A stretch of DNA of 48,375 bases. Source: Candidatus Sungbacteria bacterium RIFCSPLOWO2_02_FULL_51_17. GTDB lineage: Bacteria; Patescibacteriota; Minisyncoccia; Sungbacterales; GWA2-42-14. This document shows positions 1 to 48,375 of the stretch, piece by piece. The notes under the pieces are model-generated. The model had not been told where the DNA came from. It did no database searches and saw only the letters and a list, made by a program, of their open reading frames with translations. The stretch is taken from NCBI GenBank assembly GCA_001820785.1, contig MHQW01000032.1, positions 1 to 48,375 on the forward strand, written 5' to 3'. How positions within the stretch are numbered: the stretch's first letter is position 1; every line of letters begins with the position of its first letter. The position numbers and the translations under genes were made by a program.

Positions 1-141
1 TCGGTTTTCTCCTGTCTGTATCTTTGGTGCGGTGCGCCTTTCGTGCGGCCCAGACCTTTTGCCACTTTTTCTCAATTTTTGCTGGATTGTATTTCATATG
101 CATACCAACCCATTGTAATACTTTATCCGGCATGTAGGGTA

Positions 142-169
142 TTGACAAATTATAATCATGTTCTACTAT
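142..169 (+). promoter_or_regulatory. Sigma70-type promoter TTGACA-N16-TACTAT
   Basis: TTGACA 142-147, 16-nt spacer, TACTAT 164-169, upstream of ORF at 201. Confidence 0.6.
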
Positions 170-200
170 TGGCATAGCGTTCCTTTCATACGGAGCACGC

Positions 201-680
201 ATGAACACAGAGAAAGCTTTTTCACTGTGCTTGAGGGCGGGAGAGTGCCTTCAAACCATCAAGTTTTTGGCGGAAACCGGCAGGGCGGCGGAAGCAAAAA
301 AGCTTATACCGGAACTTGCCGACCTTCGGGGGGCCGCCCGTGAGGCGGGCATCAGTATTGATTTTTTTGAGCGTCGGACGTATGTGCGCAATCCCCATCC
401 GGAGTTTCCCGGGCATAAGCCGAGAGCAACGCTCGGTTCCTCAATTGGCGCATGGGGGGAGGGGCACGGGTACCATTTTTGCGTTACGGTAGAGCTCATC
501 ATAGATGGCACGATCCCCGGCGGGCCGCAGGTGATCCCGGGAGATATCTTTGTTGACTCTACAAAGTTGCATTGTGGTGAGGATGTGATGTCTTGGCAGA
601 GCATGATTGGTGCTGACGGAGTTTCTCGTTCTGCGTCCGGATGGATATTCGGTATCAAAAACAACGAGGGGGACACATGA
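201..680 (+). CDS. Hypothetical protein (159 aa)
   Basis: ORF with upstream promoter; stop overlaps start of next ORF (ATGA). Confidence 0.65.
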   Translation: MNTEKAFSLCLRAGECLQTIKFLAETGRAAEAKKLIPELADLRGAAREAGISIDFFERRTYVRNPHPEFPGHKPRATLGSSIGAWGEGHGYHFCVTVELIIDGTIPGGPQVIPGDIFVDSTKLHCGEDVMSWQSMIGADGVSRSASGWIFGIKNNEGDT

Positions 681-913
681 TGGAACGGCATGCACCGGTA
701 TGGAGCGGACTGATCCCGTCCAAGATGGACCTTGGCGGAAGACCCATTACGCTTGAGATGATCCGCGAAGCAGAGGAGGAGCTTGGACTCCGGGAGATTA
801 TTGATGCCGGCGTTTCGGCTTTAGAAGAGGGTGATGTTCGGCGTGTTATCGCTGATGCGGTGGTAATCGGGGTTTCCGAGGCGGGTTCTATTGATGGAAA
901 TGTGGCGCCATAA
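677..913 (+). CDS. Hypothetical protein (~78 aa), translationally coupled to preceding ORF
   Basis: Start ATG 677 overlaps stop of 201..680; followed by terminator-like hairpin. Confidence 0.55.
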   Translation: MMERHAPVWSGLIPSKMDLGGRPITLEMIREAEEELGLREIIDAGVSALEEGDVRRVIADAVVIGVSEAGSIDGNVAP

Positions 914-966
914 TGCGCTTATTCCTAGGGTATTAGCAGTATAGTAGTTCGGCGCATACGTGCCGC

Positions 967-995
967 AAAGCCGCAGAAGGTATGCGGCTTTTTTG
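967..995 (+). terminator. Rho-independent terminator
   Basis: GCCGCAgaaggtaTGCGGC followed by T-run. Confidence 0.7.
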
Positions 996-1086
996 TTCAA
1001 AACAGCCGCTTCGCGGGCGCCAACGGCTTTTCGCCCGTTGGGGATAACGCGCTAGAAGTGGTGGCCGACCTGTGGTATTGTATTCA

Positions 1087-1100
1087 TGTTATTAATAACA
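1087..1100. repeat. 14-bp perfect palindrome TGTTATTAATAACA
   Basis: Direct reading; ends 7 nt before ATG of pilin-like ORF. Confidence 0.7.
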
Positions 1101-1107
1101 ATTTTTT

Positions 1108-1461
1108 ATGAGTGCAAAAACAAAGGTCCGGGTTCTTGCTGTAGCGTTGACCCTTCTCCCATTGGCGGCTTTTGCCGGCAATTTAACGGGAGTATGCCAG
1201 GTCGCTCAGCTCGTGAGTCAGTTTGTGCAAGTATTCGCGTTCATCGTATTCGTCCTTGCGATCGCCGCGATCCTTTACGCCGGGTTCTTATTCCTCACCG
1301 CAGGAGGGAACGAGGCAAAGGTAGAGTCGGCGCGTTCAGCCTTCATTTGGGGGCTTATCGGTATCGCAGTCGCCCTTTTTGCGTCATACGCGATTGACTT
1401 TATTATCACCGTTGTCGGTGGCGTGGACATTCGGAACTGCACATTCAGCGCGATTCGATAG
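1108..1461 (+). CDS. VirB2/TrbC-like type IV secretion pilin family small membrane protein
   Basis: N-terminal signal peptide, two hydrophobic segments, AAILYAGFLFLTAGGNEAKVESAR...GLIGIAVALFASY pattern typical of VirB2-like pilins. Confidence 0.7.
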   Translation: MSAKTKVRVLAVALTLLPLAAFAGNLTGVCQVAQLVSQFVQVFAFIVFVLAIAAILYAGFLFLTAGGNEAKVESARSAFIWGLIGIAVALFASYAIDFIITVVGGVDIRNCTFSAIR

Positions 1462-1491
1462 TTCTGCTGTGAACGGTGTTGTGGCAAAAGC

Positions 1492-1516
1492 AAAACCCGC
1501 CTTCTGGCGGGTTTTG
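1492..1516. terminator. Bidirectional terminator
   Basis: AAAACCCGCCttctGGCGGGTTTT. Confidence 0.75.
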
Positions 1517-1530
1517 AAATAGCGCGTGGG

Positions 1531-2382
1531 CTAATTCATAGGAATACTGAATGTGCGTATAGCATTTTTAACCAATGCCTCGGCTACCATAGCGAGATCC
1601 TCATTCCTGATATCTGCAATTTTTTTCACGGTTTCCACGATGTACACGGGCTCATTTCGTTTTCCCCGGTACGGCGCTGGGGATACATACGGCGCATCCG
1701 TTTCAGAAAGAATATGGTCAAGCGGGAGGTATCGTATAACCTCGTCATACTCGCGCGCGAATGTTACAACGCCCCCGAAGGTAAAACCAAATTCCATGTC
1801 CAGCAGTTTTTTTGCGTCTTTCTTGGTGCCGCTGAAAAAATGGACAACGCCGGGAGGAGACGGTAGTTTGTGGTTTGTAGCTTGTAGAGTAGAAATTAAA
1901 TCACCAAACGCTTCGCGGCAGTGTATCATCAATGGTTTTTTGATTTCTGCGGAAAGTTCAATGTGCGCACGAAAGACCTCTGCCTGCTTCGCTCGCGCTG
2001 CAGCGTCTTTCATTCTGAAATGATCAAGACCGCACTCACCTATGCCGACGACCTTCGGATCGGTGGCAAGTTTTTTATAGGTGTTATAATTAAACTCTTC
2101 GCCCTCCAGCGTTTCGCGTCCTTGAGGATGCGGACCAAGTTCTTGCGCGTCATGGAATGACTCATGCGCGTGTAACGGATGCAGTCCAACCGTTGCCCAT
2201 ACGCCGCGGTGAGCACGGTGCGCGGATGCAATGGCGGCGGCAGATGTGCGCTCTTCGGTCCCGACGTTGATAAGCCACACGCCGGTATCCCGCGCGCGGG
2301 CCATGACTGCATTGCGGTCATCGTCGTATGCCGCAAATTGCGTGTGCGTATGTGCGTCAAAAAATGCCGGTAATATTGACAT
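1531..2382 (-). CDS. tatD: TatD family metal-dependent hydrolase
   Basis: FFDAHTHTQF start, GIGECGLDH, HCREAF, SETDAPY motifs; start set at MSILPAFFDAHTH. Confidence 0.9.
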   Translation of the reverse strand: MSILPAFFDAHTHTQFAAYDDDRNAVMARARDTGVWLINVGTEERTSAAAIASAHRAHRGVWATVGLHPLHAHESFHDAQELGPHPQGRETLEGEEFNYNTYKKLATDPKVVGIGECGLDHFRMKDAAARAKQAEVFRAHIELSAEIKKPLMIHCREAFGDLISTLQATNHKLPSPPGVVHFFSGTKKDAKKLLDMEFGFTFGGVVTFAREYDEVIRYLPLDHILSETDAPYVSPAPYRGKRNEPVYIVETVKKIADIRNEDLAMVAEALVKNAIRTFSIPMN

Positions 2383-2414
2383 AGTATTATTCATATTGCA
2401 GTATGTCCCCATAG

Positions 2415-2843
2415 TTGAAGATCTTTTTGCGGAAAAGTATGGCAAAGCCGGTAGGGATGTTTACGATGAAGCGGGGCGGAACATGTGCGGAGTATTGGCG
2501 ACAGCAGATGGGGAATCGAACGATGCGCGCGCATGTGCGAAAGGCCATAGAAGAGATGCGGGAGGGGGCACGTGAATTTGAGCGTACATTTGCATCCCAG
2601 CTGGAAGAACTTGTGTATAGTCCTGGGTTTCAGGGGATCATGAGGCGCTGGATGCGTTCCGCAAATGCTCATCGGTCGCACATAATGAAACGTTCAGAGG
2701 CGCCGGTTGTCAAGGGCGCGAACCACGTGGGTCACGGGAAGGCGCAGAATAGACGAATGGATCTGAATATTGTAGATAGGAAAAATCGCGCTTTTCTCCG
2801 GACGGCTCGCCTGAAGCGTGTGCCGTGTCTGCCATCCTTTTAA
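2415..2843 (+). CDS. Hypothetical basic protein (start 2415 or 2439)
   Basis: ORF 142 aa followed by terminator-like hairpin; convergent with metG. Confidence 0.5.
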   Translation: MKIFLRKSMAKPVGMFTMKRGGTCAEYWRQQMGNRTMRAHVRKAIEEMREGAREFERTFASQLEELVYSPGFQGIMRRWMRSANAHRSHIMKRSEAPVVKGANHVGHGKAQNRRMDLNIVDRKNRAFLRTARLKRVPCLPSF

Positions 2844-4372
2844 CCAAGCCGCGGGAATAAGCTCCCGCTTTTTTTTATCGCCAACCGTCCGTTTGTGAAC
2901 TCAATGTTCGCACGGATCTTTTCTGCGGTTTCCGGCAGAAACGGCGACAGAAAGTTTGCGATCGCACTTACAAAATACGCCGCCTCTTGGATCGTTTTTT
3001 CAAACACTGCCGGATCTTTTTCTGTCCACGGTTTTTTCTCATTGATGAATCTGTCGGCAGTGCCGATGAGCTGCCACACGTCGGCAAGCGCCTCGTTGAG
3101 GCGGAACGCCTGCATATGCCGTTCGTAATTGCCGAACGTTTCGGTGCATGCGGTAACCGTATCGGGACTGACATCATTTTTAAAATTGAACGCGGCCCTG
3201 CCGATCCGTTCACCAAGCGTTGAAACGCGCGATACCAGGTTTCCGATGCCGTTGGCAAGATCACCATTATAGCGCTCTTCAAATTTTGCATAGCTGAAGT
3301 CCCCGTCCTCCTGGGAGGGAAACTCGCGTAAAAAATAATACCGCACGGGATCTACGCCATATGTTTCTATGATGGTTTCGGGCATGATGACATTTCCCAC
3401 GGTCTTGGAAATTTTTGCTCCGTCAACATTCACGAATCCGTGAACTAGGAGTGTTTTGGGCAGGGGAAGTCCGGCAGAAAGGAGCATTCCCGGCCAGATT
3501 GCGGCATGGAATCGCAGATTGTCTTTGCCGATGACCTGGGTGTGCGCCGGCCACCATTTTTTGAACAGCTCTCCCGAGGCCACGTCTTCATGACCGTATC
3601 CAATGGCGGAAATATAATTTACGAGCGCATCGCACCATACATACATCGTTTGGCTTGGGTCATCGGGCACCGGGACTCCCCAGGAGAGGTCTTTTGACGG
3701 GCGCGAAAAACTCACGTCTTCAAGTCCGCGCTCAATAAGGGCGAGGATCTCATTCTTTTTTCCATTGGGAATCACCATGAATTTTCCGCCTCTAATCTTT
3801 TCGCCGATCGTTGCCGAGTATTTTGAGAGTTTGAAGAACCAATTCTCTTCTTCTACGGCCTCGGGTGCTTTTTGATGGTCCGCGCACACGCCATTTACCA
3901 GATCTTTTTCGGTGATGAATGCCTCATGTCCCACGCAGTAGAGTCCCCGGTATTTTTTCCGGTAGATATCGCCGGAGGCGGCAAGCGTTCTCCACATTTT
4001 TTGTGCGCCCGGCCAGTGGCGTTTTTGATCCGATGTGCGGATAAAGTCATCTGCGGATAGGTGTAACAGGCGATGAAACTTCCTGTATTTTTCTGCATTC
4101 TCATCAACGAGTGTCTGCGGGGTTTGCCCTAGCGCTTCGGCGGTGCGGACAATCTTTGCGCCATGTTCGTCGGTGCCCACGAGAAAGCGCACATCATAGC
4201 CCCGTATGCGGTGGTATCTGGCAAGAACATCGGCGATAAGCGGATCCAAAATATGCCCGATATGCGGACCGGCGTTCGCGTAGGGAATGGATGTTGTTAT
4301 GTAGTATGTTTTGTTCGGTGTGTTTGATCCCGCCTCTGAATGTGTGTTGGGATCTTGTTTGAAAGTTTTCAT
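2840..4372 (-). CDS. metG: Methionyl-tRNA synthetase
   Basis: TSIPYANAGPHIGHI, GTDEHGAKI, HGFVNVDGAKISKTVGNVI (KMSKS-like) motifs. Confidence 0.93.
   Translation of the reverse strand: MKTFKQDPNTHSEAGSNTPNKTYYITTSIPYANAGPHIGHILDPLIADVLARYHRIRGYDVRFLVGTDEHGAKIVRTAEALGQTPQTLVDENAEKYRKFHRLLHLSADDFIRTSDQKRHWPGAQKMWRTLAASGDIYRKKYRGLYCVGHEAFITEKDLVNGVCADHQKAPEAVEEENWFFKLSKYSATIGEKIRGGKFMVIPNGKKNEILALIERGLEDVSFSRPSKDLSWGVPVPDDPSQTMYVWCDALVNYISAIGYGHEDVASGELFKKWWPAHTQVIGKDNLRFHAAIWPGMLLSAGLPLPKTLLVHGFVNVDGAKISKTVGNVIMPETIIETYGVDPVRYYFLREFPSQEDGDFSYAKFEERYNGDLANGIGNLVSRVSTLGERIGRAAFNFKNDVSPDTVTACTETFGNYERHMQAFRLNEALADVWQLIGTADRFINEKKPWTEKDPAVFEKTIQEAAYFVSAIANFLSPFLPETAEKIRANIEFTNGRLAIKKSGSLFPRLG
2850..2877 (+). 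terminator. Terminator located inside the 3' end of the convergent metG gene
   Basis: GCGGGaataagctCCCGC followed by T7. Confidence 0.6.
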
Positions 4373-4425
4373 AATAGAACGGACCTGTATTACGGTACCC
4401 CCATCTTCTCCTCCGCGGGCTGGGT

Positions 4426-4454
4426 TTGACATACGTATAAATGTATGATACATA
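4426..4454 (+). promoter_or_regulatory. Promoter TTGACA-N17-TACATA
   Basis: TTGACA 4426-4431; TACATA 4449-4454. Confidence 0.65.
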
Positions 4455-4496
4455 AAACCCAGAACATTTCAAGTCGGTTTGGAGAAAGTAACACTC

Positions 4497-4922
4497 ATGA
4501 GAGGTCTAGTACCCATCGTAGTGCTTTGTATCTTTTTTGCCGGATGCGGAAGCAAGGAGGAGGCGGGTGTTCCCGTACTTTCTCCCGAGGCATCTAAGAA
4601 GGTAGAAAGCATTGCCAAGTCCGCCAATGACATAAAGAAGCGTTCGGAAGAGCGCACGCGTATCGCGAAAGGCCTTCCGGTGAGGTGTAGCACACTTGCT
4701 GGCAGATGCCCGGAATATCTTGAGGTATTTGCAGGAGACCCAGAGATCGTTTCCCGCATACATGCTCTTGCGAAGCGTGGGGTGGAGATTTTATACGATC
4801 CCTATGCTTACCGGGACGACCAGAGGATGTATATAGGTGTTGATGGTTTCGTGGTCATCACGAGGAACGCTTCTCGCGATGATGTGCGCAAGTTTTTCGG
4901 TCTTGCGCCTGTTGGGGAGTAG
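4497..4922 (+). CDS. Putative lipoprotein
   Basis: N-terminal signal MRGLVPIVVLCIFFAGCGS with lipobox FAGC. Confidence 0.7.
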   Translation: MRGLVPIVVLCIFFAGCGSKEEAGVPVLSPEASKKVESIAKSANDIKKRSEERTRIAKGLPVRCSTLAGRCPEYLEVFAGDPEIVSRIHALAKRGVEILYDPYAYRDDQRMYIGVDGFVVITRNASRDDVRKFFGLAPVGE

Positions 4923-4926
4923 CGTT

Positions 4927-5364
4927 ATGCGCGCTGTTCGGGGTATTGGTGTGCTGGGTTTGTGGCTTCTGACATCCACGGCGGCATGGGCAGAGGCGTC
5001 TCCATATTTCATAGAAGCGCCAGCCGAGGTATACGTCGGCATCGGTGTCATACTTTCTGTGCCCATCTTTGGCGAAGATGACCAGCGTCTGAAGAATTTT
5101 GGGGTGCATATTAAAGTATTGCGTACCGAAAAAAATGGACCGGCAGACAGAGCTGGCGTGCGTGCGGGAGATGCGATCGTGCGCCTGGAGGATAATGGGC
5201 GCGTGATCGTGCCGACTGGTACGGCAACATATGTAGAAGCGGTCGGGATCGTAAAAGGCGGCGACGAGGGGACGGTCATGCGCCTTGTCGTTCTTCGGCG
5301 CGATCGGTACGGGTTTTTGCGTGAAAAAGCGTTTGATATCAAGCGGGAGAGGATCATTCCCTAA
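4927..5364 (+). CDS. Secreted single PDZ-domain protein
   Basis: Signal peptide MRAVRGIGVLGLWLLTSTAAWA; PDZ-like GPADRAGVRAGDAIVRLEDNG. Confidence 0.7.
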   Translation: MRAVRGIGVLGLWLLTSTAAWAEASPYFIEAPAEVYVGIGVILSVPIFGEDDQRLKNFGVHIKVLRTEKNGPADRAGVRAGDAIVRLEDNGRVIVPTGTATYVEAVGIVKGGDEGTVMRLVVLRRDRYGFLREKAFDIKRERIIP

Positions 5365-5373
5365 ACATGTTGG

Positions 5374-5404
5374 TGTGCGGCGCCATGGCGCCGCTTTTTA
5401 TTTT
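5374..5404 (+). terminator. Terminator
   Basis: GCGGCGCCatGGCGCCGC followed by T-rich run. Confidence 0.7.
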
Positions 5405-5441
5405 TTGTAGTATGAAGCGTGATCTCTGGCACCATTCTTTT

Positions 5442-7178
5442 CTAAGAGAGAATTCGGTATCCTATTTCCTCTATTCCCTTGATATTTTTTAACCGCATAA
5501 GGAGCTTGTCCAGGGCTTCTTTATTCTTTATTGGCACCTGCACAGTGATGACGGGGTAGAGGCGGTTCTTTGTCTCGGTCGCGATGCTTTTCATATTGAT
5601 CCTCATGTCTGCGACCGCCCGTGATATGTCTTTTAAGAGGCCGATGCGGTCGCGCACTGTGAGCCGAAGCTCGGTTGTCTGCCCTCCTTTTTGGGCGAAC
5701 ACGGAATGTTCGCGGGTTTGCCGCAGGGTGAGTTGGATCTTTTTTCGCGCTCCAGCCGTTTTTACGAAGCCGAGCCAGTCGCGGTTCGGTTTTTTGTTTT
5801 TTTGCCGGATGATATCAACCACATCTCCGTTATGTAATCCGTGGTCCAGCGGCACCATCTTACCGTTGATCTTTGCTCCTGCCGCTTGATTTCCGATGTC
5901 GGTGTGCACCTGGTAGGCGAAATCAACCGGCGTGGCGCCTTCCGGAAGGTCAATGACGTCGCCTTTTGGCGTTAACACGAAGATGCGGTTCTTGAAAAAA
6001 TCTATCTTGAGGGACTCCAAGAATTCTTCGGGGCGGCGGAATTCTTTTTGCCAGTCCCGCAATTGATTTACCCACTCAAGCTGTTTTTTATTCGCGAATA
6101 ACACACCCTTTTGTTTATAGGCCGCGCTTGTTTTTCCTTCCGAGTAGGACCAATGAGCCGCGATACCGCGCTCCGCCTCAACATGCATTTCATGTGTGCG
6201 TATCTGGAATTCCGTGACGGTGCCGTCGGGGCCGAAGATCGTCGTGTGAATGGAGCGATATCCGTTCGGTTTCGGGAGGGCGATATAGTCCTTCACGAGT
6301 CCCGGCATTGGCCGCCAGAGTGCGTGGATGACCCCGAGGACCGCATAGCATTCTTCAACTGACGAGACGATCACGCGAATGGCAATAAGATCAAAGATTT
6401 TGTTCATGTCCATGTCGTACTTCAGCAGTTTTTTGTACAAGCTGAAAAGGTGCTTTGCTCTTCCGTGAATGTCGGTATCGCGCATGTTCTCTTTTTCAAG
6501 TTCTTCGCGGACGATCGGAATGAGGCGCGCAACGTAAGCCCTTCGTTTCTCAATGGGGTCTTTCATCTGATTCTCAAGCCACGCGCATTCTTTCGGGTAG
6601 ACGAAGGGGAACGCAAGATCTTCCAAGTATCCTTTTATTTCGCCGATGCCTAGCCGATAGGCAAGCGGCGCGTAGATCTCAAGGGTTTCAAGCGCGATGC
6701 GCTTTTGTTTTTCGGGGGGAAGCGCTTTAAGCGTTTCCATATTGTGCGTGCGGTCCATCAGTTTGATAAGGACGACCCGGATGTCTTCTGCGACCGCAAG
6801 AAGCATTTTGCGAAGATTTTCCGCGTCGCGTTCGGTGCCGTGGAATTGTATCTTATCAAGTTTTGTGACCCCGTCTACGAGGAACGCGATCTCTTTAGAA
6901 AAATTCTCTTCTATCGTTTCAATTGAACAGGCGGTGTCTTCGCACACATCGTGAAGAAGTGCGGCCGCGATGGACGCCGTATCAAGTCCGAGATCGGCCA
7001 CCCGAAGCGCTACCGCAAGCGGGTGGTTAATGTATGGATCGCCGGATGTCCGTTTTTGGGCGCCATGCGCCTCCTTTGCGAACTCATATGCGCGCATGAT
7101 AAGTTCCTGCTCCTCTTGAGAGCAGTGGAGTTTTTCCTTTGCCTTTTCTACGATCGCTCGTATATTGACAGTCGTCAT
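5442..7178 (-). CDS. RelA/SpoT homolog (bifunctional-type (p)ppGpp synthetase/hydrolase)
   Basis: HD domain (AALLHDVCEDT), synthetase domain (GYRSIHTTIFGPDG), TGS (VFVLTPKGDVIDLPEGATPVDFAYQVHTDIG), C-terminal ACT. Confidence 0.92.
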   Translation of the reverse strand: MTTVNIRAIVEKAKEKLHCSQEEQELIMRAYEFAKEAHGAQKRTSGDPYINHPLAVALRVADLGLDTASIAAALLHDVCEDTACSIETIEENFSKEIAFLVDGVTKLDKIQFHGTERDAENLRKMLLAVAEDIRVVLIKLMDRTHNMETLKALPPEKQKRIALETLEIYAPLAYRLGIGEIKGYLEDLAFPFVYPKECAWLENQMKDPIEKRRAYVARLIPIVREELEKENMRDTDIHGRAKHLFSLYKKLLKYDMDMNKIFDLIAIRVIVSSVEECYAVLGVIHALWRPMPGLVKDYIALPKPNGYRSIHTTIFGPDGTVTEFQIRTHEMHVEAERGIAAHWSYSEGKTSAAYKQKGVLFANKKQLEWVNQLRDWQKEFRRPEEFLESLKIDFFKNRIFVLTPKGDVIDLPEGATPVDFAYQVHTDIGNQAAGAKINGKMVPLDHGLHNGDVVDIIRQKNKKPNRDWLGFVKTAGARKKIQLTLRQTREHSVFAQKGGQTTELRLTVRDRIGLLKDISRAVADMRINMKSIATETKNRLYPVITVQVPIKNKEALDKLLMRLKNIKGIEEIGYRILS

Positions 7179-7220
7179 AGGGTTATGATATTGCTTGAAC
7201 GAGGATTTTTCAAGGTCTTT

Positions 7221-7514
7221 ATGCGGGGCAGTATGGACGAGGAAAAGAAGCTGTGCTCTGATCATGGCATTGCTCTTTATAGCTTTGATCTTAGCGCGGA
7301 GCGTCTTGGCGGGGCAAAGGTTTGTCGGTTTATCGTGTGGTATTGTCCGCGGATTGATTGCAGGTATTATGAGCATGATCCGAGGGGCCTAAAACCCCAT
7401 ACTGGACTTTATAGCGTTGCTAAGGCGTATGATCCGCTCATGACGCATGCCGTCGTGTTGATGCACATTTTGCAGAAAAAGATGGTATCCCACCTTACCG
7501 GGGACGGTAAGTAA
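7221..7514 (+). CDS. Small hypothetical protein divergent from RSH gene
   Basis: ORF (start 7221 or 7233) ending just before a terminator hairpin at 7520-7547. Confidence 0.4.
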   Translation: MRGSMDEEKKLCSDHGIALYSFDLSAERLGGAKVCRFIVWYCPRIDCRYYEHDPRGLKPHTGLYSVAKAYDPLMTHAVVLMHILQKKMVSHLTGDGK

Positions 7515-7519
7515 TACAA

Positions 7520-7547
7520 AAACCGCGGACAGCATCCGCAGTTTTTT
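7520..7547 (+). terminator. Terminator
   Basis: GCGGAcagcaTCCGC followed by T6. Confidence 0.6.
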
Positions 7548-7556
7548 CATATGAAA

Positions 7557-9776
7557 TCACTCTGTTACCTCGTTCATCGGCGTCTCTTCGGCGGCCGGTT
7601 TTTCTTTCTTCATCTTGTAGTCACAGTCCTTATTGTTACACTTGATGCCGTACTTGGTCTCAATCAGCGGGTTCTCGCATTTGGGGCACTTCTCGCCAAT
7701 GGGCTTTCCCCATGACGCGAAATTGCATGCGGGGTAGCGTGAACAGCCGAAAAATATTTTCCCGCGTCGCGTGCGTTTGACGACGACAAAGCCCTCAACG
7801 CACTTGGGGCACGCCATATCGGTTTTTTGGCCCGTGTTGGTGGCGACTTTTTGATGCAATGGTTTTGTTGATTTGCATTCGGGAAATCCTGTACAGGCGA
7901 GAAATTTTCCGAAGCGGCCGAATTTGACCGCCATGGGCTTTCCGCATTTTGGGCATATCTCGTCGGTGGTTTCTTTCGGCGCTTCTTTTTCTACCGCCTC
8001 AAACTTTTCTGCAAGATTTTTCGCGAACGGCGCATAAAACTCTCCAATGACATTCTGCCATTTCAGAGTGCCCTCTGCGATCTCATCCAATTCTTCTTCC
8101 ATGCGGGCGGTAAAAGCAATATCCACCACTCGCGGGAAGTGTTCTACCAGCATGTCATTTACGAGAAGGCCGATCTCCGTCGGTGTGAATCTTTTTTGTT
8201 CGTTTTTTATAATGTATCCGCGGTCCTGAATGGTGGACATGATAGGTGCGTATGTGGACGGGCGTCCGATGCCGAATTTTTCAAGGGATTTTACGAGAGA
8301 CGCCTCGGTATAGCGTGGGGGCGGTTCGGTGTAATGCTGAAGAGCTTTTATGTCCTCTGTTACAAGCGCATCGTCCTTGGAAAGTTCGGGAAGCAGGACA
8401 TCCTCAATGCGCATGTGGTAGATCTTGAGAAATCCATCAAATTTTACGGTCTGTCCGTGTGCGCGGAAGGTGTATTCTGATGTTGAGCGTGTCCCGTGTG
8501 CGGTAAGATCTACGGTCGTTCCGTCAAAAATGCCCGGCGGCATTTGCGAGCCGATAAAACGCCGCCATACCAGATCGTACAGTCGGAACTGGTTTTTATT
8601 AAGAAATGCCTTCACCGACTCCGGGTCGCGCGCAGGATCAGACGGGCGGATCGCCTCATGCGCCTCTTGTGCGCCCTTTGATTTTGTCTTGAAGCGGCGT
8701 GCCTGCGGCAAGGAATAGGAAGAGCCGAGGCGGGAATCAAGATAGGCCTTGGCGCCCTGGAGCGATTCTTCGGAAAGATTCACCGAGTCGGTTCTCATGT
8801 AGGTGATAAGACCCACCGGACCCTCGCCAAGTTCAATGCCTTCGTACAATTGCTGGGCGATAAGCATTGTCTGCTTTGCGGAAAACCGAAGGCGTTTCCA
8901 TGCCTCTTGTTGGAGTGTTGATGTGGTGAACGGAGGAAGGGGATTTTTGGTCACAGAACGCTTTTCAATGTGAGCGATAACAAAGGGAGCTCCGGCAAGA
9001 TCTTCAAGTGCCCGGTCCGAATCCTCCTTTTTGGTCATGGAGAATTTTTCAAGTACTAGGTCGTCTATTTTTACCAGCTGTGCCGGAAACGACATGTCGC
9101 TGTTGTTTTTTTTGAACACGCCTTCCAGTGTCCAGTACTCTTCCGGTTTGAACGCTTGGATCTCCCGCTCGCGTTCAACGATGAGGCGCACGGCGACCGA
9201 CTGCACGCGTCCTGCGGAAAGGCCACGGGTGACTTTTTTCCAGAGGAATGGAGAAAGTTTGTAGCCGACAAGCCGGTCAAGAATGCGCCGCGCCTGCTGG
9301 GCGTTCACCAGTTTTTCATCAATAGTGCGTGGATGCAGAAGCGCGTCTTCTATCGCTTTTTTGGTGATCTCATGAAAGACGATGCGCTCGGTTTTCAGTT
9401 CCGGGGGCGGCACGGGGGCGGGTTCGGGAGGGGCATCACCTGCCGGTTTTTTCTTCCGAGATTTTTTGGGTTCGGTAGGTTTTAGCGCCTGCTGAAGATG
9501 CCAGGCGATTGCCTCGCCTTCGCGGTCCTCATCGGTTGCCAGGATTATGCGATCGGCCTTTTTCGCCTCTTCTTTAAGCTTTTTAACCTGTTTTTGGGCC
9601 TTGCGGGGAATGACATATTTCGGTTCAAACTGATGGTCTACGTCAACGCCAAGTTCGTATGTCGGAAGATCCCGTATATGGCCGAAAGAGGATTCAATGA
9701 CAAAATCACCGCCGAGAAATCTGGCGATTGTTTTTGCTTTTGTCGGCGATTCTACGATGACCAAGCTTTTTCCCAT
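7557..9776 (-). CDS. topA: DNA topoisomerase I (type IA) with C-terminal zinc fingers
   Basis: MGKSLVIVESPTKAKTI Toprim, DEDREGEAIAWHL, YMRTDS active site, three CxxC...C zinc motifs. Confidence 0.96.
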   Translation of the reverse strand: MGKSLVIVESPTKAKTIARFLGGDFVIESSFGHIRDLPTYELGVDVDHQFEPKYVIPRKAQKQVKKLKEEAKKADRIILATDEDREGEAIAWHLQQALKPTEPKKSRKKKPAGDAPPEPAPVPPPELKTERIVFHEITKKAIEDALLHPRTIDEKLVNAQQARRILDRLVGYKLSPFLWKKVTRGLSAGRVQSVAVRLIVEREREIQAFKPEEYWTLEGVFKKNNSDMSFPAQLVKIDDLVLEKFSMTKKEDSDRALEDLAGAPFVIAHIEKRSVTKNPLPPFTTSTLQQEAWKRLRFSAKQTMLIAQQLYEGIELGEGPVGLITYMRTDSVNLSEESLQGAKAYLDSRLGSSYSLPQARRFKTKSKGAQEAHEAIRPSDPARDPESVKAFLNKNQFRLYDLVWRRFIGSQMPPGIFDGTTVDLTAHGTRSTSEYTFRAHGQTVKFDGFLKIYHMRIEDVLLPELSKDDALVTEDIKALQHYTEPPPRYTEASLVKSLEKFGIGRPSTYAPIMSTIQDRGYIIKNEQKRFTPTEIGLLVNDMLVEHFPRVVDIAFTARMEEELDEIAEGTLKWQNVIGEFYAPFAKNLAEKFEAVEKEAPKETTDEICPKCGKPMAVKFGRFGKFLACTGFPECKSTKPLHQKVATNTGQKTDMACPKCVEGFVVVKRTRRGKIFFGCSRYPACNFASWGKPIGEKCPKCENPLIETKYGIKCNNKDCDYKMKKEKPAAEETPMNEVTE

Positions 9777-9833
9777 ATGTGTAACAGTGTTGTGTGTCCG
9801 CAGTATTCTGCGTTTTTTATTTATTGCTTTATA

Positions 9834-10700
9834 TTATACCTGTCCCCATGCGCCATTGCCAAAGTTTTTTATAACGCCTTTTAATTCTAACATAGAAACG
9901 GCAGAAAGAATATCTTCCGTGGAAATATCCGTCGCATGCTTTAGCTCGTCTATTGTTTGGGGTTCGCGCGAGATGACATCAATAACGCGCCGCTCTATAT
10001 CGGAAAGTGACACGGCTCGTGTTCCGGTCTCTTCGGTCGTGATACCAAGTTCTTCAAGAATATCGTTTGATGAGAGCACGAGCTTGGCTCCTTTTTGTAT
10101 AAGCATGTTTGGTCCGGCAGAGTGCGGAGAAAATATGGATCCTGGCAGGGCAAAGACCTCGCGGTTTTCTTCAAGAGCGAGCCGCGCCGTAATGAGGGCG
10201 CCCGAGCGCTCCTTTGCCTCAATGATGACCACTCCCCGCGAGAGTCCGGCGACGATGCGGTTTCGCGCCGGGAAGTGATGTTTTCGCGCCGGCGTGCCGT
10301 CAGGATATTCGGAGATCACTGCGCCTCCAGCCGCAACCATCTTCTCGGCAAGCGCGATATTTTGCGAGGGGAAAAAAGAATGCCGGTCTATGCCCGAGCC
10401 GATCACTCCGATCGTGGCAAGGCCCGCCGCAAGAGCGGCTCGGTGGGCAACCGCATCAATGCCCGTTGCAAGGCCGCTTACGATCGTGATCGCAGGAGCG
10501 GCGCGGGCAATGTCGCGGATGAGTTTTTCAGTCGCTTCAATGCCATAGCGCGTGGGAAGCCGCGTACCCACGACCCCAAGGCAGAGTGTTGCCGGTTGAA
10601 TAACGCCTCTTACATATAGTAAAGCCGGGGGATCGTGTATTTCGCGAAGAATGGCCGGATACTGCTCGCTAGCCAGCCCGATTGTGGTGTCAGTAGACAT
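9834..10700 (-). CDS. dprA: DNA-processing protein DprA
   Basis: GTRLPTRYG, IVSGLATGIDAVAHRAAL, ARNRIVAGLS, C-terminal winged-helix-like tail. Confidence 0.92.
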   Translation of the reverse strand: MSTDTTIGLASEQYPAILREIHDPPALLYVRGVIQPATLCLGVVGTRLPTRYGIEATEKLIRDIARAAPAITIVSGLATGIDAVAHRAALAAGLATIGVIGSGIDRHSFFPSQNIALAEKMVAAGGAVISEYPDGTPARKHHFPARNRIVAGLSRGVVIIEAKERSGALITARLALEENREVFALPGSIFSPHSAGPNMLIQKGAKLVLSSNDILEELGITTEETGTRAVSLSDIERRVIDVISREPQTIDELKHATDISTEDILSAVSMLELKGVIKNFGNGAWGQV

Positions 10701-10824
10701 TAAACGTGAATATAAACATATTTCGGGAAAAACGCAACCGCCCGTGGCAAAAGGATGTGGTGTATGGACTTTTTTATTTGGTGAACACTGTGTGGTGTGA
10801 GGTTTTTGGCCAGCAGAGAGCGTC

Positions 10825-10853
10825 TTGCGGTTCTACAGATTTCGTGGTACTAA
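10825..10853 (+). promoter_or_regulatory. Candidate promoter TTGCGG-N17-TACTAA
   Basis: Boxes at 10825-10830 and 10848-10853; SD AGGAG 10881 then GTG 10891. Confidence 0.45.
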
Positions 10854-10890
10854 AATGGTACGACCTTTTACATGTCTGATAGGAGTTTTT

Positions 10891-12135
10891 GTGGCCATTC
10901 ATAAGGATCTTGCCCGATACATGAGCTTGGAGCGCGATCCTACGCTCCATGAGCGACACCGAAATCTTATCGCCGCCGCAAACCGTTTATTGAACGGTGG
11001 GTGCTATGAAGATGGAACGCCGGATCCCACAAGGCCGGGTATGCGCTCGGTGGTGGTGGGGCCGTCTTTGGAACGTGTTCCGCTGGCGCTGGTCATAGGG
11101 CTTTTTGCCCGCGGCGATTCGGGTCCGGGATTTATTGCAAAGGTGCGAAAGCAGGTTCGGGGAGAAGTGGTAGAAGAGGTTGTGCCGAGAGCGCCATCAA
11201 GCGTGTGCGGTCACGTGCTTATTGAGGGCCTCCCCGGCGGCGGGAAGACACTTCTTGCGAAAACCGGAGCGGCCTTAAGCGATCTTGCGTTCGGACGAAA
11301 GCAGATGACGCCGGACGCAACGCCGCGCGACCTCGGCGCCCGCAGAGTGCAGGAGGGAAACGAAGTTCACACCTACTTTGGCGTGGTGATGCTCAATAAT
11401 ATCGTTCTTGCAGACGAGATCAACCGCGCAACGCCGAAGACCCAGTCGGCTCTTCTTGAGGCGATGAGCGAGGGGCAGGTTACCTATGAGGAGGGCGGCA
11501 ATCTGATCACCCGGTATCTTAAAGAGCCGTTCATCGTGCTTGCGACCCAGAATCCCATTGAGCAGGGCGAGGGAACGTATAATTTGCCCGCCGCTCAGCT
11601 TGATCGATTCATGTTCCGCATTCTGTTGGATCTTCCGGACGAGGAGACGATAGATGCCGTTCTTGATCTTGATCATAGCAACATGGTCGTGCGTCCCCTT
11701 ACAACGGGAGCGGCGATCCTTGATGCGCGCGATTTCATCGCGACCGAGGTAGAGACCCCGCCGCGGATAAAGCAGTACATCAAGCGGCTCATTATGGCCT
11801 GCTACGATCCGCTTCAGTACCGCGAGATCTTCCCGGATATTCGGGCGGAACTGGAGGGCACGAATTTGGTGGTTCTCCCGCCGAACTCCCGCGCGGCACT
11901 TCATTTGAGAAATTGCTCGCAGGCCATTGCCGCCGTTGACGGGTGCCGCGTCGTTGATCCGTATCACGTAAAGAAGCGTTTTTTTGAGGTCGTGAATCAC
12001 CGCTTCATTTTGAACAAGAATCTGCGCCAGCGGTATAACGATCTCGGCGGGGTTCAGGAATTCATCCGGGTCCTTATCAAGGGCGATCCAAAGACGGGAC
12101 GCAAGGGGATCCTTGACGTGGTTCCCGTTGATTGA
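10891..12135 (+). CDS. MoxR-family AAA+ ATPase (AAA_3)
   Basis: Walker A LIEGLPGGGKTLLAK, Walker B NIVLADEINRATPKTQSALLEAMSEGQVT; GTG start preceded by AGGAG. Confidence 0.92.
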   Translation: MAIHKDLARYMSLERDPTLHERHRNLIAAANRLLNGGCYEDGTPDPTRPGMRSVVVGPSLERVPLALVIGLFARGDSGPGFIAKVRKQVRGEVVEEVVPRAPSSVCGHVLIEGLPGGGKTLLAKTGAALSDLAFGRKQMTPDATPRDLGARRVQEGNEVHTYFGVVMLNNIVLADEINRATPKTQSALLEAMSEGQVTYEEGGNLITRYLKEPFIVLATQNPIEQGEGTYNLPAAQLDRFMFRILLDLPDEETIDAVLDLDHSNMVVRPLTTGAAILDARDFIATEVETPPRIKQYIKRLIMACYDPLQYREIFPDIRAELEGTNLVVLPPNSRAALHLRNCSQAIAAVDGCRVVDPYHVKKRFFEVVNHRFILNKNLRQRYNDLGGVQEFIRVLIKGDPKTGRKGILDVVPVD

Positions 12136-12143
12136 GGTGTCCT

Positions 12144-13079
12144 ATGACCAAAAAGGAGCTTGCAAGGTTCCTTCAGAAATTTGCGCTTCCGGAGCCGGAG
12201 TTTCATGTCTGGACGCTGACATTCGGGGAGCATCGTTCCCGTCTCATCGGCGAGGGCATAGAGTTCAAGGAGTTCACGGAGTACGAGCCGGGTGAGGATG
12301 TTACCGACATTGATCCGGAGGTTACTCTTCGGGAGGGCAAGCCAATGGTTCGGAAAAACCTTACCGAAGAAAAAATGCGCCACGCGATCTTATTTGATGA
12401 TTCGCCATCGCTTCGCTATTACGGGATGCGCGAGACCGCCATTGTTGCTCTCGGGTGCTACCTTCTGTCATCTACCGCGCTGAAAGATCCCGTCCGTGTC
12501 GTGGCGCTGAACGGGGGCGCTTCTCCGTTCGTCTCGCCCCTTGTCTATGGCGCAGACGATGTTGCCGCCGTTCTTTATGAAGTGTGGGATATGCCGCAAC
12601 GGACACCCGTTGCGCCGACCACGCTTGAGGCGTGCTCAAATGATGCGGCGCACGTGTTGTCGCTTGATAATACACGGCTTCTCTTTATCTCCGATTTTCT
12701 TTTTGCCGACACGAAACCTGTTTACGATCATGCAACACAAACAGTGGTCCTTGACGGCCGTGACATTTTGCGCCGCGCGGTGGGCGGTACGTATGCGGGC
12801 GGCACGTCTTCCATGGAGCTCGCGTTTCTTGGCGTCTCTCCCCAATGGGAGACGTTTCGCGACCAGGTCGGTTTCTACTACGTTGTGGACGCCGAGAATG
12901 GCTCAACCTCTCTTGAGCACTTCACGAAGCGGTCCGCAAGAAAGTTCATAGAGCGTCAACTGGCTGGCGAACGCGCATGGGTGGATGCGGCACGTTCCCT
13001 TGGGGCGCCCATGGGGTGGGTGCGCACAGGAGATCCAGCGCAGATCGTACAGCAGTTGGAACGTTCTTTCGGAGGATAA
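12144..13079 (+). CDS. DUF58-domain protein
   Basis: EFKEFTEYEPGEDVTDIDPEVTLREGKPMVRKNLTEEK... DUF58 pattern directly after moxR. Confidence 0.85.
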   Translation: MTKKELARFLQKFALPEPEFHVWTLTFGEHRSRLIGEGIEFKEFTEYEPGEDVTDIDPEVTLREGKPMVRKNLTEEKMRHAILFDDSPSLRYYGMRETAIVALGCYLLSSTALKDPVRVVALNGGASPFVSPLVYGADDVAAVLYEVWDMPQRTPVAPTTLEACSNDAAHVLSLDNTRLLFISDFLFADTKPVYDHATQTVVLDGRDILRRAVGGTYAGGTSSMELAFLGVSPQWETFRDQVGFYYVVDAENGSTSLEHFTKRSARKFIERQLAGERAWVDAARSLGAPMGWVRTGDPAQIVQQLERSFGG

Positions 13080-13083
13080 GCGG

Positions 13084-13109
13084 AAAACCCGGTATTGCCC
13101 GGGTTTTTA
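13084..13109 (+). terminator. Terminator
   Basis: AAAACCCGGtattgCCCGGGTTTTT. Confidence 0.75.
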
Positions 13110-13211
13110 ATTATGTGCTCGGCGAATAACTTGACAAAAGCAGTAATTACTATACTAATAAGGTATTGCACTTTGACATGTGTTGTATCGTAACAAGAAG
13201 GGAGATGGCAG

Positions 13212-14927
13212 ATGAACATTCCACAGGCGCTTTTTGCTGCTCTTTTTTCCGTGCTGATCTTGGTATCGGCGGAAGTTCAAGCAATGGATGTGCCCGCCGA
13301 GGCCCCTCCTGGGGCGCCTACGCCAAGCGGGCTGTATACTCCAGCTGACCTCTATGTTATTGACCGCGGCGAAAAGCGCACGGTACAGCTGTATCCCCGC
13401 GCTCTTGTGGTGCGGCCCTTTGTCTCCCCCGATACGGAGGCCGAAAAATTTGCGGCATTTCTTAAGGAGATGGGATTTACGCAAGGGAACGGCATCAGGG
13501 TAGAGCGCCTGTCGGCGATTCTTGGTACTCAAGAATCAAAGATGTCTATCGCCAAAAAGAACTATGTCGTGGTGTATTTTCCCAAGGCCGTGGATGTTTT
13601 TGCATTGATCACCAAGATGGCGAAGTCATCATCGGTGTGGGAAGCGCACCCGGTATTTGCGGTTGATGGCGATTACGTATTTCCTGCTGGCATCTGGGTG
13701 CGGACGAAGACCATCACTCCCGAAAGCAACACGTTTCTTCGCAAGCGCATTCAGTCGTTCGGATATGCGATACCGTGGGAAAAAAGGCCAGTCGGCTTGG
13801 ATAAGAACACGACTTACTATGTGCCGGTGAACGGCGTCTCACTGAATCTCTTCGCCATGTCTCGGCTTATTGCCGAAGACCTTGTCGTTGAACGCGCGAC
13901 TCCGGACTTTGTATCCATTCAACCGCTCGTACGGGTCACCCGCGAAGTATCGCGCGTGTCCGGAGTGATGCAGGACCGGTTTACATTCACCTACGCTATT
14001 CTCTATAATTCCAGGCGCGTTGCCGTTGACACGGAGAAGGTAAAGCAGTGGGATCCCGCTATGCTTATGCCGGAGGGCGTTCTTGATGGGACATTCAAGC
14101 TTGAACCGATCCGCGTCACAAATGAGCATGGCGTGGCCACGATAGCTATTTCCATACGGCTCTACCAGCCGGGTGATTTTGATCTTACGCCTCCGCCGGT
14201 GTTTTACTCCATCGTGGGCGCGGGTCAGGATACGCCTCCTCTGGAGGTGCGTCTTGGCAGAACGGGTTTTAAGGTTCTGGGACTTGTGCCGAGGACCGAT
14301 AAAGGTGAGCCGAAGCTTACCGACGTGTATGACATCAAGCGAATGCCGATGCCGGCGGTTGGGATGCCACCGGCTCCCGTGGCGGAAACATTTCCGAAGT
14401 CGGATTATCGCTACTGGACCGGACAGTTTGTGACCAATAATCCGGATCTTGTGCGGTATGCACGGACCGGGGGCGGCGCGCTTGCGATTTTCTCGGCGGC
14501 AGGATTACTCATCATTGGGGGTGTGTATGCCGGGTGCGTGTTTGTAAAGAGGAAGAAGGCGGCCGGACCACGGTTTGCGCATGCGTACGCCGCGCACCTG
14601 CGAACCTTGCAAGATGGAGCGCACGATGATGCCGCAAAGGTACTGACCATGCGGTATGCGCACATTGAACTTCGTCGCATTCTTGGATGTGATGAGGGCG
14701 CAAGCAGGCGCGAGATGCTTCCGCGCCTCTCTCCTCATATGAAGCCGGTCTGTGAAGCGGCGCTTGCCGCACTGGACAAGGCCGCCACAACGGAGCCCAT
14801 GACGGCAGATGCTCTCCGCGAAGTCCGTGCGCATCTTGCGATCGTTCGCAAGGCGCAGCGTGTGGATAGGATGCGAACATTCATGCGATATCCTCTCTCG
14901 GCCATACAGAGGAAGAAGGCGGGGTAA
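13212..14927 (+). CDS. Large secreted/membrane-anchored protein of Bat cluster (functional analogue of BatD?)
   Basis: Signal peptide, ~400-aa extracytoplasmic region, single TM (GGALAIFSAAGLLIIGGVYAGCVFV), cytosolic tail; between DUF58 and VWA genes. Confidence 0.75.
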   Translation: MNIPQALFAALFSVLILVSAEVQAMDVPAEAPPGAPTPSGLYTPADLYVIDRGEKRTVQLYPRALVVRPFVSPDTEAEKFAAFLKEMGFTQGNGIRVERLSAILGTQESKMSIAKKNYVVVYFPKAVDVFALITKMAKSSSVWEAHPVFAVDGDYVFPAGIWVRTKTITPESNTFLRKRIQSFGYAIPWEKRPVGLDKNTTYYVPVNGVSLNLFAMSRLIAEDLVVERATPDFVSIQPLVRVTREVSRVSGVMQDRFTFTYAILYNSRRVAVDTEKVKQWDPAMLMPEGVLDGTFKLEPIRVTNEHGVATIAISIRLYQPGDFDLTPPPVFYSIVGAGQDTPPLEVRLGRTGFKVLGLVPRTDKGEPKLTDVYDIKRMPMPAVGMPPAPVAETFPKSDYRYWTGQFVTNNPDLVRYARTGGGALAIFSAAGLLIIGGVYAGCVFVKRKKAAGPRFAHAYAAHLRTLQDGAHDDAAKVLTMRYAHIELRRILGCDEGASRREMLPRLSPHMKPVCEAALAALDKAATTEPMTADALREVRAHLAIVRKAQRVDRMRTFMRYPLSAIQRKKAG

Positions 14928-14929
14928 GA

Positions 14930-16045
14930 ATGAAATTTGAACTCCCATGGGCGCTTGCCGCGATCCCTCTCCTGTTGTTGCTGCTTCTTTTTGCCCGACG
15001 GCTTACGGTTCCCGTGGGCTCTCGCTCGCTTTTTTTGCGGGAGCGCGTGTCGCTTGGTCGTAGCACTCTGCGCCGGTCTCTCTGGGCGTTACCGTATCTT
15101 CTGATGCTGTTCGGCGTAGTGTTCGGGATCATCGCGTTTGCGGGACCGGAACAGGAGGCGCGGCATCTTGTCGCGCACGAGATTGAAACGAAGACGGCTA
15201 TTCTCATTGATGACGTGTCCGGCAGTATGAATGGCCCCGGGCTCATTGCTCTTAAGGCGGCGAACCGGGCGTTCTATGAGGAGTTTTGCCGGCAGGAAGT
15301 TGGCAGTACCGTTCATACCTATGTTGGCCTCGTGGCATTTGATAGCGAGGCCTCGGTGCGTTCCATGCCTACGCGGGATTGCGCGGTGATCGCACGGCGC
15401 ATAGCGCTTCTTCGGCCGGGCGGCGGCACATCTATTGACCGCGGGTTGTGGGCGGGGTTGGCGCTCGCCATAGAGGCGCTTGATAAGGGGAAGATCGTCT
15501 CTGCGGGTGAGTTGCAAAGGGTGAAACTTTCGCTTAAGGAGCGCGAGGCCTATATACCATTGCGCGCCGCGGAGTTCTGCAAAAAGTACCCCGGGGTTTC
15601 CCTGGTGCTCTATACCGATGGGGACTTTCCTTCCTGGGCTGAGACCCGCCAAAAGGCGCTGGAGCAGACGAATCTTAGGAAGGGCGAGACCGCAAGCGAT
15701 CTTAACCCGTTCCACGTGATAGATGTCGCGCACGCATTATGCATTCGCACGTACTTCTATAGCGTGGGGCAGATTCCACAGGCCTATCATCATGCATTTA
15801 CCACGCCGCGCGGATTTGGAGAGGTGAGGAGCGTTGCCACGATGTCGCGCGAAAACCTCATGGAGCTCTATCGCACGGTCGCAACGCGCGAGAGGAGCAG
15901 GGTAGTCGTAGAGGAAGAACTCATCTACAATCCGCTCATGGATAGGTTCGTTGCATGGGCGCTCGCCTGTTTTCTCGCCGGCGCCATACTGGGATATGTG
16001 CCGATGTTTTCCCGACAGCACGCACGCACACCGGAAAGGAGGTGA
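14930..16045 (+). CDS. BatA-like VWA-domain membrane protein
   Basis: N-terminal TM, MIDAS DDVSGSMNG, RPGGGTSIDRGL, LVLYTDGD, C-terminal TM. Confidence 0.88.
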   Translation: MKFELPWALAAIPLLLLLLLFARRLTVPVGSRSLFLRERVSLGRSTLRRSLWALPYLLMLFGVVFGIIAFAGPEQEARHLVAHEIETKTAILIDDVSGSMNGPGLIALKAANRAFYEEFCRQEVGSTVHTYVGLVAFDSEASVRSMPTRDCAVIARRIALLRPGGGTSIDRGLWAGLALAIEALDKGKIVSAGELQRVKLSLKEREAYIPLRAAEFCKKYPGVSLVLYTDGDFPSWAETRQKALEQTNLRKGETASDLNPFHVIDVAHALCIRTYFYSVGQIPQAYHHAFTTPRGFGEVRSVATMSRENLMELYRTVATRERSRVVVEEELIYNPLMDRFVAWALACFLAGAILGYVPMFSRQHARTPERR

Positions 16046-16050
16046 ATGTA

Positions 16051-16851
16051 GTGAAAAAAATCCTGTGGACGCTTGTTATCGGGCTTGTGCTGGGTCTTCT
16101 CATGTATTGGGGAGCGCTTCTGCCCGAACGATGGCACGAGCAGGAGCGCGCCCGCCACGCAGGCGTTGTCGCTGCGTGGGAAGCGGATGTTGCTCGGCAC
16201 TCGGCTCTTCCCGGCGCCATGAAGCGGATAGACGCGCTGATAGACGGGAGGAAATATCAGGAAGCGGAGGTGGCCCTTGCAGAGCTTTTCAAAAGCGCAT
16301 CCGAGCCGCAACGCTCTATTGCGGCGGGGCGCCTTGCCGAAATCCAGTACCGGAAGTGCGAGAGGCATATTATTGCTTTTGATTACTTCTATGAGGTGAA
16401 GAATAGCGATGCCGCAGGCGCGGAGCGGGACGCGGCGGCCCGCGCGTGCGATGCGGCGAAAAAATTCTTGGGAGAGATGAAGGGCAAGGACGCCGAATTC
16501 TTCCGGCGCTATAATGAAGGCAATACCGCTCTTCGCAAAGCCATTACTGCGGCCTCTCAAGAAGCGCAGATGGAGGCGCTGGCAATCGTCATCAAGTCGT
16601 ATATCGCGGCTCTTGAGACATTTGATAAGGACCGCAGTTCCTGGGGGGATGCGGAGCGCATGCGCTTTGAGCACACCGCGATCAATCTTGAGCTGTTGTT
16701 CGCGCTTCAGAAAAACGCCGAAAGTGCCGCAAAGAATTCTTCCAACGGAAAGCAGAAACAACCGTTGAATCCCGATCAATTTGATCTGAAGCCGCGCGAT
16801 GACCCCGGAGGGGGCGCAACGGGCGGCTCAAGTTCCAGAAGCCGATTGTAG
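16051..16851 (+). CDS. Membrane-anchored helical (TPR-like?) protein of Bat cluster
   Basis: Strong SD AAAGGAGG then GTG 16051; N-terminal TM; helical repeat-like body. Confidence 0.7.
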   Translation: MKKILWTLVIGLVLGLLMYWGALLPERWHEQERARHAGVVAAWEADVARHSALPGAMKRIDALIDGRKYQEAEVALAELFKSASEPQRSIAAGRLAEIQYRKCERHIIAFDYFYEVKNSDAAGAERDAAARACDAAKKFLGEMKGKDAEFFRRYNEGNTALRKAITAASQEAQMEALAIVIKSYIAALETFDKDRSSWGDAERMRFEHTAINLELLFALQKNAESAAKNSSNGKQKQPLNPDQFDLKPRDDPGGGATGGSSSRSRL

Positions 16852-16856
16852 CATTG

Positions 16857-16884
16857 AACGGACGCATCACGCGTCCGTTTTTCA
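16857..16884 (+). terminator. Terminator
   Basis: AACGGACGCatcacGCGTCCGTTTTTC. Confidence 0.75.
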
Positions 16885-16976
16885 TATGCCGGAAGGAATA
16901 TCCTATGCATGTGTTGGCATCCCCTGAAGTTTGACTTATCGGCAGATATATGTCACAAGTATTCTACTGAAGCGTA

Positions 16977-18173
16977 TTGAGTGCGGTATACATGGGCACG
17001 TTTCGGCTGATCTTTGATACGGCATATCAATGGGTCGCGGCCCTCGTTGGCTACGACGATATACGGGTGCGGTCTCCGGAGTACCTGATTCTTCTGGGCT
17101 TTGTTCCTCTCGTTATCCTGCTTGGGTCCTGGGTGATCATACGACAGCGGCGCGCTGTGCGCATGCTTGGCATGCGGTATCCGGTAGTGCGGCGCATTGT
17201 CGCTTTACTGATGACCTCTATCGCGATCGCAGCCATTATCATCACGCATACCCGCCCCTTCAGCGTTGTAGTATCGCAAAAACCCATCTATAAGGGTGAG
17301 GCAGTTCAGTTCATTATAGACCTTTCCAATAGCCAGCTTGCCGAAGATATTCAACGCACTGATGACAATGGTAAGGTTTCATACATACCCCGGCTTGTGG
17401 CTGTGAAATATGAGATCGCGGCGGCGGTTGATGGTATGAGCGCCATGGGGATCTCATACTTCTGTCTCTCATATTTTACGCTTGCGTATAATCCGCTGTT
17501 GGAATGTACCGATGATATCGGAAATTTTAAGGAGGTCTTAGCGCGTCTGAATACGTCGCTTGCGGCGGGAGGCGGCACGGACCTTCTTAAGGCCTTCGGG
17601 GAGGATTATGTATTTGTTAGGAGCACGGTGCCCAAGGATACCCGCATTACCGCGATCATTGTCACCGACGGCGGGCAGGAGGTATGCCGGAAAGGCGATG
17701 GATCATTTGAGAGGGTTATACCGGATTGGAATGAAGGGGCGCTTCGTCAGCGCGTGGAAGAGGTGACAACAAAAGAAAGGGTCCGCCTCATTCCGGTGGG
17801 CGTCGGCGGCAAGGAGCTTTTTCCCGTTCCGCAACTTGATACGAGCGGGCGGAAATTCTATATCACGTGTAAGGATGGCGGGGTGCTCGTGACCCGCCTT
17901 GACCCGACGATCATAGAACGCGTGGCGGGGTGGGCGGGTGATAAGAGCAGGTACTACATTCTTGATCGTTCGCATTTGGGTGTGCACGGTTTTGCGGCGT
18001 GGCTCTCGTCATACATGACTGCGGAACTCGTTGTTGACCATTACATTTCCCAGGAGTCCACCGTTGACCTTCGGCGGTGGACGCTTATTGTGTTCATTGT
18101 ATCTGCGGCGCTTGCTCTTGGTGCGCTTGGGTGTATTGCCCAAATAGTAGGAAAGTTAGCTGGACGAAGATGA
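16977..18173 (+). CDS. Second VWA-domain membrane protein (BatB-like)
   Basis: N-terminal TMs, MIDAS-like DLSNSQ, AGGGTDLL, IIVTDGGQ, C-terminal TM; start site uncertain. Confidence 0.8.
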   Translation: MSAVYMGTFRLIFDTAYQWVAALVGYDDIRVRSPEYLILLGFVPLVILLGSWVIIRQRRAVRMLGMRYPVVRRIVALLMTSIAIAAIIITHTRPFSVVVSQKPIYKGEAVQFIIDLSNSQLAEDIQRTDDNGKVSYIPRLVAVKYEIAAAVDGMSAMGISYFCLSYFTLAYNPLLECTDDIGNFKEVLARLNTSLAAGGGTDLLKAFGEDYVFVRSTVPKDTRITAIIVTDGGQEVCRKGDGSFERVIPDWNEGALRQRVEEVTTKERVRLIPVGVGGKELFPVPQLDTSGRKFYITCKDGGVLVTRLDPTIIERVAGWAGDKSRYYILDRSHLGVHGFAAWLSSYMTAELVVDHYISQESTVDLRRWTLIVFIVSAALALGALGCIAQIVGKLAGRR

Positions 18174-18199
18174 TCCCGCAATTCATTCGGGATCTTTTT
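18171..18199 (+). terminator. Terminator
   Basis: GATCCCGcaattcattCGGGATCTTTTT. Confidence 0.75.
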
Positions 18200-18262
18200 A
18201 ATGCGTGCCGCATGGCGATAGGTTGCCCCTAGGCCTTGATGGTGTTTGTCGACGGGGCATGC

Positions 18263-18291
18263 TTGCTATCGTATTCGTTCTGTGCTACTAA
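18263..18291 (+). promoter_or_regulatory. Candidate promoter TTGCTA-N17-TACTAA
   Basis: Boxes at 18263-18268 and 18286-18291, 39 nt before the S41 protease start. Confidence 0.5.
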
Positions 18292-18329
18292 TTGGACAGT
18301 TTACCTACTCTTTGTCAACCGAGAACGCT

Positions 18330-19667
18330 ATGCGAGCAATGCTCAAAGATGTTGGGATCGGCCTCGTATTTCTTGCTGTTATTTCACTGTTTTCCTCAAG
18401 TAGTTCCGCCGATTGGCGGTCCGAGGCACAGGTCATTGCCGAGGTCTTTAATTATATTGAGCAGGATTATCTCTATCCCGTAGATCTTACGAAGTGCCGG
18501 TTTGATATGCTAAAGGAGCTTTCGCGCAGGAACCCCGATCCGGTGAAGTCCGGAGAGGGATCAAAGGATGATCCGGTAAATTTTGTCTGTCTTGATCGCC
18601 ACTCCGGATTCTCCACGCCTGACGAGACAAGGATGACGAGTGAAGAGATGTCGGGGCACTTTGGCGGGGTCGGTCTTCAGATAGAGCCGCGGAATGGAAA
18701 GGTTGTGGTTGTTTCCCCGATGGAAGACGCACCGGCCGCCAAAGCCGGAATTCTTGCGGGTGACATTGTCGTTGCGGTACGGCAAGAGAACGAGGCGAAG
18801 GCCGCGCCGGTCACCGATGCAACGGATGCCGCAAAACGTATTCGCGGGCCAGTAGGAACGAAGGTGTTCGTCACGATTGAACGCGCCGGAAAATCGTTTG
18901 AGGTGATGCTTGTTCGCGCCGATATTGCATCATCCGCTGTGAAGGTGTCAACGCTTCCCGACGGCACCGGATACATCCGCGTGTCGGGATTTACCGATAC
19001 GGCGGCAGATGATCTTGAGGCGGCTCTAAAAACGTTTCAGAAGAACGGACCGAACCCCAAGGTCATTCTGGATTTTCGCAATAATCCTGGTGGATATCTG
19101 CATTCAGCTCTTGAGATGCTGTATTACTTCAGCAAGAACCCAGACGATATCATGGCAACCCAGCGTTTCAAGCGGTCAGAAAAGATTGACCGAATCAAGG
19201 ATTGGGACGGTGAGTTCATGGAGCCCGGGACGAAGCGGGTAAAGACCGCGGGCGAATACGCGCATTACCGCGTGGCGATCCTTGTCAACGGCGGCAGCGC
19301 TTCGGCCTCCGAGATATTCGCCGGCACCATGAAGGACTGGGGGTTCGCGGTCGTTGGCGAGAAGTCGTTCGGCAAGGGGGTCGGTCAGTCGGTGCTCCAG
19401 CTTTCCGATAATTCCAGTTTTCGGCTAACCACGTTTGAGTTTCTGGTGGGAAACTCCAAGACGAAGATACAGGAAATCGGCGTGAATCCGACCCACATGG
19501 TTACGGATACGCGCTCGACAATTGACATTAGTGATGAAAAGGTGTTTGCCGGCAAGACCGATGAAGAGAAGCTTCGCATGTTTCAGGAGGCGTCCCGATC
19601 CCTAAAAGACAACACGGGAACGGACAAAGACGCGCAGTTCATGAAGGCGCGGGAGTTGCTAAAGTAA
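18330..19667 (+). CDS. S41 family C-terminal processing peptidase (CtpA/Prc-like) with PDZ
   Basis: Signal peptide; PDZ (SPMEDAPAAKAGILAGDIVVAV); LDFRNNPGGYL; NGGSASASEIFAGTMKDWG; GEKSFGKG. Confidence 0.93.
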   Translation: MRAMLKDVGIGLVFLAVISLFSSSSSADWRSEAQVIAEVFNYIEQDYLYPVDLTKCRFDMLKELSRRNPDPVKSGEGSKDDPVNFVCLDRHSGFSTPDETRMTSEEMSGHFGGVGLQIEPRNGKVVVVSPMEDAPAAKAGILAGDIVVAVRQENEAKAAPVTDATDAAKRIRGPVGTKVFVTIERAGKSFEVMLVRADIASSAVKVSTLPDGTGYIRVSGFTDTAADDLEAALKTFQKNGPNPKVILDFRNNPGGYLHSALEMLYYFSKNPDDIMATQRFKRSEKIDRIKDWDGEFMEPGTKRVKTAGEYAHYRVAILVNGGSASASEIFAGTMKDWGFAVVGEKSFGKGVGQSVLQLSDNSSFRLTTFEFLVGNSKTKIQEIGVNPTHMVTDTRSTIDISDEKVFAGKTDEEKLRMFQEASRSLKDNTGTDKDAQFMKARELLK

Positions 19668-19832
19668 TATGCATACCGCTTTGCTATTCATCCAACAAGG
19701 GTGGTTGGCGGGGCGGTTTTTTATTGCCGGTATGCATGGGCGGAATATACCGGCGGCGCACTTGACAGGAGTAGTGAACGCAGGTACCTATGTGCAGTGT
19801 AGTAACGTTCGTTGTCAAAAGAGGAGCATGGA

Positions 19833-20570
19833 ATGGATTTCACACTTGGGTTCGTGGCGGGTTCTTTTTTGGCGCCGTTGGTGCTTTTTGCCATCGCCTC
19901 TATTATCATCATTTGCTCGCTTGAGTATGAGAATGGCTGGTTTCCAACCCTGGTCGTTGGCGGCGCGTTTCTGGCATTTCATTACCTACTCGGTGTGCCG
20001 GTGTTTTCCTACATCTGGGAAAACATTGGGTTGCTTGCGCTCTATGTATTGGGATATGGCATCATTGGTGGTGTCTATTCCGTCTTCAAGTGGTACCGAT
20101 ATTCTCTTATCACCAGGGAGCGCATCAAGGAGGTAGAGAAAGAGTTTTTGGTCAGTAAGGGTATTCCGGGTGATGTGATGTCGGACGAGTTAAAACTTGA
20201 GTGGGCAGAGTATTTCAAGTCACACAATGGGTACGCCTTTGGTGGCAAGAGTATTGAGAATGCTATCCCGCAGTGGCATACGCATAAGGCGCTTCTTCTG
20301 CAATGGGTAACGTACTGGCCGTGGAGCTTGGTGTGGACGGTCATCAACGATCCGATCCGCCGGTTCGTACGGTTCATCGTCCGTCAGCTCCAGCAGGTGT
20401 ATCAGCATATCACCGATGTGGTCTACGCTGATGTGCGAAAGAATATTCTTACGCCGGAAAGGCGGATACAGCTTGAGCAGAAGGCCAGGGAGCGTCAAGC
20501 GGTGGAACACGAAGAAAAAATGAGGCAAAAGCGCGAGGAGTGGCAAGGCGGGCTTCACGGAAAGTATTAG
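19833..20570 (+). CDS. Integral membrane protein, unknown
   Basis: Three N-terminal hydrophobic helices, charged C-terminal coiled tail; SD GAGGAG before ATG. Confidence 0.7.
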   Translation: MDFTLGFVAGSFLAPLVLFAIASIIIICSLEYENGWFPTLVVGGAFLAFHYLLGVPVFSYIWENIGLLALYVLGYGIIGGVYSVFKWYRYSLITRERIKEVEKEFLVSKGIPGDVMSDELKLEWAEYFKSHNGYAFGGKSIENAIPQWHTHKALLLQWVTYWPWSLVWTVINDPIRRFVRFIVRQLQQVYQHITDVVYADVRKNILTPERRIQLEQKARERQAVEHEEKMRQKREEWQGGLHGKY

Positions 20571-20581
20571 CGACAGGAACT

Positions 20582-20609
20582 AAAGGACGGAACATCCGTC
20601 CTTTTTTGT
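20582..20609 (+). terminator. Terminator
   Basis: AAAGGACGGaacatCCGTCCTTTTTTG. Confidence 0.8.
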
Positions 20610-20652
20610 TTGTGTGTGTGCGAGAGATATTGGCGCTGTGCAGCGGGTGCTA

Positions 20653-20681
20653 TTGACAAAATAATGAATATTTGATATAAG
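20653..20681 (+). promoter_or_regulatory. Strong promoter TTGACA-N17-TATAAG
   Basis: TTGACA 20653-20658; TATAAG 20676-20681; ~190-nt leader before CDS. Confidence 0.75.
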
Positions 20682-20881
20682 AAAAACAGCAACCAAAGGT
20701 GCTTTCTGGAAAGAAAAGGGCAGGGATCCGTCTCTACGACTCTATTCCTAGGAGAGCATGTCTCGTGCGGCCCCATTGGGTGCACGTGGGGCGGCTGCTT
20801 TGCGGTTGAACGCTCTTTGACATGCAATCGGGAGAGAGTCGGAGACGCATCTCTGCTTTTTTATTCCGAAAGGAGCGCGCC

Positions 20882-21793
20882 ATGAAACGCGTGGTAGTCG
20901 GCATTCTTGTAGGTATGTTCTTTCTCGCAGGTGCTTTTGCCAGTGCCGGTGCTTCCGATCTGGGCAGGGTTCCAGCGGCGTTCGCGGTAGACGGAAAGTA
21001 TGACTACTCAATGGCACTGTATGCCGGAGGAATTGAGGAGATCGCGAGCGATTGGCCCCGCATCTATGCTTCGGGTATACCGATGATCGGTGATGGTAAT
21101 GGGGGAGAAAAACCATTTGGCGAGGAGCCCACAGTCCAGAGCGGACGCGTCATCATCATTCCTCCCTATGTGATAGCACTTGATCATATCGTTACCATTT
21201 CCGATGTCGCGATGCCGATCATGACCCCGTTCGGAGTACAGGCGATGAAGATTCCTGTCACACGGGTTGGTAACGAGGAGTTCTGGCTGCAGTCGGCGAA
21301 GAATTCCGCCGCAAAGATCTTACTGAAAAAATTATTGGTGATCCCCAATATGGATCTTGCGTTCTTTGAGATGCCGGCTGGTGCACATGTGCGCCATGCG
21401 GCGTTCACCATTGGAAACTCTTACGAATTGCAACTCCTGCACTCCGTGATCGTACTGGGAAGTCCCTCATTTTATGGGGTGAATGTTCGCGTTGGCGCTG
21501 TATCTGCTTTGTACTCTGATTTTGATCAGGATCGCGTGAGTGAGAACGCAAAGAAAGACGGCACGTTTGTTCAGGGTGAGATGGGAATCTCGGTTCCCAT
21601 CGTTCCCGGGGATTCCGGCTCGCCGGTAGTGGCATTTCGGGACGGCAGGCCCGAGTTGGTGGGCATTGTAAACACCCAACTCCTTGGCATTCTTGGCACC
21701 ATGATTCCCATAGACGAAGTTCTGCGCCACTTCAAAGAAGCGACCGGCGTGGACCTTCGTGAAGTGAGTCGCAAGGACCCGTATCGGCAGTAG
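20882..21793 (+). CDS. Secreted trypsin-like (S1-fold) serine protease
   Basis: Signal peptide; putative triad: ALDHIVTI (His), NMDLAFFEM (Asp), PGDSGSPVVAF (Ser). Confidence 0.8.
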   Translation: MKRVVVGILVGMFFLAGAFASAGASDLGRVPAAFAVDGKYDYSMALYAGGIEEIASDWPRIYASGIPMIGDGNGGEKPFGEEPTVQSGRVIIIPPYVIALDHIVTISDVAMPIMTPFGVQAMKIPVTRVGNEEFWLQSAKNSAAKILLKKLLVIPNMDLAFFEMPAGAHVRHAAFTIGNSYELQLLHSVIVLGSPSFYGVNVRVGAVSALYSDFDQDRVSENAKKDGTFVQGEMGISVPIVPGDSGSPVVAFRDGRPELVGIVNTQLLGILGTMIPIDEVLRHFKEATGVDLREVSRKDPYRQ

Positions 21794-21810
21794 TATCGGG
21801 GATATACAAG

Positions 21811-21834
21811 AACCGCTCCATTCAGGAGCGGTTT
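21811..21834. terminator. Terminator
   Basis: AACCGCTCCattcaGGAGCGGTTT. Confidence 0.65.
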
Positions 21835-21883
21835 ATAGTTGTACGCAAAGACCGATCGGTTGCTTCGCGCGGTAGTCATGTTA

Positions 21884-23863
21884 TCACTGTGGTCCGGCGT
21901 CCCGCGCTTTCTCAACGGCCTCGGCAAGGATCTGGCAGTAGAGATTCAGTCCTACGCGGTTGATGGCCCCCGACTGCTCGCGCCCCAGAATGTTTCCGGC
22001 CCCCCGTATCTCCATGTCGCGAAGCGCTATCTGGTACCCGCCGCCCAATTCTTCAAATTCCTTTAATGCTTCAAGACGCCGCCATGCTTTTTCCGTAAGG
22101 TGTGACGCTTTATAAAGGAAGTACGCATATGCCTGATCATACCCACGCCCTATGCGCCCGCGTATCTGGTGCGCCTGCGCAAGTCCCAGCCGTGGCGCGT
22201 CGTCTACGATAAGGGTATTGGCGTTTGAAAAATCCAGACCGTTTTCAATGATGGTGGTGGCAAGCAGGATGTCATATTTTTTTTCGCGAAAATCATTTAT
22301 CGTTTCTATCATATGCGATTCTTTCATGCGGCCATGGATGACGCCTATTTTCGGTTTCTGCGGCGCGCGGCTCATAAGTTTTTCTACGCGCGTGCGAATG
22401 GCCTCAATGGTTTCCACGCGGTTGTGAAGGAAGTAGATTTGGCCGCCGCGCTCCATTTCGCGCGTTATGGCGCCGCGTATAGTGCCTGCGGCGTGCGGCA
22501 TGACGAATGTTTTGATGGCAATTCTTCCCGGGGGAGGCGTTTGAATATTGGAAATGTTGCGAAGGCCGCCTAAAGCAAGATAGAGTGTTCGGGGAATGGG
22601 AGTCGCGGAGAGAGAAAGAATATCGGTCTCGGCGCGCATCTCTTTGAAACGCTCTTTTTGTTTTACGCCGAACCGCTGTTCCTCATCAATGATAACGAGT
22701 CCCAGGTCTCGGAACGCGATATCATGTGAAAGGATTCGGTGGGTGCCGATAAGAATGTCCAACGTGCCGGCCGCGAGTTTTTTTGTGATGGTATGCGCCT
22801 CGCTTGGAGATGTTATGCGCGAGATGCCGGCGATCTCCACCGGAAACTTTTCAAAACGCTTTTGGAAGTTTCGCACATGTTCATAGGCAAGGATGGTCGT
22901 AGGGGCGATGAGTGCCACCTGCTTTTTTGCGATGATCGCGCGCATAGCCGTTTGCATCGCAACCTCGGTCTTTCCGAAGCCGACGTCTCCGCAGATGATC
23001 CGGTCCATCGGTTTTTCGGATGCGAGGTCTTTTTGTATGTCCTGGAGCGCTTTTGTTTGGTCATCCGTTTCCTGAAATTCAAATGCTCCGGCAAATTCCC
23101 GTTCCAGCATGGGGTCGCGGGCGTAAGGGGCGCGCCATATCGTTTCACGGCCCGCGTAGAGCTGGAGAAGTTCTTGCGCCAGTTTTTCCGCGTCTTCCCC
23201 TATCTTTTTTCGTGTAGTAAACCATGCGGTCCCTCCGAGGCGGTGCACACGGGGAGTATTAAAGCCGATATACGGCGAAAGGCGTTTTTCCTGGTCCTTG
23301 GGAACGTACAAGCGATCCGGTTCCGCTCCTTCCCGCGGTGGCGCGTATTCTACCACGAAATATTCTTTTTCACGCTCGGTGATAAAATCCCTGAAGATGC
23401 CGATGCCGTGGTCAATGTGTACCAGATAATCGCCTGGCGAGATGTGCGCGAGCGTGGCGCCTGAAGCAAGCGATATTTTTTTTGTCTCGGCGCCTTTTTT
23501 GGCCTCAATCGGATGGATGCTCTGGACAGTATTCCCGAAGAACTCAACACGCCATGCCCGGGTTTCATTTATGGCCCAGATATCCACGATGTTTCCTCGC
23601 TGACTGAACTCTCCTCTGCCGAATATGTGCGCGGTTTTTTCATATCCGAAATCGGTGAGGCGCCTGATGAATGCTCCCGGTTTCATCTCGGTCTCATGTG
23701 CTATGCAAAAGGCGTTCTTGCGCCAAAAGCCGTCCGTATGTACGGCGCACCTGATGTTTTCATGGTGTTCGCCGAACCACAAAGCGCCCCGCTCTACTAG
23801 GTGGGGGGTGAGGCGCACGATAAGAAATTCTTTTGGCGGTGCCTCGGGTGGACTGTTTGACAT
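21884..23863 (-). CDS. mfd: Minimal Mfd-like transcription-repair coupling helicase
   Basis: FGRGEFSQRGNIVDIWA, DYLVHIDHGIGIF (RID), DRIICGDVGFGKTEVAMQTAMRA, DEEQRFGVKQKE, TRG motif region RDMEIRGAGNILGREQSG; lacks N-terminal D1a/D2 and C-terminal D7. Confidence 0.88.
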   Translation of the reverse strand: MSNSPPEAPPKEFLIVRLTPHLVERGALWFGEHHENIRCAVHTDGFWRKNAFCIAHETEMKPGAFIRRLTDFGYEKTAHIFGRGEFSQRGNIVDIWAINETRAWRVEFFGNTVQSIHPIEAKKGAETKKISLASGATLAHISPGDYLVHIDHGIGIFRDFITEREKEYFVVEYAPPREGAEPDRLYVPKDQEKRLSPYIGFNTPRVHRLGGTAWFTTRKKIGEDAEKLAQELLQLYAGRETIWRAPYARDPMLEREFAGAFEFQETDDQTKALQDIQKDLASEKPMDRIICGDVGFGKTEVAMQTAMRAIIAKKQVALIAPTTILAYEHVRNFQKRFEKFPVEIAGISRITSPSEAHTITKKLAAGTLDILIGTHRILSHDIAFRDLGLVIIDEEQRFGVKQKERFKEMRAETDILSLSATPIPRTLYLALGGLRNISNIQTPPPGRIAIKTFVMPHAAGTIRGAITREMERGGQIYFLHNRVETIEAIRTRVEKLMSRAPQKPKIGVIHGRMKESHMIETINDFREKKYDILLATTIIENGLDFSNANTLIVDDAPRLGLAQAHQIRGRIGRGYDQAYAYFLYKASHLTEKAWRRLEALKEFEELGGGYQIALRDMEIRGAGNILGREQSGAINRVGLNLYCQILAEAVEKARDAGPQ

Positions 23864-23905
23864 TGTAAGGGTTTCATTATACTACGATACGAACGTTTTT
23901 GCAAA

Positions 23906-23980
23906 TAGACCTGCTGCGTAAAAATTTTCGTAGCCGAAATCTGGAAATTGTAGCAGAATAATCTTTGCGCAGTAGGTCTA
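23906..23980. repeat. MITE-like element: 17-bp imperfect terminal inverted repeats around ~41 nt
   Basis: TAGACCTGCTGCGTAAA ... TTTGCGCAGTAGGTCTA (2 mismatches as inverted repeat). Confidence 0.6.
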
Positions 23981-23984
23981 ATGA

Positions 23985-24013
23985 AAAATCATCCCGCGCG
24001 AGGCGGGATGGTC
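23985..24013 (-). terminator. Terminator for the HAD gene
   Basis: ATCCCGCctcgcGCGGGATgatttTTT on minus strand. Confidence 0.65.
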
Positions 24014-24020
24014 GTGGTGC

Positions 24021-24671
24021 TTACGGGAGGCGTCGCACGATCTCAAGAAGTTCCTGGGGGTCTTTAGCGAGGTGGTCGGGCTCTGCTTCACGAAGTTTTG
24101 CTTCGCGCGTCCATCCCCATGCGCATGATATGACCGTTATGGCAGCAGCTTTCCCGCCGTGGATCTCGTCAATGGTATCGCCGAGAAGAATGATCTCGGC
24201 GGGTGGCACACCCAGCGCTCGCGCAGGAATGAGATAAAATTCCGGATCGTGTTTTGAGAGTCCGCCCACCTCATTATTGCCGAAGACCCGTCCGAAATGC
24301 TGCAGAAGTCCGAGGCGAGACATATTTGCTGTGATGATATCCGAGAAATTTCCCGATACGATGTGGAGCGCGTGCGTTGTCCCAAGGTCATGGAGAACAC
24401 GCTCTATGTCCGGGAACGCCCCGGGGGCAAGCGCTTGTTTTTGCACAAGTTCCTGGTAGTGCGGGATGGTGAGCGGTATCTCCTCATCGGTAAGTTCCAT
24501 GACGGTCTTGTAGAACTGTTGCCAGCCATTTCCCCAGTGTGTCCGGATCTTTTCGGGGGTGACAACTGTCGTCTTTCCGAATCGGGCGGCAAGTGCCGTT
24601 AGAATTGGCGCCGTTGTTGCGATGGAATCAACGATGACGCCGTCATAGTCAAAGAAGATTGTCGTCTTCAT
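24021..24671 (-). CDS. HAD-superfamily hydrolase (phosphoglycolate phosphatase-like)
   Basis: FFDYDGVIVDS, VSGNFSD, ILLGDTIDEIHGGKAA. Confidence 0.88.
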   Translation of the reverse strand: MKTTIFFDYDGVIVDSIATTAPILTALAARFGKTTVVTPEKIRTHWGNGWQQFYKTVMELTDEEIPLTIPHYQELVQKQALAPGAFPDIERVLHDLGTTHALHIVSGNFSDIITANMSRLGLLQHFGRVFGNNEVGGLSKHDPEFYLIPARALGVPPAEIILLGDTIDEIHGGKAAAITVISCAWGWTREAKLREAEPDHLAKDPQELLEIVRRLP

Positions 24672-24800
24672 GAGGCCCATGTCAAAGCAACTTCGTGCAG
24701 GATAGCATGCCGCACGCCCGGTCACAACTCTTGGTGCTGGGACTTGACAAAGAAATTATGATATGAGACGAGTGCGGAGTGAGTATGCGCCAATATACAC

Positions 24801-25172
24801 ATGCCGGAAAAGAAGAAATATGGGTTTTCCGTCGGTATGTTTCTTTTTCTGCTTCTACCATGGGCTGGGGGTTTGGCTTTATTTGCAGTCGTGGGCTCGG
24901 GGATGGCCAACATGATTATTATTGGCATCATCTTCATTGGGGGCGGATGGGCGGTTTGGGATATTACCCTAAGTGATACGCGCCGCACCTGCCACTACTG
25001 CGAACAAAAGATTTACCAGTACCAGAAGCGGCTCCTCATTTCCTGGGTTGAATTCACCGAGCACTCCCAAAAGGCAGTACGGGTGCAAGCGTATATGCAC
25101 GCGGTGTGCCACAAGAATGCAGACGTCAAATTCAAAGTTCCCGTTCCGCAATATGCGGATATGCAGTTTTAA
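24801..25172 (+). CDS. Small membrane protein with Cys/His cluster
   Basis: Two TMs then CHYCEQKI...YMHAVCHKN; terminator follows. Confidence 0.65.
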   Translation: MPEKKKYGFSVGMFLFLLLPWAGGLALFAVVGSGMANMIIIGIIFIGGGWAVWDITLSDTRRTCHYCEQKIYQYQKRLLISWVEFTEHSQKAVRVQAYMHAVCHKNADVKFKVPVPQYADMQF

Positions 25173-25173
25173 C

Positions 25174-25198
25174 AAAAGAACCCTTCGGGGTTCTTTTT
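25174..25198 (+). terminator. Terminator
   Basis: AAAAGAACCCttcgGGGTTCTTTTT. Confidence 0.85.
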
Positions 25199-25248
25199 AC
25201 TTTTTGCTTAAGCGATCATCTCGTTCCAGGGCGCACGCTTGGACATGT

Positions 25249-25551
25249 TTATTGACGATCGTAGATGACGATCATATATGGAGCATTGCTCATGATGTTC
25301 ATATCATACAGGTAGCCGGTTAATTCATGTCTCTGTATCTGGCCACCGACAGTCGGGAATGTAACGACTACCTTCACGTGCGGTGGCTGTATGTCGTGGT
25401 TCAGCGGTACGTTCTCCTCAAGCGCTGCGATCTCCATAGTCAGCGTGTCATTGTACATGCTTTTAAGGACAAGGCGCTTTTTGTCGCGCTCCGATACGTA
25501 GGCCTGGATGACGCTTGTGCGGTCTCCGGGAGTGAAGATGTGGACTTCCAT
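25249..25551 (-). CDS. Hypothetical 100-aa protein
   Basis: ORF with consensus promoter upstream on minus strand. Confidence 0.65.
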   Translation of the reverse strand: MEVHIFTPGDRTSVIQAYVSERDKKRLVLKSMYNDTLTMEIAALEENVPLNHDIQPPHVKVVVTFPTVGGQIQRHELTGYLYDMNIMSNAPYMIVIYDRQ

Positions 25552-25581
25552 TATTCTGATGTGTGAAAGATCGGCAGAGGA

Positions 25582-25610
25582 ATACTATGATGCATGCGCG
25601 ACACTGTCAA
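25582..25610 (-). promoter_or_regulatory. Promoter TTGACA-N17-TAGTAT (minus)
   Basis: -35 at 25610-25605, -10 at 25587-25582. Confidence 0.65.
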
Positions 25611-25634
25611 CAAAACACTTCGGCAGGCGGAGTG

Positions 25635-26192
25635 TTAGTTCTGATTGATCATGTTCATTGCGCGCTCGGGACCTTTTTCCAGAATGAGATCAAGCCCCTC
25701 CAGTATTTTCTTTGACACTTTTTTTACAACCGCTCCTTCATCTCCTTTGAATTTCAACAGTACCAGCTTCATCGCGTCCACCCGCTTTTTTTTCTGAACG
25801 CCAATGCGTATGCGCCAGAACTTCTCTGTTTTAAGTGCCCGCCGCACCGATTCAACGCCCTTGTGCCCTGCCGCACTTCTGTTAAACGACAATTTCGTGC
25901 GCCCGAGTTCAATATCAACATCATCATGAAGAAGTATGACGTGTTCCGGTTTTATCTTGAAAAATAGCGCAGTACGGCCGACCGCTTTTCCCGAATTGTT
26001 CATGAATGTTTCCGGGAGAAGGAGTATTGCCCTTTTGTTCTTTGAGACGAATCCGTGGCATGTTTTGTTGAATTCAAAGTCGGTACATCCGCGCGATGCG
26101 CTCCATGCGGAAAGAATGGTACGCCCGACATTATGCCGCGTGCCGTCATATTCTTTTCCCGGATTCCCGAGGCCCACAAAAAGATAGGTCAT
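25635..26192 (-). CDS. pth: Peptidyl-tRNA hydrolase
   Basis: MTYLFVGLGNPGKEYDGTRHNVG, LPETFMNNSG, LLHDDVDIELG, GHKGVESV. Confidence 0.93.
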   Translation of the reverse strand: MTYLFVGLGNPGKEYDGTRHNVGRTILSAWSASRGCTDFEFNKTCHGFVSKNKRAILLLPETFMNNSGKAVGRTALFFKIKPEHVILLHDDVDIELGRTKLSFNRSAAGHKGVESVRRALKTEKFWRIRIGVQKKKRVDAMKLVLLKFKGDEGAVVKKVSKKILEGLDLILEKGPERAMNMINQN

Positions 26193-26243
26193 ATATTTCG
26201 TAGTATACTCGGCTTCGCTGGTGGAAGCAAAAGGAGCGAAGTA

Positions 26244-26272
26244 TTGACAGGTATGTTTGGCGAGCATATGAT
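26244..26272 (+). promoter_or_regulatory. Promoter TTGACA-N17-TATGAT
   Basis: Boxes at 26244-26249 and 26267-26272. Confidence 0.7.
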
Positions 26273-26304
26273 CGGGGGTGGTTCCCGTATTTAGAGGAAA
26301 GTCC

Positions 26305-26715
26305 GTGGTTCAGAAAGAAACTCGTGTACAAAGAATCGCACGCCTATCCTCCAAGAGGTTTCCATCCTTATCAACTTCTAACACTGATGTCTGCCAGCTA
26401 GTCTGTTTCGTTTTGGCAAAGCGCAGTGAATTAGAAAGGGCACAGTTGCTGAAAATCGGTGATGATGCCCGGGATTATATGAATACAGGAAGTTTTTTGG
26501 TCGTCCTGTCTAGTGGGGCTTTGGGTGAGATCATGCGTCTTGGGGGTGGCGACATGAAGCGACGACTGGAGGAAAAAACCTATCCGTTCTCACGGTTAAA
26601 TAAAAAAACACGCGAAACATTACTGCATCTTCCCGCCAGCTGGGTGCGGGGAGGTGCTGGTTGGCTTCTTGCGGGTAGAAAACCACAATCACGCGTATCC
26701 ATTCCCGCCGACTAA
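26305..26715 (+). CDS. Hypothetical protein
   Basis: SD AGAGGA at 26293, GTG start 26305; hairpin GCCGACtaacGTCGGC with T-run at the end. Confidence 0.55.
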   Translation: MVQKETRVQRIARLSSKRFPSLSTSNTDVCQLVCFVLAKRSELERAQLLKIGDDARDYMNTGSFLVVLSSGALGEIMRLGGGDMKRRLEEKTYPFSRLNKKTRETLLHLPASWVRGGAGWLLAGRKPQSRVSIPAD

Positions 26716-26728
26716 CGTCGGCTCTTTT
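26707..26728 (+). terminator. Terminator
   Basis: GCCGACtaacGTCGGCtctttt. Confidence 0.6.
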
Positions 26729-26840
26729 CTTCCTCCGCAATAGACCTTTGTCAGTATTCAGGGCGCGCCCATTGCATGTATGGAAAAAGTGCGCTATATT
26801 GGCACAAAGCGCGTTCCTTGCCTTTATCGGTGAGCACATA

Positions 26841-27491
26841 ATGCAAGGGGCCGGCACATCTATAGACAGATATATGAGTGAACAAGATCCGGGCGCACGA
26901 CCAGAGGCATCTCCAGAGGATGGCGGTGGGGGAGTAAAACCGGCATTTGCCAGGTTTTTTTGGGAAACATGGGAATTGGTGAAGATCATTCTCATCGCCC
27001 TTCTTATTGCGGTGCCGATCCGGTATTTTGTCGCCCAGCCCTTTATCGTGCGTGGGGACTCCATGGTGCCGAATTTTCATAATGGTGATTACCTTGTTAT
27101 AGACGAGCTTTCCTATTATGTGCGCGATCCCAGTCGCGGCGAGGTGGTGGTGTTTCGCTATCCGCTGGACACAAAACAGTTCTTTATCAAGCGCATCATC
27201 GGGCTTCCCGGCGAGCAGATTGAGGTACAAGACGGGAAGGTCATGATCACTCCGGTCGCCGGAGAGCCGTTCACGCTTTTAGAGCGCTATGTGCCGGAAA
27301 ATCTCGCGACCGGGAATGCTCGCAATGTGCGGCTTGAGGATGGTCAATATTTTGTGCTCGGGGATAATCGCCCGTTCAGTTCCGACTCGCGGGTGTGGGG
27401 AGTGTTACAGAGGAATTTTATCACTGGGCGCGCGCTTATCAGGGCGTGGCCTCCGGGAGTTGCGGGATTGGTTCCGCAAGCCGCATACTAG
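26841..27491 (+). CDS. lepB: Signal peptidase I (start 26841 or 26874)
   Basis: FIVRGDSMVPNF, FFIKRIIGLPGEQIEV, VLGDNRPFSSDSR. Confidence 0.93.
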   Translation: MQGAGTSIDRYMSEQDPGARPEASPEDGGGGVKPAFARFFWETWELVKIILIALLIAVPIRYFVAQPFIVRGDSMVPNFHNGDYLVIDELSYYVRDPSRGEVVVFRYPLDTKQFFIKRIIGLPGEQIEVQDGKVMITPVAGEPFTLLERYVPENLATGNARNVRLEDGQYFVLGDNRPFSSDSRVWGVLQRNFITGRALIRAWPPGVAGLVPQAAY

Positions 27492-27516
27492 CGAACAACG
27501 ACCGCATTCACCACGC

Positions 27517-27554
27517 AGAATGGAACGTATGCCGGGAGGTGAAAGTTCCATTCT
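27517..27554 (+). promoter_or_regulatory. 10-bp perfect inverted repeat in hisS leader
   Basis: AGAATGGAAC (27517-27526) / GTTCCATTCT (27545-27554), no T-run. Confidence 0.5.
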
Positions 27555-27593
27555 CTATGCCTCGTTCATCATTTCTAATTCTTAATTGTTCAT

Positions 27594-28988
27594 ATGGGCA
27601 GAAAGAAAAAACAAAAACAAAAGGAGTTCCAGACGCCGCGGGGGATGCACGACATTCTTCCCGAGGATCAGAAGTATTACGAAAGGATCCGATCGGTGCT
27701 CCGGACGCTTTTTTCCTATTACGGGTTTGGCCGTATTGATACGCCGATTCTTGAGGATACAGACCTTTTTTTACACGGGGTGGGCCACTCAACCGATATT
27801 GTGGAAAAGGAAATGTATTCGTTCAAGACCGAGGGAGGGGATGCGCTGACATTGCGTCCCGAGGGAACCGCCGCCGTCGCCCGCGCGTATACCGAGCACG
27901 GCATGTTCACGCGGCCCCAGCCCGTGAAGTTGTATTATGAAGGCCCCTTCTTCCGCCACGAGGCGCCCCAGCGCGGCCGCTATCGGCAGTTCCACCAGAT
28001 CGGGCTTGAGCTTATCGGCGAGGAGGGCGCAGTTGCTGATGCCGAGATCATGCATGTGGTGTGGCTTCTTTTTAAGGAACTCGGCATTAAGGATCTTATG
28101 TATCACGTCAACAGCGTGGGGTGCCAGAGTTGCCGGCCGGCGTACCGTTCCGCGCTTGTTTCGTACTATCGGAACCGCGCAAAGGGCCTGTGCAGGAACT
28201 GTAAGCGGCGCTTCAAATTAAATCCATTGCGATTGCTTGATTGTAAGGAGGAAAAATGTGTCATGGTGAAAAAATCCGCTCCGCAGATTCTTGATCACGT
28301 CTGCGAATCGTGCAAGAAGCACTTTACGCTTCTGTTGGAATTTTTAGATGAAGATGGCATCTCGTACACGCTGAATCCTCACCTGGTGCGCGGCCTTGAT
28401 TACTACACCAAAACCGCGTTTGAGATTCTGACGGATCCGTCTGCACCCTCCAAAAAAGAGGCGCCGAAGGTTGTCGCGGGCGTCTCCGGTGACGTAGCGC
28501 CGGAGGGCGAGAAAAAAGAGCCGATCGCCGAAGCGGAGCCGCTTCCAAGAGCCCTGGAGCTTGGCGGCGGCGGGCGGTATGATGGTTTGACAGAACTTTT
28601 GGGAGGCAAGCAGACGCCCGCGGTCGGTGTTGCGGTTGGCGTTGAGAGGATCATTGAGGTCATGAAAATGCAGCAGGTTCGTGTTCCCGAACGGGCAAAG
28701 CCCCGCGTCTTTTTCGTACAGTTGGGAGACCTTGCCAAAAAGAAGAGTTTTAAAATCATAGAAGAACTCCGAAGTGCCGGTATTTCCATGGCAGAATCGC
28801 TTGGGAAGGAATCAATAAAATCCCAACTTAAGATCGCCGACCGGGTAGAGGGGGAATACTCCCTTATTTTGGGCCAAAAGGAGGCGATAGATGGCACCAT
28901 CATCATCCGGGAGATGTCCTCGGGCATTCAGGAGGTCGTTCCGTTTGATAAGCTCATAGAGTTGCTGAAAAGAAAATTGAAAAAATAG
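27594..28988 (+). CDS. hisS: Histidyl-tRNA synthetase
   Basis: TPRGMHDILPED, RPEGTAAVARAY, YEGPFFRHEAPQRGRYRQFHQIGLE, VRGLDYYTKTAFEI, GGGGRYDGL. Confidence 0.95.
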   Translation: MGRKKKQKQKEFQTPRGMHDILPEDQKYYERIRSVLRTLFSYYGFGRIDTPILEDTDLFLHGVGHSTDIVEKEMYSFKTEGGDALTLRPEGTAAVARAYTEHGMFTRPQPVKLYYEGPFFRHEAPQRGRYRQFHQIGLELIGEEGAVADAEIMHVVWLLFKELGIKDLMYHVNSVGCQSCRPAYRSALVSYYRNRAKGLCRNCKRRFKLNPLRLLDCKEEKCVMVKKSAPQILDHVCESCKKHFTLLLEFLDEDGISYTLNPHLVRGLDYYTKTAFEILTDPSAPSKKEAPKVVAGVSGDVAPEGEKKEPIAEAEPLPRALELGGGGRYDGLTELLGGKQTPAVGVAVGVERIIEVMKMQQVRVPERAKPRVFFVQLGDLAKKKSFKIIEELRSAGISMAESLGKESIKSQLKIADRVEGEYSLILGQKEAIDGTIIIREMSSGIQEVVPFDKLIELLKRKLKK

Positions 28989-28995
28989 TATTGCT

Positions 28996-29340
28996 ATGGA
29001 CTGCATTTTTTGCAAGATCATACAAAAAGAGGTCCCGTCAGACGTGTTCTACGAAAATGATGATGTGTTTGTTTTTAACGACATGCACCCGAAAGCTCCC
29101 GTCCACCTTCTTGTCATTCCTAAGGTCCACATCCAATCAATAGCACATCTGGAAGACGGACAGCGCGACATCATCGGGGACATTTTTCTTGCCGCGCGCG
29201 ATATGGCACGCAAGAAGGGCCTTGTCGGTTACAAGCTTCTGGTGAACGTCGGCCACGATGGTGGACAGATCATAGATCATCTTCACATCCATCTTCTTGG
29301 TGGCTGGGAAAGAGGCGGGAAGGCGGGTATCAGCATATAA
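28996..29340 (+). CDS. HIT-family nucleotide-binding protein
   Basis: CIFCKI start, HLHIHLLGG HIT motif. Confidence 0.92.
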   Translation: MDCIFCKIIQKEVPSDVFYENDDVFVFNDMHPKAPVHLLVIPKVHIQSIAHLEDGQRDIIGDIFLAARDMARKKGLVGYKLLVNVGHDGGQIIDHLHIHLLGGWERGGKAGISI

Positions 29341-29358
29341 TCTAAATGTTCAAAAACT

Positions 29359-29574
29359 ATGGTATACGTAAAGAAAAAAAATCACGAGACAACTCCGGCC
29401 ATGCTTCGGCGTTTTACCCGCATGATACAGCAATCGGGAGTTCTTCTGCAGGCGCGAAAGGATGCGCGGTTTGCAAAGGCGCCGAACAAGATCGCAAAGA
29501 GGAAAAAAGCTCTTCGCCGCATGACGCGCCGGAAGGAGCGCGAGCGTTTGATAAAGCTGGGACGGTTGAAGTAG
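29359..29574 (+). CDS. rpsU: Ribosomal protein bS21-like basic protein
   Basis: Very basic 71-aa protein, TPAMLRRFTRMIQQSGVLLQARKDARFAKAP; located upstream of yqeY. Confidence 0.65.
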   Translation: MVYVKKKNHETTPAMLRRFTRMIQQSGVLLQARKDARFAKAPNKIAKRKKALRRMTRRKERERLIKLGRLK

Positions 29575-29647
29575 TATTCGCGCGCCCGGTGTCGTGCGCC
29601 AAAGGGTGCCGCACGAATAAAGATGCCTGCGAATTACGCCATCACCT

Positions 29648-30145
29648 ATGAGTGTGAAGGAAAAAATAGAAGAGGATCTTGTGAGCGCAATGAAAAACCG
29701 GAAGGAGCTGACGCTCTCTGTGTTAAGGATGCTTGTTGCCGCGCTGAGGAGCCGTCAGACCGAAAAGCGCACGAAATGCGCGAAGGTGGGTGTTGCGACG
29801 GAAGATTTGTCACGGGAGTCGGAGTTAACGGAGGACGAGGTGCTGGAGACCCTTCGGTCCGAAGCAAAGAAGCGCAAGGACGCCATAGAGGGGTTTGAGA
29901 AAGGAGGGCGCGCCGATATGGCCGCTCGCGAGAGGCAGGAATTGACAGTGCTTGGCGCGTATCTGCCGGCAGAACTTTCCGATGCCGAGCTTCATGCCAT
30001 GGTATCGGAGGCATTGCTTGCGACCGGAGCCGGTACCATGAAGGATTTTGGGAAGGTTATGGGAAGGGTCATGGCCCAGGCGAAGAACAGGGTTTCGGGG
30101 GATAGGGTCAGTGCCGCTGTCAAAGAGATGCTTGGAGCGAAATAG
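29648..30145 (+). CDS. yqeY: GatB/YqeY-domain protein
   Basis: MKNRKELTLSVLRMLVAAL, EELTVLGAYLP, GKVMGRVMAQ. Confidence 0.88.
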   Translation: MSVKEKIEEDLVSAMKNRKELTLSVLRMLVAALRSRQTEKRTKCAKVGVATEDLSRESELTEDEVLETLRSEAKKRKDAIEGFEKGGRADMAARERQELTVLGAYLPAELSDAELHAMVSEALLATGAGTMKDFGKVMGRVMAQAKNRVSGDRVSAAVKEMLGAK

Positions 30146-30297
30146 CCAGGAAGTAGTCATTTTTGCGGGGTTTTCCTCTCTTGCAAAAGAGTCACCTTCT
30201 TTTTACTGTAGGTATGGGCGCAAGGAGCATGTCGCCGCGCGTGGCGATTGTCTTTTTTCTTTGCACCTTTTTGGGTGCCTAAGACCCGAGTAGTATT

Positions 30298-30762
30298 ATG
30301 ACAAATGTTTATAACTATAGTACTATACAAGTGGACGCACGGGGGGTGAGGGGAGTCATATCACGCGCCATGAAAAACCTCCGCCGCGAGGGTTTTTTTT
30401 CGGATACACGCCGCACGCGTTCTCCCGGGGCCGTAAAGAGAGCGCGCGCCTACGATGTTCATGTTATCTTTGTAGCGCCCGGCGAGTCCGCCAAGCTGAA
30501 CCTTCGGTATCGCAAGAAGAACAAGCCGACGAACGTACTGTCGTTTGATTACGGAAATGAAGGGGAGATCATTGTATGCCCGCATATTGTCAAAAGGGAG
30601 GCACGGGCCGCCGGGCACAGCGTGCAGTTCCAGACGGCGTGGATGATCATTCACGGGTTGGTGCATTTGGCGGGCGTGCATCACGAGAGTTCCCCGCGCA
30701 TGTCGCATAGAGCCGAAGTGCTGGAAGAAAAAGTGCTGTATGAATTAGGGATCGGGAATTAG
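30298..30762 (+). CDS. ybeY: Endoribonuclease YbeY / rRNA maturation factor
   Basis: LNLRYRKKNKPTNVLSFDY, HGLVHLAGVHHE metal motif. Confidence 0.9.
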   Translation: MTNVYNYSTIQVDARGVRGVISRAMKNLRREGFFSDTRRTRSPGAVKRARAYDVHVIFVAPGESAKLNLRYRKKNKPTNVLSFDYGNEGEIIVCPHIVKREARAAGHSVQFQTAWMIIHGLVHLAGVHHESSPRMSHRAEVLEEKVLYELGIGN

Positions 30763-30815
30763 GGATTATGCCGTATGGCCATAGTGATTAATTCGTCATT
30801 CGTAATTTTTACCGA

Positions 30816-32051
30816 ATGCGCCGCATCGTTTCCGCAATTGATATCGGCACGACGACGATCTCAACCGTTATCGCCGAGAAAACAAAGGATGGAAGCATCC
30901 GCATATTAGGCATTGGGCAGGCCCCGAGTTTTGGCATGAGGAGGGGAGCCGTTGCCGACATTGACGAGGTGACATCATCGCTCAAGCGCTCCATCAAGGA
31001 GGCCTCGCGCGCAGCCAATGTTCCTGTCACCCGCGCGACCGTTTCGGTCGGTGGTACGCACATCAATACGTTCAGTTCTCGCGGCGTTGTTGCTATATCT
31101 CGCGCGGATGGCGAGGTGACCGCCGAAGACGTCCGACGGGTGTTGCAGGCGGCAGAAAGTTTTGTCGCAAAAAATCCAAATCGCGAGATCGTACACATCA
31201 TTCCCCGGGAGTTTCGCATTGATTCGGAAACGGGCATAAAAGATCCCATCGGCATGGTGGGTATTCGTCTTGAGGTTGACGCTTTGATTGTTGATGGCGC
31301 AAAGCCGCCCATTCAGGCGCTCTATAAATGCGTTGAGCACGCAGGCGTTGAAGTTGAAGATGTCGTTTTTGCCCCACTTGCATCGGCCGAGGCGGTACTT
31401 TCCCGCAGACAAAAGGAGTTGGGGGTTATGGTGTTGGACATCGGCGGAGGCACCTCCGATTTTGCCTTGTACGAGGAGGGGCGGCTTATTCATGCTGGTG
31501 TGCTCGGGTGGGGAGGAACGCACATCACAAACGACATCGCCATAGGACTCAAAACGACCGTAGACGTGGCGGAAGCGGTAAAACTTCGGTATGGATATGC
31601 ACTACCCGACACGTTGCCGAAAAAAGATGTGGTAAAGCTTGCCGAATTCATTGAGCATGATGCGACAACATTTCCCCAGCGAAATCTTGCCGAAATCATT
31701 GAAGCGCGCCTCATTGATATTTTTGAGCTTGCACATAAAGAATTGAAACGTGTTGACAAAGACGGGCTTTTGCCTGCCGGTGTCGTTTTGATCGGCGGCG
31801 CATCACGGATCCCAGGAATTCTTGATCTTGCGAAGCGCGAGCTACGGCTTCCTGCAGAGATCGGTTCAACATTTTCACTGCCGAATAAAGAGGCCGGACT
31901 TGCGGGGTTGCTTCTCAAATACCCGGTGGCGCTCGGTCTTGTCGCTTGGCACATAAACCGATCCATCGGGCGCGACCCGTATTTCTATGGGTCGTCTGCC
32001 GCAAAAGTTCTTACGGGTATTAAGAATTGGCTTAAGATATTTTTGCCATAA
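30816..32051 (+). CDS. ftsA: Cell division protein FtsA
   Basis: SAIDIGTTTISTVIAE, VMVLDIGGGTSDFALYEEG, VLIGGASRIPGI; followed by ftsZ. Confidence 0.93.
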   Translation: MRRIVSAIDIGTTTISTVIAEKTKDGSIRILGIGQAPSFGMRRGAVADIDEVTSSLKRSIKEASRAANVPVTRATVSVGGTHINTFSSRGVVAISRADGEVTAEDVRRVLQAAESFVAKNPNREIVHIIPREFRIDSETGIKDPIGMVGIRLEVDALIVDGAKPPIQALYKCVEHAGVEVEDVVFAPLASAEAVLSRRQKELGVMVLDIGGGTSDFALYEEGRLIHAGVLGWGGTHITNDIAIGLKTTVDVAEAVKLRYGYALPDTLPKKDVVKLAEFIEHDATTFPQRNLAEIIEARLIDIFELAHKELKRVDKDGLLPAGVVLIGGASRIPGILDLAKRELRLPAEIGSTFSLPNKEAGLAGLLLKYPVALGLVAWHINRSIGRDPYFYGSSAAKVLTGIKNWLKIFLP

Positions 32052-32418
32052 GGCGTTTCGGCATGATCCGGTACGCGCACATAGCAACTATGGGGTTGTT
32101 TTTTCGTTTGTAGAGTTCCATACCGACGATATTTTTGCTCTCATGCGAGTGTTATGGCAATTCTATGTGTGCCGGTGTCCAAGATATCCCATAGTTAATC
32201 ACAGCTTTTCCACCTGCTAGCCCGGCTGAAAATTTGGGGAAGTACCGGATATGCGGGTACGGTAGGAAAACAAAGCTTTTTTCGCGTATTGAAAATATTT
32301 CTGACATAAGTTTCTTATTGGGTCAATATTGAAATAACTTTTGAAGGGTATACCTATATAAAGGAATGTGAACGACTGGGAGCTTCATACGCGTTTTATA
32401 ATATAGAGATGTAGGAAT

Positions 32419-32468
32419 TAGCGTGAAGGAGGGCGGCAAGCGCCTTGCTACGCTACGGCTACACGCTA
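32419..32468 (+). promoter_or_regulatory. Structured leader of ftsZ (nested hairpins)
   Basis: Outer TAGCGTG/CACGCTA, inner GCAAGcgcCTTGC; AAGGAGG lies inside the outer arm. Confidence 0.5.
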
Positions 32469-32474
32469 TGGTAC

Positions 32475-33635
32475 ATGCCAAATATTAAACCAGATGTAGA
32501 AACATTTGCCCGGATTAAAGTGGTCGGTGTCGGCGGATCGGGCGGTTCGGCCATTACTCGCATGATGGATTCCAAGATCCATGGTGTTACGTTTATCGCC
32601 ATTAATACCGATGCCCAGCATTTGCACCACCATAAGGCAACGACGAAGATCCACATCGGAAAGAACCTCACCAAAGGGCTTGGCGCGGGAATGAACCCCG
32701 AGATCGGGCGGCAGGCGGCCGAAGAGAATCGCGACGAGATCCAAGACGCCCTGAAGGGGTCTGATATGGTGTTTGTCACATGCGGGCTTGGCGGCGGAAC
32801 GGGCACGGGAGCATCGGCCGTTGTTGCGGATGCCGCGCGCTCCGCGGGGGCGCTTACCATTGGTGTTGTCACGAAGCCATTTCTTTTTGAGGGGGCACAG
32901 CGCATGCGGATCGCCGAGGAGGGATGGTCGCGCCTTCGCGACAATGTGGACGCGCTTATCACTATTCCGAACAACAACCTTCTAAACCTTATTGATAAGA
33001 ACACCTCACTTTTGGACGCGTTTAAGACATGCGATGAAATTTTGAAAAACGCCGTGCAGGGCATATCAGACCTTATCACCATGCCGGGGCTTATTAACGT
33101 TGATTTTGCGGATGTCCGCTCTGTTATGGCGGATGCCGGTTCAGCTCTTATGGGCGTGGGTGTGGGGACGGGCGAGAATCGTGCCGTGGATGCCGCACAA
33201 AAGGCCATCAATTCTCCGCTTCTTGATATTTCCATCAACGGAGCAAAGGGAGTTCTCTTTAACGTATCGGGCGGGCCGGAACTTACCATGTGGGAGATAA
33301 ACGAGGCCGCAAAGATTATTACCGATTCAATTGATCGCGACGCGAAGTTGATTTTCGGCGCGGTGCACGATGATCGCCTGAAGAAGGGCGAGGTAAAGAT
33401 CACCGTTATTGCCACGGGATTTGGTCCTGGGGGGATCGCGGCAAAAAAAGAGGACCTTTCAAAAATGTTGCGCCAACCCCAAATGCCCCCAGCCGCAGTT
33501 CTTACGTCGTCTTCCGTCGTAAAACCACCACTTGCTTCCACGCCGCAGAATGGTAATGGTCATATTGGTGGGCAAAAAACTGAGGATGATTCCGAGTGGG
33601 ACTCAATTCCGGCGTTTTTACGGCGAAGGAAATAA
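32475..33635 (+). CDS. ftsZ: Cell division protein FtsZ (ATG 32475; alternative TTG 32445)
   Basis: IKVVGVGGSGGSAITRM, FVTCGLGGGTGTGASAVVADAA, C-terminal SEWDSIPAFLRRRK. Confidence 0.96.
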   Translation: MPNIKPDVETFARIKVVGVGGSGGSAITRMMDSKIHGVTFIAINTDAQHLHHHKATTKIHIGKNLTKGLGAGMNPEIGRQAAEENRDEIQDALKGSDMVFVTCGLGGGTGTGASAVVADAARSAGALTIGVVTKPFLFEGAQRMRIAEEGWSRLRDNVDALITIPNNNLLNLIDKNTSLLDAFKTCDEILKNAVQGISDLITMPGLINVDFADVRSVMADAGSALMGVGVGTGENRAVDAAQKAINSPLLDISINGAKGVLFNVSGGPELTMWEINEAAKIITDSIDRDAKLIFGAVHDDRLKKGEVKITVIATGFGPGGIAAKKEDLSKMLRQPQMPPAAVLTSSSVVKPPLASTPQNGNGHIGGQKTEDDSEWDSIPAFLRRRK

Positions 33636-33664
33636 GTTTGTTCGTTTTGCATAGTACGTAATGT

Positions 33665-33691
33665 AAAATCCCGTGCTACACGGGATTTTTA
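33665..33691. terminator. Bidirectional terminator
   Basis: AAAATCCCGTGctaCACGGGATTTTT. Confidence 0.8.
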
Positions 33692-34552
33692 GTTCTGTAC
33701 GATAAGCGCTCCCTTTGATTCTAAAACGCGGAGGGCGTCATCAACCGAAACAGCAGGCATATCGCCTCCCCTCACTTGTGCGTAGAAAGTGAAGCCTTCA
33801 ATAAGATACAGCATGTGGCCTAGCGTAGGAGGTATCAGTTGATTCTGATACGACCCTTTTCTGATAACGAAGCGGCCCGCCGTCTCACTGTCCGTTGAGA
33901 GCCAGTATTCGGTCAAATAGGGAGTGAGGTCAAATTTATGAACAACTTCCAGCATCTTCTCTGCAATCCCGAGCGTTTGTTCTGGCTCTTTGTTGGAGTT
34001 GTAGATCTTTGACCACATGCGCGTCTCAAGCGCGAGGACCATATTATGAGTCGGCAGGGAATGCAAAAGTTCTATAAGTTCTAACATGTCTACCTCGCTA
34101 TACCTCTGGGTGTCATCACCGAAATCTAAAGTTTTTTCGTATTCTTCCGCGATCTTGTCGGTAATATAGCCCAGGTCTTTTTCCGATAGGGGTTTTGATG
34201 TGCTGATCGCAATAAGTTCCTCCTGGAGGGCCTGTCGTATCCGCTGTTTTGCGGAAAGAGTGGTATTTGGCACTATGGGCGGGCACGTTGTGTCGGTATA
34301 GGTGATTTCAGCCGGGTCTACGCTATCGGCGCCCACATTGCTCACGGTGATTGTTCCATTTTCTTCCAGCAAATAGAGGAGCTCTTTATCCACGGCATAC
34401 GTACTCGCTTTTTTGAGCACGGCGCCGACATGTGGCGATGATGCGGCAAGGACTTCTCTCGTGTCAGGCGAAAGCGGTTTCCAATCAATTGCCCCCGCTG
34501 ATACGGCAGAGAATGTCAAAAGCATTAAAGAAATGATGGTTCTAGTGAACAT
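33689..34552 (-). CDS. Secreted hypothetical protein
   Basis: Signal peptide MFTRTIISLMLLTFSAVSAGA; promoter upstream. Confidence 0.7.
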   Translation of the reverse strand: MFTRTIISLMLLTFSAVSAGAIDWKPLSPDTREVLAASSPHVGAVLKKASTYAVDKELLYLLEENGTITVSNVGADSVDPAEITYTDTTCPPIVPNTTLSAKQRIRQALQEELIAISTSKPLSEKDLGYITDKIAEEYEKTLDFGDDTQRYSEVDMLELIELLHSLPTHNMVLALETRMWSKIYNSNKEPEQTLGIAEKMLEVVHKFDLTPYLTEYWLSTDSETAGRFVIRKGSYQNQLIPPTLGHMLYLIEGFTFYAQVRGGDMPAVSVDDALRVLESKGALIVQN

Positions 34553-34603
34553 ATGAACGCTCCTTGGTGGAAGAAAAAATTTTTCAAAAAGCAGGTAATT
34601 ACT

Positions 34604-34632
34604 TATATAACATATAATAGAATATTTGTCAA
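34604..34632 (-). promoter_or_regulatory. Promoter TTGACA-N17-TATATA (minus)
   Basis: -35 at 34632-34627, -10 at 34609-34604. Confidence 0.7.
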
Positions 34633-34841
34633 CCATTGGACACAGAACCAACCCTTTCGTTGGAGAAACAGCAAAATAATTTTTTGCAAAGTTATGCACA
34701 AGATTATTTTGGAACTAAATTTTTTCAGCAGTATAATGACGGTACCAAGTAAAAAGTTTTAAAAATTTTTTGCGCGGCATCTCTTAACAAACGTTTCGGC
34801 TTTTTCATCGGTGCCAGCAATCTTTTTTCTAGATGGTGCGA

Positions 34842-34888
34842 GCAGGATTGAGTAGGTGGTAACCAAAAACCCACATTCCCGATCCTGC
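34842..34888 (+). promoter_or_regulatory. Hairpin in nrdJ leader
   Basis: GCAGGAT (34842-34848) / ATCCTGC (34882-34888) with possible internal GTGG/CCAC. Confidence 0.4.
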
Positions 34889-34946
34889 ATTCAACATTCT
34901 ATGGCTGAAAAAGATAGCTGGCATTTTTGTCCCCGAAAAAAATAGT

Positions 34947-37283
34947 ATGGGTTCCAAAACAACAGCACCATTCAAGTCGGTTAAAAAACGGGACGGACGC
35001 GTCGTAGCGTTTGACTCGGGGCGTATTGAGAACGCGGTATTTCGCGCGATGGAGGTCGCTGGTGAGGGTGATCTTACCCGCGACCCGGGACGGGTCGCCG
35101 AGCGGGTCATAGCTGACCTTAAAAAACGGTTTCCTGCCGCACATGTTCCTTCCATTGAAGAGATCCAGGACTCGGTAGAAACCGCATTAATACTTCTTGA
35201 TTTTCCCAAGACGGCCAAGGGATACATTTTATATCGCTCAAAGCGGGCAGAGCTTCGCCTGAAGGAGCGGATCATTCCCGAGCACGTAAAAAAACTTGTT
35301 ACCGAGTCAAAGAAATATTTTCAGAACGCTCTTTCAGAATTTATTTATTACCGGACCTATTCGCGGTGGATAGAGGGTGAGGGCCGTCGGGAGACGTGGG
35401 TGGAAACGGTTGATCGTTATATGGGCTTCATGCGCGAGAACATCGGAAATAAGTTGAAAGATGCCGAGTACGCGGATGTTCGTGATGCAATACTGAAACA
35501 GGAGGTCATGCCGTCCATGCGTCTCATGTGGTCGGCGGGAGACGCCGCGCGCAAAACAAATGTCTCGGCATATAATTGTTCGTTCATCGCGCCTTCTAAA
35601 GTGAATGACTTTGCCGAGATCATTTATCTTCTCATGTGTGGAACGGGCGTCGGTTTTTCGGTGGAATCCCAAAGCGTACAAAAACTTCCCATCGTAAAAC
35701 GGCAAACCGGAAAAAAATTGAAGACGCATGTTATCGTTGATTCCAAAGAAGGATGGGGCGATGCGTTAACGCTCGGACTGAAGACGTGGTACGGCGGGAA
35801 GGATGTTGATTTTGATTATTCCCAGTTGCGTCCGGCGGGAGCGCGTCTTATCACCATGGGCGGAAGGAGCTCCGGTCCCGAGCCGTTACGCGCGTTACTT
35901 GATTTTTCACGGATGAAGATCGTGTCACGGCAAGGAAAACGCCTTACCAACCTTGATGTTCACGATGTTATTTGCAAGATTGGCGAGGTGGTGGTCATGG
36001 GAGGGGTGCGCCGCTCCGCTCTTATTTCGCTTTCCGACCTTGATGACGAGGAGATGCGGAATGCCAAAACAGGCCAGTTTTACGTGAACGACCCGCATCG
36101 GGCCATGGCGAACAACTCAGCCGTATATAATGGAAAACCCTCGGCGAAGCAGTTCCTTGAGGAGTGGCTTGCGCTTACGAAATCGGGTTCCGGGGAGCGC
36201 GGCATCTTTAACCGGGGAGGGCTTAAGGCACAGCTTCCGGCTCGGCGCTGGAAGGTGTTTGCGCCCGATAATGCGACATCAGGAACGAATCCGTGTGGGG
36301 AGATAGTTCTCAAATCAAAGCAATTTTGCAACCTATCCGAGGTGGTGGCGCGAGCCGAAGATACCGAGGAGTCGCTTATGCGAAAAGTCCGGCTTGCGGC
36401 AATTCTCGGCACCTATCAGTCAACGCTTACGAACTTCCGATACATTTCAAAGGAGTGGAAGAAGAACTGCGAGACGGAGCGGTTGCTCGGCGTCTCCATC
36501 ACGGGCCAGTGGGATTCGCCCGCCGTTCGCGACGAACATGTTCTTCGTAAACTTCGTGATCGCGCCGTTGAGGTGAACAAGGAATATGCGAAATGCATGG
36601 GCGTGAATCAGTCAACGTGTGTTACCTGCGTAAAGCCCTCCGGAACGGTTTCCCAGTTGGTCAATGCTTCTTCGGGCATGCACCCGCGTCATGCGCAATA
36701 CTATATTCGCCGCGTTCGCATCTCGGCGTCCGATCCGCTGTTTCACATGCTGAAAGACCAGAAGTTTCCGTATTATCCAGAAGTTGGTCAGCTTGAGCAC
36801 TCGGCGACGACATATGTTCTTGAGTTTCCCGTCAAAGCTCCGAAGTCAAAGCATTTTAAGGACGACCTTACGGCATTGGAACAGCTGGAATACTGGAAAA
36901 TGGTGAAAGAAAATTTTACGGAACACAATCCGTCCGTGACCATATCCGTCGGGGAGGATGAGTGGGTGGAAACCGCGAATTGGATCTATAAGCATTGGGA
37001 GATACTTGGCGGCCTTTCGTTCCTTCCGCGCACCGATCACGTCTACAAGCTTGCGCCTTACGAAGAAATAACGGAGGAGCGATACAACGATATGATGGCA
37101 CGCGTGCCTGATGTTGATTTTGCTTCCATCGTTACCTACGAAGAGGTTGATCAGACCGCGGGCGCACATGAACTTGCATGCGTTGCGGGGGTGTGTGAAA
37201 TAGACATCCCTTCCGGAACTATGCAGGCCGCCGCCGCATCATCCACGGCGCAACCAGACCATCCGCAGGTAAATGAGGCATAG
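34947..37283 (+). CDS. nrdJ: Adenosylcobalamin-dependent (class II) ribonucleotide reductase with N-terminal ATP-cone
   Basis: ATP-cone VKKRDGRVVAFDSGRIENAVFRAM; NCSFIAPSKV; CGTGVGFSVE; NPCGEI; CVKPSGTVSQL; C-terminal CVAGVC. Confidence 0.9.
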   Translation: MGSKTTAPFKSVKKRDGRVVAFDSGRIENAVFRAMEVAGEGDLTRDPGRVAERVIADLKKRFPAAHVPSIEEIQDSVETALILLDFPKTAKGYILYRSKRAELRLKERIIPEHVKKLVTESKKYFQNALSEFIYYRTYSRWIEGEGRRETWVETVDRYMGFMRENIGNKLKDAEYADVRDAILKQEVMPSMRLMWSAGDAARKTNVSAYNCSFIAPSKVNDFAEIIYLLMCGTGVGFSVESQSVQKLPIVKRQTGKKLKTHVIVDSKEGWGDALTLGLKTWYGGKDVDFDYSQLRPAGARLITMGGRSSGPEPLRALLDFSRMKIVSRQGKRLTNLDVHDVICKIGEVVVMGGVRRSALISLSDLDDEEMRNAKTGQFYVNDPHRAMANNSAVYNGKPSAKQFLEEWLALTKSGSGERGIFNRGGLKAQLPARRWKVFAPDNATSGTNPCGEIVLKSKQFCNLSEVVARAEDTEESLMRKVRLAAILGTYQSTLTNFRYISKEWKKNCETERLLGVSITGQWDSPAVRDEHVLRKLRDRAVEVNKEYAKCMGVNQSTCVTCVKPSGTVSQLVNASSGMHPRHAQYYIRRVRISASDPLFHMLKDQKFPYYPEVGQLEHSATTYVLEFPVKAPKSKHFKDDLTALEQLEYWKMVKENFTEHNPSVTISVGEDEWVETANWIYKHWEILGGLSFLPRTDHVYKLAPYEEITEERYNDMMARVPDVDFASIVTYEEVDQTAGAHELACVAGVCEIDIPSGTMQAAAASSTAQPDHPQVNEA

Positions 37284-37309
37284 TGAAATCGCATTCTTGA
37301 GTACACATA

Positions 37310-37335
37310 ACCCCCCGCCGTCCGGCGGGGGGTTA
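37310..37335 (+). terminator. Terminator-like hairpin
   Basis: AACCCCCCGCCgtccGGCGGGGGGTT. Confidence 0.6.
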
Positions 37336-37416
37336 TAGTATAACTACTGGACAACACAAGGGGGGAGCGTGTAGTATTTACGAAGCGCACCTTAACATAC
37401 TTGCAGGGGTCTGCAA

Positions 37417-37917
37417 ATGAAAAGGAAACCGATTCTCTTTTTCGCCGCCATTCTCCCCATTTTTCTGATGTTTGCGCCATTCGTGTTGGCAGTTGACGCT
37501 GTAAATCAGCCGACCACAGAGCTTCTGGAGAAAAGAGTTCATAAACTCCTGGATCATGTGAAGGCAAAAGAGTTTGATGCGGTGTGGGACATGGCGGCAA
37601 GGAATATAAAAAATGGAAATGAAAACGACAAACATGGATATGTTAAAGAGCTGTCCGATCTTTTCAGTGATTCAGTTTTTGAGTATGGCCCAATGAGTGT
37701 AAGGCGCATCAACCAAATGTTAGGAGTTTCGAGCTCTTTGTGGACGCTTCGCTCTGAGAAAGATATGTCCCAGATGCCGATGAGTGAGTGCCAGGGAGTG
37801 GTTTGGGTATGGGAGAATGATAGTTGGTATTTTGCTAGGACTTATGTATGTCATTTTGAACGTGAAGTTATAGAAGATATGATGCGATACTCTGATATCA
37901 AAAACGCACCGAAGTAA
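37417..37917 (+). CDS. Secreted hypothetical protein, paralog A
   Basis: Signal peptide; VWVWENDSWYF...MMRYSDIKNAPK shared with next ORF. Confidence 0.75.
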   Translation: MKRKPILFFAAILPIFLMFAPFVLAVDAVNQPTTELLEKRVHKLLDHVKAKEFDAVWDMAARNIKNGNENDKHGYVKELSDLFSDSVFEYGPMSVRRINQMLGVSSSLWTLRSEKDMSQMPMSECQGVVWVWENDSWYFARTYVCHFEREVIEDMMRYSDIKNAPK

Positions 37918-37923
37918 CATATA

Positions 37924-37950
37924 GACCCCGCCCTTAAAAGGCGGGTCTTT
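37924..37950 (+). terminator. Terminator; mutual inverted repeat with 38011-38033
   Basis: GACCCCGCCcttaaaaGGCGGGTCTTT. Confidence 0.7.
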
Positions 37951-38010
37951 CGTGTAGAGCGTGAAATATCGCTTTATACCATTGGAAATCGCGGTATTCG
38001 GAGCAAAAAA

Positions 38011-38033
38011 TCCTGCCTTTTAAGGGCGGGGTT
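38011..38033. repeat. Inverted copy of terminator palindrome
   Basis: TCCTGCCTTTTAAGGGCGGGGTT is the near-exact reverse complement of 37924-37946. Confidence 0.65.
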
Positions 38034-38096
38034 GATTGACACGCCCGTCCGAAGGCGCTACGTGTTGGTCAGCACCTCTAATGGCGGAAGGTAGTA

Positions 38097-38591
38097 ATGC
38101 ATACGGAAAATTCTCTGGTGCGACTTGTTGTCTTTTCCGTGCTTGTGTTCTTGATCGCAGTTCCAGCCATGGTTGTGGCGGAGACCGCGCCCTCGCGGGA
38201 TGAACTTTTGCAAAAACGCGCAGATGACATGTGCGCGAATATTGAGCAGAAAAATTTCAATGCTATCTGGGAGGCGCTTGCCGCCAGCACTCAAGAGGCG
38301 AATGGCGGGGTGAGTCGCGCATTTGCCCTTATGCACGAGCACTCCTTCGGCGGTAAGACGGTTTTTTGCGCAAATGCGCCGAAAATACGCAGGATCAATG
38401 AGTGGTTGGGCTTGTCCCACTATAGCATAGTCGTTGTTAGTGATAGTGACACCACTGTCGCGTGTGACGGCATGGTGTGGGTGTGGGAGCGTGAACACTG
38501 GTACTTTTTCCAGCACTTCTCTTGCGCACGTGAGCAGGAGGCGATTGATTCTATGATGAAGTGGTCGGATATCAAAAACGCGCCGAAATAG
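38097..38591 (+). CDS. Secreted hypothetical protein, paralog B
   Basis: Signal peptide; MVWVWEREHWYF...MMKWSDIKNAPK. Confidence 0.75.
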   Translation: MHTENSLVRLVVFSVLVFLIAVPAMVVAETAPSRDELLQKRADDMCANIEQKNFNAIWEALAASTQEANGGVSRAFALMHEHSFGGKTVFCANAPKIRRINEWLGLSHYSIVVVSDSDTTVACDGMVWVWEREHWYFFQHFSCAREQEAIDSMMKWSDIKNAPK

Positions 38592-38754
38592 CCGGCGGCC
38601 AAGAGCGATACATGTATAAAAAACCCGCCCTCACATTGGGGTGGGCTTTTCTTAACGTGAGAATAACAGCGATACACCATTGTTCGTAAAAGCAATAAAC
38701 TTGACCACTAGTCAAGATTGTTTTCTGTAACCTTTTTTTGTATCGTGGAGTTAT

Positions 38755-39372
38755 ATGAATAGTGAAGAACCACCAAAAACGGCTGAAACGCCGGAAGATT
38801 TCATGCTTGAGGACAAAGACGCCGAAAATGCCCACGATGAGCTGGTGTTAGAGGGGTCCCAGCGCGACCCGCGGCTCTTTGAACTGCTTGTCCGGAAGTA
38901 TCAACAGCCCTTCTTCCGGACCGCCATGCGGATCGTCCACAACCGCGAGGATGCCGAGGACATTTCGCAGGAGGCGTTCGTGAAGATCTACTCCAAGGCG
39001 CACTTGTTCAAGAAGCGCGAGGGGGCATCTTTCAAGAGTTGGGGGTATGCCATTTTGGTAAATACCGCGATCTCTCATCTTCGCTCGGCAAAGCGTTCCC
39101 GCTCAAAGGATGTCGGATGGGACCCGGTGCTTGATCAGGTACTGCCCGATCCGAAACAATTTGAGGACTTTGAGCGTAAAGAGATGCAGGAGATACTGTC
39201 TGGGGTACTGAATGAATTGCCGCCCCAGCTGAAATCAATCCTTGAGATGCGTTATTTTGAGGATCAGTCGTATCGCGCGATCGCCGCAAAGACCACTCTT
39301 TCGCTTGAGAATGTAAAGATACGTCTTCACCGCGCCAAAAAGGCCGCCAAGGAAATTTTTGATGCGATATAA
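38755..39372 (+). CDS. Sigma-70 family (ECF-like) RNA polymerase sigma factor
   Basis: Region 2 (RIVHNREDAEDISQEAFVKIYSKAHLF) and region 4 (LPPQLKSILEMRYFEDQSYRAIA...LHRAKKAAK). Confidence 0.9.
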   Translation: MNSEEPPKTAETPEDFMLEDKDAENAHDELVLEGSQRDPRLFELLVRKYQQPFFRTAMRIVHNREDAEDISQEAFVKIYSKAHLFKKREGASFKSWGYAILVNTAISHLRSAKRSRSKDVGWDPVLDQVLPDPKQFEDFERKEMQEILSGVLNELPPQLKSILEMRYFEDQSYRAIAAKTTLSLENVKIRLHRAKKAAKEIFDAI

Positions 39373-39375
39373 AAA

Positions 39376-39535
39376 AGTCCAAAATCCTAATTTCTAAATT
39401 CTAAATAAAGTCAAAGCAAAAGCAAAAAGTCCAAATGACAGAAACACTTCAGCCCTTCATCCTTTTTCGGTTTTGAAGTTTGAGAATTCGGTATTGTTTA
39501 GAGCTTAGAATTTGGTGTTTAGAGTTTTTAAAAAA
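39376..39535. repeat. AT-rich intergenic element of degenerate TCTAAAT-type repeats in opposing orientation
   Basis: Left arm TCCTAATTTCTAAATTCTAAAT; right arm revcomp CTCTAAACACCAAATTCTAAGCTCTAAAC. Confidence 0.55.
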
Positions 39536-39537
39536 CT

Positions 39538-39897
39538 ATGGATCAACAAAACGAATATTTAAGCGAAGGAGGCGCTGACAAGTTGCGAAAGCAGATTATG
39601 CGGCGCGTCACCACCCGGTGGATGCTCACCAAAAAATTGCCGCAGGTGGCGGCGGAGTTTGGTCTCATCACGTTCTTGGTGCTTTCCGCGCGTCCCCGCA
39701 TATTCTTTGGGGCGGTCTTTGATAACGCTTACCAGGCGGCCATATCGGGGCCTGTGTCTCTTGCAAAATTTGTTTTGTTTGCGTTCGCCAACACGACTCC
39801 CGGGGTGAAGATGTTGCTTGCGGTGGTGACCGTCATCGGCATCATGATGGTGCGCGATCTTTATGCCGCGCGGCGATACGCGAGCATCCTGAAGTAG
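39538..39897 (+). CDS. Small membrane protein downstream of sigma factor
   Basis: ORF with two hydrophobic helices, basic N-terminus. Confidence 0.65.
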   Translation: MDQQNEYLSEGGADKLRKQIMRRVTTRWMLTKKLPQVAAEFGLITFLVLSARPRIFFGAVFDNAYQAAISGPVSLAKFVLFAFANTTPGVKMLLAVVTVIGIMMVRDLYAARRYASILK

Positions 39898-40066
39898 TGT
39901 TATGCCCGATCTTTATGGAGAAGACCCGTTCCGCATGTCGCGGAGCGGGTTTTGTGTTTCTTCTCTCATATCGTCTGCGCTTTTCGCTGTATAGGGGTTT
40001 CGCGTTGAAAAAGATGGCGGGTGTGCTACATACTACATCAGCACCTAAACAACAGCGCGCCTTGCC

Positions 40067-41146
40067 ATGCTGGTATCAGATGCGGCAGTTCGTGACAGCT
40101 TAAGCGTATTACGCTCCAACGCTACGCGCACGTATGTGTCGGTTGATCCTGCGGCGATCACGCATCTTGCGCAAAAATTAAAAGCCGCAGGGAAGATCAT
40201 TCCGCATTGGGATACGCCCTATTTGCATCCCACAGATGACATGGCGTTTGCCACCCATGCGATACCGGCATGCATGCTTGATTTTAATTTTTGGATGCTT
40301 CATGCGCCGGACGAAGTGTTCACCGTTAATAATATGTATGAAGAGCCGCCGCATTTTCCCGGCTCGTTCGCGAAGGATTATTGCTTTTGGCGGGCGTTTC
40401 TTGGTGGTCCCGTGACGGCATCCGGCCTTTGCATGCATTTTGACTCGTTGCATGCGACCGAGCATTTCTTTCGCGGTGTGAATCGCATACCATTTGTGGA
40501 AGAGAGAATGCTCATGATGCAGGAGTACGGCTCCGTTCTTGAGCATCGTTTCAGAGGCGGCGCCCTTCATATATATGAAGAGGCCGAGTGGGATGCGGCG
40601 CATCTCGTTGAGCTTCTTGTTGCGGCATTTCCCTACGGGTTTGGCCGCGATACCACACTTCTTTCGGTTCCACGATCCGATTGGGAGTGCGCACATCTTG
40701 GCGGGCATTTCTTCACCGGCGATCGGGGCGGTCCTGCCCTTACGTTTTCGTTCCATAAGCGAGCCAAACTTGCGGCGCTTGCCTACCAGGGAAGGGCGCT
40801 AAAGCGTGGATCGCGCCTGAAACCGCTTTCTCGTATGCGTGAAATTGTGGCGGTTCCCGATTTTCATGTTGCACGCTTCTTGCATGCCGAGGGTGTTCTG
40901 GTGTATGCGCCCGAATTACTTGGGGCGATCACGGCGCGAAAGTTTCTCTGGCCCGGGAGTCAGTCCGAGGTTGAGATACGCGCTTCCATTACCGAGGCAA
41001 ACTTCGCATTGTTACGAGAACTCAATGGCGAGGACGTCAGCTCGCCCTCCGATCTTTGGGATATTGTTCCGTTGGATGCCGCCGAGTGGTTCGGGGGCAA
41101 GAACGTTTCATTTCCGCACCACCTTACGCCGGGAACGAATTACTAA
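40067..41146 (+). CDS. Queuosine salvage protein-like (DUF2419/Qng1 family)
   Basis: HPTDD...ACMLDFNFWML; IPFVEERMLMMQEYGSVLEHRFRGGALHIYEEAEWDAAHLVELLVAAFP; FHKRAKLAA; VPDFHVARFLHAEGVLVYAPELL; GSQSEVEIRAS. Confidence 0.7.
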   Translation: MLVSDAAVRDSLSVLRSNATRTYVSVDPAAITHLAQKLKAAGKIIPHWDTPYLHPTDDMAFATHAIPACMLDFNFWMLHAPDEVFTVNNMYEEPPHFPGSFAKDYCFWRAFLGGPVTASGLCMHFDSLHATEHFFRGVNRIPFVEERMLMMQEYGSVLEHRFRGGALHIYEEAEWDAAHLVELLVAAFPYGFGRDTTLLSVPRSDWECAHLGGHFFTGDRGGPALTFSFHKRAKLAALAYQGRALKRGSRLKPLSRMREIVAVPDFHVARFLHAEGVLVYAPELLGAITARKFLWPGSQSEVEIRASITEANFALLRELNGEDVSSPSDLWDIVPLDAAEWFGGKNVSFPHHLTPGTNY

Positions 41147-41150
41147 ATGT

Positions 41151-41178
41151 AAAAAACCTCATGATGAGGTTTTTTCTT
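41151..41178. terminator. Bidirectional terminator
   Basis: AAAAAACCTCatGATGAGGTTTTTT. Confidence 0.8.
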
Positions 41179-41197
41179 TTGTGCGCAGGCGCGTTGG

Positions 41198-41383
41198 TCA
41201 GACGCGCGCCTTCTCACAGTCGGAGCAGTAGAGGTCTCCGCCCTTTGTGTCTACGATGTTTTGGTGCTCGCATTCGCTTTGGAGAACGATGAGCTCTCTT
41301 TCCAGCACCCGTTTTTTGGTTTCAAGGAGAAGGAGCTGCGCCTCAATTTCCGCCCGCCTTCTTCTGATCTGTCGCGGAGTCAT
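41198..41383 (-). CDS. Small coiled-coil / zinc-ribbon-like protein (61 aa)
   Basis: MTPRQIRRRRAEIEAQLLLLETKKRVLERE + CEH...CSDC; start overlaps preceding stop. Confidence 0.55.
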   Translation of the reverse strand: MTPRQIRRRRAEIEAQLLLLETKKRVLERELIVLQSECEHQNIVDTKGGDLYCSDCEKARV

Positions 41384-41823
41384 TTTCTCCTCCAAGCATT
41401 GTAGTGGCGCATTCCGATGGATAGAAGTGTTACTGATCCTGCCACGATCCCTCCGGTCGCGAGTACGCCGAGCGCCATCCCAAAGAAAGTGACGAATATG
41501 TAGTCGTCCAGTCCGAGCGCCATGACAAGCAATGCAAATCCTACGAGAGAGATAAAAATGCCGATACAGCATGTGTGTTTACCTACGATTTTTCTCTCCC
41601 CAAGGATTAAAATGATGACTGACGTCATTAGGAGGAATGGGGGCCCGAGCGCCAAAAAAAGATTTTTAGGGTAGGGCGGGCCGCCAGAATAGTCCAGAGC
41701 GGCCAACGCGCCAAGGGCACCCCCGATCGCAAAGAGGAGCGTGATTGCAAACGCGGGAATGTCCATTCTGGTATCGGTATTCTCGGAGGGTGTCTCGTGC
41801 ACGACTGTCTTCTTGGTGTGCAT
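41380..41823 (-). CDS. Integral membrane protein (4 predicted TM)
   Basis: Hydrophobic segments; start MHTKKTVVHETPSEN. Confidence 0.6.
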   Translation of the reverse strand: MHTKKTVVHETPSENTDTRMDIPAFAITLLFAIGGALGALAALDYSGGPPYPKNLFLALGPPFLLMTSVIILILGERKIVGKHTCCIGIFISLVGFALLVMALGLDDYIFVTFFGMALGVLATGGIVAGSVTLLSIGMRHYNAWRRK

Positions 41824-41875
41824 GAAGTGGTAGGGTACGATACTGTGTTGACATGAGTAGCATGGTGGGGAGGCA

Positions 41876-41904
41876 TTGTCAATACAATATATTTGTGTTA
41901 TAAT
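41876..41904 (+). promoter_or_regulatory. Promoter TTGTCA-N17-TATAAT for mnmA
   Basis: TTGTCA 41876-41881; TATAAT 41899-41904. Confidence 0.75.
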
Positions 41905-41929
41905 GGTCCTAACACCGAAAGGAAGAATT

Positions 41930-43180
41930 ATGCGTGAAGCATCGTCCGCGTATGCAGGTACATTGACACCAACCCTCTCAACAAAGATCCATGGAGGGGG
42001 TGTTTGTATTGTCCAAAAACGAGGAGTGCGAGAGGAGGCGAGCGCGGTGAAGGCGAATGGTAAAAAGAAGGTATTTCTCATGCTTTCGGGCGGCATTGAT
42101 TCCGGGGTCGCCGTTCCGTTGTTGCTGTCGCAAGGGTATGACGTTGAAGGATGTTATATGAAGGGGTGGGCGCCCGACTGGGTGGATTGTGCCGACCCGC
42201 CCGAACGTCAGGCATCGTTTGATATCGCCAAAAAGTTCGGCATCCCGTGGCGATTTCTAAACTACTCGGAGATTTTTTTTGATCGGGTGTTTGACCCGAT
42301 GCTATCCGGGTACTTCAATGGAGTGACGCCGAATCCCGACACGGCGTGCAACAGCATGATAAAGTTCGGGCTCTTCGCCGATTTCGCTTTCGCTGCAGGT
42401 GCGGAGTTCATCGCATCCGGCCACTATGTACGGAAGACGGACGACCCGCTCCGGCTTCTGGTCGCGCGCGACCCGAAAAAGGATCAGTCATATTTTCTGT
42501 ATGATGTAAAGTCCGAGGTGCTTCGGCATTCGCTCTTTCCCATCGGCGGATTCATCAAGAAGGACGAGACGATCGCGATGGCGCGTAGGTTCGGCCTGCC
42601 TGACGCAGTGCTGAATAAGCGGCCGACGGTTGACATCTGCTTTCTTCTGAAAAAGCGCGCAGCAGACGGCTCCACGGTTGGTGAGCGCATCACCATGCGC
42701 GAGCTTTTGGAGCAGGAGGGCGAGAGGCGCGGCGTCACGTTTGCCGAGGGCCCCATCACAGACGAGCGGGGCGTCGTTCTCGGGAAGCACGACGGCGTGA
42801 TGCTGTACAGTGTCACCATCGGCCAAAAGATCGGCTATAACGCCGCAACAAAGATCGGTATTCAGGGAAGCGGCGATCGGTACTATGTCGCGGCAAAGAA
42901 TGTACGCGAAAATACCATTGTCGTCGGCTCCTCGCATCCCCGGTCATCCGAGGTCATAGTGCGTGATCTGAATTGGATCTCTGGAAGGCCCGCCTTTCCT
43001 TTTTCCGGGCATGCCCGCATTCGCACGCCACAGGAGATGCAGGTGTGCCGCGCCGAGGAGGGAGCCAACGGTACGATTCGGGTGTTTTTTACCGAAAAGC
43101 AGCACTCGGTCGCACCTGGGCAGGCCCTTGTGTTGTACGACGGTGAGACGGTTCTCGGCGGCGGCATCATCACCCGGTAG
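41930..43180 (+). CDS. mnmA: tRNA-specific 2-thiouridylase MnmA
   Basis: VFLMLSGGIDSGVAVPLLLSQGYDVEGCYMK; GVTPNPDTACNSMIKFG; SGHYVRK; DQSYFLY; TIGQKIG. Confidence 0.9.
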   Translation: MREASSAYAGTLTPTLSTKIHGGGVCIVQKRGVREEASAVKANGKKKVFLMLSGGIDSGVAVPLLLSQGYDVEGCYMKGWAPDWVDCADPPERQASFDIAKKFGIPWRFLNYSEIFFDRVFDPMLSGYFNGVTPNPDTACNSMIKFGLFADFAFAAGAEFIASGHYVRKTDDPLRLLVARDPKKDQSYFLYDVKSEVLRHSLFPIGGFIKKDETIAMARRFGLPDAVLNKRPTVDICFLLKKRAADGSTVGERITMRELLEQEGERRGVTFAEGPITDERGVVLGKHDGVMLYSVTIGQKIGYNAATKIGIQGSGDRYYVAAKNVRENTIVVGSSHPRSSEVIVRDLNWISGRPAFPFSGHARIRTPQEMQVCRAEEGANGTIRVFFTEKQHSVAPGQALVLYDGETVLGGGIITR

Positions 43181-43205
43181 CGAAACCACGGACAGGAGGA
43201 ACACC

Positions 43206-43328
43206 ATGGAATACGATTGGGACGACTGGTTTGAAGCGCAGGATGTTATTAGGGAGATGAAGGAGGAAATGGATCGTGCCGAGTGGGATGACGACTACTT
43301 TTTTGAGGATCCGGAGGAACCGGACTAG
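43206..43328 (+). CDS. 40-aa highly acidic micro-protein
   Basis: SD AGGAGG, MEYDWDDWFEAQDVIREMKEEMDRAEWDDDYFFEDPEEPD. Confidence 0.5.
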   Translation: MEYDWDDWFEAQDVIREMKEEMDRAEWDDDYFFEDPEEPD

Positions 43329-43462
43329 AAACGATGCCATCGCGCATCTCTGACGATCATCGGAGCTCTGCGCGGTTTTTTTTGGTGAAGTAGTACGTGT
43401 TAGAACAAGCCGTTTTCAAAAAAGCGAGTGCGCATAGAGTATCGTTCTGTCTCACATGCAAA

Positions 43463-43500
43463 AGCCCCTCCGGCGATATCTGCCGGGGGGCTCTTTTTTT
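43463..43500. terminator. Terminator
   Basis: AGCCCCTCCGGCgatatctGCCGGGGGGCT + T-run. Confidence 0.75.
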
Positions 43501-43501
43501 G

Positions 43502-43960
43502 TCAGATGCGCGTACCTGCGTGGCGAAGAAGGCGTTGCGCCTCTTCACTTTTTTCCACTGCTTCGGGAGAGGTAACGGGGATGTTCACTGTCTCCCTGAC
43601 CGTCAGGTTTTCGCGGGCATCAACCGACCACTCTCCGCGCATGACGCTGGACGGCTTCATCTCCCAGAAGGTAACGTGCCATCCACTACCCGAACGCACC
43701 CACTTTTCCAAGTACAGATACGACTCGCCGGTGGCAAGCCGGGTGAAGTAGGCGACACTTCGTTCTTTTCGCGTCTCACCCGACTGAACGTATTTCACCA
43801 TGATGGCGGAGCCGTACACCGGATGCGGGAACTCAACCTCGGAGGCCAGAAGGCCATCCATGAGCATAAAGAACTCCTTATCCGGCTGATACGCAGCATC
43901 GGCCCATGCCGGGAGGGCGGCGATCATCGCTAGGGTTAGGACAGCAAGCAGTGCATGCAT
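43502..43960 (-). CDS. Secreted hypothetical protein
   Basis: Signal peptide MHALLAVLTLAMIAALPAWADA. Confidence 0.7.
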   Translation of the reverse strand: MHALLAVLTLAMIAALPAWADAAYQPDKEFFMLMDGLLASEVEFPHPVYGSAIMVKYVQSGETRKERSVAYFTRLATGESYLYLEKWVRSGSGWHVTFWEMKPSSVMRGEWSVDARENLTVRETVNIPVTSPEAVEKSEEAQRLLRHAGTRI

Positions 43961-44105
43961 GGAGGCCTCCGTGTATCAGAACAGATGTCACTGATTGAGT
44001 ACATTATACATCAAATTATAAAAATAGTCAATTTTTTCAAAAATACGCGCCTGGTGGGTACAGCATTTTTTGTATTTTCTTCAAAAACCTGCTTTACTAT
44101 TTGTC

Positions 44106-45929
44106 ATGGAAGCGCATATCATACGGAAAAAATTTCTTGAGTATTTCGGGGCGCATGGTCACGCGATTGTCCCGTCCTCTTCGCTTATCCCCGACGATCC
44201 GTCGGTTCTTTTGACGACGGCGGGCATGCAACAGTTCAAAAAATATTACACGGGAGAGGCGGATCCGTATACGACCATCCACCCGCTTTTGAGGGCACCC
44301 CTGGGGCATCCGAACGCCGTCTCGGTGCAGAAAAGTTTTCGCACATCGGATATTGATGAGGTCGGGGATGAAACGCATCTTACTTTTTTTCAAATGCTCG
44401 GCAATTTCAGTTTTGGCGGATATTTTAAAAAGGAAGCTATTGCCATGGCGCATGAATTTATGACGAAAACCCTGGGGCTTGAGATCTCGTACGTGACGAT
44501 ATTTCGTGGAAATGACCAGGTGCCGAAAGACGAGGAGTCGCGGATGCTCTGGAATGCGCACGGCGTTACCGATATCCGCGAAGAGGGCGTTGAGGATGTG
44601 TTTTGGGGTCCGACAGGAACATCGGGGCCGTGCGGGCCGACAACAGAGATATATTGTAAGAATGGGCGCGGGAACGATGTTGAGATCTGGAACATCGTGT
44701 TCAACGAATTTTTCTTTCCGGGTTCGCGCGAAGAACTGTTAAGCGGGGCATCCGGCAAAAAACTTGAAAGGATGCAAACGCCGGGGGTTGACACCGGCAT
44801 GGGGCTTGAGCGCCTTTCCATGATCGCACAAAAAACCGGCACCATCTTTGAGACCGATCTTTTCGCCCCATTCATTGAACTTTTGCCGGTAGAATTATCC
44901 GATAGGCAGAAATGCATTATCATTGATCATGTGCGCGCCGCGGCGTTTCTTCTTGCTGACGGCGTAAGGCCCTCAAATAAGGGGGCGGGGTATATTTTAC
45001 GCCGCCTGATACGGCGAGCATCCGTTTACGAGCATCTGAACAATATTCCCGTTCACGTCTTTGATGCTATTCTTCATGACATCGTCCACGAGTACGGGGA
45101 GTTTTACTCGGAACTATTGTGCGAGAACGAGGCGATACGGACTGAATTCCTTGCCGAGCGGAAAAAATTCGGGAATACGATGACGCAGGGGATCAAAGCG
45201 TTCAGTGCCATTGCGTTGGCGAGGGAGAATGGTGCACACGGTGAATCATTATCGGGCGAGGAGGCGTTTAATTTATACCAGTCGTTCGGATTTCCCCGCG
45301 AGGTCATGCGCGATCTTTGCCGCGATAACAGCATTGCCTTTGATGACGCGGGCTTTGAAGAGGCGGTGAAACATCATCAGGAGATTTCCCGTGCGGGGCA
45401 GGAGAAGAAATTCGGGGGGCACGGGCTTTTGCTTGATACGGGCGAACTGAAGGCCGCCGATGAACGCGAGCTCGCGATTGTCACGCGACTCCATACCGCA
45501 ACGCATCTTCTGCACGCGGCCCTGCGAAAGGTGCTGGGTCTCGATGTGCGCCAAGACGGCTCCGACATCACCGTGGAACGAACACGCTTTGACTTTACGT
45601 TTCCCCGCAAAATGACGCCGGAGGAGATCGCCGAGGTGGAGCGCCTGGTAAACGGGGCAATCGCCGGAGATTTTCAGGTGACAAAAAAAGATATGGCATA
45701 TGAAGACGCGTTGCGGTCGGGGGCCCTTCATTTTTTCAAGGAAAAATATCCTGCAGAGGTCCATGTCTATACCATCGCGGATCCGAAGTCGGGGGAGGTG
45801 TTTTCAAAAGAATTCTGCGGAGGTCCGCATGTGGCGCATACCGGCGAGATCGGCGCATTTCGCATTGCAAAGGAAGAATCAAGTTCTGCGGGTGTCAGGA
45901 GGATCAGGGGGGTGGTCTCCGGCTCTTGA
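44106..45929 (+). CDS. alaS: Alanyl-tRNA synthetase lacking C-Ala domain
   Basis: LTTAGMQQFKKY, editing HTATHLLHAAL and CGGPHVAHTGEIG; ends right after SAD domain. Confidence 0.93.
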   Translation: MEAHIIRKKFLEYFGAHGHAIVPSSSLIPDDPSVLLTTAGMQQFKKYYTGEADPYTTIHPLLRAPLGHPNAVSVQKSFRTSDIDEVGDETHLTFFQMLGNFSFGGYFKKEAIAMAHEFMTKTLGLEISYVTIFRGNDQVPKDEESRMLWNAHGVTDIREEGVEDVFWGPTGTSGPCGPTTEIYCKNGRGNDVEIWNIVFNEFFFPGSREELLSGASGKKLERMQTPGVDTGMGLERLSMIAQKTGTIFETDLFAPFIELLPVELSDRQKCIIIDHVRAAAFLLADGVRPSNKGAGYILRRLIRRASVYEHLNNIPVHVFDAILHDIVHEYGEFYSELLCENEAIRTEFLAERKKFGNTMTQGIKAFSAIALARENGAHGESLSGEEAFNLYQSFGFPREVMRDLCRDNSIAFDDAGFEEAVKHHQEISRAGQEKKFGGHGLLLDTGELKAADERELAIVTRLHTATHLLHAALRKVLGLDVRQDGSDITVERTRFDFTFPRKMTPEEIAEVERLVNGAIAGDFQVTKKDMAYEDALRSGALHFFKEKYPAEVHVYTIADPKSGEVFSKEFCGGPHVAHTGEIGAFRIAKEESSSAGVRRIRGVVSGS

Positions 45930-45945
45930 GCGCCGGAGTCGTTTT
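45917..45945 (+). terminator. Hairpin overlapping alaS stop codon
   Basis: CTCCGGctcttgagcgCCGGAGtcgtttt. Confidence 0.5.
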
Positions 45946-45979
45946 AGCATCTTCTTCTCGTCATGGTATACTGAAAGAG

Positions 45980-47149
45980 ATGTTTTTCTCACAGTTCCTG
46001 CGATCATGGAGACGGGGAGCCAAGCCGAGCGATCTGCGGCTTGTTATTGATATCGGCTCGCTGTCCATTAAGACGGTCTTGTACCGGAAGAAGGGCGATA
46101 CCGTTGAGATCATTCGGCGGCTCGCCTCCCGGTTCCCCCAGCGGAAAGACGCCCTTGGCGCGGTGTCGTTCATCAACCAATACCTGCGAGAGACGATCTT
46201 TGGATTCATCAAAGAACTTCGCGTAATGCCTGATCAGGTGCTCGTCGGGTTTTCAAGCGATTTCATACTTTCGGCGGTTGACACGTTGAGAGTGGAGCGG
46301 CCAAACAGGAACAAGCGGATATCGGAAGACGAGCTGGTGATGCTGTATAAAAAAGGTGTTGAGGCGCTGATGAAAAAAGACGAAAAGTACGTGCTGGTGG
46401 ATTCTTTTCCCCTTGTGATCACTGTTGATGGGTACGAGATATTTGATACGAAAGAAGCGGTGCGCGGTTCAGAGATAGAAATAAAAACATTCGGACTTTT
46501 CATGGCGCATGAGTATTGGGAGCAGTTCCGCCATCTGCATAAAATTTTGGGGGGACTGAACGTAAAATATATTTCCAATCAACTGGTCAACGCCTTGTCG
46601 TTGCCGAAGCTTCTCGGGGTTGATACGGGCTTCTTCATTGACATCGGGGGCATGGCGACAGAGATCACGTTCCTGGATCGGGGGAAGATCGCATTTATTG
46701 ACCGGATACACTATGGCGGGGATTCCGCGACCCAGGAACTTCTTGCTATGAGGAACGGGTATATGGAGGCAGAAACGCTGAAGCGGCAATACTCGGACGG
46801 TATCGCTCCGGAGATGCTGCGCGGACGCATAGGGGATGCGTGTAAAAAAGTTGCGGCGGAGTGGCGGGCAAAATTTCTGGGTTCTCTTTCGGCGAATTTC
46901 GGTTTTATCGCATCGGATAAAATCTTCGTGTTCGGCGGCGGGGCGGCATTGCCGGAAATGAGAGCGGAGCTCATGGATCAATCCCTTTTTAAGGATTTCG
47001 CTTTTTCCGATAATGTGAGCGTGGTGTTTCTGGAAGCCGAAAAGATCACCCCTCCCGAATTTTCGGGAGAGAAACTTACCAGTTCTTCAGAAATAACGTT
47101 GGTATCTCTTATGATCCATTCGCTTGCGGGCGCAACGCTTCATCGCTAA
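45980..47149 (+). CDS. PilM/FtsA-like actin-fold ATPase
   Basis: LRLVIDIGSLSIKTVLYR, GFFIDIGGMATEITFLDRG, FVFGGGAALPEM. Confidence 0.75.
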   Translation: MFFSQFLRSWRRGAKPSDLRLVIDIGSLSIKTVLYRKKGDTVEIIRRLASRFPQRKDALGAVSFINQYLRETIFGFIKELRVMPDQVLVGFSSDFILSAVDTLRVERPNRNKRISEDELVMLYKKGVEALMKKDEKYVLVDSFPLVITVDGYEIFDTKEAVRGSEIEIKTFGLFMAHEYWEQFRHLHKILGGLNVKYISNQLVNALSLPKLLGVDTGFFIDIGGMATEITFLDRGKIAFIDRIHYGGDSATQELLAMRNGYMEAETLKRQYSDGIAPEMLRGRIGDACKKVAAEWRAKFLGSLSANFGFIASDKIFVFGGGAALPEMRAELMDQSLFKDFAFSDNVSVVFLEAEKITPPEFSGEKLTSSSEITLVSLMIHSLAGATLHR

Positions 47150-47161
47150 CTATATACGACC

Positions 47162-48375
47162 ATGCTTCCATTCGGCCGGAAAAACAAGAACACCGACGTG
47201 AACCATTCCGACTTTGATTATTTGAAAGACGGTAAAAAGAGAGAGGCGGTGGATGGCATTCTTCCGTCCGATGCTTCGCACACCATTGTAGTGCCTCCAT
47301 TGCGGGGCGCACCCGCGGAGCATTCCGTTGCGCCCGATTTTGAGATCGGTGACACTGCTCCCGGTATCGCGCTGTCATCCGCCGGCAGAGGCGCATTTGC
47401 TGGTTTTTCTGCTTCCAAGAAACGGGGCGCCGTGCCGCAGCCGAACAAGATAGATCTTGCGGGAAGCGTGCTTAAGAAAAGCGTTCCCGAAGTTGTTATT
47501 CCGCCGAAGGTATTGCCGCCGGCGCTCAAGCCGTTGGCGGCGGGTGGGGATAGCCCCGAAGAACCTGTTTCAAAATCCGAAAAAGGGCACGAAGCCCGCG
47601 TGACCCTGCCCGTCCAAAAAGAACAGACCCGCATGAGCTTGGTGGGGCGGCTTCATCAGCTGAAGGTTGCCGGCGCCGGTAAAGAAGAGGGCGAGGAGAG
47701 AGGGGCCGACACATTTTCGCGTCCCCGGAGATCGCACACGCCTCTTTTCGGTTCCGGCCGCCGTGTCGCATTCCTTGCCACCGGCGCTCTGGTCGTTCTG
47801 TTCTTGTTTATCATGCATGTTTCTTCCCGCGCATATGTGACGATCAAACCCGCGCTTTCTATAACGCCCCTTCCGGCGTTCACGGTCGTGGCTGATGCCC
47901 GCACGTCCGCGATGAATATCGCTTCGCCCCGTATTCCCGGGTTGTACATAGAGACGGCACACACAAAGAAACAGGAATTTCCCGGGGACGTGGAACCAGT
48001 CGGCGGCGCAAAAGCGGCCGGGAAGATCACCGTGTACAACGCTTTTGATACAAACCCCCAAGTGTTGCTTGCGCGCACTCGTTTTGAGGCGCCTGACGGA
48101 AAAATATTTTTCACGCGGTCCCAGATAACGGTGCCCGGCGGAAAAAGATCCGGCGGCTCGCTTGTGCCAGGGATGATCACCATTGAGGTGATGGCGGAGA
48201 AAGCGGGGCCCGAATACAATATTTCCGCGGGGGACTTCACCATACCGGGATTTGACGGATCTCCGCGGTTCAAGGGATTTTACGGCAGATCAACGGAGGC
48301 ATTTTCCGGCGGATCGTCGGAGACCACCAAAACGGCATCGGCTGGCGCCATAAAAAAGGCACAGGAAGAGGCGTC
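47162..48375 (+). CDS. Membrane-anchored protein with baseplate-J-like extracytoplasmic region (partial, runs off window)
   Basis: Open frame from ATG 47162 to window end; Pro/Ala-rich cytosolic N-term, TM VAFLATGALVVLFLFIMHV, then TRFEAPDGKIFFTRSQITVPGG...VEVMAEKAGPEYNISAGDFTIPGF. Confidence 0.65.
   Translation, partial: MLPFGRKNKNTDVNHSDFDYLKDGKKREAVDGILPSDASHTIVVPPLRGAPAEHSVAPDFEIGDTAPGIALSSAGRGAFAGFSASKKRGAVPQPNKIDLAGSVLKKSVPEVVIPPKVLPPALKPLAAGGDSPEEPVSKSEKGHEARVTLPVQKEQTRMSLVGRLHQLKVAGAGKEEGEERGADTFSRPRRSHTPLFGSGRRVAFLATGALVVLFLFIMHVSSRAYVTIKPALSITPLPAFTVVADARTSAMNIASPRIPGLYIETAHTKKQEFPGDVEPVGGAKAAGKITVYNAFDTNPQVLLARTRFEAPDGKIFFTRSQITVPGGKRSGGSLVPGMITIEVMAEKAGPEYNISAGDFTIPGFDGSPRFKGFYGRSTEAFSGGSSETTKTASAGAIKKAQEEA

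Follow-up and report, generated by a model that had tools for sequence, protein, structure and literature searches.

The window, by which we mean the whole 48,375-nucleotide stretch of DNA that was analyzed, contains at 40067-41146 an open reading frame with an ATG start that encodes a protein of 359 amino acids. The main features of the locus are listed below.

34947..37283, + strand: ribonucleotide reductase; its best NCBIfam match, adenosylcobalamin-dependent RTPR, is below that family's cut-off
39921..39953, + strand: terminator-like hairpin (consensus match, 14 pairs), after the upstream membrane-protein ORF and before the Q_salvage gene
40067..41146, + strand: Q_salvage/Qng1-family (DUF2419) gene, 359 aa, assigned by PF10343, PDB Qng1 matches and hhalign
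41151..41175, + strand: terminator-like hairpin AAAAAACCTCATGATGAGGTTTTTT (11 pairs), directly 3' of the stop codon

The Q_salvage gene is isolated, flanked on both sides by the terminator-like hairpins. Upstream of it are a small membrane-protein ORF, for which no Pfam match was found, an ECF sigma factor, two tandem paralogues and the ribonucleotide reductase. The tandem paralogues (37417-37917 and 38097-38591, + strand) are 33% identical and had no Pfam match; they are small, have signal-like N-termini, look secreted, and each ends in SDIKNAPK. Downstream lie two opposite-strand ORFs followed by mnmA (from 41876), which was ruled out as an operon partner by the intervening terminator-like hairpin and opposite-strand ORFs. 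An Rfam search of the window gave no match, and thus no preQ1 riboswitch, and no tRNA genes were found in the window.

The initial annotation had proposed a Qng1/DUF2419-like queuosine-salvage enzyme on the basis of a list of DUF2419/Q_salvage motifs, all of which were found in the translation. The HMM comparison it suggested supported this interpretation: the whole protein matched PF10343.14 (Q_salvage) at 70.8 bits (E=1.8e-19) against a curated cut-off of 25 bits, and PF10343 was the sole Pfam family at E<=1. In the genome search, both halves of the protein passed this cut-off separately. A single-sequence search of PDB sequences returned Qng1/DUF2419 chains only (best E=3.4e-12), and a clade profile built from four sequences matched Sphaerobacter Qng1 nearly full-length, at positions 19-348 of 350 (E=1.1e-27). 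Near full-length alignment was obtained to Sphaerobacter thermophilus Qng1 (7u07, 7uk3, 7u91) and to a second Qng1 entry (7ugk/8dl3), and hhalign of the window protein's clade against canonical members from the phylum gave E=3e-39 over 292 columns reaching the C-terminus. The PDB profile alignment and hhalign both indicate the full-length Qng1 domain architecture. An NCBIfam search with the protein gave no match, and routine annotation may leave genes of this divergent Q_salvage branch unnamed. An AlphaFold model made with the protein and three homologues, four sequences only, reached pLDDT 39.7 and pTM 0.36 and was not used. Judged by sequence comparison, the likeness to the Qng1 family far exceeds chance, and the window protein is a divergent member of this already known Qng1/Q_salvage family.

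All four named active-site positions are kept in the window protein, as aligned with Sphaerobacter Qng1.

40757..40759, + strand: K231 codon; aligns with K199 (C in PDB 7u5a)
40859..40861, + strand: D265 codon; aligns with D231 (N in PDB 7ulc)
41075..41077, + strand: D337 codon; aligns with D298 (active-site residue, PMC11592518)
41087..41089, + strand: W341 codon; aligns with W302

D298 and W302 are named as active-site residues of the Sphaerobacter enzyme (PMC11592518). K199 and D231 are presumed catalytic because these positions are mutated in PDB variants, K199 to C in 7u5a and D231 to N in 7ulc, as read from the alignments. The motifs FHKRAKL and DFHVARFL, which hold catalytic positions, are in register with crystallized Qng1 in the PDB alignments. 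An upstream WDI segment can mislead the matching of D337 and W341, and the register was fixed with the close homologues L079, L080 and L082. The active-site residues on which the initial annotation had staked its proposal are present by this alignment.

The genome that contains the window (G000; 1.24 Mb, completeness estimate 100%) carries a single tgt (C43:74612-75391), which does not adjoin the Q_salvage gene. This tgt is a fragment of 275 aa that ends at the contig end, and the catalytic Asp and zinc site lie outside its readable part. Family searches for QueA, QueG and QueH, the Q-synthesis genes covered, found none of the three in G000. The controls were positive, both in control genomes and in the relatives G174, G086 and G087, which carry QueA and QueH. 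The absence of QueA, QueG and QueH leaves no known route from preQ1-tRNA to Q-tRNA, so outside queuosine would be needed. It had been suggested that tgt and a queuine/Q transporter be sought in the genome; tgt is there, and the Q-precursor transporters QPTR (PF02592) and QueT (PF06177) were not detected by family search. Q precursors are also carried by other transporter families (PMC11130926), and a salvage route is therefore possible without QPTR or QueT.

Val233 of the bacterial TGT would sterically hinder the cyclopentene of queuine, and human QTRT1 has glycine at that position (PMC6165067); queuine-salvaging bacterial TGTs typically have the pocket GG[LS][AS]G (PMC11570991). The G000 TGT has GGFLG, in which the valine is lost and glycine is present; this fits GGxxG, with two middle residues that depart from the published GG[LS][AS]G. 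All four QueA-bearing relatives keep Val or Ile in the pocket (GGLAVG, GGLSVG or GGETIG); in genomes where QueA was searched for and not found, 3 of 21 readable TGTs do so (Fisher P=0.003, a value that ignores relatedness). Readable TGTs encoded next to Q_salvage all have GGDLG, GGSLG or GGALG. Phe at the Tyr106 position was dropped as a queuine marker, since QueA-bearing TGTs have Phe too. Eight genomes that carry neither QueA nor Q_salvage (G025, G075, G132, G163, G185, G214, G223 and G231) have TGTs with an even shorter pocket loop, in which GGSF or GGSY runs straight into a stretch of the KKD/KED/KKQ type.

The bacterium belongs to the Patescibacteria. Of 380 genomes sampled from this phylum, 18 (about 5%) carry Q_salvage, as do 36 of 384 sampled from the class (9%), so the enzyme is no isolated case. 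In six of 42 Q_salvage loci (L005, L060, L062, L066, L076 and L081), tgt is the direct neighbor on the same strand. These six come from five families, with tgt either upstream or downstream, and a rough model of uniform placement predicts about 0.2 such cases by chance (Poisson P~6e-8). The linkage supports direct salvage, in which Q or Q-5'-phosphate would yield queuine for insertion into tRNA. Beyond the six linked loci, G583 holds a second tgt–Q_salvage pair. Its two pairs, L115 and L116, lie about 26 kb apart (G583:C1, about 563-604 kb). Their TGTs share 71% identity and their Q_salvage proteins 57%, which suggests that the two-gene unit was duplicated. No importer candidate emerged when the seven tgt–Q_salvage neighborhoods (L111-L117) were compared for a shared third gene such as a transporter. 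An AI-2E-family transporter was set aside, as it recurs only in L112 and L114, two genomes of one family, as was a gene shared by L114 and L117, which in L117 matches a cation P-type ATPase. Genomes with tgt and with neither QueA nor Q_salvage are common in the class. These genomes indicate that TGT does not require Q_salvage, and they suggest direct queuine uptake or other uses. Within a limited body of open-access literature, no description of a qng1 and queuine-type tgt pairing in Patescibacteria was found.

Family membership, conservation of the catalytic residues, the pathway genes present and absent, the sequence of the TGT pocket and the linkage to tgt seen in relatives are established; from them we infer a reaction, a substrate, import and an outside source of queuosine. 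It is likely, as far as sequences can tell, that the window protein is a divergent Qng1-type N-glycosidase that frees queuine for a queuine-using TGT, and that the bacterium depends on queuosine from outside. The enzyme would hydrolyze queuosine-5'-monophosphate, and perhaps queuosine, from degraded tRNA, and would release free queuine and ribose-5-phosphate. The single TGT, with a pocket that lacks the queuine-blocking valine, would then swap G34 of tRNAs with GUN anticodons directly for queuine. The queuine is probably scavenged from the tRNA debris of other organisms, and a partner may be the source.

Like Chlamydia trachomatis, which salvages queuine directly with a queuine-specific bacterial TGT and has no QueA, QueG or QueH (PMC11570991), G000 keeps tgt alone among the classical genes tested and has lost the pocket valine; unlike C. 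trachomatis, it has no QPTR transporter and has a dedicated predicted nucleosidase. Clostridioides difficile uses a QueK nucleoside hydrolase/QueL route (PMC11570991, PMC11130926); the proposed window enzyme would likewise liberate queuine from Q, but QueK belongs to a protein family unrelated to Qng1 (PMC11130926). The two-step logic proposed here, Qng1 followed by a queuine-using TGT, resembles eukaryotic salvage by QNG1 and QTRT1/QTRT2, although the G000 TGT is of the bacterial type and the genome is that of a host-dependent-type bacterium. The window protein shares with Sphaerobacter thermophilus Qng1 the equivalents of K199, D231, D298 and W302, and differs from crystallized Qng1 in its low identity, its lack of PKW and TIW, and its placement in a patescibacterial clade of its own with a GRA motif.

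An alternative, which we consider unlikely, is that Qng1 chemistry is retained for nutrition and not for tRNA modification: the enzyme would cleave Q-5'-MP or other modified nucleotides of scavenged RNA for ribose-5-phosphate, or clear them. Six genomes that carry Q_salvage and have no tgt detectable by profile and protein search are consistent with such a role (G411, locus L080; G451, L079; G431, L075; G077, L006; G182, L012/L020; G236, L009). Two of them, G411 and G451, hold the closest homologues of the window protein beyond its own family, and together with G431 they belong to family f182, in which all three sampled Q_salvage-bearing members lack a detectable tgt. The completeness estimates of the six genomes are 94-99%, so missing sequence can hardly account for every absence of tgt, above all for the three of three in f182. 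The four aligned catalytic residues are kept in the proteins of G411, G451, G431, G077 and G236 (G182 is outside the residue table). Q_salvage may thus have a role apart from TGT in these genomes, which raises the question of a second use of the enzyme. G000, however, lacks QueA, QueG and QueH and carries a tgt whose pocket resembles the queuine type, and linkage to tgt is seen repeatedly within the phylum, once in the window protein's own clade. Both observations favor queuine salvage for tRNA modification in G000.

Less probable still is that the window protein is a paralogue with the Q_salvage fold that acts on another glycosidic substrate and has no queuosine activity. Its identity to canonical members from the phylum is 22-28%, the canonical invariants PKW and TIW are missing, and an insertion precedes the KRAK motif. 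Against a change of substrate, the protein keeps the four named active-site positions and most other family-invariant residues, and its relatives include a locus that adjoins tgt. In the tree, the window protein falls within a clade of 17 rows (ultrafast bootstrap 100) that also contains the tgt-linked L066; its nearest neighbor is L082, from its own family, followed by L079 and L080. This patescibacterial clade is separate and well supported, and its members share a conserved GRA motif. G564, of the same family as G000, carries a canonical Q_salvage copy (L058) instead, which suggests transfer or differential loss. Two further proteins, L018 (G129) and L019 (G259), gave weak PF10343 matches; L018 has Glu at the K199 position, a Cys-containing tail and the ending ...DTNFY, and the two could perhaps form a distinct related family.

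Assembly contamination, which a metagenome-type assembly of 49 contigs with a contamination estimate of 1.04% might invite, is hardly credible as the origin of the locus and is already largely refuted by a conserved neighborhood. Of the five other members sampled from its family, three also carry Q_salvage. A scan of genome contigs gave no homologue with the window protein alone and three named homologues with a four-sequence alignment. The nearest named homologue, 39% identical, is from Candidatus Sungbacteria RIFCSPLOWO2_01_FULL_47_32 (L105), where a ribonucleotide reductase (3558-5885) also immediately precedes Q_salvage (at 6001). This shared gene order places the window genome near the Sungbacteria lineage and indicates that the locus is native; it also bears out the earlier suggestion of a CPR-type genome.

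Taken more broadly, and tentatively, since we give it slightly less than even chances, a sizeable minority of Patescibacteria may handle queuine much as eukaryotes do. They would combine a Qng1-type nucleosidase with a bacterial TGT re-tuned to queuine, Q nucleotides from the tRNA of a partner or the environment would enter by undescribed import, and in some lineages the nucleosidase would have outlived tgt with a second use. If this is true, it would point to an as yet undescribed importer of Q or Q-5'-MP, and the two-gene tgt-qng1 unit would serve as a simple genomic marker of queuine dependency. Like eukaryotes, these reduced bacteria would then need other organisms to supply a tRNA modification.
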